This document shows positions 1 through 64,000 of a DNA stretch of 64,000 nt, one piece after another. Position 1 is the stretch's first letter, and each line of letters opens with the position of its first letter. The translations under genes were made by a program, and so were the position numbers. A model generated the notes under the pieces. That model saw nothing but the letters and a program-made list of their open reading frames with translations, had not been told where the DNA came from and did not search any database. The stretch is from Acidobacteriaceae bacterium (GTDB taxonomy: Bacteria > Acidobacteriota > Terriglobia > Terriglobales > Acidobacteriaceae). The stretch lies in the NCBI GenBank assembly GCA_028283625.1, contig JAPWKG010000026.1, positions 62,001 to 126,000 of the forward strand. Reading direction: 5' to 3'.

Positions 1-1
1 G

Positions 2-172
2 GGCAAAGCCAATGCAGCGCTCACGGAGTTTCTGGCAGAACTCTTCGGCGTTGCGCGGCGTGAGGTGGTGCTGCTGAGCGGGGAGACGAGTCGCAGCAAA
101 CGCTTGCTGGTGCGTGGCGTGAGCGTGCAGCACGGGATCGCGTGTTTGGAACGTGTTTTGCAGAGAACCTAG
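2..172 (+). CDS. C-terminal part of a DUF167/YggU-family protein (5' end outside window)
   Basis: Open frame from base 2 to TAG at 170-172 reads GKANAALTEFLAELFGVARREVVLLSGETSRSKRLLVRG..., the typical DUF167 'GKAN..L..FLA..L.V....V.L.SGETSR.K' signature; absent from ORF track because its start lies upstream. Confidence 0.85.
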   Translation, partial: GKANAALTEFLAELFGVARREVVLLSGETSRSKRLLVRGVSVQHGIACLERVLQRT

Positions 173-322
173 CGCTCGATATTTTTCTTTCGTGAATAAC
201 AGGCGGGCACTGTGCGGTTTTCGGGCACGCTGCGACCATGTTTTTCTCCTGTTCGCAGCGTAGTCACATAGCGGTAACACGGCGCGAAGACCCTTGTATC
301 CAGATCGATATAGGGAGTTTTC

Positions 323-3300
323 ATGCATAAACTCTGCCGTAAGGGGTGCCGTCTTTTCTCGACACTCTTTCTGCTGTGCTTTGCCGGTGCTGGTGTTTCA
401 CTTGCTCAGTTTGACGCTGCATCTGTTCTTGGTACGACACGCGACTCCTCTGGTGCTGCCGTTGCGCACAGCCGCGTTGTTCTCGCAAACGTCACCACGG
501 GTGTGACGCGAGAGGTTACAAGCGACGACGAGGGTCGCTTCAACTTCGCCAGTGTGCCCATTGGCGAATACAAGCTTTCGGGCGACTCGGCTGGCTTCCG
601 TCACACGGAAACTCCTGCGTTCGCTCTTACGGTCAATGCGCATCAGCGTTATGACCTGACGATGGCGGTCGGTTCTTCGGACACCTCAGTCGAAGTTGTT
701 GGTGGGCCGACACTGCTTGAGACCGAAACCAGCTCGCGCGGACAGGTGATCGGTCAGCGCCAGGTGGAGAACCTGCCGCTGAATGGCCGTTCTTATGCTG
801 ACCTTGCGTTGCTCTCTCCCGGTGTGCGTCGCTCGACGCTGGAGAATCAGAGCACCTCGAACCGCGAAGGTTCGTTCAACGTGAACGGTCAGCGTTCGGC
901 GTTCAACAACTTCCTGCTCGACGGTGTGGACAACAACAACTACGGCACCTCGAACCAGGGTTTTGCGAACGAGAACATCTCGCCTTCGCCGGATGCGGTG
1001 GAAGAGTTCCGCGTGGATACCGACAACTACTCGGCTGAGTTTGGTCGCTCGCCGGGTGCGGTGATCAACGTATCGCTGCGCCGCGGTTCGAACAAGTTCC
1101 ACGGCCATGTGTGGGACTACAACCGCAACACGGACTTCAACGCCTCTGGTCCGTTCCTGCCGGTTGGCGGCAATCCGAAGTTCATCCGTAACCAGTTCGG
1201 CGCAACCTTCGGTGGCCCGATCTGGAAGGATCGCACCTTCTTCTTCGCCGACTACGAAGGTGTGCGTCAGATCTTCAACAACACGAACACGAGCTCGACG
1301 CTGCCGACCGCAAATCAGCGTAACGGCCTCTTCTACCTGAACGACGACACCAGCAATCCGGACTTCGCGATTCCGCTGCGTGATCCGATCTCGGGTCAGA
1401 CCTATCTTGGTCAGCTTCCGACCTCGGCGCGTACTTCGTTCGCGCGTGCTGTGATGGCGGCGCTGCCGACCAACACCAGCGGCGGCATGTCGAACAACTA
1501 CTCGTACACACCGCGCGGCGTCATCAACGACGACAAGGGCGATGTTCGCATCGACCATACCTTCAGCCAGAAGACGACGATCTTCGGCCGTTACAGCCAG
1601 CACGCTGGCTACATCTTCGATCCTCCGGGAATTCCGGGACGCGCGGGTGGAAACTCGAACGGCAACACGAACATCACCAACAAGGCCATCGCTGCAGGTC
1701 TGACGTATGCCTTGCGTCCGAACCAGCTGTTTGACGTTCGCTTTGGCTGGTCGTTGAACAAGGGTGGCAAAACTCCGATCGGCTTTGGCGACGAGTCGCT
1801 GCTGACGGAGAACGGCATCACCGACGGTTTGCCGGCGGCCTCGACCCGCGATCTGAATACGCAGGCGATCACTGGCTTCACGCAGCTCGGTGCGCAGAAC
1901 TCCAACCCCCAGTTCCAGAACCCGGAGATCTACAACCCGAAGGTGAACTACACCTGGATTCACGGCCGCAATACGCTGAAGGCCGGCTATGAGTTCCAGG
2001 CTGTGCACACGCAGGTGAATGACTTCAACCCGAGCTACGGCGCCGATACCTATGGTGGTCAGTTCTCGGCAAACGGTAACCCCTCGGACACGACGATTGA
2101 AGGTTCCAACCCGAATTTGTCGAACCAGCTGAAGCAGGTACAGAACCTGGCCGACTTCTATCTTGGCAACCGCAGCCAGTATGCGTTGACCAACTATGCT
2201 GTCGTGAACCTTCGTCAGCGCTACAACTTCATGTACGTGCAGGATGACCTGCGCCTGAGCGATCGCCTGACCATCAACGCTGGTCTGCGTTATGAAATTG
2301 TGACGCCGCAGTGGGAAGCCAACAATCACCTGGCGAACTTTGACCCGACCAGCAACACGCTGATTCAGGCCAAGGGAGGCAGCATCTACAACCAGTCCCT
2401 GGTGCATACGCCGATGAACAACTTCGGTCCGCGCTTCGGCTTCAGCTACCAGGCGTCTCCGAACACGGTTCTGCGTGGCGGTTACGGCATCATGTACACG
2501 CAGTGGAACCGCGCAGGTGGCGAGAACAACCTCACCTACAACGGTCCTTATGTTGTGAACGCAACGATTACCCAGGACCCGACAAAGTCTGCTCTTTGCA
2601 CCACGGATACACAGCTGCAGAGCAGCTGCTTCCGCCAGACGCAGCAGGGCTACTCCGATGTTCTGACCTCCGCGGCATTCTTCAATCCGCTGAACGTGAC
2701 CACGCGCTATATCCCGAAGGATTTCAAAACGGGTTATGTGCAGGAGTACTTCGCAGGCGTGCAGCAGCAGGCTGGCAAGTGGCTCTTTGACCTCTCCTAC
2801 GTTGGCAACAAGGGAACTCATCTGCAGACGCTGGCCGATTACAACCAGGCAACGTCGTGCAATACGGGTGACTGCGCTTCGTACAACGCTCGCCGCCCCA
2901 TCACGACCTTCGGCCCGATCGAAATCGCGTATGGCATCGGTATCTCCAACTACAACGCACTGCAGTTCCGCATCGAACGCCGCACGCACATGGGCCTGTA
3001 CCTGCTGAACTCGTTCACCTACAGCCGTACGTTCGATCTTTCGAGCGGTCATCTGGAGTCCGGAGCAGGCGATACTTCGCGCGTGGATTATCTGCACCCG
3101 AAGGCAAGCTACGGTCCTTCTGCCTATGACATGCCTCTGAACGATACGCTCTCCATCGTGTACGACCTGCCGTATGGTCGTGGACGCCAGTGGGGCAGCG
3201 GTGCAGGACGTCTGACACAGGCGGTCCTGGGTGGATGGCAGCTGACGCTGATCAACACGCTTTCGAGCGGGCAGCCGATGAACATCACCTACTCCCTGAA

Positions 3301-3706
3301 CTCGAGCTCCGGTCTCTACACCTCGGGCTTTATCAACTATCGTCCGGATCGTGTGGAAGGGCAGCCGCTCTTTGCCAAGAAGTCCAGCCGCGTGAAGAAC
3401 GCGACCTCGGTTTCTGGAGTTTTGAACGCGCAGGCCTTCGCGGCGCCGACGACGTACGGTATGGGTTCGATGTCGCGTAACGCGCTTCGTTCGGATAGCT
3501 ACTATGACTCCGACCTTGGCTTGCACAAGCAGTTTGCGCTGTGGAACGATCACTCGTTCTTCGACTTCCGCGCAGAAGCGTTCAACGTGCTGAACAAGGT
3601 CAACTACGGCGCACCGGATACGACGACAACCGATAGCTCGTTCGGCTCCATCACCAGCGCATATCCTGCACGTCAGCTTCAGCTGGCTGCGAAGATTCTC
3701 TTCTAG
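323..3706 (+). CDS. TonB-dependent receptor, Oar-like, with N-terminal carboxypeptidase-regulatory-like domain
   Basis: 1127 aa; signal peptide, CarboxypepD_reg-like 'SVLGTTRDSSGAAVAHSRVVLANVTTG', plug region 'NGRSYADLALLSPGV', 'SAEFGRSPGAVINV', C-terminal beta-barrel. Confidence 0.92.
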   Translation: MHKLCRKGCRLFSTLFLLCFAGAGVSLAQFDAASVLGTTRDSSGAAVAHSRVVLANVTTGVTREVTSDDEGRFNFASVPIGEYKLSGDSAGFRHTETPAFALTVNAHQRYDLTMAVGSSDTSVEVVGGPTLLETETSSRGQVIGQRQVENLPLNGRSYADLALLSPGVRRSTLENQSTSNREGSFNVNGQRSAFNNFLLDGVDNNNYGTSNQGFANENISPSPDAVEEFRVDTDNYSAEFGRSPGAVINVSLRRGSNKFHGHVWDYNRNTDFNASGPFLPVGGNPKFIRNQFGATFGGPIWKDRTFFFADYEGVRQIFNNTNTSSTLPTANQRNGLFYLNDDTSNPDFAIPLRDPISGQTYLGQLPTSARTSFARAVMAALPTNTSGGMSNNYSYTPRGVINDDKGDVRIDHTFSQKTTIFGRYSQHAGYIFDPPGIPGRAGGNSNGNTNITNKAIAAGLTYALRPNQLFDVRFGWSLNKGGKTPIGFGDESLLTENGITDGLPAASTRDLNTQAITGFTQLGAQNSNPQFQNPEIYNPKVNYTWIHGRNTLKAGYEFQAVHTQVNDFNPSYGADTYGGQFSANGNPSDTTIEGSNPNLSNQLKQVQNLADFYLGNRSQYALTNYAVVNLRQRYNFMYVQDDLRLSDRLTINAGLRYEIVTPQWEANNHLANFDPTSNTLIQAKGGSIYNQSLVHTPMNNFGPRFGFSYQASPNTVLRGGYGIMYTQWNRAGGENNLTYNGPYVVNATITQDPTKSALCTTDTQLQSSCFRQTQQGYSDVLTSAAFFNPLNVTTRYIPKDFKTGYVQEYFAGVQQQAGKWLFDLSYVGNKGTHLQTLADYNQATSCNTGDCASYNARRPITTFGPIEIAYGIGISNYNALQFRIERRTHMGLYLLNSFTYSRTFDLSSGHLESGAGDTSRVDYLHPKASYGPSAYDMPLNDTLSIVYDLPYGRGRQWGSGAGRLTQAVLGGWQLTLINTLSSGQPMNITYSLNSSSGLYTSGFINYRPDRVEGQPLFAKKSSRVKNATSVSGVLNAQAFAAPTTYGMGSMSRNALRSDSYYDSDLGLHKQFALWNDHSFFDFRAEAFNVLNKVNYGAPDTTTTDSSFGSITSAYPARQLQLAAKILF

Positions 3707-3723
3707 CAACAGAAAGAGTATTT

Positions 3724-4719
3724 GTGTCCATTACCCGCAGAAACTTTGCACAACTGGGCGCCGCTTCCTTGGGAGCGGCGCTCACGCCATTTCGCCTTTC
3801 GGCGCAACCTGCTGCAGCTGCCGCAGCCATGGACTTTCCGGTGACAACGCCGGAACCACGCAGCGATCGTTTTCACTTTGCGGTCCTTTCCGACACGCAC
3901 ATTATCGACCGCTTTTATAAGCCCGGATCTGAGAACGGTGCCGAGGACAATGAAAGCATTCTCAAGGCGAATGATCGCCTGGTGGCAGCGCGCGAGGTGC
4001 TCAACAACGTCCGCTTCTCAGACGGCAGCCGCATTGAGCAGTACTTCCTGCCGGGCGATGTCTTCCATAACTATCCCTCCGCCGATTACGACTTCTACTT
4101 CCAGAACGAAACCCGTCTGGATATCGCCAAGAAGCTGCTCGACGGCTTCAATGCGCCGGTGCATGTGGGCTGGGGCAATCACGACTACGATGTACCGCGT
4201 GTCTCGCGCGAGATGTCGCACAGGCTGTTCGAGGCCAAGTTTAAGACCAAGCCTTACTGGGCGATGGACATGCACGGCTTCCGCATTCTCATGCTGAACA
4301 ACTTCCTGGGCGATACGTGGGATAGCAAGTCGCCGAACTTCCATAAGGATCTCGGCTCACTGGGCGAAGAACAGTTGCAGTGGCTTGAGGCGCAGCTGGC
4401 TGAGCGCAAGCCGACGCTGATCTTCATCCACTATCCGCTGTGCAGCGTTGTACCGGTCGAGGTCCGCGACTTCGGTCTGTATCCTCTGCTGCGCCGCTAC
4501 CAGACGACGATCCAGATGGTGATCGCCGGTCATTGGCACAAGTGGATTGACTTTGCGCACACCTACGGCCCCAAGCACATGGTCATCGCGTCAACGCGCT
4601 ACGACGAGCACGCCTACATGCTGTTTGAAGCCAATGCGCGCGATGGCGTGATCCGTTGGCTGGATAACTCACGCGTGGAGTGGGCCACCCACTTCTCGGA
4701 GCCGTATCCGCTGGGATAG
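3724..4719 (+). CDS. Calcineurin-like metallophosphoesterase with Tat-type signal
   Basis: 331 aa, GTG start; 'ITRRNFAQLGAASLGAAL' twin-arginine leader; 'AVLSDTHIID', 'GNHDYD', 'IAGHWHKW' metallophosphoesterase motifs. Confidence 0.88.
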   Translation: MSITRRNFAQLGAASLGAALTPFRLSAQPAAAAAAMDFPVTTPEPRSDRFHFAVLSDTHIIDRFYKPGSENGAEDNESILKANDRLVAAREVLNNVRFSDGSRIEQYFLPGDVFHNYPSADYDFYFQNETRLDIAKKLLDGFNAPVHVGWGNHDYDVPRVSREMSHRLFEAKFKTKPYWAMDMHGFRILMLNNFLGDTWDSKSPNFHKDLGSLGEEQLQWLEAQLAERKPTLIFIHYPLCSVVPVEVRDFGLYPLLRRYQTTIQMVIAGHWHKWIDFAHTYGPKHMVIASTRYDEHAYMLFEANARDGVIRWLDNSRVEWATHFSEPYPLG

Positions 4720-4735
4720 GGTTTCCGGTTTCACG

Positions 4736-7171
4736 CTAAGCCTCGATGAGGCCGTATCGACGCTGCCACTGTTGTTTGAGGCGCGTCCATACGGCCTCTC
4801 GTTCTTGCGGCGAGATGGCGGGGGCGGCCGCGGCGGAGTCGATGAAGCGGGCGGCTTCGTGCTTGGCCAGCTCCAGTAAGTCGCGATCACGCACCAGGTT
4901 GGCGACGCGGAACTCAGGTACGCCTGCCTGCCGCGTACCGAAAAACTCGCCGGGGCCACGTTGCGCAAGATCGAACTCGGCAAGTTCAAAGCCATTCTGC
5001 GTGCGCACCATGGCGTCGAGCCGCAACTCCGCCTCCGGTGAGACGCGTTCGCCGGTGACGAGCACGCAGTAGCTGCGCGCCGCCCCACGCCCCACGCGGC
5101 CGCGCAGCTGATGCAGCTGGGCGAGTCCGAAGCGTTCGGCGTGCTCGATGACCATGACGGTGGCGTTCGGTACATCGACACCGACTTCGATAACGGTGGT
5201 GGAGACCAGGACGTGGATCTCGCCGCGTTTGAAGCGCGCCATCGTGACGTCTTTATCGTCAGCGGACATGCGGCCGTGCAGCAGGCCAAGTTTTAGCCCG
5301 GCGAGCTGGCCGTGTTGCAGCTCTTCAAAGGCCTCGGTGGCGGAGCGCAGCTTGGGCTTACTGGTGGCGGCTTTGTCTCCGGCGGCTTTGGCGGCTCGCT
5401 TCCCTTTGCCTTTGCTCTTGGTGGGGGCTGTGCTCTGCTGCGCGTCGCCGGCAAAGTCGAGCTCAGGCTGGTCATCCCGCTCGCCTTCGATGACGGGATA
5501 GACGATGTAGGCCTGGCGTCCCTGTTCGACCTGCTTGCGAATGAATTCGAAGGCTTCTGCTGAACGGCGGCCTTCAAGGCGGCGCGTGGTGATGGGGGTG
5601 CGGCCTGGCGGCAGCTCGTCGAGCACGCTGGCTTCGAGATCGCCGTACATGGTGAGGGCGAGTGTGCGCGGGATTGGCGTTGCGGTCATGACCAGCACAT
5701 CGGGCTCGGTGGCCTTGCCGTCGGCACCGGGCTTGCGCATGAGCTGAAAGCGCTGCTGTACCCCGAAGCGGTGCTGCTCGTCGACGATGACGAGGCCAAG
5801 GTTGGCAAAGTCCACGTTTTCTTCCACCAGCGCGTGCGTGCCGATGGCCAGATCGGTTTCGCCGCGGAAGATGCGGCCACGGGCTTCCTTTTTGCTGCGC
5901 GGGTCCAGCGATCCGGTAAGCAGCGTGACACGGTAACGCTTGCCGGTGGAGGGAGAGATCGCGTTGGCCAACAGTTTGCGTGCGGACAGGTAGTGCTGCG
6001 TGGCCAGAATTTCGGTAGGCGCCATCATGGCCGCCTGATAGCCGTTTTCGATGGCGACGAGCGCGGCTTCGAGCGCGACGATGGTCTTGCCGGAGCCGAC
6101 GTCTCCCTGCAGAAGGCGGCGCATCGGATGCGGCGAGCGCATATCGTTCACAATCTCGCCGAGCACGCGTTTCTGTGCGCCGGTGGGCTTGAAGGGGAGA
6201 ACCTGCTTGAGGGCTTCGCGGACTTTCTCGTTGGTGTGAAACGCTGTTCCGTTGCGCTCACGCAGGCGGCGGCGTTTGAGCTCGAGCCCAAGCTCCAGAT
6301 ACCAGAACTCCTCAAAGATAAGGCGGCGGTGCGCCGGGGTTTGCGCCGCCTGCAGCTCGGACAGAGGCGTGCCGGCCTCAGGGAAGTGCAGCGCACGCAG
6401 AGCTTCCATGCGGCCGGGCAGCCTGAGCCGTTCGAGCAGGGCGCGGGGCAGCGTTTCGCTGGCCTGAGTGTTGGTTTCGGCAAGGTCTTTAAAAACAGCC
6501 CAGAGCACGCGCCGGAGCCAGCGCGAGGTGAGCTTGGCGCCCCAGGGGGTGGTGCCGCCCAGCGACTCGTAGACGGGCACGATGCGGCCCATCTCGAGCA
6601 TGGTGAACTCCGCGTCCTCGCCCGGGGCGTTGCCTTCGGGGATGATCTCGAAGGTAGGCTGCACCATCTTGAAGCGCGAGGCTCCGGGCAGGGCGTTGGC
6701 GCTGCTGCCGGAGCGCGAGGTATCAAGCTTGCCGTAGAGCGCGATCTGTTGCCCGATGCGGAATTTGTCGCGCAGGTACTGACCGTGGAACCAGAGGCAT
6801 TTGACGCTTTCCAGTGCCTGCGGCGGAGGCTGCAGAAGCCCCTCCATGGCGGCGTCGCTCTCGGGCCGCGGAGGGGTGAGCGAGACGGTGAGCTCGAAGA
6901 TCGGCGCGGAGCGGGTGCGAACGAAGCCTGTGGCGGTAACCGTGCCGAGCAGGGAGGCCATGTCGCCGGCGCGGTAGGCCGAGAGCGGCTTGGGGTGCAG
7001 GCGGTCTTCGTACCGGAAGGGCAGGTGGTAGAGCAGGTCCTCCACGGTGGAAACGCCGCGCTCCGCAAGCCCGGCGGCGACACGTTCGCCAACGCGTTTG
7101 AGAAACTTGACCGGCGTTGCGAACTCAAGGGGCACGGCTTGAGTGTAGTGCGTGCCCCGGTCCGGAGGCAT
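4736..7171 (-). CDS. recG: ATP-dependent DNA helicase RecG
   Basis: 811 aa; wedge domain, 'LLQGDVGSGKT', 'DEQHRFGVQQR', 'TATPIPRTLALT', 'VSTTVIEVGVDVPNA', 'QLRGRVGRG'. Confidence 0.96.
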   Translation of the reverse strand: MPPDRGTHYTQAVPLEFATPVKFLKRVGERVAAGLAERGVSTVEDLLYHLPFRYEDRLHPKPLSAYRAGDMASLLGTVTATGFVRTRSAPIFELTVSLTPPRPESDAAMEGLLQPPPQALESVKCLWFHGQYLRDKFRIGQQIALYGKLDTSRSGSSANALPGASRFKMVQPTFEIIPEGNAPGEDAEFTMLEMGRIVPVYESLGGTTPWGAKLTSRWLRRVLWAVFKDLAETNTQASETLPRALLERLRLPGRMEALRALHFPEAGTPLSELQAAQTPAHRRLIFEEFWYLELGLELKRRRLRERNGTAFHTNEKVREALKQVLPFKPTGAQKRVLGEIVNDMRSPHPMRRLLQGDVGSGKTIVALEAALVAIENGYQAAMMAPTEILATQHYLSARKLLANAISPSTGKRYRVTLLTGSLDPRSKKEARGRIFRGETDLAIGTHALVEENVDFANLGLVIVDEQHRFGVQQRFQLMRKPGADGKATEPDVLVMTATPIPRTLALTMYGDLEASVLDELPPGRTPITTRRLEGRRSAEAFEFIRKQVEQGRQAYIVYPVIEGERDDQPELDFAGDAQQSTAPTKSKGKGKRAAKAAGDKAATSKPKLRSATEAFEELQHGQLAGLKLGLLHGRMSADDKDVTMARFKRGEIHVLVSTTVIEVGVDVPNATVMVIEHAERFGLAQLHQLRGRVGRGAARSYCVLVTGERVSPEAELRLDAMVRTQNGFELAEFDLAQRGPGEFFGTRQAGVPEFRVANLVRDRDLLELAKHEAARFIDSAAAAPAISPQEREAVWTRLKQQWQRRYGLIEA

Positions 7172-7203
7172 GTGGAACAGTGCACAACGGGTTGCGTGTC
7201 TTC

Positions 7204-8460
7204 ATGCCGTTACCCGCTAACGCCCGTGGGCCTTTAGGATGTTTCGGAGAGGGAGCGTTTTTCAGACGCTCCTGCAATCCTTATTTCACCGTTGCGTCGT
7301 TTACCTTGGATAGTTTCTTCAGCCGTTTCCGGAATTCGCTGACGTTGATCGCCATTGTGCTGGTGCAGGTGCTGGCGTTGGCCGTGCAGGTGCAGCGCCC
7401 GGCAGAGGACGCCGCAGGTGTAGAAGATGGCCGGAAGGTGACGCTGCTGCGCCGTTGGGTGCTGGCCGTGGTGACGCCGTTTGAGCGCGTCTCGCATGGC
7501 ACAGGCACCGGGGTTCGTTCTGCCTGGTCCAGCTATATTGCGCTGCGGCATACGCACGAAGAAAACAAGGCGTTGGAGCAGGAGATCGCCCGGCTGCGGA
7601 CCGAAGAGGCGGAGTTTGCCGAGGATGCTCGCGAGGGGCGGCGCCTGGCTGCGCTGCTGCAGTTCAAGCAGCACTACATCTCCTCGACGGTGGTTGCCGC
7701 GGTGATTGGAACGAGCGGTTCGGACCGCGCTCGCATTTTGACGCTGGATAAAGGTGCCGCCGATGGCCTGAAGCCGGATATGGCGGTCATGACGCCGGAT
7801 GGCGTTGTGGGCAAGCTGCGCGATGTACAGAGCCACACCTCGGAGCTGCTGCTGCTGAACGATCCGACCTCGGGAGCCGGGGTCATTCTGGCGGCAACCC
7901 GTATTCGCGGTATTCTGCGCGGCACGGCCGCCGGACAGGTGGAGATCAATAATCTGACGGCGGACTCACGCATCAAGCCCGGGGAGCAGGTGCTGACCTC
8001 CGGGGGAGACGGGGTGTTTCCGCGCGGTCTTCCGGTGGGGGTGATCGAGTCGATTGCACCGGATCCGGTGCACCAGCCGTTTACGGCGATCCGCATCAAG
8101 CCATATGCGAACCTTTCCCGTCTGGAAGAGGTTCTGGTGGTAACGGGCTCGCAGGAGGGCCTGCCGCCCGCCGCTGCCGCCGATGCGACGTTGGCCGATG
8201 CGATGGCCGAGGCCAACAAGAGGGCCGCCGATATGGTCGCCGAGCGTTTACCGAGCCTGCATGAGGATAAGGACGCGACGGTGGCGCAGCCTGCGCAGGA
8301 TCAGGGCAATGCTGCAGCGCCGCCGGCGGCGCTGCCACGGCCCAGGCCCGTTCTGCATCCGGACCGCTACTCGCCGGACTCCTCGCCGCCGGCTGGTGAG
8401 ATGCAGCCAGGCGCACCGGCACCGTCGCAGGACTCTGACTCGAAGGCGGGGGATCACTAA
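7204..8460 (+). CDS. mreC: Rod shape-determining protein MreC
   Basis: ORF track 7117..8460; start trimmed to ATG at 7204 (N-terminus uncertain, may be further downstream). TM helix, coiled coil and 'VMTPDGVVGKLRDVQSHTSELLLLNDPTSG'; followed directly by mreD. Confidence 0.88.
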   Translation: MPLPANARGPLGCFGEGAFFRRSCNPYFTVASFTLDSFFSRFRNSLTLIAIVLVQVLALAVQVQRPAEDAAGVEDGRKVTLLRRWVLAVVTPFERVSHGTGTGVRSAWSSYIALRHTHEENKALEQEIARLRTEEAEFAEDAREGRRLAALLQFKQHYISSTVVAAVIGTSGSDRARILTLDKGAADGLKPDMAVMTPDGVVGKLRDVQSHTSELLLLNDPTSGAGVILAATRIRGILRGTAAGQVEINNLTADSRIKPGEQVLTSGGDGVFPRGLPVGVIESIAPDPVHQPFTAIRIKPYANLSRLEEVLVVTGSQEGLPPAAAADATLADAMAEANKRAADMVAERLPSLHEDKDATVAQPAQDQGNAAAPPAALPRPRPVLHPDRYSPDSSPPAGEMQPGAPAPSQDSDSKAGDH

Positions 8461-8999
8461 TGGCCGAGCATAGTTACACCTCGCGGCGTGAGCTGGACCA
8501 GTACTACTTTCATCCTCTGGTGACGGTGCTGGTGCCGTTGGCGTTGATCGTGTTGCAGGCGATCTTGCCCAGGCTCTTTCCGCGCGTGGCGATCTTTGAC
8601 CTGCCGCTGATTGCGGTGATCTTCTTTTCGGTCGCCCGCCGCTCCCCGATTGCGGGCGCGTTGACGGGCATGGGGATCGGGCTCTTTCAGGACGGGTTGA
8701 CGAATCATCCGTTTGGCGTCTTCGGCATCGCGAAGTCGATTGTGGGGTATCTGGCGGCGAGCATCGGGTTTGCCATCGACATGGACAACCTGATGAATCG
8801 TGCCGCGCTGACCTTTGTCGCGAGCCTGCTGCAGAGCGTGATGCAGCTCCTGATCGAGCGCCTGATGCTGGGCGATAAGAGTTGGCGGGTGTTGCCGTTG
8901 CAGGGCTGGCCGCTGCATGAGCTGCTGCGCGCGGCGGTGAGCGTGGCCGTGGCGATTCCGCTGTTTCTGCTGCTGGACCGCTTCAAGCAACGCGACTAG
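8460..8999 (+). CDS. mreD: Rod shape-determining protein MreD
   Basis: 179 aa polytopic membrane protein; start overlaps mreC stop (TAATG); synteny mreC-mreD-mrdA-mrdB. Confidence 0.85.
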   Translation: MAEHSYTSRRELDQYYFHPLVTVLVPLALIVLQAILPRLFPRVAIFDLPLIAVIFFSVARRSPIAGALTGMGIGLFQDGLTNHPFGVFGIAKSIVGYLAASIGFAIDMDNLMNRAALTFVASLLQSVMQLLIERLMLGDKSWRVLPLQGWPLHELLRAAVSVAVAIPLFLLLDRFKQRD

Positions 9000-9075
9000 C
9001 GCTGCCGCAGGCGGGGTTGCTACGTCCATACAATAGATTCAGACACGGCATCGAGCGTGTTTGCCCAGGGACACG

Positions 9076-11031
9076 ATGGAATCGCAAGAGAAATTCAGCC
9101 GCGAAGAAAAGCTGGACGCCACGAAGCTGCATGTGGCGCAGTACCTTATCGCGTTGATTCTTCTGGGGCTGGGCGTGGGGCTGTGGCGTCTGCAGGTGCT
9201 GGGCGCGGACAGCTATCGCGTGCTGGCGGAACAGAATCGCATCCGTAAGGTGCCGGTGCTGGCGCCCCGTGGCAAGATTTTTGACCGCGAAGGCCGCATC
9301 ATCGTGGACAACTACCCTTCGGTGAGCTGCTACCTGCTGCGCGAGCAGCAGAAGAATCTGCAGGCGGACCTTCCGCGCATTGCGCAGGGGCTGCACATGC
9401 AGGTGGACCAGATTGACGCGTTGCTGAAGCGTTATGCCTACGCTCCCAAGTATCAGCCGATTCCGTTGAAGCAGGACATTACGCCGGACGAACAGGCGTT
9501 TATCGAAGCGCACAGGAATGAGCTGCCGGAGCTGCAGACGCTGGAAGAGGAGCGTCGTCTGTATCCGCGCGATGGCTTCATGGCGCATGTGATCGGGTAT
9601 GTGGGTGAGGTCAGCGAGAACGATCTGAACAACTCGAAGTTTGCGTTTTACTCGCCGGGCGATGTGGTGGGTAAGGGCGGCATCGAGGAGGCGTACGACG
9701 AGATTCTGCGGGGACAGGATGGCTCTCGCGATGTCATCGTGAACTCGCACGGCAAGGAGGTCGGGTTGATGGGGCAGGAGGTCGCCCGTCCGGGCCGCGA
9801 TCTTCGCCTGACGATCGACCTTGATCTGCAGAAGGCCGCGGAACGTGCGCTTGAGGGTAAAAACGGCGCGATTGTGGCCATGGACCCGCATACGGGCGAG
9901 ATTCTGGCGATGGCCTCACGCCCCACGTTTGATCCGAACCAGTTCTCCGTGCGTTTGACCAAGGCGTATTGGAACCAGATTCTGACCGATCCGAATCACC
10001 CGCTGCTGAACAAGGCGATTCAGGCTCAGCTGGCGCCGGGCTCTACCTTCAAAGTCATTATGACGATGGCCGGATTGCAGGAGAATGTGGCGCAGGATAT
10101 GAAGGTGACCTGCAACGGAGGCGCAACCTTCTATGGCCATTTCTTTGCCTGTGACCGGAGCCACGGCTACGTCGATATTCATAACGCGCTGCCGTACTCC
10201 TGCGATACGTTCTATTACACGCTGGCCAATCGCCTGGGCATCGATACGATGGCGCGTTATGCGACCTCGGTGGGGATCGGCGAGAAGACCGGGGTTGATC
10301 TTCCGAATGAGGCCGCCGGTGTTATGCCGAGCGAAGCCTGGAAGATGAAGGTGCTGCACGACAAGTGGTATGCCGGCGAGACGATCTCCGTGGGCATTGG
10401 CCAGGGAGCGATTCAGGCTACACCGCTGCAGCTGGCTCGTGCGCTCTCTGGCATTGCGTCCGGTGGCGTGTTGCGCCGACCTCACCTGGTCTTTGACGAG
10501 GAGTTGGCTCCGGACGAGCTTTCGGCCCTGCACGATACCTATCCGGGGTCGGGCGAGAAGCGGGTTCCGCTGACGCCGGAGAACTGGCAGATTATTACCG
10601 ACGATCTGGCGAATGTAACCGGGCCGATCGGGACAGCGGCTTCGGCACATCTGGAAGGCGTGGACTTTGCCGGCAAGACGGGAACGGCGCAGGTGGTGAG
10701 TCATAGCGCGTTGTCGAAGGTGGCCAAGGGAACGAATACGCTGCCCAACGCCTGGTTTGTCGGGATGACGCCGCGTCGTAATCCGGACATTGTGGTGGCG
10801 GTGCTGTGGGAGCATGGCAACTGGGGGAACAATGCCGCGAACCTGGCCAGCGAGGTGATTACGGCGTTTGTGAACAAGCAGCGCCAGCGGGCAGGCAATC
10901 TGGTGAAGCTGGCTGAGGTGAAGCCGGCTGCTGGGGTTGCGGGCTCGGCCGCGTCTTCAAACGCGGCGACAGGAGCGGAGACGACGGCGGAGAAAGCTGC
11001 TGCGCCGCAGACGCAGAGCGAAACTCCCTAA
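9076..11031 (+). CDS. mrdA: Penicillin-binding protein 2 (peptidoglycan D,D-transpeptidase)
   Basis: ATG at 9076 preferred over TTG at 9061; 'APRGKIFDREGRIIVDN', SxxK 'APGSTFKV', 'SCD', KTG 'FAGKTGTAQ'. Confidence 0.93.
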   Translation: MESQEKFSREEKLDATKLHVAQYLIALILLGLGVGLWRLQVLGADSYRVLAEQNRIRKVPVLAPRGKIFDREGRIIVDNYPSVSCYLLREQQKNLQADLPRIAQGLHMQVDQIDALLKRYAYAPKYQPIPLKQDITPDEQAFIEAHRNELPELQTLEEERRLYPRDGFMAHVIGYVGEVSENDLNNSKFAFYSPGDVVGKGGIEEAYDEILRGQDGSRDVIVNSHGKEVGLMGQEVARPGRDLRLTIDLDLQKAAERALEGKNGAIVAMDPHTGEILAMASRPTFDPNQFSVRLTKAYWNQILTDPNHPLLNKAIQAQLAPGSTFKVIMTMAGLQENVAQDMKVTCNGGATFYGHFFACDRSHGYVDIHNALPYSCDTFYYTLANRLGIDTMARYATSVGIGEKTGVDLPNEAAGVMPSEAWKMKVLHDKWYAGETISVGIGQGAIQATPLQLARALSGIASGGVLRRPHLVFDEELAPDELSALHDTYPGSGEKRVPLTPENWQIITDDLANVTGPIGTAASAHLEGVDFAGKTGTAQVVSHSALSKVAKGTNTLPNAWFVGMTPRRNPDIVVAVLWEHGNWGNNAANLASEVITAFVNKQRQRAGNLVKLAEVKPAAGVAGSAASSNAATGAETTAEKAAAPQTQSETP

Positions 11032-11122
11032 GCGTCTTCTCGCTCCGTGATTGAGCCGGCCTGCTCTGACCCGGTGGCTGAAGCCTGAGCGGGCCGGGAA
11101 AAAGCCGAATAGACTGTTGCTG

Positions 11123-12232
11123 ATGGCTCGCAGAGGATTTCGCGATTTCGACTGGACGTTGCTGGCGTTTGTGCTGGTTTTGTCTGTGATCAGTGTGCTC
11201 GAGATTCGCTCGGCCACGGCGATGACGAAGTTTCACGGCTTTGAGGTCAAGCAGCTTCTCTTTCTTCTGGTGGGCATCGGGTTGATGTTCGCGATGTCGA
11301 TGGTGGACTACCACCGGTTGCTGGACGTTGCCAATATTGCCTATGGCGCAAGCTTGTTCTCGCTGGTGGCTGTTCTGATTCCGCATGTCGGTCAGAAGGT
11401 TCTGGGCGCGCGGCGCTGGATCAACCTGGGCGGGGGAGCGCACTTTCAGCCCTCGGAGTGGGTGAAGCTGGTGCTGATTGTGGCCATGGCCCGCTTTTTG
11501 TGGGGGCGCGCGGGCGAAGGCAAGGAGCTGAGCTGGAAGGACGTCGGCAAGGCCTGCGCGCTGGTGCTGGTGCCGATGGCGCTGGTGTTGAAGCAGCCGG
11601 ATCTCGGCACATCGCTGACCTACCTGCCGGTGCTGGTCGCGGGCCTGTTTCTGGGCGGCATGCGGTTGAAACAGGCGGGAATCATCGTGCTCGGACTGGT
11701 GGTGGTGCTGGGCATCGGCTACGGCGCGGGGAAGCGGCTGAAGCCTTACCAGCAGAAGCGTATCGATGCGTTTTTGAACCCGGATTCGGATCCGAAGGGC
11801 TCGGGCTACCAGATCAAGCAGTCGTTGATTGCGGTGGGTTCGGGCGGTGTCTGGGGGCAGGGCACCAACAAAGGCTCACAGACGCAGGGCGACTTTCTGC
11901 CCATCCCTTATACGGACTTTATCTTCGCGGCGTTTTGCGAAGAGCATGGCTTTGTCGGGGCCACCTTTGTGCTGCTGCTGTATTTTCTGATTCTGGTCCG
12001 GCTGGTGCAGAACGCCCAGACCGCGAGCGATCCTCCCGGGACGCTGCTGATTATGGGGATTACCGGGGTGATGCTCTTTCAGATCGCAATCAATATCGGC
12101 ATGTGCATCGGGTTGATGCCGGTGACGGGAATTCCGCTGCCGTTGATGAGCTACGGCGGTTCCTCGATTATTTTTACCTTTCTTTCCCTTGGGATCGTTA
12201 TGAACGTGCGAATGCGGCGGTTTGTGAACTAG
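11123..12232 (+). CDS. rodA: Rod shape-determining protein RodA (SEDS family)
   Basis: ORF track 11051..12232, likely ATG at 11123; 'LGARRWINLGGGAHFQPSEWVKL', 'KQPDLGTSLTYLPV', 'GFVGATFVL', 'PLPLMSYGGSS'. Confidence 0.94.
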   Translation: MARRGFRDFDWTLLAFVLVLSVISVLEIRSATAMTKFHGFEVKQLLFLLVGIGLMFAMSMVDYHRLLDVANIAYGASLFSLVAVLIPHVGQKVLGARRWINLGGGAHFQPSEWVKLVLIVAMARFLWGRAGEGKELSWKDVGKACALVLVPMALVLKQPDLGTSLTYLPVLVAGLFLGGMRLKQAGIIVLGLVVVLGIGYGAGKRLKPYQQKRIDAFLNPDSDPKGSGYQIKQSLIAVGSGGVWGQGTNKGSQTQGDFLPIPYTDFIFAAFCEEHGFVGATFVLLLYFLILVRLVQNAQTASDPPGTLLIMGITGVMLFQIAINIGMCIGLMPVTGIPLPLMSYGGSSIIFTFLSLGIVMNVRMRRFVN

Positions 12233-12774
12233 GGGGGCCTAAACGCGAGGCTAAGAAAGAAGGGGCAGGATGGCAGGAGACTTGCCCCCAAAAATGTTGC
12301 ATACTAGGGGAAGACATCGTCCTGGTCTGACGCCAGCACGGTGAGCAGTAAGCCGGTCTCCGCGGATGACGATTTTCCCGCCGGGGCCGAGACACACAAG
12401 TTTAGATAGAAGGCCGGCCAGGCACCGATCTCATTTTTGCGGGCCGGACAGGTTTGAGGATGCACCGAAACGGACGGCTAACGGCCCCGCCTCAGCATGA
12501 GGCAGTGTTGGTCACAAACTCCGTTTTTGGCGTCTCGCGCTACGGCGCACGCGGTTACACACTGAACATCAGGGCACAACTCGACAGCCTGCGTCTTCGC
12601 TCTCAGCGGAGCGGCGGGCTGTGGTTTTTGTCGAGCGCTCCACCTGTTCTTCCCGCCCCTCAAACCCTGTCCTCAACCGCGAAGGTGGTCTGCGTGGCTT
12701 AGGCCACGCGGTCGATTCAGATTGGGTCTGTTCCGGCAGCTCGTCCTTCAAGACGGGCAGAAAGCGGGACAGCA

Positions 12775-15700
12775 ATGTCGAAGGAAATTTATATCTCCAG
12801 CACGCCGCAGGAAACGCGGCTAGCGATCGTCGAAAGCGACGCACTCTCGGAGATTTACTACGAACGTGAGAACGAATACACGCTTGCGGGCTCCATTTAT
12901 AACGGGCGCGTAACCCGTGTGCTGCCAGGCATGCAGTCGAGCTTTGTCGACATCGGCCTGGAGCGCGATGCCTTCCTGTACATCACGGACTTTATGGAAG
13001 AGGCCGGTGAGTCGGCCGAGTTTGAAGGCGAACGGTCTTCGGGCGGTAGCGGAAATGGTGGTGGCGGTGGCCGTCGCCGTGGTCGCCGTGGCAACGGAGA
13101 GCGTCCGCGCGTGGAAGGCGAAAGCACCGAGGAAACCACGGATCTGCAGGCTGAGGACGGCGGCGAAGAGTACGCTGCGGAAGGCTCGCCGCGTGAAGAG
13201 GAAGAGATTGGCGAAGGTGCTCCGGGGGCCGATGGCAGCCGTCGCTGGCGTGGCCGTCGTGGTCGCCGTCGTGGCCGTGGTGGCGATCGTGGCAACGAGC
13301 GCGGCGCAGCCGGTCAGGCGCAGCCTTCGGAGGAGCCGCAGGTGGTCGTGGAGGGCGGCTATGACAATGCGGAGCCGTTTGCGGCTGCGGAAGAGCCACA
13401 GGCCGTTGAGGAGTCCTCGTTCGAGGCGCCGCGTCGTGAAGGGGGCCGTCGTGAAGGCCGTCGCGGCCGTCGTGACCGTGACCGTGGCGAGCGCCGCGAG
13501 CGTGGTGAACGCGCCCAGGCTGAGCCGCAGGCAGAGAGCCTTGCGTTTGAGGCAGCTGCAGGGGAGCCGTTCATTCTGCCGGGCGAGAGCCTTTCGAAGT
13601 ATCGTCCGCGCGCTGAAGGCGAGACCGACGAACCGAAGGAAGAGCTGAAGGCCACTGCGCCGGTTGTGGATGCGTTTGTCGCCGCTGGTTGGGACGGCGG
13701 TCTGGTGCTTCCCGGTGAGACGCTGCGTTCGCGCGGTGCTTCTTCCAGTGCGGCGCCGGCTGCGGATGTTGCCAGCGATGAGGATATTCGCCGTTACGCA
13801 CGCGCGGAGCGTGGTGAGGCTGCTGAGGGTGGCCGTGATCGCCGCCGTGATCGCGATGGCCGTCGTGGCCGCCGCGAGCGGGCCATTGATCCGGCTGAGG
13901 CGGTTCTGCCGGCGGTGACCAGCCAGCACGAGCCCGAAGCCACTGTGCTGCCGCTCACCGACGATGCGCCTTCGTTTGAAACGGCGGAGACCGAAGAGCG
14001 TTTTGCCGAAGCGCACGCTCATGAGCAGGACACCGCGCATGCCGAGTTTCTGGCACAGCGCCAGCAGGCACAGGCCGAGGCGGAGCTCGAGGTCGAAAGT
14101 CTGGTGATTGACGCTGCACCGGCCGAGCCTGCGGTGAGCGAAGAGGTTGTGGAAGCCACGGAGGAGTTTCACGAAACCGTTGCCGAATACGAGCCGGAAG
14201 AGAATGCTTCGGCATCGTTCCGCGTAGACACGGGCGAGACGCGTGAGTTCCGTCAGAGTGCACCGGCAGAAGAGCCTGCGGCGGAAGAGCATGAGTTTAC
14301 CTCGGTGCAGTCGTCGGGCGAGATGCTCTCTGAGCCGGTGGTGGTCGAAGAGGGGGCGGAGGAAAGCTCTCCGATCGAGCACGAAGGCGCGGTGCTGGAT
14401 GTGCACGCGGGCGAGAGCGAATCGGCTCCGCTGGCAGCGCAGCAGCACTTTGAGCCGGGGGAAGGCGATCTGGAGGAAGAGCTGCTCGACGAGGAGGACG
14501 ACGGTGTTCTCACGCTGCAGGCTTCCGACTTTGACGACACGGAAGAAGAGACGCTGGAAGCTGCCCCCGAGCTGGGTGCGCTGCTGAACGACATGTCGCT
14601 GGACGCGCTGGTGATTCCGGATGTGGCCGAGGACGATCTCGACGAAGAAATGGACTTCGAGGACGAAGACCTTGAAGAGGACGAGCTGGACGAAGGCGAA
14701 GAGCTTTCGGGATCGGATATCAGCGAGGCCGAGGAAGAGGCCTTTGTTGCCAGCGATGAGTTTGAAGAGTCTGACGATGCGGTGATTACGGAGAACCCGG
14801 AGCGCCGTGAGCGCAGCGGCCGTCGTGGCCGTGGCCGCCGTGGCGGTAGCCGTGGCGCCCAGCGCGAACGGGCGCAGGTGGAGAGCGCACCGGAGCGCAG
14901 TGAGCCTCGCGAGGAGCGCAGCGAAGGCGGGGAGCCGCGCGCAGAGCGCAGCGAGCGCCGCCGTGATCGTCGCGGAATGGCTGGTTCGCGTTCCGGCGGC
15001 CGTATGTCGCGTGCCTCGGCACAGTTGACTAACCTGCCGGCGATCAGCGACCTGCTGAAGCCCGGGCAGGAAGTTCTGGTGCAGATTGCCAAGGAGCCGA
15101 TTGCGAAGAAGGGTGCGCGTATTACCTCGCACATCGCTCTTCCGGGACGCTTCCTGGTCTTCATGCCGACCGTGTCGCACGTAGGTGTTTCGCGCAAGAT
15201 CGAGTCCGATGGCGAGCGCCGTCGTTTGAAGGAGATTCTGCTCAGCGAGCGTGGCGAGGCTTCAGGAGGCTTCATCGTGCGCACGGCCGCGGCCGGTGCA
15301 AGCGAAGAGGAGTTGCGCAGTGATCTGCGTTTCCTGTTGAACCTGTGGGCCGATATCAAGCAGCGCTCCGAGGCGTCGAAGTCTCCGGCGCTGATCTACC
15401 ACGATCTCAATCTGGTCGAGCGCATCCTGCGCGATCAGGTCACCGATAACTTCTCGGCGATCTGGGTAGATACGGAAGATGCGTATGAACGCGTGCTGCG
15501 CTTCCTGCAGCGCTTCCAGCCGAGCCTGATTCGCCGCGTGAAGCTGTACACCAAGGAGACGCCGCTGTTTGAGCAGTTCGGTATCTCCGAGGAGATCAAC
15601 AAGGCGCTGCGTTCCAAGGTGTGGCTGAAGTCGGGTGGATCGATCGTGATCAACCAGACCGAAGCGCTTGTCGCAATCGATATCAACACGGGCAAGTACG

Positions 15701-16236
15701 TTGGAAAGACGGCTCGCCTGGAAGACACGATTGTGAAGACGAACCTCGATGCGATCCCCGAGATCGTTCGCCAGATTCGTCTGCGCGATCTGGGCGGCAT
15801 CATCGTGATCGACTTCATCGACATGGACGAGCGCAAGAATCGCCAGAAGGTGCTGCAGGCTCTGGAAGAAGAGCTGAAGAAGGATCGTGCTCCGTCGAAG
15901 GTTCTGCAGTTCAACGACTTCGGTCTGGTGGCGATTACCCGCAAGCGCGTGAAGCAGTCGCTGGAGCGTACGCTTTCGACGACGTGCTCGATCTGCGCCG
16001 GTACCGGCATGGTCAAGAGCCCGGTCACGGTCTGCAACGAGATCTACATCGAGCTGCGCAAGATGCACAAGCATCTGGACAAGGGCGATGTGATGCTGCG
16101 CGTGCATCCTGAGGTGGTCAAGCACCTGAAGCTGAACAACGCCAAGTGGCTGCAGGAGATGGAAGAGATGTCGAGCAAGACCATCCTGGTCAAGAGCGAT
16201 CCGAGCCTGCATCCGGAGCAGTTCGATATTCACTAA
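12775..16236 (+). CDS. Ribonuclease E/G family protein with a very large charged insertion inside the S1 domain
   Basis: 1153 aa; N-term 'YISSTPQETRLAIVESDALSEIYYERE...GSIYNGRVTRVLPGMQSSFVDIGLERDAFLYITD'; from residue ~753 'ISDLLKPGQEVLVQIAKEPIAKKGARITSHIALPGRFLVFMP', 'LVAIDINTGKYVG', 'LGGIIVIDFIDM', Zn-link 'CSICAGTG'. Confidence 0.95.
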   Translation: MSKEIYISSTPQETRLAIVESDALSEIYYERENEYTLAGSIYNGRVTRVLPGMQSSFVDIGLERDAFLYITDFMEEAGESAEFEGERSSGGSGNGGGGGRRRGRRGNGERPRVEGESTEETTDLQAEDGGEEYAAEGSPREEEEIGEGAPGADGSRRWRGRRGRRRGRGGDRGNERGAAGQAQPSEEPQVVVEGGYDNAEPFAAAEEPQAVEESSFEAPRREGGRREGRRGRRDRDRGERRERGERAQAEPQAESLAFEAAAGEPFILPGESLSKYRPRAEGETDEPKEELKATAPVVDAFVAAGWDGGLVLPGETLRSRGASSSAAPAADVASDEDIRRYARAERGEAAEGGRDRRRDRDGRRGRRERAIDPAEAVLPAVTSQHEPEATVLPLTDDAPSFETAETEERFAEAHAHEQDTAHAEFLAQRQQAQAEAELEVESLVIDAAPAEPAVSEEVVEATEEFHETVAEYEPEENASASFRVDTGETREFRQSAPAEEPAAEEHEFTSVQSSGEMLSEPVVVEEGAEESSPIEHEGAVLDVHAGESESAPLAAQQHFEPGEGDLEEELLDEEDDGVLTLQASDFDDTEEETLEAAPELGALLNDMSLDALVIPDVAEDDLDEEMDFEDEDLEEDELDEGEELSGSDISEAEEEAFVASDEFEESDDAVITENPERRERSGRRGRGRRGGSRGAQRERAQVESAPERSEPREERSEGGEPRAERSERRRDRRGMAGSRSGGRMSRASAQLTNLPAISDLLKPGQEVLVQIAKEPIAKKGARITSHIALPGRFLVFMPTVSHVGVSRKIESDGERRRLKEILLSERGEASGGFIVRTAAAGASEEELRSDLRFLLNLWADIKQRSEASKSPALIYHDLNLVERILRDQVTDNFSAIWVDTEDAYERVLRFLQRFQPSLIRRVKLYTKETPLFEQFGISEEINKALRSKVWLKSGGSIVINQTEALVAIDINTGKYVGKTARLEDTIVKTNLDAIPEIVRQIRLRDLGGIIVIDFIDMDERKNRQKVLQALEEELKKDRAPSKVLQFNDFGLVAITRKRVKQSLERTLSTTCSICAGTGMVKSPVTVCNEIYIELRKMHKHLDKGDVMLRVHPEVVKHLKLNNAKWLQEMEEMSSKTILVKSDPSLHPEQFDIH

Positions 16237-16273
16237 ACCGCTTCCGTTGTGGAAGTGATCGCAGAACAGAGAG

Positions 16274-16302
16274 ACGGCGACCTTCGGGCCGCCGTTTCTT
16301 TT
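16274..16302 (+). terminator. Intrinsic terminator after RNase E/G gene
   Basis: acggcgacc-ttcg-ggccgccgt stem (one mismatch, TTCG loop) followed by ttctttt. Confidence 0.75.
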
Positions 16303-16333
16303 CCCGCAGAGGGTGTGGGCAGGAGGGGGACGG

Positions 16334-17812
16334 ATGGAGGAGAGCGTAATGGAGCAGAGGACAACGGGCGTTGTGACGGTGGCGCGTCAGGAGGTTCTGG
16401 CTGGTTTGACCTCGGCGCTGTCGCTGGTGCCGGAGGTGGTGGGCTTTGCGCTGGTAGCGCATGTGAATCCTCTGACGGGCCTGTATGCGGCGTTCATCCT
16501 TTGTCTTGTGGCGGCGATCTGGGGCGGACGTCCTGGCATGATCTCCGGTGCGGCGGGTTCGATGGCGGTGGTGAGTGCAGGGCTGGTGCTGCAGCATGGG
16601 GTAGAGTACCTGTTTGCCACGATCGTGCTGACGGGTGTGATCCAACTGCTCTTTGCGTGGCTGCGGCTGGGCAAGCTGATTCGGATGGTGCCGCATGCGG
16701 TGATGGTGGGCTTTGTCAACGGTCTGGCGATCATCATCGGCTCAGCGCAGCTGCAGCACCTGAAGGAGAACGGGCACTGGATGGCGGCGCCGAAGCTGCT
16801 GACGATGCTCGGCCTGGTTGCGATCACCGCAGCCGTGACGGTGCTGTTGCCGAAGTGGACGAAGGCGATTCCTTCGGCGCTGGCAGGCATTCTGGCCGCA
16901 ACGGGTGCGGCCCTGCTGCTGCACCTTCCGGTACGTACGGTGGGGGATCTGGCCTCAATCCATGGCTCGCTGCCCCATGTTCATCTTCCCCAGGTGCCCT
17001 ACACGCTGGAAACGCTGAAGATCTGCCTGCCGTATGCGCTCATGCTGGCGACGATCGGGCTGGTGGAGACCTTGCTGACGCTGAACCTGATCGACGAAAT
17101 GACGGAGACGGCCGGTGCGCCGAACCGGGAGTCGATGGCGCAGGGTATCGGCAATTTGGTGGGGGCGTTGCTGGGCGGCATGGGCGGTTGCGCCATGATC
17201 GGGCAAAGCATGATCAACCTGAACGCGGGTGGGAGAAAGCGTTGGTCGGGTGTGGCGGCGGGGCTGTTTCTGCTTTCGTTCATTCTGTGGGGGTCGCATT
17301 GGATTGAGCGGATTCCCCTGGCGGCGCTGGTCGGTGTCATGTTCGTGGTCTCGTTTGAGACCTTCAACTGGAAGAGTCTGGGGTCGCTGGGCAAGGTGCC
17401 GGGACATGATGCGCTGGTGATGATTGTGGTGACCGTCGTGACGGTGCTGACGAATCTGGCCATCGCGGTCGTCTCCGGCATTGTGATTGCGGCGCTGGTC
17501 TTTGCCTGGGACCATGCGCAGCAGCTGGAGGTGGAGACCGAAGAGCGGGAGGATGCGAAGGTGTATCACCTGGACGGCTCGCTCTTCTTTGCCTCGGCGG
17601 CGCAGTTCAAAGGTTTCTTCTCGCCCCGTACAGACCCGGATCGGGTGGTGCTGGTTTTTGAGCAGGCGCGGGTGCTCGATGGTTCGGCGCTCGATGCGAT
17701 TGCCTCGGTGCAGGAAAAGTACGCGAAGCTGGGCAAGCGTATGGAGATGGTCGGGCTCAGTCAGCACTGTGACCGCTTGTTGCGTCGTAAAGGCCTGCTG
17801 CCGCAGGCATAA
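16334..17812 (+). CDS. SulP-family anion transporter with C-terminal STAS domain
   Basis: Track ORF 16313..17812; polytopic SulP fold ('GLYAAFILCLVAAIWGGRPGMISGAAGSMAVV', 'GGMGGCAMIGQSMINLNAGG'), C-terminal STAS-like 'YHLDGSLFFASAAQF...VLDGSALDAI'. Confidence 0.93.
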   Translation: MEESVMEQRTTGVVTVARQEVLAGLTSALSLVPEVVGFALVAHVNPLTGLYAAFILCLVAAIWGGRPGMISGAAGSMAVVSAGLVLQHGVEYLFATIVLTGVIQLLFAWLRLGKLIRMVPHAVMVGFVNGLAIIIGSAQLQHLKENGHWMAAPKLLTMLGLVAITAAVTVLLPKWTKAIPSALAGILAATGAALLLHLPVRTVGDLASIHGSLPHVHLPQVPYTLETLKICLPYALMLATIGLVETLLTLNLIDEMTETAGAPNRESMAQGIGNLVGALLGGMGGCAMIGQSMINLNAGGRKRWSGVAAGLFLLSFILWGSHWIERIPLAALVGVMFVVSFETFNWKSLGSLGKVPGHDALVMIVVTVVTVLTNLAIAVVSGIVIAALVFAWDHAQQLEVETEEREDAKVYHLDGSLFFASAAQFKGFFSPRTDPDRVVLVFEQARVLDGSALDAIASVQEKYAKLGKRMEMVGLSQHCDRLLRRKGLLPQA

Positions 17813-17827
17813 CGAAAATCATCGAAT

Positions 17828-17864
17828 CGAACCGTAGGTGGCGGCTACGGTTCGGTTTGTTTTT
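17828..17864 (+). terminator. Intrinsic terminator after SulP gene
   Basis: cgaaccgtag / ctacggttcg stem followed by gtttgttttt. Confidence 0.8.
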
Positions 17865-17890
17865 CCGCTGCAGGATTGCCATAATTGTCC

Positions 17891-18973
17891 ATGGCAAACA
17901 ACTCCTCTGTATTGGCCTCTGCGGCATCCCTTGCCAGCGGCGGACAAAGTCTTTCCGGCTCGCTTCCTCGCGACTGTACCTTTACGCCTTCTGACTGGCA
18001 TGCGCTCTCCAGGCATTGGTACCCGGTGGCGTTCTCTCATGAAGTGACCGACAAGCCTTACGCGGCGAAGTTGCTGGATGAGCGTGTGGTGCTCTACCGG
18101 ATCTCGGATGGAAGCATTCGCGCGGCCAAGGATATCTGCTATCACCGCGGCGCGCCGATGAGCATGGGCTGGGTGCAGGGCGATGAGATCGTCTGCGCGT
18201 ATCACGGGCTGCGCTACAACGAGAAAGGACAGTGTGTTTGTATTCCGGCGCACCCCAAGGGCGCAATCTCTCCGCGACTGCGGCTGCATATGTTGGGCGC
18301 ACAGGAGGCCTTTGGGCTGGTGTGGGTGCAGCTGGTGGAAGACGCCCAGGCGCAGCTGCCGGTAATGGAAGAGTGGGACGATCCGGACTATCTGCAGGTG
18401 CTGCCCAACAGCGTTCCGATGGAAGCTGCCGCCGGCCGGCAGATCGAAGGCTTTCTGGACGTGAGCCATTTCTCGTTTGTGCATGTGGCTACGTTTGGCG
18501 AGCCGGAAAACACGGAGGTTCCGGATTACAAGGTGACGCAGACGACGCGTGGTTTTGTGGCCGATTACATCAGCTCGGTCAGCAATTACTCCGTGGGCTT
18601 CAAGCACCTGAATCCGCCGGGCTTTCTGTGGCACCGCCGCTTTGAGACGTTCCTGCCGTTCACCGCGAAGCTAACGGTAACCTTCCCGAACGGCAAGTTG
18701 CACATCCTGAACACGGCCTCACCGGTATCGGCACGCAAGACCAAGCTGTTTGTTCCGATCTGCCGGAACTTCGACAAGGATGCCCCACTGCAGGCGACGC
18801 TGGACTTCAATCACCAGGTCTTTGCTGAAGATCAGGCGATCGTGGAGCAGCAGTACCCGGAGGATCTTCCGCTGGATCTGCAGGCCGAGGCTCATTTTCC
18901 CGCCGACCGCAGCTCGATTGCCTACCGCAAAGGGCTGGCAGCGATGGGGCTGGGGAGAAGCTTTACGGCCTAA
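17891..18973 (+). CDS. Rieske [2Fe-2S] non-heme iron oxygenase (aromatic ring-hydroxylating / vanillate demethylase-like)
   Basis: 'CYHRGAPMSMGWVQGDEIVCAYHGLRY' Rieske CxH...CxxH; catalytic region 'GFLDVSHFSFVH'. Confidence 0.88.
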   Translation: MANNSSVLASAASLASGGQSLSGSLPRDCTFTPSDWHALSRHWYPVAFSHEVTDKPYAAKLLDERVVLYRISDGSIRAAKDICYHRGAPMSMGWVQGDEIVCAYHGLRYNEKGQCVCIPAHPKGAISPRLRLHMLGAQEAFGLVWVQLVEDAQAQLPVMEEWDDPDYLQVLPNSVPMEAAAGRQIEGFLDVSHFSFVHVATFGEPENTEVPDYKVTQTTRGFVADYISSVSNYSVGFKHLNPPGFLWHRRFETFLPFTAKLTVTFPNGKLHILNTASPVSARKTKLFVPICRNFDKDAPLQATLDFNHQVFAEDQAIVEQQYPEDLPLDLQAEAHFPADRSSIAYRKGLAAMGLGRSFTA

Positions 18974-19023
18974 GGCTTTTTGCCGGGTAGTCCGATGGTC
19001 CACAGGGTGCATCTCACCCGCAC

Positions 19024-19353
19024 ATGTGGACCATTCTGCTTTTGTGCGGCTCGAATATTTTTATGACCTTTGCGTGGTACGGGCATCTAAAGTATCGCGA
19101 CGTGGCTCTCTGGAAGGTGATTCTTGTGAGCTGGTCGATCGCGTTTTTTGAGTACTGTCTGCAGGTTCCGGCCAATCGAATGGGCGCAAAGACGTTCTCC
19201 CCAGATCAGCTTAAAGTGATGCAGGAAGTCATTACCTTAGCCGTTTTTGGGGTTTTCAGCGTCTTTTACTTTGGGGACAAGTTGCACTGGAATCACTTCG
19301 TTTCTTTCGGAATGTTGATCGGTGCGGCATTCTTTATGTTTCACAAGTTTTAG
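19024..19353 (+). CDS. DMT-family (DUF486-like) small membrane protein
   Basis: 109 aa, 4 predicted TM segments; 'MTFAWYGHLKY', 'YCLQVPANRMG'. Confidence 0.8.
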   Translation: MWTILLLCGSNIFMTFAWYGHLKYRDVALWKVILVSWSIAFFEYCLQVPANRMGAKTFSPDQLKVMQEVITLAVFGVFSVFYFGDKLHWNHFVSFGMLIGAAFFMFHKF

Positions 19354-19396
19354 AGGTAGCTGCCGCTGATATGCTGGGCGGCGGCGTAGAAGAGTG

Positions 19397-19894
19397 ATGA
19401 GTGCAAGACGGCGGCATACGGACGTAAGGCGCAGCGAGTCGGTTGACGACTATCTGAAGGCGATCTATAGCCTAAGCGGGGAGATGCAGCGACGCGTCGG
19501 CAGCTCCGCGCTTGCGGCGCGGCTGGGGGTGGCCCCAGCCTCCATCACGAACATGCTGCAGAAGCTGGCCGGTGCGGAGAACTCGCTGCTGGATTACGAA
19601 CGCGGCCGCGGGGTGCGGTTATCCGTAGCCGGACGGCGCCGGGCGCTCGAGATTGTGCGCCATCACCGTCTGATCGAGACGTTTCTCTTTGAGGTGCTGG
19701 AGTATCCGCTGGCAGAGCTGCATGACGAGGCGGAGAAACTGGAACACTTCATCAGCGAGAACTTTGAAGCGCGCATTGCGGCTAAGCTCGGCAATCCGAC
19801 CGCCGATCCGCACGGGCACTGTATTCCGGCGCTGGATGGCGCGATGCCCCCGGAGCATGGCGTGAGCTGCCGTTGCGATACGCCGGAGTTTTAG
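19397..19894 (+). CDS. DtxR/MntR-family metal-dependent transcriptional regulator
   Basis: 'SVDDYLKAIYSLSGE...SSALAARLGVAPASITNMLQKLA...DYERGRGVRLSVAGRRRALEIVRHHRLIETFLFEVL', 'HDEAEKLEHFIS', 'DPHGHCIP'. Confidence 0.9.
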   Translation: MSARRRHTDVRRSESVDDYLKAIYSLSGEMQRRVGSSALAARLGVAPASITNMLQKLAGAENSLLDYERGRGVRLSVAGRRRALEIVRHHRLIETFLFEVLEYPLAELHDEAEKLEHFISENFEARIAAKLGNPTADPHGHCIPALDGAMPPEHGVSCRCDTPEF

Positions 19895-19924
19895 GTCCAG
19901 CCCTGGGATCTTCCCCTAAGTGAA

Positions 19925-19951
19925 AACGCCAGCCGAAGGTCGGCTGGCGTT
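19925..19951. terminator. Bidirectional intrinsic terminator between convergent genes
   Basis: Perfect 12-bp inverted repeat aacgccagccga-agg-tcggctggcgtt between + strand regulator and - strand lipoprotein gene. Confidence 0.75.
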
Positions 19952-19975
19952 CTGTTGTCGGGCGAGTGTTGAGGC

Positions 19976-22189
19976 CTACGGAGCAGACACGATTGTGCCC
20001 GGGGTGGCGCCCACCGTGTTGTTCTTGAGCCCGAGAGCGATGGGGGTCACGACAGGAACTGCCGCGCCGACGATCTCCACCAGGCCGCCCGGTGTATCGG
20101 CATCCGTGGCCAGGACACCCTGTGCGATCCAGACGTTTCCGGAAGGATCCACGGCAATGCCCTTGGGGTAGTTGACGAACAGGGACTTCTGGAAGCCACC
20201 GATCGCAGTTGACCCGGTCGTAGCGTCCGTGCAGGTTCCGTTGTACGCGGGGGAAAGAGCCGTGCCCGATGCGCTCAGCTCGGAGACCGAGCCGCCGGTC
20301 AGGTTGTAGTTCGTGACCCAGACGTTCTGAGCGCCGTCGATCGCGATGTTACGCGGACGGAAGATTCCGCCTGCGCAGGCTGCTGTCGCGGTGCCGACGG
20401 TCGGTGTGTTTTTGCTAAAGGTAATCGGCACCAGCGTGTTGGCGATTCCCGGGAAACGGCAGGCGCTCGAAGAAGCAGAGCAGTAGTTGCCGACCCAGAA
20501 CGAGCTGGTCTGCTTGTAGACGTTGCTGCTGCTGACCGCAACGGCGTAGGTGTAACCAAAGAGGCCTGAGGCGTTACCGATCGATGCCACGGAGAAGTTC
20601 GTGGTGCTGGAGGAATCGGCCGTCAGCAGGTAAGGCGCGCTTAGGCTGCTGGTGGTCGTGGCGTTCACGATCAGGGTGTTGGATAAGCCATCCGTTGCCA
20701 TGGCCACGCCGTACGAGGGGCCGGTGGTCGAGCCTACGACGCTAGGGATCGGTTGGCTGCCAGCGGAGCTTGCGCTCGCAGCGCCACCGTAATCATAGGC
20801 TTGATGAGCGCTGTAATCGTAGGCGAAGAGATCACCGTTGTTGTTTAAGCTAAGCCCTTCGATCGTTCCAGAAGGCTGGCTCCAGAGTGAGGTCGACCCG
20901 GACGCCGTCTGAACCAGCATGTGGTCGGTGGCTGATGCTGAGGTGGTGTAGGTCGACATGTAAACGCTGTCATTGCTGTCGATGGCCAGACCGTAGCTGG
21001 AGCCGTAGAGCGAGCTGTTGCCCGCGCAAAGGATCGGACCACCGTTGGGTGCGAAGCCTCCGAGAGTGGGCGATGCGGTGACCGAGTTGTTGACGTAGAC
21101 GTTGCCCGACGAGTCGATTGCGACGTTGTTCGGATAAGAAAGCAGGCTGCCGATGGAGCAGGCGCTGGTGGAGTTGTACCTGATGCCGATGGTCCAGTCC
21201 GAAGGTGCGCTGGTGAGGGTCGGCTGGAAGGGAGCTGCTGCGGTCACGAGGCCGTAAAGATTCGTCAGCGCGGTTGTTGAGCCGTTGGTCGGATTGATCA
21301 GCATGTAGTAAAGCGCCTGCAGCACGTTGTTCGGCGAGCTGGGGTAGCTGATCGACGGTTGGCTGGTGACGGAGGCCGAGCTCGGGACGGCTGCGTTGCT
21401 GAAGAGCGTGGTGCAGCTGGTGGAGCTCGCGGTGGCGCTGTTCACGCAGGAGGCGATGATATCGGCAAGGGTGTTCAGCTTCTGATACTCAGGCGTTGCC
21501 GTCACGGTTACGTCGTTGAGCGTTCCTGTTGGCGTCGTGCTGGTGGCTGCAACGCCTGTGCTGATGTTGACCAGGTTCGCGATCGTGGTCACGGCGTTTG
21601 CGAAGCCGGTCTGCGCCTGCGTGGCCGAAGGTGCGCCCAGGCTCAGAGTGTTCGGGTTGAAGTACTGCTGCAGGGCGGCCATAGTGGCTGCGCTGGTGAC
21701 CTCGTTCATGTTGACAAAGGTCGAGTTGGTGATGGTGGAGCAGGCACCGAGAGCGGCGATCATGCCGATGGCCGAATTGGTGCTGGCTCCGCTCGTTCCG
21801 TAGTTGCCCTGGGAGTTTCCTCCGGTGGCCACCAGGTACATCTGCGGATCGCCGGAGGAGGGGCAGCTCCAGGCACTGCCGCTGGAGTCTATGATGCCGC
21901 TGGTGTCTGACTTCTGGAAGGCGAACGAACCGTAAGCGTCGTTCTGCGAGGTGGTTTGGGCATACAGTGTGGATGCGGAGCCATAGCCGGAGGTGCCCGC
22001 CGCGTAGAGCATCACGTTGGCGCCGACGACTGGCTGGTTACCGCCCAGCAGGTGGCCGCCCAGTTTGGCTGAAGTGGATGTCGTGTTGGTGGCCGGGGTC
22101 ATGCTGGCACATCCCGACAACAAAGCCGCAGAGGCTCCGGCCGCTACGAGCAAGGCTGATCGTAAGGAGAAGAAGTAGTTAGAAGTCAC
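19976..22189 (-). CDS. NHL/Vgb-type beta-propeller lipoprotein, Ser/Thr/Ala-rich
   Basis: 737 aa; lipobox 'ALLSGC'; propeller-like units 'NVAIDSSGNVYVNNS', 'LAIDSNDSVYMS', 'NIAIDGAQNVWVTN', 'GIAVDPSGNVWIA'. Confidence 0.8.
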   Translation of the reverse strand: MTSNYFFSLRSALLVAAGASAALLSGCASMTPATNTTSTSAKLGGHLLGGNQPVVGANVMLYAAGTSGYGSASTLYAQTTSQNDAYGSFAFQKSDTSGIIDSSGSAWSCPSSGDPQMYLVATGGNSQGNYGTSGASTNSAIGMIAALGACSTITNSTFVNMNEVTSAATMAALQQYFNPNTLSLGAPSATQAQTGFANAVTTIANLVNISTGVAATSTTPTGTLNDVTVTATPEYQKLNTLADIIASCVNSATASSTSCTTLFSNAAVPSSASVTSQPSISYPSSPNNVLQALYYMLINPTNGSTTALTNLYGLVTAAAPFQPTLTSAPSDWTIGIRYNSTSACSIGSLLSYPNNVAIDSSGNVYVNNSVTASPTLGGFAPNGGPILCAGNSSLYGSSYGLAIDSNDSVYMSTYTTSASATDHMLVQTASGSTSLWSQPSGTIEGLSLNNNGDLFAYDYSAHQAYDYGGAASASSAGSQPIPSVVGSTTGPSYGVAMATDGLSNTLIVNATTTSSLSAPYLLTADSSSTTNFSVASIGNASGLFGYTYAVAVSSSNVYKQTSSFWVGNYCSASSSACRFPGIANTLVPITFSKNTPTVGTATAACAGGIFRPRNIAIDGAQNVWVTNYNLTGGSVSELSASGTALSPAYNGTCTDATTGSTAIGGFQKSLFVNYPKGIAVDPSGNVWIAQGVLATDADTPGGLVEIVGAAVPVVTPIALGLKNNTVGATPGTIVSAP

Positions 22190-22329
22190 TATGCTCCATA
22201 GAAGATGTCAAGGAGAGGCTCGAGAGACCCCGGGCCTTGGCTTGTTTAATTTTTCGAGAACTGCCGCGATTCTAAGCGTAAGGGGCTCATTATGGAAGCG
22301 ATGGAATCGGAATGTGGTCGCTAAACGAA

Positions 22330-22366
22330 ATATGGCGGCATGGGAAGGACTCCCATGCCGCCATAT
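22330..22366 (-). terminator. Intrinsic terminator/hairpin downstream of trxB
   Basis: Perfect 16-bp inverted repeat atatggcggcatggga-aggac-tcccatgccgccatat just beyond trxB stop (minus strand). Confidence 0.75.
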
Positions 22367-22393
22367 GTGTCGGAAACGAACGAATGTGAAGGG

Positions 22394-23344
22394 TTAGCGC
22401 CCCAGCTCCTCGAGGAACTTTTCGACTTCAAGAGCTGCCATGCAGCCGGTTCCGGCAGCGGTAATTGCCTGACGGTAGCGGCGATCCTGTACGTCGCCGC
22501 AGGCATATACGCCGTGGATCTGCACGCCGTTGCGTGTGACGAAGACGTTGTGTTCGGTCTTGATGTAGCCATCCTCGTCGAGGTCGATCTGGCCCTGGAA
22601 CATGGTGGCGTTCGGCTCGTGGCCGATGCCGAGGAACATGAACTGCACGGGCAGGGTCCAGCGCTCGCCGGTCTTGGTGTTGTGCACCTTCAGTCCCTTC
22701 ACGTCTTTTTCTTCAACGCCCAGCACCTCTTCGACCACGGTGTTGTGCAGGAACTCGATCTGCGGGTGCGCAATGGCGCGCTCCAGCATGATGCGGCTGG
22801 CGCGGAAGTTTTCCGAGCGGTTGATGAGGGTGACCTTCTTGGCAAAGCGGGTGAGGAAGAGTGCCTCTTCCATGGCCGAGTCGCCCCCGCCGACGACGGC
22901 GATCTCTTTGCCGGAGGCGAAGAAACCGTCGCAGGTGGCGCAGGAGCTGACACCGAAGCCGACAAGCGCCTTCTCGCTGGGCAGACCGAGCCAGCGGGCA
23001 GAAGCGCCGGAGGCGATGATGAGCGTACGCGTTTTGATGATCTCTTTGCCGACCTGCAGCTCAAAGGGCGAGGTGAGCAGGTTGGCGCTTGTCAGATGCG
23101 CCATGCGCAGCTCGGCGCCGAAGCGTGTGGCCTGCTTCTTCATGTTTTCAATCAGCTCAGGACCTTGTACGCCCTCCGGCCAGCCGGGAAAGTTTTCCAC
23201 CAGCGTGGTGATGGAAAGCTGTCCGCCGGGCTCATGGCCTTCCAGAACAAGAGGCTTAAGGTTGGAGCGGCCAGCATAAATGGCGGCGGTGAGTCCGGAG
23301 CATCCGGAGCCGAGAATAACGGTATCGCGTACGGTTTCAGACAT
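22394..23344 (-). CDS. trxB: Thioredoxin reductase (NADPH)
   Basis: 'ILGSGCSGLTAAIYAGR', redox 'CATC', 'VVGGGDSAMEEALFLTRFAKKVTLINR', 'GVYACGDVQD'. Confidence 0.95.
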   Translation of the reverse strand: MSETVRDTVILGSGCSGLTAAIYAGRSNLKPLVLEGHEPGGQLSITTLVENFPGWPEGVQGPELIENMKKQATRFGAELRMAHLTSANLLTSPFELQVGKEIIKTRTLIIASGASARWLGLPSEKALVGFGVSSCATCDGFFASGKEIAVVGGGDSAMEEALFLTRFAKKVTLINRSENFRASRIMLERAIAHPQIEFLHNTVVEEVLGVEEKDVKGLKVHNTKTGERWTLPVQFMFLGIGHEPNATMFQGQIDLDEDGYIKTEHNVFVTRNGVQIHGVYACGDVQDRRYRQAITAAGTGCMAALEVEKFLEELGR

Positions 23345-23432
23345 GACTATTTGATTGTAGAAGGTTGCGGGAAGGTTCAGGTTCCGGATAAGCCGCGAAA
23401 CGCCGTCTCCTCAAAGGCGTAGCATCGCATGT

Positions 23433-23633
23433 ATGGCAAATCTTGTTCTTGTTTACGGTATGCGTCTTCTTCCAGCCGAGGAGGTCGCGGGCGTGCAGGC
23501 GGCTCCGGTCGAGCTCAAAAATGGCAAGGAAACGCCGGTGACGATGCATATCCTTGAGGGAACGCGCGAGCAGATTGAGGCTCAGCTGCGGCACAGCATC
23601 GATGCATTTTTTGATTTCTACCCGCAGATTTAA
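23433..23633 (+). CDS. Small hypothetical protein (66 aa)
   Basis: ATG-started ORF MANLVLVYGMRLLPAEEVAGVQAAPVELKNGKETPVTMHILEGTREQIEAQLRHSIDAFFDFYPQI in the trxB / secreted-protein gap; not covered by another gene. Confidence 0.6.
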   Translation: MANLVLVYGMRLLPAEEVAGVQAAPVELKNGKETPVTMHILEGTREQIEAQLRHSIDAFFDFYPQI

Positions 23634-23762
23634 TCTGCGCCCGGCTGTGCGGGGGCTGTGCGTCGGCCTCCGTGGCTGGAAGCTGAGCCTTGTCCTAGAT
23701 CGGGACAGTGCGTTGTCTCAAAACACTCCACGACGAAGAAGCAGGTGGAGGAGTTTTGCGGG

Positions 23763-24413
23763 ATGCGCGTTTCGCGGCGGGTAGTCTGGCTTTTGGTCTT
23801 GGGGTGGGCGAGCGTACTGCCTGCGCAGTCGGTGTCGCCGCCGGACGCTTCGGTTGGGGCGGCGTTGCGCTCGCTTGCGCTGCGCGCGGGCACGGTGTTC
23901 GTCGGCCAGGTGCAACGCATCGAACGGCGCAACAGTGTTGTGCTCATTCATTTTTCGGTGGAGCAGACGCTGCAGGGCAGCGCCGGCAACGAGTACATTT
24001 TGCGGGAGTGGGCGGGGTTGTGGCCGCCGGGGCAGCAACGCTATTACGCAGGGGAACGTGCCCTGCTGTTTTTGCGTCCTGCATCTGCGGGGGCGTTGAG
24101 CACGCCGGTGGACGGTGCGGAAGGTGTGCTGCCGGTGCAGCAGCCGGAGGTAGCGGGCGGCGCGGCCACCGTAGACATCCGCAGGATTGCCACGAGGGTG
24201 CTGCGTGGGCCGCAGGAGCCGTTGGCCAGTGTGGCGAACGGCGCGATTTCCATGACCGAGGCAACAGCGCTGATCGCATCTGCGGGGCGCAGTCTGTGGC
24301 ATGAGCCGGTTCGCGTAAGGCTTCCGGTACCGGTCCGCATCGTGCTTTCCGGTGGTGGGGCAGGGGGCGGAGTTTCGGGACAGTCGCCTGTGAGGTTGCG
24401 GGATGCGCGTTAG
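23763..24413 (+). CDS. Secreted hypothetical protein paired with the downstream Ig-like protein
   Basis: Track ORF 23658..24413; ATG at 23763 gives signal peptide 'MRVSRRVVWLLVLGWASVLPAQS'; overlaps the next start by 11 bp. Confidence 0.7.
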   Translation: MRVSRRVVWLLVLGWASVLPAQSVSPPDASVGAALRSLALRAGTVFVGQVQRIERRNSVVLIHFSVEQTLQGSAGNEYILREWAGLWPPGQQRYYAGERALLFLRPASAGALSTPVDGAEGVLPVQQPEVAGGAATVDIRRIATRVLRGPQEPLASVANGAISMTEATALIASAGRSLWHEPVRVRLPVPVRIVLSGGGAGGGVSGQSPVRLRDAR

Positions 24414-27345
24414 CCTCTGGAGCTCTGGTGGGAGCAGACGCCGTACGGCGCACGTCTGGGTATTGCTTCCCGTGCTGCTGTTGATGGCCGGGCGTTGTGC
24501 GTATGCCGGCGGTCCCCGCTTCGTTACGGGAACAACCTACGCGAATCAGGGGCAGTGGATGGCGTTTCGGACGCCAAACGTCAGCTACTATACCGACCCC
24601 GGAGACTTGAACGCTTCGGTGGCTCATGCGCAGGCGGATGCGATTGTGGCCGCGGCCGCGGCGGTGTGGAACGTGCCTTCGGCGAGCCTGGTGCTGGCGC
24701 AGGGCGGAGCTTTGAGCGAGCACGTCAGCTCGAAGAACACCTACTTCGATGGTGAGAACGTGATCTTTCCTGCCGATGTGCAGGCGACGAACTTTCTGGC
24801 CAAGCCGGTTGCGGTGATCTACGACTCGGATGGCTCGGTGATTGATCTTTTACTCGGGGTGAGCGCGAGCGATCCTTCGAGCTGCCGCCAGAATTCGGTG
24901 GTGGAGAGCGTGGATGGGTTTGGCGCGACGGGAACCATTGACCATGCGTTGTTGATCCTGAACGGCCGCTGCGTGACGAATACGGCGGACTCCCTCAAGC
25001 AGATGCAGTATTACCTGATGCGGGGCTTTGGCCGGGTGCTGGGCTTGGCGTGGTCGCAGACCAATGACAATGTCTTTACCGCGTCGCCTTTGCCGAGCGC
25101 ATCGCAGATGGCGTACTGGCCGGTAATGCATCCGATCGACGTGCTCTGCGGGCCCTACACCTATCTGTGTATGCAGAACCCCTTTGTGCTGCGTCCGGAT
25201 GACCTGAGCGCCTTGGCGATGCTGTATCCGGTGACCGCCAGTAACCTGAGCGCGGGCAAGGTGCTGAGTGATACCGGCAGTGCCCAGATCTGGGGCTACC
25301 TGCGCTTTCCCGATCCGTTCGTCGTCGGTGTGGATGAGGTCAACGTGACCATCAACATCTCCCAGCTGTTTCACGCGCAGCACGACTACCAGATCGCATC
25401 CGGACTGAGCGGCATTCTATTCCAGCAGAACAACGGCAACCCGATGACGGGGCCGGAGCCGGACGAGGAGAACGTGGGCTCGGTGCAGGACAGGAACTCG
25501 GCCGGGTACTACGACGTGCATCGCATCCCTCATCCGGATTCGGATACGTGGGTGATGGAGGTCTTCGAGTCGATTAACCCGTTGTACAGCGGGGAGTACG
25601 CTCTGGGATCCTTTGAACGGCCGCCTGTGAGCTTCGATATCGATGCCGCGACGATTTACGCGGTACTGCCGTCGAGCGGTTCGCAGTCGATGGAGATCTA
25701 CCAGTTCTTTGACAATGCGGCGAACACCTGCCGCACCGCGACCAACGGCGCCATCGACGCACCTCCGGTGGTGGCGAGCAGCGGCTGGTGGACGGACGTG
25801 TTGTGCGACTCGAACTGGCCTGCCTGGAAGCAGGCGAGCCTGAAGGCGGGGCACAGCTGGACGCTGGAGTCCACGGCGCTGGATAGCGCAGGCAACATCT
25901 CGGCGGCGAAGGCTCAGCCGGTCTTTGGCGTGTGGTACACGAGCGATCGCTATGACGCGTTGCCTACGGTGGCCGCGAATACGGTGCCGATGAACGGCGC
26001 GACGAACGGGCTGACGCAGTTACATGTTGCCGCGGCGAGTGCGGATGCGACGTATCGCATTGGGCTGGCGGACTACTACAGCGAAGGCCGTCCGGACTTC
26101 TTTTATCGTGCCCGGTTGCTGTACGCCGACGCGCTGGCTCCTGCCAGCGTGGGCGCTGCGGGGGGAACGGTCACGGTGACCGGGATGGGCTTTGCCAATG
26201 GCAATCGGGTGACGGTGAACGGCGTAACGGCCAAGGTGGTGAGCTGGTCGCCCAGCAGCATTACGGCGGTTGCGCCTTCAAGCACGGCGGCGGGAGCGAA
26301 GGCGGGTGTTCCGGTAACGGTTGCGGTAACGGATCTGACGACGGGAGGAAGCACAGCCATCACGGGAGCGCTGCGCTATGGTGCGGCGGGGGCGTATGGT
26401 GTGCTGTTGCTGAGTGCGCCCTCGGCCCTGAGTACGGGCAGCGTTGCTGCGACGCCGTTTCAGGTCAAGGTTGTTGCGGCCGATGGGGTGACGGCGATTG
26501 CGGGAGCGAAGGTGAGCTTTGCGGTCGCGGTGGGTTCGGCGATGTTGAACGCGTGCGGTTCACCGCAGAGCTGCACGCTGGTGACGGACGCCAGCGGTAC
26601 GGCTTCGACGACCGTAACGGGGACGTCTGCGGGAGCTGTGGTGCTGACGGCGACGGAGAGCAGCGGCGGGGCAAGTGTATCGGTGCAGCTGACCGATACC
26701 GACCCGGTGCGGTCGGTGCTGATGCGCAGCGCGCCGTTGTATGTTGCAGCCGGCGCGAGCTGGAGCACGCCGATTCAGCTGTATGCCCTTCAGGATGGCG
26801 CGGCGGCCTCGGCGGCGCCGGTGATCTGGAGCGCGAGTGCGGGTCTGTTGCTGAGCTCGGTGTCAACGCTGACCGACGCTGGCGGTGCTGCCTCCGCCAC
26901 GGTGCTGGACAACGCGCTTGCGGCGGGGCAGGCGAGCGTGCAGGGGTGCGTCTGGACGACGGTGTGCGCAAGCTGGACGCTGGTGAGCGTGGACCCCTCG
27001 CTGTGGCAGGTGGCGGTCGTCAGCGGTGCGGGCCAGAGCGTCGAGATTCCGGCAGCGTTGGCGCCGGTGACGCTGCAGCTCACCGATGGTTCGGGCCACC
27101 CGCTGGCGGGGGCTCCGGTTAGCGTAGCCCAGACGGTGACCGCATGGGAGGGGGAGTGCCCGGATCGCGGCCGCTGCCCGGCAGCGCCCGTGCTGGCGAG
27201 CGCACAGAGCATGGCGGCAAGCGATGCCAATGGTCTGGTGAGTGTGGCACCGCTCAGTGTCGCGGCAAGTGCGGGCATGACGAACATCGCCGTGTCGACC
27301 GGCAACAACGGCTTTGTCTCGCTTACTCTGGCGCGAGCTCCTTAG
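24403..27345 (+). CDS. Secreted multidomain protein: matrixin-like N-terminal region, IPT/TIG and Big_1-type Ig-like domains
   Basis: 980 aa; signal peptide; 'NVSYYTDPGDLNASVAHAQADAIVAAAAAVWN' and 'LMRGFGRVLGLAWSQ' resemble matrixin; 'PASVGAAGGTVTVTGMGFANGNRVTVNG' IPT/TIG; 'DGVTAIAGAKVSFAVAVGS...TDASGTASTTVT' Big_1. Confidence 0.75.
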   Translation: MRVSLWSSGGSRRRTAHVWVLLPVLLLMAGRCAYAGGPRFVTGTTYANQGQWMAFRTPNVSYYTDPGDLNASVAHAQADAIVAAAAAVWNVPSASLVLAQGGALSEHVSSKNTYFDGENVIFPADVQATNFLAKPVAVIYDSDGSVIDLLLGVSASDPSSCRQNSVVESVDGFGATGTIDHALLILNGRCVTNTADSLKQMQYYLMRGFGRVLGLAWSQTNDNVFTASPLPSASQMAYWPVMHPIDVLCGPYTYLCMQNPFVLRPDDLSALAMLYPVTASNLSAGKVLSDTGSAQIWGYLRFPDPFVVGVDEVNVTINISQLFHAQHDYQIASGLSGILFQQNNGNPMTGPEPDEENVGSVQDRNSAGYYDVHRIPHPDSDTWVMEVFESINPLYSGEYALGSFERPPVSFDIDAATIYAVLPSSGSQSMEIYQFFDNAANTCRTATNGAIDAPPVVASSGWWTDVLCDSNWPAWKQASLKAGHSWTLESTALDSAGNISAAKAQPVFGVWYTSDRYDALPTVAANTVPMNGATNGLTQLHVAAASADATYRIGLADYYSEGRPDFFYRARLLYADALAPASVGAAGGTVTVTGMGFANGNRVTVNGVTAKVVSWSPSSITAVAPSSTAAGAKAGVPVTVAVTDLTTGGSTAITGALRYGAAGAYGVLLLSAPSALSTGSVAATPFQVKVVAADGVTAIAGAKVSFAVAVGSAMLNACGSPQSCTLVTDASGTASTTVTGTSAGAVVLTATESSGGASVSVQLTDTDPVRSVLMRSAPLYVAAGASWSTPIQLYALQDGAAASAAPVIWSASAGLLLSSVSTLTDAGGAASATVLDNALAAGQASVQGCVWTTVCASWTLVSVDPSLWQVAVVSGAGQSVEIPAALAPVTLQLTDGSGHPLAGAPVSVAQTVTAWEGECPDRGRCPAAPVLASAQSMAASDANGLVSVAPLSVAASAGMTNIAVSTGNNGFVSLTLARAP

Positions 27346-27394
27346 CGTTTGCTGGGGGGCGCGTTCTCCTCTGGCGAGGCGAGGCCGGCAAAGG

Positions 27395-27431
27395 CAACGG
27401 CGGCAGGAGTGGGAACTCGCTGCCGCCGTTG
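27395..27431. terminator. Bidirectional intrinsic terminator between convergent genes
   Basis: caacggcggcag / ctgccgccgttg with inner gagt-ggga-actc stem. Confidence 0.75.
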
Positions 27432-27469
27432 GGCTGTTGGGTGGATCGTCCGGTCGATCGTTCGGTCGT

Positions 27470-28825
27470 TTACGCGCCGGAGGCTACGGAGCGCTTGATG
27501 GCCACGAACCCGAAGATGGCGATGTAGATGTAGCAGAAGGCCGGGATGATGAAGGCCGGGTGCAGCCCGATATGGTCAGCCAGAGTTCCGGTCAGATACG
27601 GAATGACGGCTCCGCCAAGAACCGCTGCGATCATCAGGCTGGAGCCTTTGCTCGTGAGCGAACCAAGGTCCTGAATACCGAGCGTAAAGATGGACGGGAA
27701 CATGATGGAGTTGAAGAAGCCGACGGCCAGCAACGCCCACATGGCGGTATGTCCATGGGTGAGCAGCGAGAGCGCAACCAGCAGGAGAGCGCCGATACCG
27801 GCAATGCCGAGCGCCGTTCCGGTTTTGACCTTCTGCAGGATCGCCGAGCCGATGAAGCGGCCAATCATGGCGCCGCCCCAGTAGAGCATCAGCAGCTTGG
27901 CGGCATGGGTTTCCGGCACCCCGCCGATCTCGGGCAGTCCCATAAAGTTCACCAACAGGGAGCCGATGCTGACCTCTGCGCCGACATAGACGAAGATGCC
28001 CAGGGCGCCGAAGAGGAGCCAGGGATGCCGCCAGATGGAGTCCGCGCTGTAGAGCGCCTCCGCAAACGCGCCGGGACGGAAGTCCTGCGTGTTTTGCGAG
28101 ATGCCGTGCTTGGTCTTGAGCTTGATGGTGGCCAGAGCGATGGCCAGCAGAACCAGCGTGAGCCCGATGCCGATGTAGGGCATGCGCACCGTTGAGGCCT
28201 GCGCTGCGCGGTAGCTCTGCCGCGCGATCTCGGTCATGGAGCTAAGCTTCTCCGGCGTAGCCGGGGCCGGTGCGGTTGCGAGGATGAGCACGGAGCCAAA
28301 GAAAGGGGCAATAAACGTGCCGACCGAGTTGAACGCCTGCGCCAGGTTGAGCCGTGAGGATGCGGTCGCGGGAGGACCGATGACCGTCACGTAAGGGTTC
28401 ACCGCCACCTGCACGATCGTCATACCGGCGGCGAGCACCACCAGCGCGAGCAGGAAGATGGGGAAGAGAGCGCTTCCGGCAGCGGGCAGAAAACCGAAGG
28501 CTCCGCAGGCCATGACGAGAAGCCCGGCCACCATTGTCTTTTTGTAGCCGAACTTGTCGACGAGCTTCCCGGCGGGGTAGCTGAAGACAAAGTAGGAGGT
28601 GAAGAAGGCGAGCTGCACGAAGAGCGCCTGCGCGTAATTCAGCTCAAAGATGGATTTGAGGTGCGGGATCAGGACATCGTTCAGGCAGGTGAGAAAGCCC
28701 ACCATGAAGAACAGCGCCGTGGCGACGCTCATCGCGCGGGTGTCGGTTTGCAGGTACGCGTCTTCGCCGTAGCCAGGCGCGCTGGGGTTGCGGAGGGAAA
28801 CGGCCAAGGTCTGGTGCTCCTTCAA
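27470..28825 (-). CDS. Sugar MFS transporter (FucP/GluP-like)
   Basis: 451 aa; 12 TM pattern; 'FFMVGFLTCLNDVLIPHLKSIFELNYAQALFVQLAFFTSYFVFSYPAGKLVDKFGYKK'. Confidence 0.9.
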   Translation of the reverse strand: MKEHQTLAVSLRNPSAPGYGEDAYLQTDTRAMSVATALFFMVGFLTCLNDVLIPHLKSIFELNYAQALFVQLAFFTSYFVFSYPAGKLVDKFGYKKTMVAGLLVMACGAFGFLPAAGSALFPIFLLALVVLAAGMTIVQVAVNPYVTVIGPPATASSRLNLAQAFNSVGTFIAPFFGSVLILATAPAPATPEKLSSMTEIARQSYRAAQASTVRMPYIGIGLTLVLLAIALATIKLKTKHGISQNTQDFRPGAFAEALYSADSIWRHPWLLFGALGIFVYVGAEVSIGSLLVNFMGLPEIGGVPETHAAKLLMLYWGGAMIGRFIGSAILQKVKTGTALGIAGIGALLLVALSLLTHGHTAMWALLAVGFFNSIMFPSIFTLGIQDLGSLTSKGSSLMIAAVLGGAVIPYLTGTLADHIGLHPAFIIPAFCYIYIAIFGFVAIKRSVASGA

Positions 28826-28889
28826 CGTGGTGCAGAAAATCTACGCCCACAAGGGTAAATGATGCCATGCACGGTTGGCTTGCTACGAA

Positions 28890-28938
28890 AGGCGGAGAGG
28901 GGGTGACTCCTGCGAGCCACCCCCCCCCCTCTCCGCCT
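28890..28938 (-). terminator. Intrinsic terminator downstream of GH31 gene, containing an 11-C run
   Basis: aggcggagaggggg ... cccccctctccgcct inverted repeat between the GH31 stop and the MFS gene start. Confidence 0.65.
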
Positions 28939-28969
28939 CTGTGGGGCCAGGCGCTTCCGGCGCGAGGTT

Positions 28970-31408
28970 TTAGCGAAAAAGAATGGTCTGCGGCTTGCCG
29001 GTATCGGCCACGGTCAGGGCAGAGCCGAGACTGGTCTTTTCGGCCTTCGCGGCGTGTACGCCAACGGCTTCGACCCGGAAGCTGCTCCACCAGGGGGTGA
29101 AGGAGCCCTCCCGTGCGCCGATGCTGACGCTCAACGCCCCATCCGGCGCGACGGTGCAGGTGAACTGCACGCGGGCAAACTGACCTTTGCGGAAGTCAAA
29201 GCTTACGCCGTCGTCTGTATAGACCGACCCGGAGCAGGCTTCGCCCGGCGCGGGAGGAAAGACGCGCAACGTCAGAGGGCCCTTCGGCGTTTCGCTGGTG
29301 GATTGCACCAGCGGAGCCATGGGGAGGATGGCGCCCCCGTGGGCGTAGACGGGCAGGACGTCGAGCTTCGGTTTTACCTCGATGGGAGGAAGGCTGCGGG
29401 CGGCGTCGCGGATCTCGTGGTCACTGCTCTCGATCGGTGCGCGGCGGTCAAAGCGTGCGCCGGTCCAGTAGTCGTACCAGACGCCCGGGGGCAGGTGGAT
29501 TTCATAGGTGCCGACGTCATCGGGGTTGGGGTCTTCGGCAACGAGCAGAGAGCTGCCGAAGAGGAACTCGCCGGTCGCGTCGTTATCCAGCGGATGATTG
29601 TCGGCGGCGGCGTGCGGAAACTCGAGGAAGAGGGGGCGGTCGATGGGGAGACCGGTGCGCGACATCTCCTCGGCGGTGGTGTAGAGGTAGGGCATCAGGC
29701 GGTAGCGTTCTTCGATGAAGCGGCGCCGGATGGCCTCGTGCACCGGGCCGTCGACCCAGGGCTCATGCGGGTTGGTGCCCTTGGCGGAGTGGTCGCGGTC
29801 GATGGGCTGGAAGGCGGCGAGCATGAGCCAGCGAGTGAGCAGATCCGCGGAGGGGGAGCCGCCGAAGCCGCCCACATCCGCACCGGCCATCGCAAAGCCG
29901 GAGAGCCCTAGGTTTTCCAGCTGCGGAGTGGTTTGGCGAAGGTGGTTCCAGGTGGCGAGGTTGTCCCCGGTCCAGGTCACGGCGTAGCGCTGGCCGCCGG
30001 CGAAGGAGGCACGCGTCATGACGAAGGGGCGAGTATTGGGGCGCAGCGCAAGCTGGCCTTCCATGGTGCCGCGGGAGTTTTCCATGCCGAAGACGTTGTG
30101 GATCTCCGGATGCAGCGCGGTGCGGTCCTGGAAGCCCTGCTCCTGGTTGCCGGCGATGCGGTGTACGACGTCGTCGGGCATGGTCTTGGAGGGATACCGG
30201 AAGACCGCAGGCTCGTTCATATCGTTCCAGAAGCCTGCAACCTTGTCGTTGACGAACTCCTGGAAGAGCGTGCCCCACCACTGGCGGGTGCTGGCCTGTG
30301 TGAAATCCGGGAAGACGCTGGGCCCCGGCCAGACGTTGCCGACGTACTCCTGCCCGTTCTCCTTCACGAAGTGATCGCCTGCGTGGCCGGAGTCATAGGG
30401 CGCGTAGTTTTGACCGGGCAGGTGAGCCACGTGCAGGTCCGTGATGACGATGGTCTTGAAGCCATCGTGGTCCAGATGAGCGATCAGACCCTTGAAGTCC
30501 GGGAAGATCGCCTGATCGACCGTGAAGGGGCGGTTCTTGTACTGGAAGTCGATGTCGAGCCAGATCACATCGGTCGGGATGCGGTCGTGGCGCAGGCGTG
30601 TGGCCACCTCCTCCACCTTTGCCTGCGGATAGTAGGAGTAGCGAGACTGCTGGAAGCCGAGGGACCAGAGCGGCGGCAGGGGAGTCGGTCCGGTCAGCCA
30701 GGCGTAGTCCTCCACCACCTGCTTGGGCTCGGGGCCGTAGAGCAGGTAGTAATCCAGCGGCCCGGCGGGCGCAGAGAAGCTGTACCGGTCGGCGCGCTCG
30801 CGGCCGAAGTCGAAGAAGGTGCGGAAGGTGTTGTCGAAGAGAACGCCGAGGGTGCGGCCGTCGTGCATTTCAAGGAAGAAGGGGATGGACTTGTAGATCG
30901 GGTCCGTGGACTCCTGCCAGCCGAAGCTGTCGGTGTTCCACATGGCGAAGGTTTCCCCGGCGCGGTCCAGCGGCCCGGGTTTGTCGCCGAGCCCGAAGAA
31001 GTGGTCGAGCTGGGTCTTGGTCTTGGTCACGCGGAAACCGTCACGGCTCCAGGCGACGGGGAGCGCGTCCTGCTGCAGGATGTTGCCTGCCAGGTCGAGG
31101 ACGGTCAGCTTGCCGTCGGCGTCGAGCCGCACGCGGAGCCTGGAGGTGTGGAAGCCGTCGGCGTCAGCGGTGACCGTGACGCGTGCTGTGCGGCTGGCGG
31201 GCAGCACAGCCCAGGAGGCGTCTTCTGCCGGGTGCCCGGTGGGGTAAACCCGAACGCGCAGAACATCCTCGCGCAGAGCATCCACCCTTGTAGTGAGCTG
31301 CGGGCCGGTGGCTTCCAGGCCGTTGGCGGTGTGAGTCAATCCCTGGGCCGAGAGCGCCAGGGAAGAGGCCAGAAGGCCCAGGAGCGTGCAGGAAGTGGAA
31401 AGTCGCAT
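28970..31408 (-). CDS. Glycoside hydrolase family 31 (alpha-glucosidase type), exported
   Basis: 812 aa; signal peptide; 'PTDVIWLDIDFQYKNRPFTVD', catalytic 'GFWNDMNEPAVF', 'GADVGGFGG'. Confidence 0.93.
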   Translation of the reverse strand: MRLSTSCTLLGLLASSLALSAQGLTHTANGLEATGPQLTTRVDALREDVLRVRVYPTGHPAEDASWAVLPASRTARVTVTADADGFHTSRLRVRLDADGKLTVLDLAGNILQQDALPVAWSRDGFRVTKTKTQLDHFFGLGDKPGPLDRAGETFAMWNTDSFGWQESTDPIYKSIPFFLEMHDGRTLGVLFDNTFRTFFDFGRERADRYSFSAPAGPLDYYLLYGPEPKQVVEDYAWLTGPTPLPPLWSLGFQQSRYSYYPQAKVEEVATRLRHDRIPTDVIWLDIDFQYKNRPFTVDQAIFPDFKGLIAHLDHDGFKTIVITDLHVAHLPGQNYAPYDSGHAGDHFVKENGQEYVGNVWPGPSVFPDFTQASTRQWWGTLFQEFVNDKVAGFWNDMNEPAVFRYPSKTMPDDVVHRIAGNQEQGFQDRTALHPEIHNVFGMENSRGTMEGQLALRPNTRPFVMTRASFAGGQRYAVTWTGDNLATWNHLRQTTPQLENLGLSGFAMAGADVGGFGGSPSADLLTRWLMLAAFQPIDRDHSAKGTNPHEPWVDGPVHEAIRRRFIEERYRLMPYLYTTAEEMSRTGLPIDRPLFLEFPHAAADNHPLDNDATGEFLFGSSLLVAEDPNPDDVGTYEIHLPPGVWYDYWTGARFDRRAPIESSDHEIRDAARSLPPIEVKPKLDVLPVYAHGGAILPMAPLVQSTSETPKGPLTLRVFPPAPGEACSGSVYTDDGVSFDFRKGQFARVQFTCTVAPDGALSVSIGAREGSFTPWWSSFRVEAVGVHAAKAEKTSLGSALTVADTGKPQTILFR

Positions 31409-31527
31409 AGCAGGACCTAAGAGGCGCGATCAGGCGATCTCATCGCAATGCAGAGACGGTCTTTCGTCCGTCAATTCTTCGTCAACAGCTAAATTCTTTG
31501 CGATGAGATGTTTATCGATACGCCAGC

Positions 31528-33786
31528 TTACTTCTCAAGGTCCAGCGCGTAAAGGTTTCCGGTGTAGGAACGGGTACGAATCAGCGGGGTGCCGTCGGGC
31601 ATAAGCCCGGACAGGATGTAATCGACCGCATCCCGCGCCCGCGAATCCGAGAGCCGGACGATCTCCGTCAGCTTGCCGTCGGGGATGGAGGCACGGAAGA
31701 TCGGCTGTTCCGGATCAAGCGATGCGTGGAAGTACAGGCTCTTGCTGTCGGCCGACCAGATGGGGTCCGCGCCGGAGGAGACCTGGAGCGTCTGCCAGGC
31801 GTGCGTGGCCGTGTTGTAGAGCCGCACCTGCCGCTGATCGAGCGTAAGCGCGGCGATCCAGCGGCCGTCCGGTGACCAGCGCGGGCTGAAGAGACCCTCC
31901 GAGCCGGGGACCGCTTCGGTCTGGCCGGTATCCAGATGGACGATGCGGAGTGTACGCTCGCCACTCTCCTTGCCAAAAACGTCGTTCAGGCGGCCGAAGA
32001 GGATTTGTTTGCCGTCGGGCGACCACGAAGGGTCTCCTGCGTTGCGGGTTTCCTGCAGCACCGGCTGCAGGTTGCCACCGTTGGCGCCCACGGTAAAGAG
32101 CTGCCAGGCCTTGCCCGGTTCGCGTGCCATGAGCGCCAGTCGGGAGCCGTCCGGCGACCAGCGCATCATGAAGACATTGATGGTGTCCGGTGAGAGCTGC
32201 AACCGTTCGCTTCCATCGGCTTTTGCCCGCCAGAGGCGGCCTTCGGTGTCGGTCCAGGCCACCCATTGGCCGTCGCGGGTGTAGTCCACGCGTCCGGCGC
32301 TGGCCAGGAAGGTGCGATCCGGGGTGAGGTCGCCGCTGGGCAGCACACGCTGCACCTCGGAGCGGGAATCGACACCGAGGAAGTAGACGCGCTGTCCGCT
32401 GCGTGCGGCAACCGGGGCCTGGAAGTCGAGTGGGCCGTCGGTGAGCTGCTGGGGCGAGGTGGTGCGCTCGCCCTTGAGCTGCCAGAGGTTTGCCGAGCCG
32501 CCCCGGGAGCTTTGGAAGATGTACGAGCTGCCGTCGGCGGTCCATACCCCGCAGCACTCGCTGGCGGGTTCTGAGAAGCCTGGCAGCAGGCGCTGGGGTG
32601 TCGGGGCCGTGGCCGAGAGCTGGTACAGCGCAGCGATGTGGGTCTGGGGGTCGATCACGGTCAGGCGCAGCAGGTGGCCGTTCGGCTCCCAACGCATCCA
32701 GAAACCGCGTCCCGGAAGCCTGGCAAAAAGCCGGGGTGTGGGAGCGCCGAAGTGCGTTATGAGCAGATCGTTTCCGTTGGCGTAGAGAATGCTCTGGCCG
32801 TCTGGCATCCAGGTGGCGTCATGGGCCAGCACGTTGCCGACGCGCTGCGCCGAGCCGCCAAAAGTCGGGACCACCCAAAGGGGCTGCTCGGACTCGGTCG
32901 AGAGATGGTCGTGGAGTAGAAGATGCGAGCCGTCCGGAGAGATGTCGCCAATCGTGGGGCTGGCAACGTCCGCGGGCAGATGCATCGGGACCGCGGTGCC
33001 CCCGGAAAGCTCGATCGCCGAGATCTGGTAGCGACCCTCTTCCTGGCTTGCGGCATAGAGATACGGTCCGTCAGTGACCATCGACGCCAGGGTTTCGGTT
33101 GCTGGCGACCACGACGCAAGATGCCCGTTATGGGTGATTTGCGTGATGTGTGGCGGGTGCAGGCGGCTATGGTTGCGTCCCACGGTGTAACCAGCGGCCA
33201 GCGCTGCGGCAAGGAGAACGGTGCCGATGGCCAGCTTCCCATACCGCGACGTCTTCGATCTTTCAGGTTTTGCGGGGAAAGAGCGGGAAGCAGCGCTGGT
33301 TATCTCCGGCTGTGAGCTGCTGCTTTGCGGCGGTTCGACTGCTGGTGCGGAAGGCTGCGGAGCGGTTTGCTCTTCGGTAGGCGGGGTGACGTGCGGTTGG
33401 GAGCCGGGAAGGGGAATCGCCACGGAAGGAGCTGCCTGCGGCTCCTGTTCGACCCGGCCTACGGGCGCGATGAAGCGGTAGCCGCGACGCGCGAGCGTTT
33501 CGATGAAGCGTGGGTTTTCCGCCGAGTCTCCCAGCGCTTCCCGGATCTTATTGACGGCTGTGCCGAGCGAGTGATCAAAGTCGACCACGGTGTCCTTGCC
33601 CCAGAGCCGAAGTTGCAGCTCCTCCCGGGTGATCACGTGACCGGGCCGTTCCAGAAGGCAGGCAAGTACCTTGAAGGGCTGGCTTTGCAGCTTGATGCGG
33701 AAGCCAGCCTTATAGAGCTCACCGGTGTCCAGATCGGCCTCAAAGAGGCCGAAGCTCAGACGCGTGTTTTGCTGTGAGGTCTGCAT
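31528..33786 (-). CDS. Membrane-tethered winged-helix (OmpR/CadC-type) regulator with TolB/WD40 beta-propeller
   Basis: 752 aa; 'GELYKAGFRIKLQSQPFKVLACLLERPGHVITREELQLRLWGKDTVVDFDHSLGTAVNKIREALGDSAENPRFIETLARRGYRFIA' wHTH; one TM 'LAIGTVLLAAALAAGYTVG'; 'SPDGKQILFG', 'SPRWSPDGRWIAAL' TolB repeats. Confidence 0.92.
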   Translation of the reverse strand: MQTSQQNTRLSFGLFEADLDTGELYKAGFRIKLQSQPFKVLACLLERPGHVITREELQLRLWGKDTVVDFDHSLGTAVNKIREALGDSAENPRFIETLARRGYRFIAPVGRVEQEPQAAPSVAIPLPGSQPHVTPPTEEQTAPQPSAPAVEPPQSSSSQPEITSAASRSFPAKPERSKTSRYGKLAIGTVLLAAALAAGYTVGRNHSRLHPPHITQITHNGHLASWSPATETLASMVTDGPYLYAASQEEGRYQISAIELSGGTAVPMHLPADVASPTIGDISPDGSHLLLHDHLSTESEQPLWVVPTFGGSAQRVGNVLAHDATWMPDGQSILYANGNDLLITHFGAPTPRLFARLPGRGFWMRWEPNGHLLRLTVIDPQTHIAALYQLSATAPTPQRLLPGFSEPASECCGVWTADGSSYIFQSSRGGSANLWQLKGERTTSPQQLTDGPLDFQAPVAARSGQRVYFLGVDSRSEVQRVLPSGDLTPDRTFLASAGRVDYTRDGQWVAWTDTEGRLWRAKADGSERLQLSPDTINVFMMRWSPDGSRLALMAREPGKAWQLFTVGANGGNLQPVLQETRNAGDPSWSPDGKQILFGRLNDVFGKESGERTLRIVHLDTGQTEAVPGSEGLFSPRWSPDGRWIAALTLDQRQVRLYNTATHAWQTLQVSSGADPIWSADSKSLYFHASLDPEQPIFRASIPDGKLTEIVRLSDSRARDAVDYILSGLMPDGTPLIRTRSYTGNLYALDLEK

Positions 33787-34033
33787 GGCGCGAAAAGCTA
33801 CTGCGATAGCACTCTACATGGTGGACTCGAGTGCTGTCGATAAGTGATGATGGGCGGCTAACTATCTGATATCCCATTGGTTGGCTGGTGACAAAAAAAT
33901 GAGCCACAAACAACGCACGGAGGATTGCGCTTACCTTCCCCGTAATCGCACTGTGGCCCGCGTTGCCCAGAGTTACCGTAAGCCTGCGCCACCAAGACGC
34001 GCAGGGCTGGGCACACCTTTCGGAGGCAAAATC

Positions 34034-37000
34034 ATGAAGCAACTTTTCCCCGCGACCCGGCTTGCACAGACGACGATACGTCTGGCAACGATGGCCGCGA
34101 TCCTTACCGTCGGAGCTGGGCTGGCAGCCGCTCAGACCGATACAGGCCGTGTGACCGGTACTGTGGCCGATGCGACCGGAGCCGTGATTCCGGGCGCGAT
34201 CGTTACCCTGACCAATACGGACAACAATGCGGTGGAGACCAAGACCTCCGGTCCGGACGGCAGCTTTATCTTCCCCGGCGAACAGCGCGGCCACTACAAA
34301 GTCCAGACCACCATGCCGGGCTTTGCCACAGCCGTGCAGCAGTTCGATCTGCAGGTGAGCCAGGTGCAGCAGGTGAACTTCTCGCTGCAGCCGGGTTCGG
34401 AGTCCACCACGGTTGAGGTAACCACCGCAGCCCCGGTCATCGATACCGAAACCAGCTCAACGGGGGAGACGATCTCCGGCCGCCAGGTAACCGAACTGCC
34501 GTTGAACGGCCGTAACTTTACCGGTCTCGCGCTGCTGACCCCCGGCGTGACGCGTGGACAGTATGGCAACTCCGCCTCTGGTGTGAACGGCGATGCGGAG
34601 ACCTTCCGCAACAGCAGCTCGGGTGGCGGTTCGCTCTCGGACAATGGTTTGCGTCCGCAGGCGAACAACTACATCCTCGACGGCATCGATAACAACGAAG
34701 CGCTCGTCAATACGCTGGACTTCTTCCCCAACCTTGAAGGGACGCAGGAGTTCCGCATCAACACCTCCACGGCGCCTGCTGAGTTTGGGCGCGCCGGTGG
34801 CGCCGTAGTACAAAGCTCCATCAAGTCGGGCACCAATGAGATTCACGGTTCGGCATTCTGGTTTGCGCGTTCAAATCTGTTTGACGCGAATCCTGTCTAC
34901 CAGTTCCGCAACGGCTTCTCGCCGCAGCCGAACTTCAAGCGCAATACCTTTGGCGGATCGCTGGGCATGCCGCTGATTAAGGACAAGCTCTTCCTCTTTG
35001 GCGATTACCAGGGGCTGCGGGAAAACCAGCCGCTGAACGCTGAGATCATCAACGTGCCGACCGCACAGATGCGCACCGGCGACTTCTCGCAGCTGCTCGG
35101 CCAGAACATCACCTACCTGCCTACGCAGGGAGGCTGCTCGACGGTCACGACGGCAGCAGGGCGCACCTTCTATACCACCGGCTACGTCGATCGCAACACG
35201 GGTCTGCCCGTGGCGCAGACCTCGCCGAACGCGCAGGTGGCGAACGATTACTTCCAGGCGCAGTCCACCGGCGCGATCTTCGATCCGACCACCTGCTCGC
35301 AGTGGAACTACAACGGCCAGGCAAACGTGATCGATCCAGGCCGGATCAACTCGGCGGGTAAGAACTATCTGAACGCCTATGATGCGACCAACCTGACCGG
35401 CACGAACAACGGCACGCAGAATAACCGCCGCGTAATCCGCCAGGACATTCGCCAGTTCAACACCTTCGACGCTCGCCTGGACTTCCAGCCGACGACGCAG
35501 GATCGCGCGTTCGCCCGCTTTACCTATGACAACTCGAACTTTACGCGGACCTCACGCCTGACACAGCTGCCCGCGGGCTTCGGCTCCGGCGCGAACCTGG
35601 TGCACGGCCGTGGCTACGCTCTGGGAGAGACGCATACCTTTACGGCCAACGTGCTGAACGAACTGCGCCTCGGCTACAACCGCTACACCTTCCGCAACGA
35701 TCCGGTCTTTTCGGGCGTGCCGATCTCGGCCGACCTTGGCATCGTGAACGCCAACCGTACGCCGAACCTTGGCGGCGGCGCTCTGATCGGCGGCAACGGC
35801 AAGATTGAGTACACCGGTGATTACGGCCGCTATGCGGTGCCGGAAAACACCTATGAAATCAACGACGCCGTGACCTGGATTCACAAGCAGCACAGCTTCA
35901 AGTTCGGTGCCAGCGGTATTCGCCGCGATGTGGCGTTCTTCCGTCCTATCGCCGGTAAGGGATACTTCCAGCTGGCGAACGGTGACTTCACGGGCTTTGA
36001 AACCGCAGAGCTTCTGGCCGGCTTTTCGGACAACTACTCGATCGGCGCGCAGGACGGCTTCTTCGGCACGCGGAACTACGAGGTCGGCGTCTTCGGGCAG
36101 GATGACTGGAAGGTTACGCGCAACCTGACGCTGAACCTTGGCGTTCGCTGGGATCTGATCACTTATCCGGTGGAAGAACATAACCGCCAGGCGGCGCTCG
36201 ATCCGAACACCGGCTACATCAATCTGGCCGGGCAGGACGGATTCTCGCGTTCGATCATCAACAACAACTTCCGCAACTTCTCGCCGCGCGTGGGCTTTGC
36301 CTATGACATGTACGGCACGGGTCGCACGGTACTGCGTGGCGGCTACGGCATCTTCTACTTCCTGGATCGCGGCGGTATCGACAACCAGCTTGGCCAGCAG
36401 GTTCCCTACGGCGGCTCGGTGAGCTATGGGGCTGCGAGCGGCTATCGCGTGGCGCTGACGGGGCAGGCTGCGATGAATACGAACGTGAACACGGAGAACT
36501 CGACCGCTGTGGCGACGAACGCGCTGCCGCTGCCGGGCTTCCCGGACTTCAACCGTCTGGCGCCGCCGGTGGGATCGAACGTGTTCTCGGTGTACACCAC
36601 GGAGAAGACGCCGAACGTACAGCAGTACAACCTGCAGCTGCAGCAGCAGTTCGGCACGCGTACGCAGTTCACGCTGGGCTATGTGGGCAACAAGTCCACT
36701 CATCTGGCAACGGGCTACAACTACAACTACCTTCCGGGATTGGCCGGGATGAACACGCCGCGCTTTGCAGAGCTGGGCTCCTCGGCTCAGGTTGTGTTGA
36801 ACGTGAACGACGGCGTTTCGCACTACAACTCGTTGCAGACACAGTTGAACTACAAGGCGTCGAAGGGGCTGATCCTGACCACGTCGTATACCTGGTCGCA
36901 CAACATCGACAATACGGACGGCTACCTGGGCTTCTACTCCATCAGCCAGCTCTATGCGTATGACCACAGCCTGAACAAGGGCAATTCCTCGCTGGACCAG

Positions 37001-37576
37001 CGGAACGTTTTCGCTGCGAGCGCGGTGTATGACCTTCCGTTCGGCCGTGGCCAGCAGTTCGGCAGCAACGCCGGCCGCGCCGTGGATCTGCTGATCGGTG
37101 GATGGCAGATGAACACCGTGGTGCAGGCTGAGAGCGGAACGCCGTTCTCGATTCTGTACTCGCAGTACGGTGGAACGTTCACGCAGCGTGCCGATGCCAT
37201 TGGCCAGATCAAGTACCCGCACTCGATCAACGGTGCCTGGATCAGCGGTACCTTCCAGCGCCCGACCGGCCTGCAGGGCAATACGGGACGCAACCAGTTC
37301 TTTGGCCCGGGCATGGTGGAAGGGGATGTGTCGCTCTTCAAGACGCTGCACATTACGGATCGCGTGCACACAGAGCTGCGTGCCGAGGTCTTCAACGTAA
37401 CCAACACGCCGCAGTTCACGAACCCGGACTCGAACCTGAACGATGGCAACCCGTACTCGTCGGGTACGTTCAACCCGGACGGCGGTAGCTTCGGCCGTAT
37501 CGGTGCGTCCTCTGGTTCTGGCACGCGGAACTACTCCGAGCGCCAGATGCAGATGGCGATTCGCGTTACGTTCTAA
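34034..37576 (+). CDS. TonB-dependent receptor, Oar-like
   Basis: Track ORF 33881..37576; ATG 34034 preceded by cggagg; 'GRVTGTVADATGAVIPGAIVTLTNTDNN', 'LNGRNFTGLALLTPGV', 'FGRAGGAVVQSSIKSGTNEIHGSAF', C-terminal barrel. Confidence 0.93.
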   Translation: MKQLFPATRLAQTTIRLATMAAILTVGAGLAAAQTDTGRVTGTVADATGAVIPGAIVTLTNTDNNAVETKTSGPDGSFIFPGEQRGHYKVQTTMPGFATAVQQFDLQVSQVQQVNFSLQPGSESTTVEVTTAAPVIDTETSSTGETISGRQVTELPLNGRNFTGLALLTPGVTRGQYGNSASGVNGDAETFRNSSSGGGSLSDNGLRPQANNYILDGIDNNEALVNTLDFFPNLEGTQEFRINTSTAPAEFGRAGGAVVQSSIKSGTNEIHGSAFWFARSNLFDANPVYQFRNGFSPQPNFKRNTFGGSLGMPLIKDKLFLFGDYQGLRENQPLNAEIINVPTAQMRTGDFSQLLGQNITYLPTQGGCSTVTTAAGRTFYTTGYVDRNTGLPVAQTSPNAQVANDYFQAQSTGAIFDPTTCSQWNYNGQANVIDPGRINSAGKNYLNAYDATNLTGTNNGTQNNRRVIRQDIRQFNTFDARLDFQPTTQDRAFARFTYDNSNFTRTSRLTQLPAGFGSGANLVHGRGYALGETHTFTANVLNELRLGYNRYTFRNDPVFSGVPISADLGIVNANRTPNLGGGALIGGNGKIEYTGDYGRYAVPENTYEINDAVTWIHKQHSFKFGASGIRRDVAFFRPIAGKGYFQLANGDFTGFETAELLAGFSDNYSIGAQDGFFGTRNYEVGVFGQDDWKVTRNLTLNLGVRWDLITYPVEEHNRQAALDPNTGYINLAGQDGFSRSIINNNFRNFSPRVGFAYDMYGTGRTVLRGGYGIFYFLDRGGIDNQLGQQVPYGGSVSYGAASGYRVALTGQAAMNTNVNTENSTAVATNALPLPGFPDFNRLAPPVGSNVFSVYTTEKTPNVQQYNLQLQQQFGTRTQFTLGYVGNKSTHLATGYNYNYLPGLAGMNTPRFAELGSSAQVVLNVNDGVSHYNSLQTQLNYKASKGLILTTSYTWSHNIDNTDGYLGFYSISQLYAYDHSLNKGNSSLDQRNVFAASAVYDLPFGRGQQFGSNAGRAVDLLIGGWQMNTVVQAESGTPFSILYSQYGGTFTQRADAIGQIKYPHSINGAWISGTFQRPTGLQGNTGRNQFFGPGMVEGDVSLFKTLHITDRVHTELRAEVFNVTNTPQFTNPDSNLNDGNPYSSGTFNPDGGSFGRIGASSGSGTRNYSERQMQMAIRVTF

Positions 37577-37603
37577 CCATTGTGGACGTGTAGACCACGA
37601 ACG

Positions 37604-37645
37604 CCGGCACTGTGGGGGAAGATCCCGCCACAGTGCCGGTTTTTT
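37604..37645 (+). terminator. Intrinsic terminator between TBDT and amylase genes
   Basis: ccggcactgtgg / ccacagtgccgg 12-bp stem followed by tttttt. Confidence 0.9.
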
Positions 37646-37680
37646 CGAAACAGCTTCAAGACAGAGAGGATCTCTTTTGA

Positions 37681-39566
37681 TGTTTTTGCATCGTTGTGCG
37701 GTAGCTCTTGTGTGTGGGGTGATGGCAGCGTCTGCGGCTGCGCAGGAGTTGAAGGTAGAGAAGGTCGATCCTCCGAACTGGTGGGCTCAGATGCCGGCGC
37801 CGATGTTGCTGGTGAAGGGCGAAGGATTGAAGGCTGCGACGGTAACGCTAAGCGACCGTTCGCTGCAGGTGCAGCGTCTTGTGCCGAGTGAGAACGGTCA
37901 TTGGCTGCAGGTATGGCTTACTGCCGCGCCGAAGGCGCCTGAGACGGTAACGCTGCATTTCCGGAACGGTAGCGAGCAGGCCGAAGCGAAGTATGTATTC
38001 GAGGCGCGGAAGGCCGCTGGCGAAGGCTTTGCAGGCTTCAACGCGCAGGATGTGATGTACCTGATCATGACCGATCGCTTTGCCGACGGTGACCGGCACA
38101 ACGATGGAGCCGAGGCGAACGCTGCAGAAGACAGCGCCGCCGCAGGCGAGCAGCGGGCGCTGCCGCGAGGCTGGCACGGTGGCGATCTGCGCGGCGTGGA
38201 GCAGCATCTGGACTATCTGCAGCAGCTGGGGATGACGGCGGTGTGGACGACGCCGGTGTATCAGAACCACGAGGCGGATAGCTACCACGGCTACGGCGCG
38301 ACAGACATGTACGCGGTGGATGAGCACTATGGTTCGCTGCAGGATCTGCGCTCGCTGGCGCAGTCGCTGCATCGGCGGGGCATGAAGCTGGTGTTGGATA
38401 CGGTGCCGAATCACGTAGGCCCGGCGCATCCCTGGGTAAAGGACGAGCCCGCGCCGGATTGGCTGCACGGCACCCCGGCCGATCATGAAGAGGGAGAGAA
38501 CGACTTCCGCTCCCTGATGAGTCCGCATGCGAGCGACCGCGATCGTCGCGCGACGCTGACGGGCTGGTTTGCCAATACGCTACCGGATCTGAATACGGAG
38601 TCTCCAGCGGTGGCGCAGTATCTTCGTCAGAATGCGATCTGGTGGATCGAGCAGACGGGAGCGGATGCATTGCGGATCGATACGTTTCCGTATGTCGATC
38701 GCGCGTTCTGGAACGGCTTCAACGGTGAGCTTAAGGAGCTGTATCCGCGCCTGACGGAGGTAGGAGAGACTTTTTCGCCGGACCCGGTCTTTGTCTCCTC
38801 TTACGCTGGGGGAGTGACCAGGACAGGAGTGGATACCCGGCTCTACACGCCGTTTGATTTCCCGACGTACTTCGCGGTGCGCGAAACCTTTCTGAAGGGC
38901 GGCTCGATGCTGAAGCTGGACGATGTGCTGGCGGATGATTCGCTGTATCCACACGCCGAGCGGCTGACGGTCTTTCTGGGCAATCACGATACCTCGCGCT
39001 TCCGTGAGGAGGCGGCCTCGGATGCGGTGATGAAGCTGGCGCTTGGCTACATCTTCACCACGCGCGGTATGCCGCAGCTTTACTCCGGCGACGAGCTGGC
39101 CATGCGGGGCAAGGACGACCCGGACAACCGGCGTGATTTCCCCGGAGGGTTTGCCGGAGAGTCGGCTGGCAATAACGCCTTTGTCGCCGCTGAGCGTACG
39201 CCGGAGCAGCAGGGCATGCACGATTGGGTGGCGACGCTGACGCGGTTGCGCAAGGAGCATCCGGCGCTGGCTTGCGGAGGGCTGCAGGTGCTCGATGCCG
39301 ACGATAACTCTCTGGTCTTTTTGCGCGATATGAGCAAGGCTCCGGACGCGGGCTGTGCCGCGGGAAACAAGAGCGACCGGGTGCTGGTGGCGCTGCATCG
39401 CGGCAAGGCGCAGAACCGTTGGGTGCCGACCGATGACACCTGGGCCTTGGGCTGCAAGCTGGACCACCCGGAGCTGGCTTCCTCTGGAAGTTCGGCAACG
39501 GTGAGCGGGGACGAGATGTGGCTGCAACTTCAGGAGGATAGTGTCTTCATCGCAAGCTGCCGCTGA
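37681..39566 (+). CDS. Exported GH13 alpha-amylase / cyclomaltodextrinase-like enzyme
   Basis: Track ORF 37443..39566, ATG at 37681 gives a signal peptide; N-term 'VEKVDPPNWWAQMPAPMLLVKGEGL'; 'VLDTVPNHVG', 'GADALRIDTFPYV', 'EVGETF', 'FLGNHDTSR'. Confidence 0.93.
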
Positions 39567-39595
39567 GGTACGCTGTGTGCACAGGAGAAGTCTGC

Positions 39596-40492
39596 ATGAG
39601 CCCGAACTCACCGGGACCACTGGTGCTGGAACCTATTTTGACCGAACGCATCTGGGGGGTGCAGGTGCTCCCTGCGCCCTACCCGCAGCCAGAGCCGGGC
39701 AAGCCCGTGGGAGAGCTCTGGCTGACGTCTCTGGAGTGCAGAGTTCAGAATGGCGGCTCCGCCGGCAAAACGCTCGGTGCGATGATGCCCGACTTTCCGT
39801 TGCTGATGAAGGTGTTGCTGCCGAAGGACAAGCTCAGCGTTCAGGTGCATCCCAACGATGAGCAGGCAAAGGCCATCGGTGAGGCGCGCGGCAAAACCGA
39901 GTGCTGGTATGTGCTGCAGGCCGATCCGGGAGCCGAGATTGCACTGGGGTTGAAGCCGGGAGTGATGCTGGAAGATCTTCCTGAGCTGATCGCCGAGGGC
40001 TCGATGGAAGAGAAGCTGCAGATGGTTCCGGTGAAGGCGGGCGATATGATCTTCGTCGACGCGGGAACGGTCCATGCGATTGGGCCGGGCGTCGTGGTGC
40101 TGGAGACGCAGCAGTACTCTGATATCACCTACCGGCTTTTTGACTATGGGCGCCCGCGTGAGCTGCATGTGCAGCAGGCCCTGGCGGTCACCCGCACGGG
40201 CACTTCGGCCGGGCTGGTGTTGCCTGAGTCGATGGGGGAGTTCACGCGTTTGATCTCCTGCAAGTATTTTGTGGTGGATCGCTTTGAGATGCCTGCGGGC
40301 AAGCGCACCGCTTTGCGCCATGCCGACAAGCTGCAGATCCTCATCGCGATGGAAGAAGGAGTGACCCTGCGTGGCGGCGGCGCGGAGATTCCTTTGCCGA
40401 GAGGCAAGGCGGTAGTGTTGCCTTTGGGCAGCGGAGAGTTCGTGCTGGAGGCGCGGGAGCCCGGCGCAACCATGCGCGTGCTGCAGCCGTAA
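39596..40492 (+). CDS. manA: Class I mannose-6-phosphate isomerase
   Basis: Track ORF 39575..40492; 'LTERIWGVQVL', 'LMKVLLPKDKLSVQVHPNDEQAK', 'KTECWYVL', 'FVDAGTVHAIGPGVVVLETQQYSDITYRLFDYGR'. Confidence 0.93.
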   Translation: MSPNSPGPLVLEPILTERIWGVQVLPAPYPQPEPGKPVGELWLTSLECRVQNGGSAGKTLGAMMPDFPLLMKVLLPKDKLSVQVHPNDEQAKAIGEARGKTECWYVLQADPGAEIALGLKPGVMLEDLPELIAEGSMEEKLQMVPVKAGDMIFVDAGTVHAIGPGVVVLETQQYSDITYRLFDYGRPRELHVQQALAVTRTGTSAGLVLPESMGEFTRLISCKYFVVDRFEMPAGKRTALRHADKLQILIAMEEGVTLRGGGAEIPLPRGKAVVLPLGSGEFVLEAREPGATMRVLQP

Positions 40493-40531
40493 ATCCACAG
40501 CCGCAATGGTACCCTTGTAAAGGGTGATTGA

Positions 40532-41617
40532 ATGCTCGCTGCGCCGATGTACAACCCGCGGCTGTCGTACGAAGAGAACTACGACCATGGTCCTTTTGGG
40601 GCCTTTTCCCATCCATTGCAGTCACCACGCGCGGGGCATCCGCGCTTTTCTTTTGTCGGGCAACCGGTAGGGCTTCCGTTCGGAATTCCTGCAGGCCCGC
40701 TGGTGAATGGAAAGTACGTCAAAGCCGCATTGGATATGGGCTTCGATCTTCCGGTGTACAAGACCGTAAGGACGAGAGCCTACAAGAGTCATGCGTGGCC
40801 GAATGTGTTGCCGGTGAAGTTTGAAGGTGACCTGCCGGCCGAGTGCCTGCGTCTTGTCGTGGGTGAAGAGTACGAAGAGCCGCTCTCGATTACGAACTCG
40901 TTTGGTGTTCCGTCGATGTCGCCCGAGGTGTGGCAGCCGGATCTTGCCGAGTGCGTGCGCTATGCGCGCGAAGGGCAGATGGTGATCGGTAGCTACCAGG
41001 GAACGTTGCCGGAGCACGGCGGCGGTGTGCGGGAGTACATCGCGGACTTCCGTCTGGGCGCACGCCTGATGCGGGAAACCGGTGTGAAGGCGGTGGAGGT
41101 GAACTTCTCCTGCCCGAACGAAGGGACGGCGCACCTGCTGTGCTTTGACGCGGAGCGCTCGGTTGCGGTGGTGGAAGCCATTCGTGAGGAGCTGGGCGAG
41201 CTTCCGTTGCTGATCAAGATTGCGTACTTCCGCGACGATGCGCAGCTGGAGCAACTCGTGCGCAGAGTGGGGCCGCATGTTGCAGGCATCAGTGCGATCA
41301 ACACAATCTCTGCTGAGGTGCGCGATGCGGCGGGCAACCAGGCTTTGCCGGGCGAAGGACGCCTGATGAGCGGCGTCTGCGGACGTTCGATCAAGTGGGC
41401 CGGTCTGGCGATGGTGAGCAAGCTGAAGCGCCTGCGCGAGAATCTGGGCTTGTCCTATTCCATCTGTGGCGTGGGTGGTGTGAGCTCGCCGGAGGACTTT
41501 GCGGAGTATCGCGCTGCTGGCGCCGATGCTGTGATGTCGGCCACCGGTGCGATGTGGAATCCGCAGCTTGCGCAGGAGATCCGGCAGGCTGAACAGGTTG
41601 AGGAGATTGTTGCTTGA
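40532..41617 (+). CDS. pyrD: Dihydroorotate dehydrogenase family protein
   Basis: 'GIPAGPLVNGKYVKAALDMGFDLPVYKTVRT', 'VEVNFSCPNEG', 'ICGVGGVSSPEDFAEYRAAGADAVMSATGAM'; first gene of pyr cluster. Confidence 0.85.
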   Translation: MLAAPMYNPRLSYEENYDHGPFGAFSHPLQSPRAGHPRFSFVGQPVGLPFGIPAGPLVNGKYVKAALDMGFDLPVYKTVRTRAYKSHAWPNVLPVKFEGDLPAECLRLVVGEEYEEPLSITNSFGVPSMSPEVWQPDLAECVRYAREGQMVIGSYQGTLPEHGGGVREYIADFRLGARLMRETGVKAVEVNFSCPNEGTAHLLCFDAERSVAVVEAIREELGELPLLIKIAYFRDDAQLEQLVRRVGPHVAGISAINTISAEVRDAAGNQALPGEGRLMSGVCGRSIKWAGLAMVSKLKRLRENLGLSYSICGVGGVSSPEDFAEYRAAGADAVMSATGAMWNPQLAQEIRQAEQVEEIVA

Positions 41618-42240
41618 AGCAGATAGCAGAAGCGATTCTGGACATTGGTGCGGCGGGTTTTTGCGCCGCGCAACCGATTACGTTCAAGAGCGGGATCGTG
41701 TCGCCGGTGTACTGCGACAATCGCCGGTTCCCATACTGGCCGCAGCAGTGGCGCAGCGTGATTGAAGGCTTTGCTGCCTTGCTGCAGCAGGAAGGTATCG
41801 CTGCGGAGGTGATTGCCGGGGTTGAGGCCGCGGGCATTCCGCACTCGGCGGCACTGGGCTTTGCGACGGGGAAGCCAAGTGTCTTTGTGCGCAAGCAGGC
41901 CAAGGAGCATGGCACGAAAAAGATGGTCGAAGGCGGCGATGTGGCGGGCAAGCACGTTGTGCTGGTGGAAGACCTTGTAACCACAGGCATGAGCTCGCTG
42001 GCTGCCATCGAGATGCTGCGTGCCGAAGATGCGATCGTGACCGACTGCCTGGCGATCATCAGTTATGGCTTTGCTGAGGCGCAGGAGAAGTTTGCCGCGG
42101 CGGGCGTCCGGCTGCACGCGCTGACCTCTTTTGCCGAGGTGCTGGAAAGCGCCGAAGCGAAGGGCAAAATCAGTGCGCAGGACTCTGAGAGCGTGCGCGT
42201 GTGGCTGCAGGATCCGCGTGCCTGGAGACCTCAGGCATGA
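41614..42240 (+). CDS. pyrE: Orotate phosphoribosyltransferase
   Basis: TTG start overlapping pyrD stop; 'ITFKSGIVSPVYCDNR', 'VVLVEDLVTTGMSSLAAIEMLR' PRPP motif. Confidence 0.93.
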   Translation: MKQIAEAILDIGAAGFCAAQPITFKSGIVSPVYCDNRRFPYWPQQWRSVIEGFAALLQQEGIAAEVIAGVEAAGIPHSAALGFATGKPSVFVRKQAKEHGTKKMVEGGDVAGKHVVLVEDLVTTGMSSLAAIEMLRAEDAIVTDCLAIISYGFAEAQEKFAAAGVRLHALTSFAEVLESAEAKGKISAQDSESVRVWLQDPRAWRPQA

Positions 42241-43043
42241 ACCCGGTACTGGCCAAGTTCAAACGGAAGGCTTCGCTGGTGTGCGTCGGGCTGGACCCGG
42301 ATTTTGCGCAGCTTCCGGAACGTTTTCGCCACCAGGCGCAGCCTCAACTTGCGTTCAACCGTTTCATCATTGAGCAGACACGCGAGTTTGCCGGCGTGTA
42401 CAAGCTGAACGCAGCGTTCTTTGAAGCGCGCGGTGCCGAGGGCGTTCGCGAGATGGAGCAGACCGTCGCGTTTCTGCGCGAGGCCGCACCGGATGCGGTT
42501 ACGATCTGCGATGCCAAGCGCGCCGATATCGGGAACACGAATCGCGGGTACGTTACCTCGATTTTTGACGAGATGGGCTTTGACGCGGTGACGCTGCACC
42601 CGTATCTGGGACGTGAGGCACTGGCTCCGTTTCTGGAGCGTGAGGACAAGCTGAGCATCGTGCTTTGCCGTACCTCGAACCCAGGGGCTGGAGAGTTGCA
42701 GGATCTTGTCGTCGAGGGCGAACCGTTGTGGTTGCGTGTGGCGCGGCAGGTGAGCACGCAGTGGAATGAGCGCGGAAACTGCGCACTCGTGGTGGGCGCA
42801 ACCTGGCCGGAGGAGATGCGCCGTATTCGTGCGGTGGCTCCGGAGCTTCCGTTCCTGGTGCCGGGGATCGGCGCGCAGGGCGGCGATGTGCGTGCGGTGG
42901 TTGATGCCGGAAGCGACGCGCAGGGCGCGGGATTAATGATCTCCAGCTCGCGCGCCATCCTCTTTGCCGAGCAGCCGCGCGCCGCGGCAAAACAGTTGTA
43001 CGACGAAATCGAAGAAGCACGGGTGGTGAAGGGTGCGCATTGA
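42237..43043 (+). CDS. pyrF: Orotidine 5'-phosphate decarboxylase
   Basis: ATG 42237 overlaps pyrE stop (ATGA); 'LVCVGLDPDFAQLP', 'VTICDAKRADIGNTNRGY', 'FLVPGIGAQGGDVRAVVDAGSDAQGAGLMISSSRAI'. Confidence 0.94.
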   Translation: MNPVLAKFKRKASLVCVGLDPDFAQLPERFRHQAQPQLAFNRFIIEQTREFAGVYKLNAAFFEARGAEGVREMEQTVAFLREAAPDAVTICDAKRADIGNTNRGYVTSIFDEMGFDAVTLHPYLGREALAPFLEREDKLSIVLCRTSNPGAGELQDLVVEGEPLWLRVARQVSTQWNERGNCALVVGATWPEEMRRIRAVAPELPFLVPGIGAQGGDVRAVVDAGSDAQGAGLMISSSRAILFAEQPRAAAKQLYDEIEEARVVKGAH

Positions 43044-44271
43044 AGGCACGCTGGTTTCAGCGGAGAAGACTTGGGAAGGCGCCGTTGAAATTGACGACGC
43101 GACAGGACTGATTACGCACGTCGGGGAGAAGACCGGCCAGAGCGATGTGGAGACAACCGGTTGCCTGATCTTTCCGGGCTTCGGAGACATTCATATCCAC
43201 GCCCGCGAGGACGCGAGCGGCAAGCAGATGTACAAGGAAGACTTCACTACAGCCTCTGCGGCTGCGGTGCACGGCGGCGTGGTGCAGGTTGCCGATATGC
43301 CGAACAACGTGATCGCTCCGGTCAACGATGCGCTGTATGCCGAGAAAGAGAAGCTGACGGCAAAGAGCACGGTGCATGTAACGCTTTATGCGGGCATCGG
43401 GCCGAGCACGCAGCCGCTGGAACGGCACGTACCGTACAAGGCGTTCATGGGGCCTTCGGTCGGGGATCTCTTCTTCACCTCGGCCGAGCAGCTGGAGCAG
43501 GCCATTGCGCGTTACCGCGGAAAGAACGTCAGCTTTCATTGCGAAGATCCGGTCATCATGGACGCGCATAGCGGTGAGCCGACGCATGAAGAGCGCCGCC
43601 CGGCAAAGGCTGAGGTCTCTGCAACGGCGTTGGCGCTGCAGTTGATCGAGCGTTACGAGTTGCAGGGCAAGCTGTGCCACTACTCCACACGCGAAGGCTT
43701 GCCGATGATTCTGGCGGCCAAGAAACGAGGCGTGCGCGTAACCGCTGAGGTCACTCCGCACCATCTGTTCTTCGATAGCTCGATGCTGACGGACGAGAAC
43801 CGTTTGTGGCTGCAGATGAATCCACCGCTGCGCTCTTCTGAGGACCGCGTCGCGATGATTGAGGCACTGCGCAACGGCGAGATCGACTACGTGGCCACGG
43901 ACCACGCGCCACACTCGCATGAGGAGAAGCTGAAGGGGGCCAGTGGCGTGCCGCATCTGGATACGCTCGGCGCATTTGCTACCTGGCTGATGCAGGAGCA
44001 CGGTTTCACCGCAGAGACGGTCTGCCGCGTCTTTGCAACGAACCCCGGCCACTTTGTTCGTGAGTTTCTCCCGGCAGAGCTTGGCGAAGGATTCGGAGTG
44101 ATCGCACCGGGGCACGTCGGTTCACTGACGGTGCTCGATCTGAAGACGCCGTATGCGGTAACGCGCGAATCGGTAAAGACAAAGTGCGCGTGGTCGCCGT
44201 TTGAAGGCTTCACCTTCCCGGGCAGTGTGCGCGCCACCGTTGTAAAGGGAAAGGTTTTTCGTAATGCCTAA
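43033..44271 (+). CDS. pyrC: Dihydroorotase / amidohydrolase
   Basis: GTG start overlapping pyrF; metal motif 'GFGDIHIHARED', 'VSFHCEDP', 'TAEVTPHHLFF', 'ATDHAPHSHEEK'. Confidence 0.9.
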   Translation: MRIEGTLVSAEKTWEGAVEIDDATGLITHVGEKTGQSDVETTGCLIFPGFGDIHIHAREDASGKQMYKEDFTTASAAAVHGGVVQVADMPNNVIAPVNDALYAEKEKLTAKSTVHVTLYAGIGPSTQPLERHVPYKAFMGPSVGDLFFTSAEQLEQAIARYRGKNVSFHCEDPVIMDAHSGEPTHEERRPAKAEVSATALALQLIERYELQGKLCHYSTREGLPMILAAKKRGVRVTAEVTPHHLFFDSSMLTDENRLWLQMNPPLRSSEDRVAMIEALRNGEIDYVATDHAPHSHEEKLKGASGVPHLDTLGAFATWLMQEHGFTAETVCRVFATNPGHFVREFLPAELGEGFGVIAPGHVGSLTVLDLKTPYAVTRESVKTKCAWSPFEGFTFPGSVRATVVKGKVFRNA

Positions 44272-45196
44272 GAAGCTGGAACATGTACTGAGCGTGAAGC
44301 AGTTGATGGATACCGATCTGCTGGATGAGCTCTTCTTCGCGGCGCTCCAGTATGAGAAGGATGATGCGACCCGTGCGGCGCGCGTAACCCTCAGCGGCCG
44401 CGTGTTGGCAACGATGTTCTATGAGCCGAGCACGCGCACGCGCTTCTCGTTTGAAGCCGCGATGCTGCGTCTCGGAGGCGCGGTGCTTACGGCCGAGAAT
44501 GCGATGGAGAACTCCTCGGCGGCCAAGGGTGAGTCCATTGCCGACACGGTGCGGGTGATCGGCGGCTACGCCGATGCGATTGTGATGCGGCACTTCGAGC
44601 GTGGTGCGATTCAGGAAGCGGCTTCGGCCTCGCCGGTACCAATGATCAACGCCGGCGACGGAGCCGGGGAGCACCCGACGCAGGCACTGCTGGACGTGTA
44701 CACGATCCGCAAGGAGCTCGGACGCCTGAACGATCTGCATGTTGCGGTGATCGGCGATCTGAAGAACGGTCGCACGGTGCATTCGCTGCTTCCTCTGCTG
44801 AGCCTTTATCCGGGGTTGCATGTAACGTTGATCGCGCCGCCCTCGTTGCGTCTTCCGGAGGAGTACATGGAGCAGCTGCGCGCTCGCGGTGTAACGCTGG
44901 AGGAAACGGAAGACTTTGGCGGCGAAGCGCTGCGGGCTGCGGACGTGGTGTACATGACGCGTGTGCAGCGGGAACGCTTCGGCTCGGACGCAGAGTACGA
45001 TGCGGTCAAGGCGGTCTACGTTCTGACCGAGCACATTGCCGATGAGCTGAAGCCGGAGGCGATTATTCTGCATGCGTTGCCGCGTCTGCAGGAGCTGCCC
45101 GCCGGGGTGGATCGCAATCTGCGCGCCGCCTACTTCCGCCAGGCAAAGAACGGTTTGCACATGCGGATGGCTCTGCTCGCGTATCTTCTCAGCTAA
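44264..45196 (+). CDS. pyrB: Aspartate carbamoyltransferase catalytic subunit
   Basis: 'FYEPSTRTRFSFEAAMLRLGG', 'GDGAGEHPTQALLDVYTI', 'VAVIGDLKNGRTVHSL'; start overlaps pyrC stop. Confidence 0.95.
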   Translation: MPKKLEHVLSVKQLMDTDLLDELFFAALQYEKDDATRAARVTLSGRVLATMFYEPSTRTRFSFEAAMLRLGGAVLTAENAMENSSAAKGESIADTVRVIGGYADAIVMRHFERGAIQEAASASPVPMINAGDGAGEHPTQALLDVYTIRKELGRLNDLHVAVIGDLKNGRTVHSLLPLLSLYPGLHVTLIAPPSLRLPEEYMEQLRARGVTLEETEDFGGEALRAADVVYMTRVQRERFGSDAEYDAVKAVYVLTEHIADELKPEAIILHALPRLQELPAGVDRNLRAAYFRQAKNGLHMRMALLAYLLS

Positions 45197-45290
45197 GGAC
45201 CTGTTCGTAGCCGATGCTCTGAGACGCCGCTTGTTTTGAAGCCGCGACAGCTCCCGTGTCTTTGGACTCTGACGGAAGCGAGGCGGCAGC

Positions 45291-46691
45291 ATGAGCGGAT
45301 TGCAGGAGCTGAACGAGATGCCGAAGGCAGGCATCGAGCTGAATCCACAGGCGCAGGGGTTGCGCCGTGGTGTGCTTTCTCCGGTGGAGGTGCTGGCGCA
45401 GTCGATCTCAACGATCGCACCCAGCACCTCTCCTACGCTGACCGTGCCGCTGGTCTTTGCGCTTGCTGGAGAAGGCACGGCGCTGGCCTATGGCTGCGCC
45501 ACCGCGGTCATGTTTCTTGTGGCGCTTTCCGTTGCGCTCTTTGCGCGCGAAAGTGCTTCTCCCGGATCGCTCTACGCTTATGTCCATAAGGCATTACCGC
45601 CGGTCTTTGGTGCGGTAACGGCCTGGGCGCTCTTCTTTGCCTATGTCATGATTGCGGCTTCCTGCGTGGGCGGCTTTGTGAACTACGCGCAGGTGCTGCT
45701 GGGCGCTCATTTGCCAGCGCCTGTGTGGGCGTTGCTGGTCTGCGTGCTCGCGGTGGTACTGGCAGCGCGCGATGTGAAGCTTTCTGCGCGGGTCATGCTC
45801 TGGACGGAGGCGATCTCGGTGTTGCTGATCCTCGTCGTGGTGGTGCTGACGTTGTGGCACTACGGAGCACGTCTGGATGTGGCGCAGCTGGATCTACATG
45901 CGATGTCCGCCGAGAAGGTGCGGCTCGGTGTTGTGTTGGCCATGTTCAGCTTCGTGGGCTTTGAAAGCGCAACGACGCTGGGTGCGGAAGCGCGCAACCC
46001 TCTGCGCACGATACCGCGCGCCGTGATTCTGAGCGCCGTGCTGGCCGGTGCCTTCTTTCTGCTCTGCGTCTACGGCGAGGCGCTGGGCTTCCGTTTGGCG
46101 GGGCAGAATCTGGGCGAGAGCACGGCGCCGTTTCGCCTGCTCGCTACGCGTGCAGGCATCGGCTCGGTCGGCGTTGTGATCGATCTCTGTGTCCTGGTGG
46201 CAATGTTTTCCGCGGTGCTGGGCTGCGTGATGGCTTCTTCGCGCGTGCTGATGCTGATGGCGCAATCAGGCCTTGTGGATGCGCGCCTTGGAAGGACACA
46301 TGCGCGGCATCAGTCGCCGGTTGCGGCAAGCCTGCTGGCAGGCGTGCTGGTGTGCGTGCCTGCGGTACTGCTACTGCTTCAGGGAGTTCGTGGTGCGGAC
46401 CTCTACGGCTACATGGGAACGCTTGCGGTCTTCGGTTTTTTGACGGTGTACTTTCTCTCGGCCATCGCGCTTGCGGTGTATCTGCGCAGGCATGGGCGCT
46501 TGAGGCTGGCGCAGAGCGCGCTCGTGCTGGTCGTGATGTTGGCGATGCTCGCGGCATTGGCGGGCACGTTGTATCCGGTGCCGGGCGGAGCCTATCGGTT
46601 CCTCCCCTATGTCTATCTGGCGTATCTGGTTGTGGGGGCGCTGTGGTTTGCGCTGCGCAAGCCAGCGTCCCCTTGCAGCGTTTCGGAATGA
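45291..46691 (+). CDS. APC-superfamily amino acid permease
   Basis: 466 aa, about 12 TM; 'LSPVEVLAQSISTIAPSTSPTLTVPLVFALAGEGTALAYG', 'SPGSLYAYVHKALPPVFGAVTAWAL', 'FSFVGFESATTLGAEARNPLRTIPRAV'. Confidence 0.9.
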   Translation: MSGLQELNEMPKAGIELNPQAQGLRRGVLSPVEVLAQSISTIAPSTSPTLTVPLVFALAGEGTALAYGCATAVMFLVALSVALFARESASPGSLYAYVHKALPPVFGAVTAWALFFAYVMIAASCVGGFVNYAQVLLGAHLPAPVWALLVCVLAVVLAARDVKLSARVMLWTEAISVLLILVVVVLTLWHYGARLDVAQLDLHAMSAEKVRLGVVLAMFSFVGFESATTLGAEARNPLRTIPRAVILSAVLAGAFFLLCVYGEALGFRLAGQNLGESTAPFRLLATRAGIGSVGVVIDLCVLVAMFSAVLGCVMASSRVLMLMAQSGLVDARLGRTHARHQSPVAASLLAGVLVCVPAVLLLLQGVRGADLYGYMGTLAVFGFLTVYFLSAIALAVYLRRHGRLRLAQSALVLVVMLAMLAALAGTLYPVPGGAYRFLPYVYLAYLVVGALWFALRKPASPCSVSE

Positions 46692-46761
46692 GCTGTCAGC
46701 GGGAAGAGGCCGTAGTGAGACTCATGGCCTGAGACGCCGTTGCGGCCTGATCTCTTTCCTG

Positions 46762-46789
46762 TTGACATCCCATGAATTCTCGATATCTT
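46762..46789 (+). promoter_or_regulatory. Putative sigma70-like promoter for the third TBDT gene
   Basis: TTGACA (46762-46767), 16-bp spacer, TATCTT (46784-46789), in a locally AT-rich stretch about 280 nt before the GTG start. Confidence 0.5.
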
Positions 46790-47071
46790 AGAAAGCAATC
46801 ACAACAGACAGCTCATACTCCGGGCGACCGGCTAGCGGGGCTTACGACACGTAGCGTTCCTAACCGTTGGCCTTTTGCGGCTAACGCGCAGTAGACGTTT
46901 TGGAGTTACAAGCCCGCAGGACCTCGCGTACGCGGGAGTAGTCTTCTTTTTTCGTGGCACAAGCTGTTTCTTGATGCAACCCATGTAATTCCGACAAGGG
47001 CCCGTCGTCTTTCGACAGGGTCCTGGCAGAGCTTTATTTTCACTTGCTACATCTGTAGGAGGGCGGCCGAA

Positions 47072-50000
47072 GTGTATTTTCTACGCAAGTCTCTGATTCT
47101 CAGCTTGTTTGTAGTTTGTTTCTTCTCCTTGTTGTTGCCTGCAGGCGCACAGCAGACGGTGGGTGGCATTGTGGGTACGGTGACCGATGCCAGCGGTTCT
47201 GGAGTGCCAGAGGTAGAGGTCACAGCCATCTCGCTGGCGACAAAGCTCACGCGAACTGTGAAGTCCAGCGGTAACGGTGGCTATGCGATTCCCGATCTTC
47301 CGATCGGTGCCTATACGCTGACGTTCAAGCGTGAAGGTTTCGCCACGCAGCGTTTTCCTTCCATCACCATTCAGTCCGACCGTACTGTGACGTTGCCTGC
47401 GCAGCTGCAGGTGGGCGAGGTGGCCACAGCGGTCAACGTGGACGCGAATCCGCTGCTGAATGCGAGTGACACGACCAACGGATATGTACTGGATAAGAGT
47501 CAGATTGAAAGCATTCCCCAGCCGAACGGTTCGTTCACGGGCCTGGCAACCCTTACCCCCGGCGTGACCGCGGAGCTTCCATCGGGTGCGGGCGCCAATG
47601 ACGGTATGGGCAACCTGCCGATCTGGGCCAACGGGCAGCGCGATACCTCGAACAGTTTCACGATCAACGGTATCGATGCCTCGAACCTCTTCAACGGCAA
47701 GAGTACGAGCTCGGTGGGCTCGTCCCGCCTTGTGAACTCGACCGGTGTTTCCACCAGCACAGGAGCTGGCGGCGTCATTCAGTCGGCTGCTTCGGTTTAT
47801 CTCTCGATCGGTAACGCGTTGCCAACGCCGGCGCCGGAGTTTCTGGAAGAAGTCCGCGTGAACGCCTCCATGTACGACGCGCAGCAGGGCTCAACCTCGG
47901 GCGCGCATATCGGTATGGTCACGGCATCTGGTACGAACCAGATTCACGGAACGATCTACGGAAAGCGCATGACCAACTGGTTGAATGCAGCTCCGTTCTT
48001 CTTCAAGACCGATGACGACATTCCCGATAACCTGAAGAACCCCGGGTTGCACCGTTACCTGGTGGGCGGTACGGTCGGCGGCCCGATCGTAAAGGATAAG
48101 CTCTTCGGCTTCCTCGGATATCAGCATCTGCATGTTGCGGATAACTACCTGGGCAGCGGCTTTCTTGATGTTCCGGCAGGGCTGACGGATGACCGTAGTG
48201 CCTCGGCGCTGGCAAATATCGTGAACCAGAATTATTCCACCACGCTTGGTGCCGGAGATATCGACCATACGGCACTGGCGCTGTTCAATATTCCTGCAGT
48301 AGCGGGTGAAGCTGGAAACTGGCTCATCCCGAACGCTGGCGTAGCCACCCCGACGCCAACGCATCCTTTCAATGCCTATCTTCCCGGCACAGCAAAGTTC
48401 ACTGCGGATATTGCCGTTGGGGATCTTAGCTGGAATGTGTCGCCGAAAGATCAGATGGCGTTGAAGTATTACTGGCAGCATGATCCGACGCTTGCGCCTT
48501 ACGCTTACTCAAGCGTTCCGGGATTTACGGAGCACCTGGATAACGGAGCGCATGTCATCTCGCTGAGCAATACCTATCTGATCAAGCCGAACCTGAGCAC
48601 CGTGGCTACGATCGGATACATCCGCGAAAAAACGTACATGAACAACGAGCAGCCGTTTGGGCCGAGCGCGATCCCTTCTGCAATTGGAACGGTTTCGATC
48701 AACCAGTTCGGCTCAGATTACTTTCCCGGTGTCTCGGTCTATAACGTGCTCGGGGCCACGGGTGAAAATGCGGGCGTTTCTACCGGCGTGCTGAATATCG
48801 GTCCGAATGCGGAAGGGCAGAGCTCGAACACCGGTGTCTTTCAGAACCGCTTCAACCCCTCGGCGGATGCGAACTGGATGCTGGGCAAGCATACGGTCAG
48901 CTTCGGCACGAACTACTCCTACACGCAGCTCAATACGATCGACAACCGTACGAATAAGGGTACGGTTGCAACGGATGACCTGAGCGCCATGATTCAGGGT
49001 CTGGTGACACCGGGCGGCTCATCAACAGGATTCTATGTGTCGTCGTTCCTGCAGGGCAGTGCGTCACGCTACTACCGCGCCAACCAGCTCGGCCTGTACG
49101 TGTCGGACAAATACCAGGTCACGCCAAACCTGACTCTGACTGCGGGACTTCGCTGGGATTGGGACGGCGGCCTTACCGAAAAAGAAGGTCGCATCTTCAA
49201 CTTTGACCCAACACTGTATGGGTACGATTCGAGCACGGATAAGATTACAAACCCCGGCTTCATCATTGCCGGTAACAATGCGAACGGAACGCCGGGGGTA
49301 AGTCCCACGACGCTCACCGGACGGCAATGGGGTTTTGGTCCGCGTCTGGGTGCTGCCTGGCAGCCGGAGAGCTTTCACAACAAGGTCGTCGTGCGTAGCG
49401 GCTTTGGCATGTATTACGACCGCGGTGAACTCTTCAGCTACTTCTCGCCCGGTTACGCGATCGGCACCGTTACAGGTGGCCCCTTCGGCGTGAACCAGCA
49501 GCTGCCGTTCGTAACGGCGCAGAGCTGCCCGGCTACGCAGTACTATGACGGCTACATTCCGACCTGCGGTGGAACGGCTGCTACAGGTAACCTTGCCAAC
49601 CCTTACACCAACGTTCAGAGTGCTCCGCCCACGAACCCCAAGGCTTCCGATCTTGCGGGCTATCTGCCCAATATCTACTCGATCGAGAATCCATCCGCTT
49701 CTGATGCGATTCATGCTGGGCAACCGGTTTCGCTCGGTGTGTATGACCGGGCCAATAAGCTGCCCTATACCTTCAACTACACGTTGGATATTCAGTGGCA
49801 GCCGCGGAATGACCTGGCAATCGACATTGGCTATGTTGGCAATGTCGGTCGGCATCAGGTCATCCCTGTGCCGTTCAACCAGCCAGGGATCGCGACCCCG
49901 GGCTCTCCGATCCACGGTCAAAAGTACACCTACGGCTATACCGTGGAAGGAGCGAACCTGCCTGACGGAAGCAGCTACCTGGCCGATTACGAAGGTGGCA

Positions 50001-50983
50001 ACGTAGACCATCGCGTCCCTTATGTCGGCTACGCGGCAGAGTCGATCGACTACAAGGCTGCCGGCGTGGACGCGTACAACGCTCTGCAGGTGCATGTGGA
50101 TAAGCGCATGGCAAAGGGAGTGCAGGTGGGCTTCAACTACACCTACTCCCACGCTCTTGACGAACACTCGGGCATGGGCCTGTTCTATAACGGCAACAAC
50201 CCTCTGAATCTACGTGAGGCGTATGCGTCTTCGGACTTCGATCGTACGCATATCTTCAATATCAACTACCGCTTCCAGGTGCCGGATTACTTCGGCAAGG
50301 ACACTTGGGCCGGACGCTTTGCGAATGGTTGGGCGCTGGTTGGCCTGACGGTGCTGCAGAGCGGCCAGCCGTACTCGGTCATTGATTACACCGGCGCGGT
50401 GGGTTCCATCTATTACTCCACGAACAATGGCATTACCAACCCAATCGTGCCGCTGGCTCCGGGCTGTACGCCGAAGAACGCGAAGACTGGCAAGTCTGGC
50501 GCGTTTGGCACCGAGGCTCTGAGGCCGGATTGTTTCGTGGTGCAGCCTCTGGAGGCTGGCTCCTTCTCCGGCGGCATCCCTTCCACGGATCCTTATGAGA
50601 CGAACTTCACGACAGGGCAGCGCAACATCTTCCGTCAGGCTTTCCAGAAGCGCGCGGATGCTTCTTTGCTGAAGAACACGACGATCAAGGATCGCTATGT
50701 CCTGAAGTTCAGCCTCGATGTCTTCAACCTGACCAATACAGCCAGCTTTGATATCCCGGGCAACGAGGTTGCACAAAACAGCAATTACAACTCCTTTCCG
50801 AATGCCAGCTACCCGAGCGGCGTTGTGCCGAGCGCGCAAACCTGCAGCACGTCTGCTGGCCGGCAAACCGCAGAATCGTACACCGGGAATTACTTCTACA
50901 ACTGCGCAGATGGCGTGGGTGTGACGACGCATACCATCGGCAGCCCGCGACAGGTGCAGTTTGCGCTCGGATTGAGCTTCTAA
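47072..50983 (+). CDS. TonB-dependent receptor, Oar-like
   Basis: 1303 aa; signal peptide, 'GGIVGTVTDASGSGVPEVEVTAISLATKLTRTV', 'IPQPNGSFTGLATLTPGV', C-terminal barrel ending in F. Confidence 0.93.
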   Translation: MYFLRKSLILSLFVVCFFSLLLPAGAQQTVGGIVGTVTDASGSGVPEVEVTAISLATKLTRTVKSSGNGGYAIPDLPIGAYTLTFKREGFATQRFPSITIQSDRTVTLPAQLQVGEVATAVNVDANPLLNASDTTNGYVLDKSQIESIPQPNGSFTGLATLTPGVTAELPSGAGANDGMGNLPIWANGQRDTSNSFTINGIDASNLFNGKSTSSVGSSRLVNSTGVSTSTGAGGVIQSAASVYLSIGNALPTPAPEFLEEVRVNASMYDAQQGSTSGAHIGMVTASGTNQIHGTIYGKRMTNWLNAAPFFFKTDDDIPDNLKNPGLHRYLVGGTVGGPIVKDKLFGFLGYQHLHVADNYLGSGFLDVPAGLTDDRSASALANIVNQNYSTTLGAGDIDHTALALFNIPAVAGEAGNWLIPNAGVATPTPTHPFNAYLPGTAKFTADIAVGDLSWNVSPKDQMALKYYWQHDPTLAPYAYSSVPGFTEHLDNGAHVISLSNTYLIKPNLSTVATIGYIREKTYMNNEQPFGPSAIPSAIGTVSINQFGSDYFPGVSVYNVLGATGENAGVSTGVLNIGPNAEGQSSNTGVFQNRFNPSADANWMLGKHTVSFGTNYSYTQLNTIDNRTNKGTVATDDLSAMIQGLVTPGGSSTGFYVSSFLQGSASRYYRANQLGLYVSDKYQVTPNLTLTAGLRWDWDGGLTEKEGRIFNFDPTLYGYDSSTDKITNPGFIIAGNNANGTPGVSPTTLTGRQWGFGPRLGAAWQPESFHNKVVVRSGFGMYYDRGELFSYFSPGYAIGTVTGGPFGVNQQLPFVTAQSCPATQYYDGYIPTCGGTAATGNLANPYTNVQSAPPTNPKASDLAGYLPNIYSIENPSASDAIHAGQPVSLGVYDRANKLPYTFNYTLDIQWQPRNDLAIDIGYVGNVGRHQVIPVPFNQPGIATPGSPIHGQKYTYGYTVEGANLPDGSSYLADYEGGNVDHRVPYVGYAAESIDYKAAGVDAYNALQVHVDKRMAKGVQVGFNYTYSHALDEHSGMGLFYNGNNPLNLREAYASSDFDRTHIFNINYRFQVPDYFGKDTWAGRFANGWALVGLTVLQSGQPYSVIDYTGAVGSIYYSTNNGITNPIVPLAPGCTPKNAKTGKSGAFGTEALRPDCFVVQPLEAGSFSGGIPSTDPYETNFTTGQRNIFRQAFQKRADASLLKNTTIKDRYVLKFSLDVFNLTNTASFDIPGNEVAQNSNYNSFPNASYPSGVVPSAQTCSTSAGRQTAESYTGNYFYNCADGVGVTTHTIGSPRQVQFALGLSF

Positions 50984-51000
50984 ACAAAAACCGAAAGCAT

Positions 51001-51040
51001 CGTCGTGGGACAGATCGAAGATCTGTCCCACGACGTTTTT
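51001..51040 (+). terminator. Intrinsic terminator
   Basis: Perfect 16-bp stem cgtcgtgggacagatc-gaa-gatctgtcccacgacg then ttttt. Confidence 0.92.
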
Positions 51041-51160
51041 ATTGCAGAATGGTGACAGCGCGTCCGGAAATCCTGCGATTTCAGCGAATTTCACCGCAGC
51101 GAAACACTTGCTCCGGGCTTCGGGTGCGATACTTCCGTCAAACGAAGGCGGGGCGAGGTC

Positions 51161-51865
51161 ATGAGCGTGAGCCAGACAGTATTCGTGCTGGAAGACGATA
51201 TCGACATTCAGCGGCTGGTGCAGTACCAGCTTGAAGCGGCGGGATATGTAGTGCGTGCCTATGGCACACCGGGGCCGATTGTGGCCGATGCGGAGCGAAA
51301 TCCGCCTGCACTTTTTCTGCTCGACATTATGGTTCCGGGGGGCGACGGGCTGGATCTTTGCCGCCGTTTGCGCGCCAATCCGAAGCTCGCAGGTGTGCCG
51401 ATCATCTTCCTGACGGCTCGTGCCAGCGAAAATGATCGCGTTCTGGGTCTGGAGCTCGGCGCGGACGATTACATCACCAAGCCGTTTGCGACGCGTGAGC
51501 TATTAGCGCGAGTCAAAGCCGTGCTGCGCCGTTTTGAGCGCCCTTCCGCGCCCTCGGTGCTCAAGTTCGACGACGTCGAAATCGACCAGGCTGCGATGCA
51601 GCTGCGCGTACGTGGTGAGCTGCAGGCTACAACGGCCACGGAGTTCCGCCTGCTCGACTACCTTGCCCGGCATCCGGGACGCGTGTTCTCGCGTGACCAG
51701 CTGCTGGATGCGGTCTGGGGCGATGCTCGCTTTGTGACGCCGCGGTCGGTGGATGTGTACGTTCGTCGTGTCCGCGAAAAGGTCGAGGAAGATCCTGAAA
51801 ACCCGCGTTATCTGAAGACAATGCGTGGAGCCGGCTATCGTTTTGAAATGCCGAAGGCTAGCTAG
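51161..51865 (+). CDS. phoB: OmpR/PhoB-family response regulator
   Basis: Receiver 'VLEDDIDIQRLVQYQLEAAGY', 'LLDIMVPGGDGLDLCRRLR', 'ADDYITKPFATRELLARV'; C-terminal wHTH; context with phoR/pst. Confidence 0.9.
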   Translation: MSVSQTVFVLEDDIDIQRLVQYQLEAAGYVVRAYGTPGPIVADAERNPPALFLLDIMVPGGDGLDLCRRLRANPKLAGVPIIFLTARASENDRVLGLELGADDYITKPFATRELLARVKAVLRRFERPSAPSVLKFDDVEIDQAAMQLRVRGELQATTATEFRLLDYLARHPGRVFSRDQLLDAVWGDARFVTPRSVDVYVRRVREKVEEDPENPRYLKTMRGAGYRFEMPKAS

Positions 51866-51879
51866 GGTGGAGCACGCAG

Positions 51880-53229
51880 ATGCGCTACTCCTGGACCCTA
51901 CGTCTTCTTCTGGTTACGTTCGTCGCGATCGGTGGCGGCTTTCTTTGCGATGATCTTCTGCTGGCGCAGCCGGTTTACCTGCGTCTGCTGTTCCGTGTCG
52001 TCTGGCTCTTTGGCTCTCTCGTTGCCGCGGTAACGTTGGCGCGGCTGCGCGAAGGTGAGCAGGAGGCGATGCTGCGTGTGCTGGATCGCTTTCCGGAGAC
52101 CTCCGAGCAGGTGACCGCTCTATTGCCTTCGCGTCTGGACGCGGCGGCTCGACAGGTGAGCGGCCGTCTTACGCGCCAGCTTACTTCGCTTGAAGACGAG
52201 CGGCGCAAGCTGGCTGCGGTGCTCGATTCCATGCAGGACTGGGTCGTTGCGGTGGATGCCGGGGGCTATATCCTCTGGGCCAATGAGCCGATGCGTCGCG
52301 TTCTGAATGGAGCGACGCGTTCGGGAAATCCGCTGGTAGCGGCCGTGCGCGATCCGGATGTGCTGCTGGCGGTACGGGTATCGCTGGATGACGGTGTGGT
52401 GACGCATCGCCGCGCAACGAACGTTCTGCCCGGCAAGATTTTTGAAACGCATGTAGCGCCGATTCCCGGTGGTGGCGCGGTTGTGGTGCTGCGAGACTCC
52501 ACACCGATCGAGCAGGCTGAGCGGACGCAGCGGGAGTTTATTGCGAACGTATCGCACGAGCTGCGCACGCCGCTGACGTCAATCTCTGGTTACGTCGAAA
52601 TCCTGCTGGAGATGGAGATTGAGCTGAGCCCAACGGCAACCAACTTCCTGGAGATCATTCTCAAGAACGCGAACCGTATGGCGCGTCTTACAGAAGATCT
52701 GCTAGCGCTGGCCCGCGTGGAAAGTGGGGAGGACAAGTTTTCCCCCGAGCCGCATGCGACGGATCGTCTGGTGACCGATGCCGTAGCCAGTGTGCGCGGC
52801 GTTGTGGAGGATGCCGGCTCGCATCTGCGCGTGGGCGCTCTGCCCAGCACGAAAGTCTTCGCGGCTCCGGATCAGATTGTTCAAGTGCTCTCCAACCTCA
52901 TTGAGAACGCGACTCGTTACGGCAAATCGCGGAACGGCGATCCGGCCGAGGTTGAGGTAAGTGCGTCCGATCAGGGGGAGATGGTGGAGTTTCGGGTGCG
53001 CGACCACGGGGTGGGCATCGCCAGCGAGCATCTGGAGCGTATCTTCGAGCGTTTCTACCGTGTGGACAAGGCTCGCTCGCGCGAGACCGGCGGTACAGGG
53101 CTTGGGCTCGCCATCGCCAAGCACATCGTGGAGCAGCACGGGGGACGCATCTGGGTGGAAAGTAATCTGGGTGCAGGCTCTACGTTCATCTTTACGTTAC
53201 CGGCATCGGCAAAGACCAGCGCGTTGTAA
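51880..53229 (+). CDS. phoR: Sensor histidine kinase, PhoR-like
   Basis: N-terminal TM, PAS-like region, H-box 'FIANVSHELRTPLTSISGYVE', N/G boxes; adjacent to phoB and pst genes. Confidence 0.9.
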   Translation: MRYSWTLRLLLVTFVAIGGGFLCDDLLLAQPVYLRLLFRVVWLFGSLVAAVTLARLREGEQEAMLRVLDRFPETSEQVTALLPSRLDAAARQVSGRLTRQLTSLEDERRKLAAVLDSMQDWVVAVDAGGYILWANEPMRRVLNGATRSGNPLVAAVRDPDVLLAVRVSLDDGVVTHRRATNVLPGKIFETHVAPIPGGGAVVVLRDSTPIEQAERTQREFIANVSHELRTPLTSISGYVEILLEMEIELSPTATNFLEIILKNANRMARLTEDLLALARVESGEDKFSPEPHATDRLVTDAVASVRGVVEDAGSHLRVGALPSTKVFAAPDQIVQVLSNLIENATRYGKSRNGDPAEVEVSASDQGEMVEFRVRDHGVGIASEHLERIFERFYRVDKARSRETGGTGLGLAIAKHIVEQHGGRIWVESNLGAGSTFIFTLPASAKTSAL

Positions 53230-53268
53230 CAATTTGAAAACGCAGAAAATCCAAAGAAACGCAGCATT

Positions 53269-53334
53269 CGTTTACCTCCTGTTCATCTTGTGTTGTTCGA
53301 ACGTTTACGCGTTGTTCGCATCGTGTTCATCGCT
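53269..53334 (+). promoter_or_regulatory. Six tandem 11-bp units resembling Pho-box half-sites, upstream of porin gene
   Basis: CGTTTACCTCC|TGTTCATCTTG|TGTTGTTCGAA|CGTTTACGCGT|TGTTCGCATCG|TGTTCATCGCT; core YGTTYAY with exact 11-bp phasing. Confidence 0.7.
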
Positions 53335-53447
53335 CGCTGACAGGATGATCTCAACGGACAGCGTGTGAGCTGAGATCGCGTACGGACACCAAGGGTGCGC
53401 ATACGAAAACTCCGCGTCATTTCGTCCGCTATTGAGAGAGGACAACG

Positions 53448-55283
53448 ATGAAGCGACTTGTGAAAGTAGCTGTGGCCCTGACGCTGAGCAGCGCGGCGAT
53501 GGCCCAGACTGTACCTGCCAAGCACTCCACCAAGAAGAAGGCACCGGCGACGAAGACCACCGCCGCACAGATTGACACGCTCGAAGAGCAGCTCAAGCGC
53601 CAGCAGGAAGAGCTGGACACGCTGAAGGAGCAGCTCGCAACGCGCGACCAGCAGATTTCCGCAGAGAAGAACAACGCCGCAGTCGCACAGCAGACTGCAG
53701 CGGACGCTTCCGCGAAGGCCGATGCCGCCGCTTCCAGTTCCTCTGCTGCACAGCAGAAGGCGGACACGCTCGAAACAACCGTCAACGACCTGAAGACCTC
53801 CAACCAGGGGCTGCAGGAGACCGTTGTCGCGAACCAGGCCAAGCTTAGTGAAGAGCTCGACAACCCTCTGAGCCTCAAGTACAAGGGGCTGCGCATTACT
53901 CCCATCGGCTTCTTCGCTTTTGAAGGTGTTTGGCGCCAGCGTTCGGTCAACTCCGACATCAACACCCCGTTCAACACCATTCCGCTTCCGGGTGCCAACG
54001 AAGGCCACGTAAGCGAGTTGAACTTCTCGGGTCGTCAGAGCCGCATCGGTGGTCTGTTTGAGGCCAACACCGGCAAGCTGAAGCTCACGGGCTTCCTCGA
54101 AGCTGACTTCCTTTCCTCCGGTACGACCTCGAACGACAACCAGTCGAACTCCTACACGCTGCGCCAGCGCCAGTTCTGGGGCAAGGTTGAGACCACCAAC
54201 CGCCTCGCTCTTACCGGCGGTCAGATGTGGTCGCTCGTAACGGAAACCGGCGTCAGCACCGATGCCCACACGGAAAAGCTTCCGGCGACGATCGATCCGC
54301 AGTACATGGTCGGCTTCTCCTGGACCCGCCAGCCTTCACTCCGTCTGCAGAAGCAGTTCGGCGATGTGAAGACCGGCATGCTGACCACCGCAGTGGCAGT
54401 GGAACAGGCTCAGACTCTGAACGTTGGCGTAACCGGTACCGCACCGAACGCTTACTTCTTCCAGGGTGCAGGCGTAGGTGGCGGTCTGTATAACGCCAGC
54501 GCAAACTACTCCAACAACGTTGCTCCTGATGTGATCGTCAAGGCAACGCTGGACTATCGTCACGCTCACTTTGAAGCCGGCGGTTTGGCACGCTTCTTCC
54601 GCACGGTATACAACCCGATCACCGGTGTAACCGGCTCCACCTACACCTATGACACGAGCAAGCAGCTCAAGGACACCAAGACCGGTGGCGGTGCTTTCGT
54701 CAGCGCTCGTGTCTCGCCGAGCAAGTTTGTCACGCTGGCATGGCAGGGTATGGCCGGTACGGGTATCGCACGCTACGGCTCCTCGACCCTGGCCGACGTC
54801 ACGGTGAAGTCGGACGGCACGCTTGAGCCGATCCGCCACTACCACGGTCTCTTCTCGCTGGAAACGCACCCGACCAAGAAGTGGGATGTGTTTGCTTACT
54901 ACGGCGGCGAGTATGATCAGCGCACGCAGTATCAGGTCGGTTCCAACATCTTCGGTTACGGTTCGCGTAACGCCAACAACGCATACTGCTACCAGGTGGC
55001 TCCGCTGCAGGGTACGGGCGCCGCTGGCGGTACGGATGGCTTCAGCTCGTCGACGCCTTGCCAGGGTCTGACCCGCTACATCCAGGAAGGCATGTTCGGC
55101 TTCGCCTATCGCCCGATCGACAGCCCGAAGTATGGCCGCCTGCAGTACTCGGTGACCTATCAGTACCTGCAGCGCAACCTGTGGTCGGGTACGGTTACCG
55201 GCAGCCCGGTTGCCAACATGCCGACCGGCCCGCGTGCCGAGGACAGCATGATCCACGTCGGCATGCGTTACTACATCCCGTAG
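53448..55283 (+). CDS. Putative outer-membrane porin with N-terminal coiled coil
   Basis: 611 aa; signal peptide, 'IDTLEEQLKRQQEELDTLKEQLATRDQQ' coiled coil, beta-barrel-type C-terminus; lies between phoR and pstS. Confidence 0.82.
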   Translation: MKRLVKVAVALTLSSAAMAQTVPAKHSTKKKAPATKTTAAQIDTLEEQLKRQQEELDTLKEQLATRDQQISAEKNNAAVAQQTAADASAKADAAASSSSAAQQKADTLETTVNDLKTSNQGLQETVVANQAKLSEELDNPLSLKYKGLRITPIGFFAFEGVWRQRSVNSDINTPFNTIPLPGANEGHVSELNFSGRQSRIGGLFEANTGKLKLTGFLEADFLSSGTTSNDNQSNSYTLRQRQFWGKVETTNRLALTGGQMWSLVTETGVSTDAHTEKLPATIDPQYMVGFSWTRQPSLRLQKQFGDVKTGMLTTAVAVEQAQTLNVGVTGTAPNAYFFQGAGVGGGLYNASANYSNNVAPDVIVKATLDYRHAHFEAGGLARFFRTVYNPITGVTGSTYTYDTSKQLKDTKTGGGAFVSARVSPSKFVTLAWQGMAGTGIARYGSSTLADVTVKSDGTLEPIRHYHGLFSLETHPTKKWDVFAYYGGEYDQRTQYQVGSNIFGYGSRNANNAYCYQVAPLQGTGAAGGTDGFSSSTPCQGLTRYIQEGMFGFAYRPIDSPKYGRLQYSVTYQYLQRNLWSGTVTGSPVANMPTGPRAEDSMIHVGMRYYIP

Positions 55284-55404
55284 TATCCGCAACTTAGAAG
55301 AAAATTCATCCAACTGCAACGGTGAGCAACTAGCATCAGATACGTTGGATCAACTATGAAGGGCCGGCCCAGCAAGGCCGGCCTTCTTTCCGAGGAGAGT
55401 CTTT

Positions 55405-56415
55405 ATGAAGCTGAAGCTGATGGGCCTCGTTGCAACGGTCGCTTTCGGTGCATTGTCCGCAGGAGCGCAGAGCCTGAACGGTGCGGGCGCGACCTTCCCT
55501 AATCCGATTTATTCCAAGTGGTTTGCCGAGTATGCGGCTTCGCACCCCGGCGTGCAGATCAACTACCAGTCCGTGGGCTCGGGCGCGGGTATCCGCCAGG
55601 CGTCGCAGGGCATTGTTGACTTCGGTGCAAGCGACGGCCCGATGACCGACCAGCAGATGTCGGAAGCCAAGGTAAAGCTCTTCCACATCCCGACCGTGCT
55701 CGGCGCCGTGGTTCCCACCTACAACATCCCGGGTGTGAACGCTGAGCTGAAGTTCTCGGGCGACATCATCGCCGACATCTATCTGGGCAAGATCACCAAC
55801 TGGAACGATGCGCGCATCAAGGCCATCAACCCGGGCGTCAACCTGCCCGATCACCAGATTCTGCCGGTGTACCGCTCGGACGGATCGGGTACGACCTACA
55901 TCTTCACCGATTACCTGTCGAAGGTCTCCTCCGACTTCCAGCAGAAGGTTGGCAAGTCCACCTCCGTACGCTGGCCCGTGGGTATCGGCCAGAAGGGCAA
56001 TGAAGGCGTTGCCGGTATGGTGCGTAACAGCCCGTACTCCTTCGGGTACGTTGAGCTGATCTACGCCGTGCAGAACCACATGAGCTTCGGCGTCGTAAAG
56101 AACGCTGCTGGCAAGTTCGTGAAGGCTTCGACCGATTCGGTGACCGCTGCTGCTGCTGGTGCGGCCGCTCACATGCCGGACGACTTCCGTGTTTCGATCA
56201 CCAACGCTCCGGGCGCAGAAGCGTACCCGATCTCTTCCTTCACCTGGCTGCTGATTCCCCTGCAGTCGGCTGATCCGAAGAAGGGTGAGGTTCTCAAGGA
56301 CTTCCTGAAGTGGATGCTGGCCAACGGCGAGCAGCAGGCACCGGCTCTGACCTATGCTCCGCTACCCAAGAACGTAGCGCTGAAGGTTGCCGGCGCGATC
56401 AACTACCTGAAGTAG
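55405..56415 (+). CDS. pstS: Phosphate ABC transporter substrate-binding protein PstS
   Basis: 'LNGAGATFPNPIYSKWFAEYAASHPGVQINYQSVGSGAGIRQASQGIVDFGASDGPM', 'VYRSDGSGTTYIFTDYL'. Confidence 0.96.
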   Translation: MKLKLMGLVATVAFGALSAGAQSLNGAGATFPNPIYSKWFAEYAASHPGVQINYQSVGSGAGIRQASQGIVDFGASDGPMTDQQMSEAKVKLFHIPTVLGAVVPTYNIPGVNAELKFSGDIIADIYLGKITNWNDARIKAINPGVNLPDHQILPVYRSDGSGTTYIFTDYLSKVSSDFQQKVGKSTSVRWPVGIGQKGNEGVAGMVRNSPYSFGYVELIYAVQNHMSFGVVKNAAGKFVKASTDSVTAAAAGAAAHMPDDFRVSITNAPGAEAYPISSFTWLLIPLQSADPKKGEVLKDFLKWMLANGEQQAPALTYAPLPKNVALKVAGAINYLK

Positions 56416-56510
56416 CCTCTGGAATGAACGCCCCGTTCCCGCCCCGCAAGGGTGGGGGCGGGGCTGATTTCATTTTGGAAACTGCCCAGATTCTTGGGCA
56501 TTTCGAACGA

Positions 56511-56554
56511 TTTTTACCGTGTGTTCACATTTCGAGGGTACTCTCTTCACAGTC
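56511..56554 (+). promoter_or_regulatory. Putative Pho-box-like sites upstream of pstC
   Basis: In 11-bp register: TTTTTAC(56511), TGTTCAC(56522), one poor unit, TCTTCAC(56544); candidate -10 GATACT at 56559. Confidence 0.5.
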
Positions 56555-56599
56555 TGCCGATACTCTGGAGCAGATTTCTGAGAGACCGAACTCCACTGT

Positions 56600-57658
56600 A
56601 TGGCTGACACTCGAATCAAGGATGCGGAACCACCCGCGCTGTTGAAGCTTCAGGTCAATGAGCCGCATGCGGTTGCAGGGCATGCTGTTGAAGGCAAAGC
56701 TCCGGCTGCCATCCGCGAATTTCTTAACAAGCGCGGTTCCGGTGCTGCCGGGGACGGGGCGTTTGGCGCTCTGGTTCTGGCCTGTGCGCTGTCGATCCTG
56801 GGCATCGTCGTTCTGATCCTGTTTGTGTTGATACAGCAGTCCAAGCTGTCTCTGCACGCCTTTGGTCTCAAGTTCTTCATTACCTCGGCCTGGGACCCGG
56901 TCATGGGGGATTTCGGAGCGCTGCCGTTCATCTACGGCACGCTGGTGACCTCTTTCCTGGCCCTGTGCATCGCCGTTCCTCTGGCGCTTTGTGTGGCGAT
57001 CTTCATCATGGAGATCTGCCCGAAGCCCCTGCGCGGGCCAGTAGCCTTCCTGACCGAGCTGCTGGCGGCTATTCCGTCGGTTGTGTACGGTCTCTGGGCG
57101 GTCTTCGTGCTCGTGCCGATCATGCGCGACCACCTCGGCCCCTTTCTCGTGAAGTTCTTTGGCTGGACCGGTCTTTTCAGCGGTACCAACTTCGGGGAAG
57201 GTCTGCTGACGGCCAGCATCATTCTTTCCATCATGATCCTGCCGGTCATCTCTTCGATTACGCGTGAGGTGATGGGTGCCGTGCCGGTGAGCCAGAAGGA
57301 AGGCGTTCTGGCGCTCGGTGCGACACGCTGGGAGATGATTCGGATTGCGGTACTGCGCAATGCGCGCGTGGGCATTGTCGGCGGTGTGATTCTCGGCCTG
57401 GGCCGCGCTCTGGGGGAGACGATGGCGGTCACGATGGTGATCGGTAACCATCCGGACATTGCCAAGAGCCTGTTTGCGCCCGGCTACACGCTGGCTTCTG
57501 TCATTGCGAACGAGTTTACGGAGGCCACGGGCGACCTCTACCTTTCAGCGCTGATCGAAATCGGCCTTGCGCTCTTCCTGGTCACCGTGGTGGTCAACAC
57601 GATTGCGCGTCTTCTGGTGTGGTTTGTTACCCGTAACAGCGCCCGGGAGGCACGATGA
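56600..57658 (+). CDS. pstC: Phosphate ABC transporter permease PstC
   Basis: 'FGALPFIYGTLVTSFLALCIAVPLALCVAIFI', 'AAIPSVVYGLWAVFVLVP', 'ALGATRWEMIRIAVL', 'GLGRALGETMAVTMVIGN'. Confidence 0.95.
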   Translation: MADTRIKDAEPPALLKLQVNEPHAVAGHAVEGKAPAAIREFLNKRGSGAAGDGAFGALVLACALSILGIVVLILFVLIQQSKLSLHAFGLKFFITSAWDPVMGDFGALPFIYGTLVTSFLALCIAVPLALCVAIFIMEICPKPLRGPVAFLTELLAAIPSVVYGLWAVFVLVPIMRDHLGPFLVKFFGWTGLFSGTNFGEGLLTASIILSIMILPVISSITREVMGAVPVSQKEGVLALGATRWEMIRIAVLRNARVGIVGGVILGLGRALGETMAVTMVIGNHPDIAKSLFAPGYTLASVIANEFTEATGDLYLSALIEIGLALFLVTVVVNTIARLLVWFVTRNSAREAR

Positions 57659-58536
57659 GCACGAACTCTCAGCTCCGTCCGAACCGCGCCAATGTACTGC
57701 GGCGCTCGGCCTCTAATCATTTGGTCACGGCAATTTCTGTACTGGGAACGCTGCTGGTGCTGGTGCCGCTGATCGCCATTCTGGTGTATCTGGTGTACAA
57801 GGGCGCCAGCTCGCTGAACGTGGCCTTCTTTACGCACACGCCGAAGCCTGTAGGAGAGAGCGGCGGCGGCATGGCGAACTCCATTGTGGGTTCGAGCATT
57901 ATTCTGCTGCTGGCAAGTCTGATCGGAATCCCGGTGGGTATTCTGGGGGGCGTGTACCTGGCCGAGTATGGCGCAGGCAAGACCCTTGGTGCAGGTATCC
58001 GTTTTGTGGCGGACGTGCTGAACGGCGTGCCGTCTATCGTCATGGGCATCGCAGGCTACGCGCTGATCGTGGTGCATCAGCGTCACTTCTCCGCTCTGGC
58101 GGCCGGGGTAACGCTGGCGATCATGATGGTGCCGACGGTGACACGTACGACCGAAGAAATGTTGATGACGGTGCCGCATGCGATTCGCGAAGCGGCTTAC
58201 GGTCTTGGCGTTCCGCGTTGGCGCATGATCCTTTCGATCTCGTTGCGTACGGCGGCTCCAGGCATTATCACCGGCTGCATGCTGGCCTTTGCGCGCGTTG
58301 CGGGAGAAACAGCTCCGCTGTTGTTCACCGCGTTTGGCAGCTCGTTCTGGCCGCATAACCTGAATGAGCCGATGGCCGCGCTGCCCCTGCAGATCTTCGT
58401 CTACGCCATGAGCCCGTATGACGAGTGGCATCGCCTGGCCTGGGCGGGCTCGCTCGTGCTCATCACACTGATTATGGTTTCGGTTGGCCTGGTGCGGTAT
58501 GTCACATCGCGCGGCCGCCTCAAGGGAGGACACTAA
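57655..58536 (+). CDS. pstA: Phosphate ABC transporter permease PstA
   Basis: Start overlaps pstC stop; '[30 protein letters not shown]', '[16 protein letters not shown]', '[16 protein letters not shown]'. Confidence 0.95.
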
Positions 58537-58538
58537 AC

Positions 58539-59297
58539 GTGGGTGTCGGCATTGAAGTCAAGAATCTGAACGCGTGGTACGGCCAGACGCACACGCTGCG
58601 GGATATCAACCTTACGATTCCTGCGAACTCGGCCACCGCGCTGATCGGTCCTTCCGGTTGCGGTAAGTCCACTTTTGTCCGCTGCCTGAATCGTATGCAC
58701 GAGACCAATCCTTCGGCACGGGTTGAGGGCATGGTCAAGGTCGGCGATATCGATATCTACAATGACGCGGCTCCGGTGGAGATTCGCCGCCGCGTCGGCA
58801 TGGTCTTCCAGCGTCCCAACCCATTCCCGACGATGTCGATCTACGACAACGTCGCAAGCGGCCTCAAGCTGAACGGTTTTCATAACCGCAAGGTGCTTGA
58901 CGAGGTGGTGGAGCGCTCGCTGAAGCAGGCCGCTCTCTGGAACGAGGTCAAGGACGACCTGAAGAAGAAGTCCGGTGCCTCGCTCTCCGGTGGTCAGCAG
59001 CAGCGCCTGTGCATCGCACGCGCGCTGGCGGTGGACCCTGAAGTGCTTTTGATGGACGAGCCCGCGAGTGCGCTCGATCCGGCCTCGACCTCGAAGATCG
59101 AAGACCTGATCTTTGAGCTCAAGGATGAGTACAGCATCGTGATCGTGACGCACAACATGCAGCAGGCTGCGCGCGTGGCGGAGAACACAGGCTTCTTCCT
59201 CAACGGTCAGCTGGTAGAGTTTGCGCCGACCAGCACGATCTTTACCAAGCCACACGACAAGCGCACGGAAGATTACATTACGGGGAGGTTTGGCTGA
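58539..59297 (+). CDS. pstB: Phosphate ABC transporter ATP-binding protein PstB
   Basis: GTG 58539 with upstream aagggagga; Walker A 'GPSGCGKST', '[15 protein letters not shown]', '[33 protein letters not shown]'. Confidence 0.96.
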
Positions 59298-59971
59298 TGC
59301 GTATCAAGTTCCACCAGAATCTCGATGGTTTGAAAGAGCGTCTTCTGGTAATGGCCGGCCTTGCCGAGCAGGCGATTCAGCGCGCGACCGAAGCGTACCG
59401 CACGCGCGACTTTTCGCTTTGCGACCTGGTGTTTCAGTCCGAGCCGGCGATCAATCGCATGGAGCGAGAGATCGACGAGATGGCCTACGAGCTGCTGGCA
59501 ACTGAGCAGCCGATGGCAATCGATCTGCGCTTTATTCTCGCAGTGATCCGTATCAACGCGGATGTTGAGCGCGTTGGCGATCAGGCGGTCAACATTGCTT
59601 CGCGTGCGGTGGAGATGGGCACGCACTCCAACATCGATCTGCCGGTGGATATTCCCAAGCTGGCTTCGTTGGCGCAGGCGATGGTCCGCAAGTCGTTGCA
59701 ATCGTTTATTGAGGCGGATGCTGAGATGGCACGCTCCGTGTTGACGATGGATGACGAAGTCGATGCGATGAACAAGGCGGCGTACAAGGCGCTGACGGAG
59801 ATGATTCAGGTACAGCCTGAGCTTACGCCGCAGGCACTGAACGTGCTCATCATTGCGCGCAACCTGGAGCGCGTTGGCGACCACGCCACCAACATCGCAG
59901 AAGACGTGATCTTCTGGGTGCAGGGTTCGGATGTTCGTCATAGCGGGCCGATTCCGCGCGACGTTCCGTAG
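59297..59971 (+). CDS. phoU: Phosphate signaling complex protein PhoU
   Basis: Start overlaps pstB stop (TGATG); 'RVGDQAVNIASRAV' and 'LERVGDHATNIAEDVIFWVQG' duplicated PhoU motifs. Confidence 0.95.
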   Translation: MRIKFHQNLDGLKERLLVMAGLAEQAIQRATEAYRTRDFSLCDLVFQSEPAINRMEREIDEMAYELLATEQPMAIDLRFILAVIRINADVERVGDQAVNIASRAVEMGTHSNIDLPVDIPKLASLAQAMVRKSLQSFIEADAEMARSVLTMDDEVDAMNKAAYKALTEMIQVQPELTPQALNVLIIARNLERVGDHATNIAEDVIFWVQGSDVRHSGPIPRDVP

Positions 59972-59994
59972 AAACCGTTTCAGTTTGTGGTTCC

Positions 59995-60025
59995 GATCAG
60001 GCGGGGGATTTTCCCCCGCCTGATC
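59995..60025 (+). terminator. Strong hairpin (terminator-like, no T tract) after phoU
   Basis: Perfect 14-bp inverted repeat gatcaggcggggga-ttt-tcccccgcctgatc. Confidence 0.6.
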
Positions 60026-60042
60026 ATCGTGTGTTCACAAAC
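60021..60042 (+). promoter_or_regulatory. Putative two-unit Pho box upstream of the phosphatase gene
   Basis: TGATCATCGTG|TGTTCACAAAC, 11-bp phased, 20 bp upstream of the ATG at 60062. Confidence 0.55.
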
Positions 60043-60061
60043 GCTCGGCTAGACTGGTCGC

Positions 60062-62038
60062 ATGTTGACCCGTGGTTCTCTTTTTCTTGCGGCGTTTGCT
60101 GCAACGAGTTTTTGTGCGGCGTCGGTGTGTGCGCAGCAGCCCTCCTCTTCTCACCGTAACGTCATCATCTTTGTTGCGGATGGATTGCGACACAACGCTG
60201 TGACCGCGGAAGACATGCCGACGTTTGTGCGCGTACGTACAGAGGGCGTGAACTTTGCCAACAGCCACTCTGTATTCCCGACCTTTACGACGGCCAACGC
60301 TTCTACGATTGCGACCGGTCACGGGTTGGGCGATACCGGCGATTACAGCAATGTGATCTGGCCCGGCACCTGGCTGACGAAGCCTGAGGTCGAGGATGCC
60401 AGCGGCCACCTCATGCCGTTTTTGGAGAACGACGAAGTGCTGGCGAATATGAATGCCAGCTTCGCGGGCAATTATCTTGGGGAAACGACGCTGCTCGATT
60501 ACGCGCGCGCGCATGGATACGATGTGGCTTCGATCGGTAAGCTGGGGCCGACGGCGATCCAGCAAATCGGGTCGCTTGGCTGGAGCCAGGACGGCTATCT
60601 CGACTCGCACGATGCGATCGTGATTGACGATGCGACCGGACATGGCGGCGGTTTTCCTCTTCCGGCGGATGTGCGTGAGCGCATGCAGAAGGCGGGCCTG
60701 ATGCTGGATGCCCCCATGCGCACCAACGGTTATGCGGAGAGCTCGCAGGGCAACAACGGCTTCGTGGGCGATGCGCAGACTCCTGGAACCCTGATGCCGA
60801 ACAAGGTGCAGCAGCAGTGGCTTTCCGAGGTGGCGACCCAGGTTGTGTTGCCGAAGTTTGCTGAGGAGCAGAAGCCGTTCGTGCTGCTCTTCTGGTCGCG
60901 TGATCCGGATGCGACCCAGCATGATGAAGGCGACAGCCTGCAGATGCTGGACCCGGGTATCAACGGACCGAGCGTTAAGCTGGCGCTGCAAAATGCGGAT
61001 CATTCGTTGAAGAGCCTGCTGGACTGGCTGGACGCGCATCCGGCGATCAAGGCCAACACGGATGTTTTGCTGACCTCCGATCATGGCTTTGCCACAATCA
61101 GCCGTCGTGAGCTGGATGCTACGGGCAAGATGACGGGAGAACCGTCGGCTGCGCTGAGCTATGAAGGCAGCAAAGAGCCGGCCGGAACTCTGCCTCCTGC
61201 TTTTCTGGGCATTGATCTCGGCATTCGGCTGCACCTGAACGTTTTCGACTCTGAGAAGCGCCCTGCAGCGGGGAACGGTGTGTATGCGCAGTTGCAGCTT
61301 TCCGGCGAGAAGTCGCAGGCCCCGTTGGGCTCCGTGCTGCTGGCCAGCAAGTCGCACCAGTTGGATGGTCACGATGCCGAGCTGATGATTGCCTCCAACG
61401 GTGGTTCGGATCTGGTGTACGCTCCCACGCACAACACCGAGCTGGTGCGTCAGGCGGTGGCAACGCTGATGCAGCTGGACTATGTCGCTGCCGTTTTCGT
61501 CAATAAGGACTTTTGTCCGACATTGAAGGACTGCCCCGGAGCGTTGCCGCTGGAAGATGTCGGTCTTGCGGGAGCGAGCAAGGTGCCACATCCTGCAGTT
61601 GTCGTTGCCTTCCGCCACTTCAACCGTGTGGCTTCGGATATGTTGACCGGGGTGCAGGTCTCGGATACGAGCCTTCAGGAAGGGCAGGGTATGCACGGTG
61701 GTTTTGGCCGCGACCAGACGCTGAACAACATGGCCGCGATCGGTCCGGACTTCCGCGCGCACTTCGTCGATGACGCCCCTGTGGGCAACATCGATATCGT
61801 GCCGACGCTGGCGCACATCCTTGGCTTCGAGCTGCCGTCAACGGGCAGCCTGAAGGGGCGCGTGGCCAGCGAAGCTCTTGCCAGCGGCAAGGTGGAGCAG
61901 GGCGAACGCAAGCGGATCTACGCTGAGCCGGCTTCAAACGGAATGCGCACGCTGCTGGAGTATCAGGAGCTGGACGGCGTGCGTTACTACGATCGCGGCT
62001 GCCTGGTTGCTTCAGAGAAGATCACAACCTGCGAGTAA
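60062..62038 (+). CDS. Secreted alkaline phosphatase superfamily protein (nucleotide pyrophosphatase/phosphodiesterase or sulfatase-like fold)
   Basis: 658 aa; signal peptide; 'VIIFVADGLRHNAV', 'FPTFTTANASTIATGHGLGDTG', 'LLTSDHGFATI', 'MHGGFGRDQTLNNMAAIGPDF'. Confidence 0.87.
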   Translation: MLTRGSLFLAAFAATSFCAASVCAQQPSSSHRNVIIFVADGLRHNAVTAEDMPTFVRVRTEGVNFANSHSVFPTFTTANASTIATGHGLGDTGDYSNVIWPGTWLTKPEVEDASGHLMPFLENDEVLANMNASFAGNYLGETTLLDYARAHGYDVASIGKLGPTAIQQIGSLGWSQDGYLDSHDAIVIDDATGHGGGFPLPADVRERMQKAGLMLDAPMRTNGYAESSQGNNGFVGDAQTPGTLMPNKVQQQWLSEVATQVVLPKFAEEQKPFVLLFWSRDPDATQHDEGDSLQMLDPGINGPSVKLALQNADHSLKSLLDWLDAHPAIKANTDVLLTSDHGFATISRRELDATGKMTGEPSAALSYEGSKEPAGTLPPAFLGIDLGIRLHLNVFDSEKRPAAGNGVYAQLQLSGEKSQAPLGSVLLASKSHQLDGHDAELMIASNGGSDLVYAPTHNTELVRQAVATLMQLDYVAAVFVNKDFCPTLKDCPGALPLEDVGLAGASKVPHPAVVVAFRHFNRVASDMLTGVQVSDTSLQEGQGMHGGFGRDQTLNNMAAIGPDFRAHFVDDAPVGNIDIVPTLAHILGFELPSTGSLKGRVASEALASGKVEQGERKRIYAEPASNGMRTLLEYQELDGVRYYDRGCLVASEKITTCE

Positions 62039-62071
62039 GCAGCTGGACCGCTGCTTACCAGTGAAAAGAAG

Positions 62072-62135
62072 CGAACGCCGCGTGCGGGCGCAGGAGCGAA
62101 CCGGCTCTTGCGCTCACACGCGGCGGTTCTTTTTT
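62072..62135 (+). terminator. Composite intrinsic terminator
   Basis: cgaacgccgcgtg...cacgcggcggttc with inner gcgcaggagc/gctcttgcgc stem, followed by tttttt. Confidence 0.8.
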
Positions 62136-62154
62136 GCTGCAAACGGTGTGACGG

Positions 62155-62820
62155 CTACTCCTGAGAGGGGCTCGCCGGGTTGGTGGAGAAATGGCGCTCC
62201 AGAAAGAGCCGTGTGAGCTGAACGCGCGTGCGCACGCCTGCCCAGTCGAAGAGCTCCTGCACGATGGCCTTCACGCTGCCTTCGGAGAGGTGCATCTGCT
62301 CAGCGATAGCGCGATTGCTCAGGCCGTCGACGACGCCCTTCAGCGCGAGCTGCTGACGCCGGGTGAGAGGGCGGTTGCCGATCCGCGTGGTGGGCTCAGG
62401 CAGAATCGGAGAAGAAGTCGTGGGTGAAGGCTCGATCTGCAGCTCTTTGCTGACGAAGACCTGGCGGATGGCATCCACCAGCTGTTGCGGCTTGCTGTCT
62501 TTGCGCAGAATCCCCGCTGCTCCGGCATCTACGGCTGCACGGATAGCGTGCGCGGGCATGCCGGCGGTTACGAGCAGAACCTGAGGCTTCACCTCGAGAC
62601 TTCCCAGCAGAGCAAACAGCGAGATGCCGAGCTCGGTATCGAGATCGTAGTCCAGCAGAATGATCTCCGGCTGTTGCTGGCTGAGGATGGTCATCGCTTC
62701 TTCGAGCGAGGAAGCCTGTCCCACAACATGCAGCCCTTCCTCTCCGTTGAGCAGGCGCGCCATGCCTTCGCGGAAGAGTTCATGGTCGTCGATGAGCAGA
62801 ATGCCGATAGGCGCGGTCAT
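62155..62820 (-). CDS. NarL/FixJ-family response regulator with LuxR-type HTH
   Basis: 'ILLIDDHELFREGMARLL', 'ILLDYDLDTELGISLF', C-terminal 'LTRRQQLALKGVVDGLSNRAIAEQMHLSEGSVKAIVQELFDWAGVRTRVQL'. Confidence 0.9.
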   Translation of the reverse strand: MTAPIGILLIDDHELFREGMARLLNGEEGLHVVGQASSLEEAMTILSQQQPEIILLDYDLDTELGISLFALLGSLEVKPQVLLVTAGMPAHAIRAAVDAGAAGILRKDSKPQQLVDAIRQVFVSKELQIEPSPTTSSPILPEPTTRIGNRPLTRRQQLALKGVVDGLSNRAIAEQMHLSEGSVKAIVQELFDWAGVRTRVQLTRLFLERHFSTNPASPSQE

Positions 62821-64000
62821 AGAAGTGGTTCCTTGCTGGGGGCCTCAGGCAGGGAGAGGAGAAAGCGAGCTCCGTTCTCGATCGGCTGATAGATAAGATT
62901 GCCCCCGCTGGAGCGAGCAAACGCCCGGGAAAGATAGAGCCCGAGCCCGTGATGGTGAGCTCCGGTTTGAAAGGGGCGGAAGAGGCGCGCCGGGTGCGGC
63001 ACACCGCCTCCGTTATCCTCTACCGCAATATAGAGACTGCCGTGGTGATGTGTGGCGGTAAGGCGCAGGCGCGGCTGCTCCACATGGGCGAGCGCGCGCA
63101 GGCTGTTGTTCACGAGATTGAGCAGAATCTGCATGAGCTGCGAGCGCTCCCCGAGCGCTTTGGGTAAGGAGGCTTCCCAAAGGCCCTCATACGCGATGCC
63201 GGCCTGCTGCAGTAATGGTGTAATGACGATCTGCAGCTCTTCGAGAACAGGGGTAATCTCCAGCTCCGAGGGAGCGGTGCCGCCTTCCAGATCCATGTCG
63301 ACGACCGACTCCAGCGCCTCTACCAGTCCGCCCATGGCTTCGAAGTCTTTGTTCTGGTCCAGAAGGTTGGTGCGCTTCAGGTTGTGGTGAACAACGGCGA
63401 TGGCGGTGGAGATGTTGCGGATCTCGTGGCTGATGGCGCTGGCAACAAGCCGTGTCCCGCTCATGACCTGGCGCAGGCTCGCTTCTTCCTGGCGGCGGAA
63501 ACCTTCTGAGGTGTCGAAGACGATGGCAGTAAGCCGCGCGCCCGCTTTGGTGCCGTAAATGGAGAAGCTGATGTCGGCAAGGAAGCTCTGGCCGTTGGAG
63601 CGTATGCCGTGGGACTGGATCATGGCATACGGCTTGGGGTCGATCTCAGGGTGCTGCAGAAAGCGCGAGAGCGCAGGCAGGTAGTTGTGGATGCGCGGTG
63701 GGAGGGCTCCGGGTTGGGTGGAGAAGCCGAGCAGCTGGCGGGCAGCCTCGTTGCAGGTCAGAATCTGGCCTGTAATGTCGGTGGTGAGAATCGCCGCGGG
63801 GCTGGTTTCAATCAGTGCTTCGAGCTGCCGCTCGGTATCGTCCAGGGCATCGCGCTGTGTTTCGATCTCATGAATGTGCAGCAGGGTCAGGAGTTTATTG
63901 CGCTGCACGGTTTGCGCATGGAAGCCCGTGGTGAGAAAAGCTGTGAGGTACACCAGCAGGCGGGAGGTGCCGTCAATGACCGTCACGGGGAATTCGTCGT
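62817..64000 (-). CDS. PAS-domain sensor histidine kinase (5' end beyond window)
   Basis: Frame is open to the window edge (DEFPVTVIDG...); PAS 'LIETSPAAILTTDITGQILTCNEAARQLLGF', 'AISHEIRN' H-box, 'NNSLRALAHV' N-box, 'GLGLYLSRAFARSSGG' G-box; overlaps response regulator start. Confidence 0.9.
   Translation of the reverse strand, partial: DEFPVTVIDGTSRLLVYLTAFLTTGFHAQTVQRNKLLTLLHIHEIETQRDALDDTERQLEALIETSPAAILTTDITGQILTCNEAARQLLGFSTQPGALPPRIHNYLPALSRFLQHPEIDPKPYAMIQSHGIRSNGQSFLADISFSIYGTKAGARLTAIVFDTSEGFRRQEEASLRQVMSGTRLVASAISHEIRNISTAIAVVHHNLKRTNLLDQNKDFEAMGGLVEALESVVDMDLEGGTAPSELEITPVLEELQIVITPLLQQAGIAYEGLWEASLPKALGERSQLMQILLNLVNNSLRALAHVEQPRLRLTATHHHGSLYIAVEDNGGGVPHPARLFRPFQTGAHHHGLGLYLSRAFARSSGGNLIYQPIENGARFLLSLPEAPSKEPLL

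Follow-up and report, generated by a model that had tools for sequence, protein, structure and literature searches.

A 676-residue charge-blocked disordered insert in the S1 domain of an acidobacterial RNase E/G carries short conserved motifs and may serve as a degradosome scaffold

RNA-degradosome scaffolds are usually drawn as RNase E tails, and the disordered scaffold of the enzyme in other bacteria is mainly a C-terminal or N-terminal tail. Voss et al. (2014) described diverse, charged, disordered inserts of about 50–150 aa in the S1 domains of alpha-proteobacterial and plant enzymes; in the Caulobacter crystal structure, an insert helix and acidic side chains sit in the RNA site, the Caulobacter S1/5′-sensor fragment that contains the insert binds RhlB, and deletion of the insert from Arabidopsis RNase E is reported to lower activity (PMC4245959). 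S1 insertions about 50 aa long have been described as typical of alpha-proteobacteria (PMC5436854), and the phase separation of Caulobacter and Sinorhizobium RNase E has been attributed to charge patches (PMC12691583). An older survey gave the enzyme of the Fibrobacteres/Acidobacteria group as 511 aa (PMC3071783). Our literature search found no paper naming both "Acidobacteriota" and "RNase E", and the few containing "Acidobacteria", "RNase E" and "degradosome" mentioned the phylum once each.

The window, the whole 64,000-nucleotide stretch of acidobacterial DNA that was analysed, carries an RNase E/G gene downstream of PBP2 (mrdA-like) and rodA genes. The gene and its conserved domains are as follows.

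12775..16236, + strand: RNase E/G gene, 1153 aa, a single uninterrupted open reading frame without stops
12880..13002, + strand: N-terminal half of S1 (aa about 36–76, strands 1–3), from alignment to E. coli RNase E, invariant columns and a relative's model
15031..15129, + strand: C-terminal half of S1 (aa 753–about 785), from alignment to E. coli RNase E and a relative's model
15139..15951, + strand: 5′-sensor and DNase I core (PF10150, aa 789–1059), including D969 and D1013, from domain match and alignment
15982..16230, + strand: C-terminal thioredoxin-like domain of RNase E/G (PF20833, aa 1070–1152), from domain match

The protein scored 345.8 bits against PF10150 (cut-off 25.5; E=2e-103), which places it in the RNase E/G family, and 483 bits against TIGR00757, above the curated cut-off of 326; with the RNase G equivalog NF008689 (NCBIfam) it reached 487.7 bits, below the cut-off of 594. 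In an alignment of 87 homologues, the CxxC zinc link (C1071 and C1074) was invariant, as were D969 and D1013, the equivalents of the E. coli catalytic acidic residues D303 and D346. The window protein stops at PF20833 (aa 1152 of 1153) with no disordered C-terminal tail; of the characters that define BR-body proteins, disorder C-terminal to the catalytic domain is absent, and long disorder with alternating charge patches is found in the insert. It resembles RNase G (E. coli rng) in its core and in having no C-terminal tail, and both genes are linked to cell-shape genes, mreCD for E. coli rng and PBP2 and rodA for the window gene. It differs from RNase G in scoring under the RNase G cut-off and in its S1 loop, which holds 676 aa, whereas 17 residues were counted by the same method in E. 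coli RNase G, close to the ~20 given in the sequence-only reading that preceded this analysis. An antisense open reading frame of 786 aa (window positions 12820–15180, − strand) covers much the greater part of the insert on the opposite strand; it seems more likely to be a side effect of the high GC content and low complexity of the coding strand than a real gene.

A phmmer search of solved structures matched the protein to E. coli RNase E catalytic-domain structures as two stretches, aa 4–76 and 753–1084, which are separated by about 9 residues in E. coli RNase E. When the insert was removed in silico, the halves gave a single uninterrupted S1/5′-sensor alignment with E. coli RNase E. On the basis of these two alignments we delimited the insert as aa 77–752, bearing out the earlier proposal that S1 is split by ~675 residues at 13000–15030. 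The insert and its charged blocks are located as follows.

13003..15030, + strand: charge-blocked disordered insert, aa 77–752, 676 aa, from alignment, composition and AlphaFold
13072..13110, + strand: Arg/Gly block 1, RRRGRRGNGERPR, aa 100–112, from sequence
13450..13512, + strand: Arg/Gly block 3, aa 226–246, from sequence
13834..13881, + strand: Arg-rich block, aa 354–369, from sequence
13984..14097, + strand: possible long helix, aa 404–441, pLDDT about 73–84 at its centre, from AlphaFold
14629..14718, + strand: acidic tract, aa 619–648, with a core of net −15 in 25 residues, from sequence
14803..14874, + strand: closing Arg/Gly block adjoining the second S1 half, aa 677–700, from sequence

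Disorder-promoting residues make up 72% of the insert and order-promoting residues 16%, compared with 49% and 37% in the core. The insert contains 27% D+E and 12% K+R (Glu 20%, Arg 12%), carries a net charge of −96 and falls below the Uversky folding boundary. Its opposite charges were more segregated than in 1000 shuffles (z 6.8), a segregation comparable to the charge patches of Caulobacter and Sinorhizobium RNase E. In the AlphaFold model of the window protein, pLDDT across the insert was mostly below 50, with the possible helix at 404–441 as the exception. Composition, the Uversky boundary, charge segregation and pLDDT thus all agree with the initial description of the insert as disordered and charge-patterned, and the Arg/Gly and acidic blocks quoted in that description lie where it had placed them.

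The same model gave no confident fold for the S1 halves. Because it was too uncertain to place them, we modelled instead L135, a relative with a 173-aa insert and 58% core identity. The L135 model had a mean pLDDT of 81, and of about 95 in the S1 strands, with strands 41–50, 55–59 and 66–69 preceding the disordered insert and strand 259–266 following it. Foldseek matched L135 to the isolated E. coli S1 domain (1sn8_B; target TM 0.85, rmsd 3.4) with a match that spans the insert, and to the Caulobacter S1/5′-sensor structure (4oxp; target TM 0.78). These matches across the insert suggest a single S1 fold in the window protein's family, in which the insert would form the loop between strands 3 and 4, as in S1 inserts of the Caulobacter kind; this arrangement is modelled for L135 and predicted by homology for the window protein. 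The proposal that the halves fold as one S1 therefore holds for the relative, while the window protein's own model leaves its S1 without a confident fold. The halves probably pair as in other RNase E enzymes, with the core kept active.

Since the alpha-proteobacterial and plant cases are published, S1 inserts are a kind already known, and the earlier generalisation that disorder in characterised RNase E lies outside the core was incomplete (PMC4245959). Outside the Acidobacteriota we measured a handful of genes, sampled via RNase E/G genes in a plasmid collection, and found same-loop inserts of 65 aa in Tistrella, 152 aa in Pseudorhodobacter, 167 aa in Sinorhizobium and 178 aa in Shinella; in these four alpha-proteobacteria, 540–840 residues (catalytic core and C-terminal region) follow the 5′-sensor match. 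The alpha-proteobacterial and plant chloroplast inserts resemble that of the window protein in S1 position, charged residues and predicted disorder. The closest counterpart, Caulobacter crescentus RNase E (PDB 4OXP), has its charge-rich, predicted-disordered insert in the same S1 loop near the RNA site, but this amounts to about 56 residues beyond the E. coli loop compared with about 667 in the window protein. In addition, alpha-proteobacterial RNase E has a long C-terminal scaffold, whereas the window protein lacks one. The C-terminal BR-body scaffolds of E. coli, Caulobacter and Sinorhizobium share with the insert long disorder, alternating charge blocks and short conserved motifs; however, they follow the catalytic half, whereas the acidobacterial insert lies within it, and the motifs are unrelated. 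What appear to be new are the size of the insert, the lack of a terminal scaffold, the single origin in Acidobacteriota and the short motifs.

An insert of this size could be produced artificially by a frameshift, a misassembly or a gene fusion, the first two of which the initial reading raised as well. However, the insert was present in all complete homologues examined from the window's family, many of them from one- or few-contig genomes, and in the named isolates Granulicella mallensis, G. aggregans, G. rosea, Edaphobacter modestus, E. lichenicola and Bryocella elongata. Many independent assemblies, among them those of cultured strains in one or few contigs, share this architecture; the reading frame has no stops and shows coding constraint: between the window gene and its 14 nearest relatives, dN/dS was 0.20–0.38 in the insert and 0.05–0.09 in the core, the insert figures being rough values because synonymous sites are near saturation. 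These comparative data refute an artefact, to which we attach a negligible probability. Judged by these substitution patterns, the insert is read in frame, translated and under constraint.

Among 142 Acidobacteriota homologues, the S1 loop measured 15–42 aa in insert-free genes and 91–945 aa in insert-bearing genes, the latter against the 65–178 aa of the four alpha-proteobacteria. In a tree of 86 homologue cores, built with the insert left out, one branch (support 100/99; 1 change) separated all 53 insert-bearing proteins from the rest, which is most simply explained by a single gain. A clade of distant paralogues (35–40% identity) has no S1 insert and a long Arg-rich C-terminal tail; on the strength of this tree we rejected the reading of its members L120–L126 as tail-bearing forms of the same gene. 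Near the end of the tail, the paralogues L120, L125 and L126, from other Acidobacteriota families, carry ELMPAA (in the contexts RSEELMPAATGG, RSDELMPAAQAG and ISNELMPAAVGA), possibly another docking motif. We discarded apparent N-terminal extensions of 200–600 aa in L111, L140, L112 and L120, which in our judgement are stop-to-stop read-through ahead of the true start. Only in the insert-free acidobacterial homologue L113 may an Arg-rich disordered N-terminal extension of about 100 aa, with MSGELKRRRRRGRRGGRGRGG, be true; it suggests that disorder is placed differently between lineages. One genome (G004) contained two full insert-bearing rne genes (L087 and L088) with differing inserts of 565 and 763 aa, possibly through duplication or a mixed assembly. 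Three metagenome assemblies titled Rhodanobacteraceae or Verrucomicrobia look mislabelled, since they carry Granulicella-type rne (L176, L181 and L186).

Mean identity to the window protein among its 65 closest relatives (the Granulicella/Edaphobacter clade) was 0.34 in the insert versus 0.92 in the core, and the diverged insert contains sharply conserved islands.

13210..13278, + strand: island GEGAPGADGSRRWRGRRGRRRGR, aa 146–168, mean identity 0.95 in the Granulicella/Edaphobacter clade
13567..13605, + strand: motif PFILPGESLSKYR, aa 265–277, of the LPGES[LI]x[KR]Y type, identity 0.91, from conservation
13693..13722, + strand: partial second LPGE copy, DGGLVLPGET, aa 307–316, identity 0.82 in the genus-level clade
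14536..14604, + strand: moderately conserved island DTEEETLEAAPELGALLNDMSLD, aa 588–610, with EETLEGAADLGTMLREMSID as the relatives' version

RRWRGRR was found in 64/65 members of the Granulicella/Edaphobacter clade, and an RQSAP island had 0.88 identity among the 65 closest relatives. We dropped RRWRGRR as a candidate for the alpha-proteobacterial PNPase-binding GWW peptide, which it resembles weakly. Of the 109 inserts that were 90 aa or longer, 90 contained LPGE[SRT][LIM]x[KR]Y, which never arose in 2000 rounds of shuffling; the motif patterns were counted in the very sequences that had supplied them, and the margin for LPGES is very large. Every one of the 65 genus-level clade members had the LPGES-type motif, as did the 12 others of the family (12/12). 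Among the class-level tree rows it took the strict form in 34/36, the other two reading LPGEFIAKY and LPGESLSKF, and it occurred in 0/17 of the remaining insert-bearing tree rows and was not seen in the four alpha-proteobacterial inserts. Searched as degenerate DNA, it gave 1–2 copies in 35 of 41 relatives' genomes, including 26/26 high-quality ones, and a reversed control pattern gave zero occurrences in the 41. Of the 39 places, 36 lay on the contig of the rne core, just 5′ of the core, with varying synonymous codons; the remaining 3, on other contigs, look like genes split at contig ends. By these counts the nine-residue motif appears nearly invariant and essentially rne-specific.

The sister clade (10 rows) has in place of the LPGES motif [FY][EQ]R[VI]xDDE-like repeats, also written [FL]ER[IV]xDDE, with 12 copies against 0.002 expected. 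The repeat was seen in seven inserts (L112, L114, L115, L118, L119, L129 and L131), several of which also have a common GEMLKDA and a closing RRGGRGRR block. In five further sequences (L061, L062, L076, L093 and L094), a second class-level motif, [FLM]PxxK[FY]A, follows the Arg/Gly box (for example GFPESKFA and NLPPSKYA); it is absent from the window protein.

The length range of 91 to 945 aa, the fast divergence of most of the sequence and the ease with which Arg/Gly and acidic repeats expand would all fit a low-complexity stretch that is tolerated and expands in a permissive surface loop and does little more than keep soluble. We regard this explanation as improbable, given a dN/dS of 0.20–0.38, one origin followed by retention in all complete genes of the clade, sharp conserved islands with identity up to 0.95, and an essentially rne-specific motif in 26/26 high-quality genomes. 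Short motifs within a diverged insert are the pattern expected of scaffold docking motifs.

We lean, with moderate confidence, toward the insert being a degradosome or RNP scaffold embedded in S1, whose Arg/Gly blocks would hold RNA and whose LPGES motif would dock one partner. The scaffold would take the form of a giant loop leaving S1 between strands 3 and 4, in place of a tail, and its alternating Arg/Gly and acidic blocks may favour multivalent, condensate-type association. LPGES[LI]x[KR]Y may dock one conserved partner, a decay factor such as a DEAD-box helicase or PNPase, which would be kept beside the RNA entry site, comparable to RhlB on the S1/5′-sensor region of Caulobacter RNase E. 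The genome encodes PNPase and several DEAD-box helicases; nothing ties either to the LPGES motif, and the insert contained no recognisable version of a known PNPase- or helicase-binding peptide.

The acidic tracts could also act as a gate, mimicking RNA over the S1/5′-sensor cleft until displaced by RNA or a partner and so tuning activity with no scaffold. The Caulobacter insert, whose helix and acidic side chains fill the RNA site (PMC4245959), offers a precedent, as do the net charge of −96 and the tract of −15 in 25 residues. However, the best-conserved parts are the Arg/Gly box and the LPGES motif, with the acidic tracts less so, AlphaFold gives the insert no packing order, and far fewer than 300–900 residues would suffice for a gate. 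A gate acting by itself seems unlikely to us, although gating and scaffolding are not exclusive.

Extended to the phylum, the scaffold interpretation would mean that Acidobacteriota moved the entire RNA-degradosome scaffold into S1 by one insertion that grew to 300–945 residues, with lineage-specific docking motifs and no terminal tail. We put this forward tentatively, at slightly under even chances. The motifs would then differ by lineage, LPGES[LI]xKY serving in the Terriglobia-type clade and [FL]ER[IV]xDDE in the sister clade, and partners and condensed RNA would be kept right where RNA enters the enzyme. Enzymes with the insert, enzymes without it and paralogues with a tail provide a natural comparison inside one phylum, and the near-invariant nine-residue motif makes the search for an acidobacterial degradosome partner directly testable. 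As the Acidobacteriota show, a complete-looking scaffold can sit within the RNA-binding domain.
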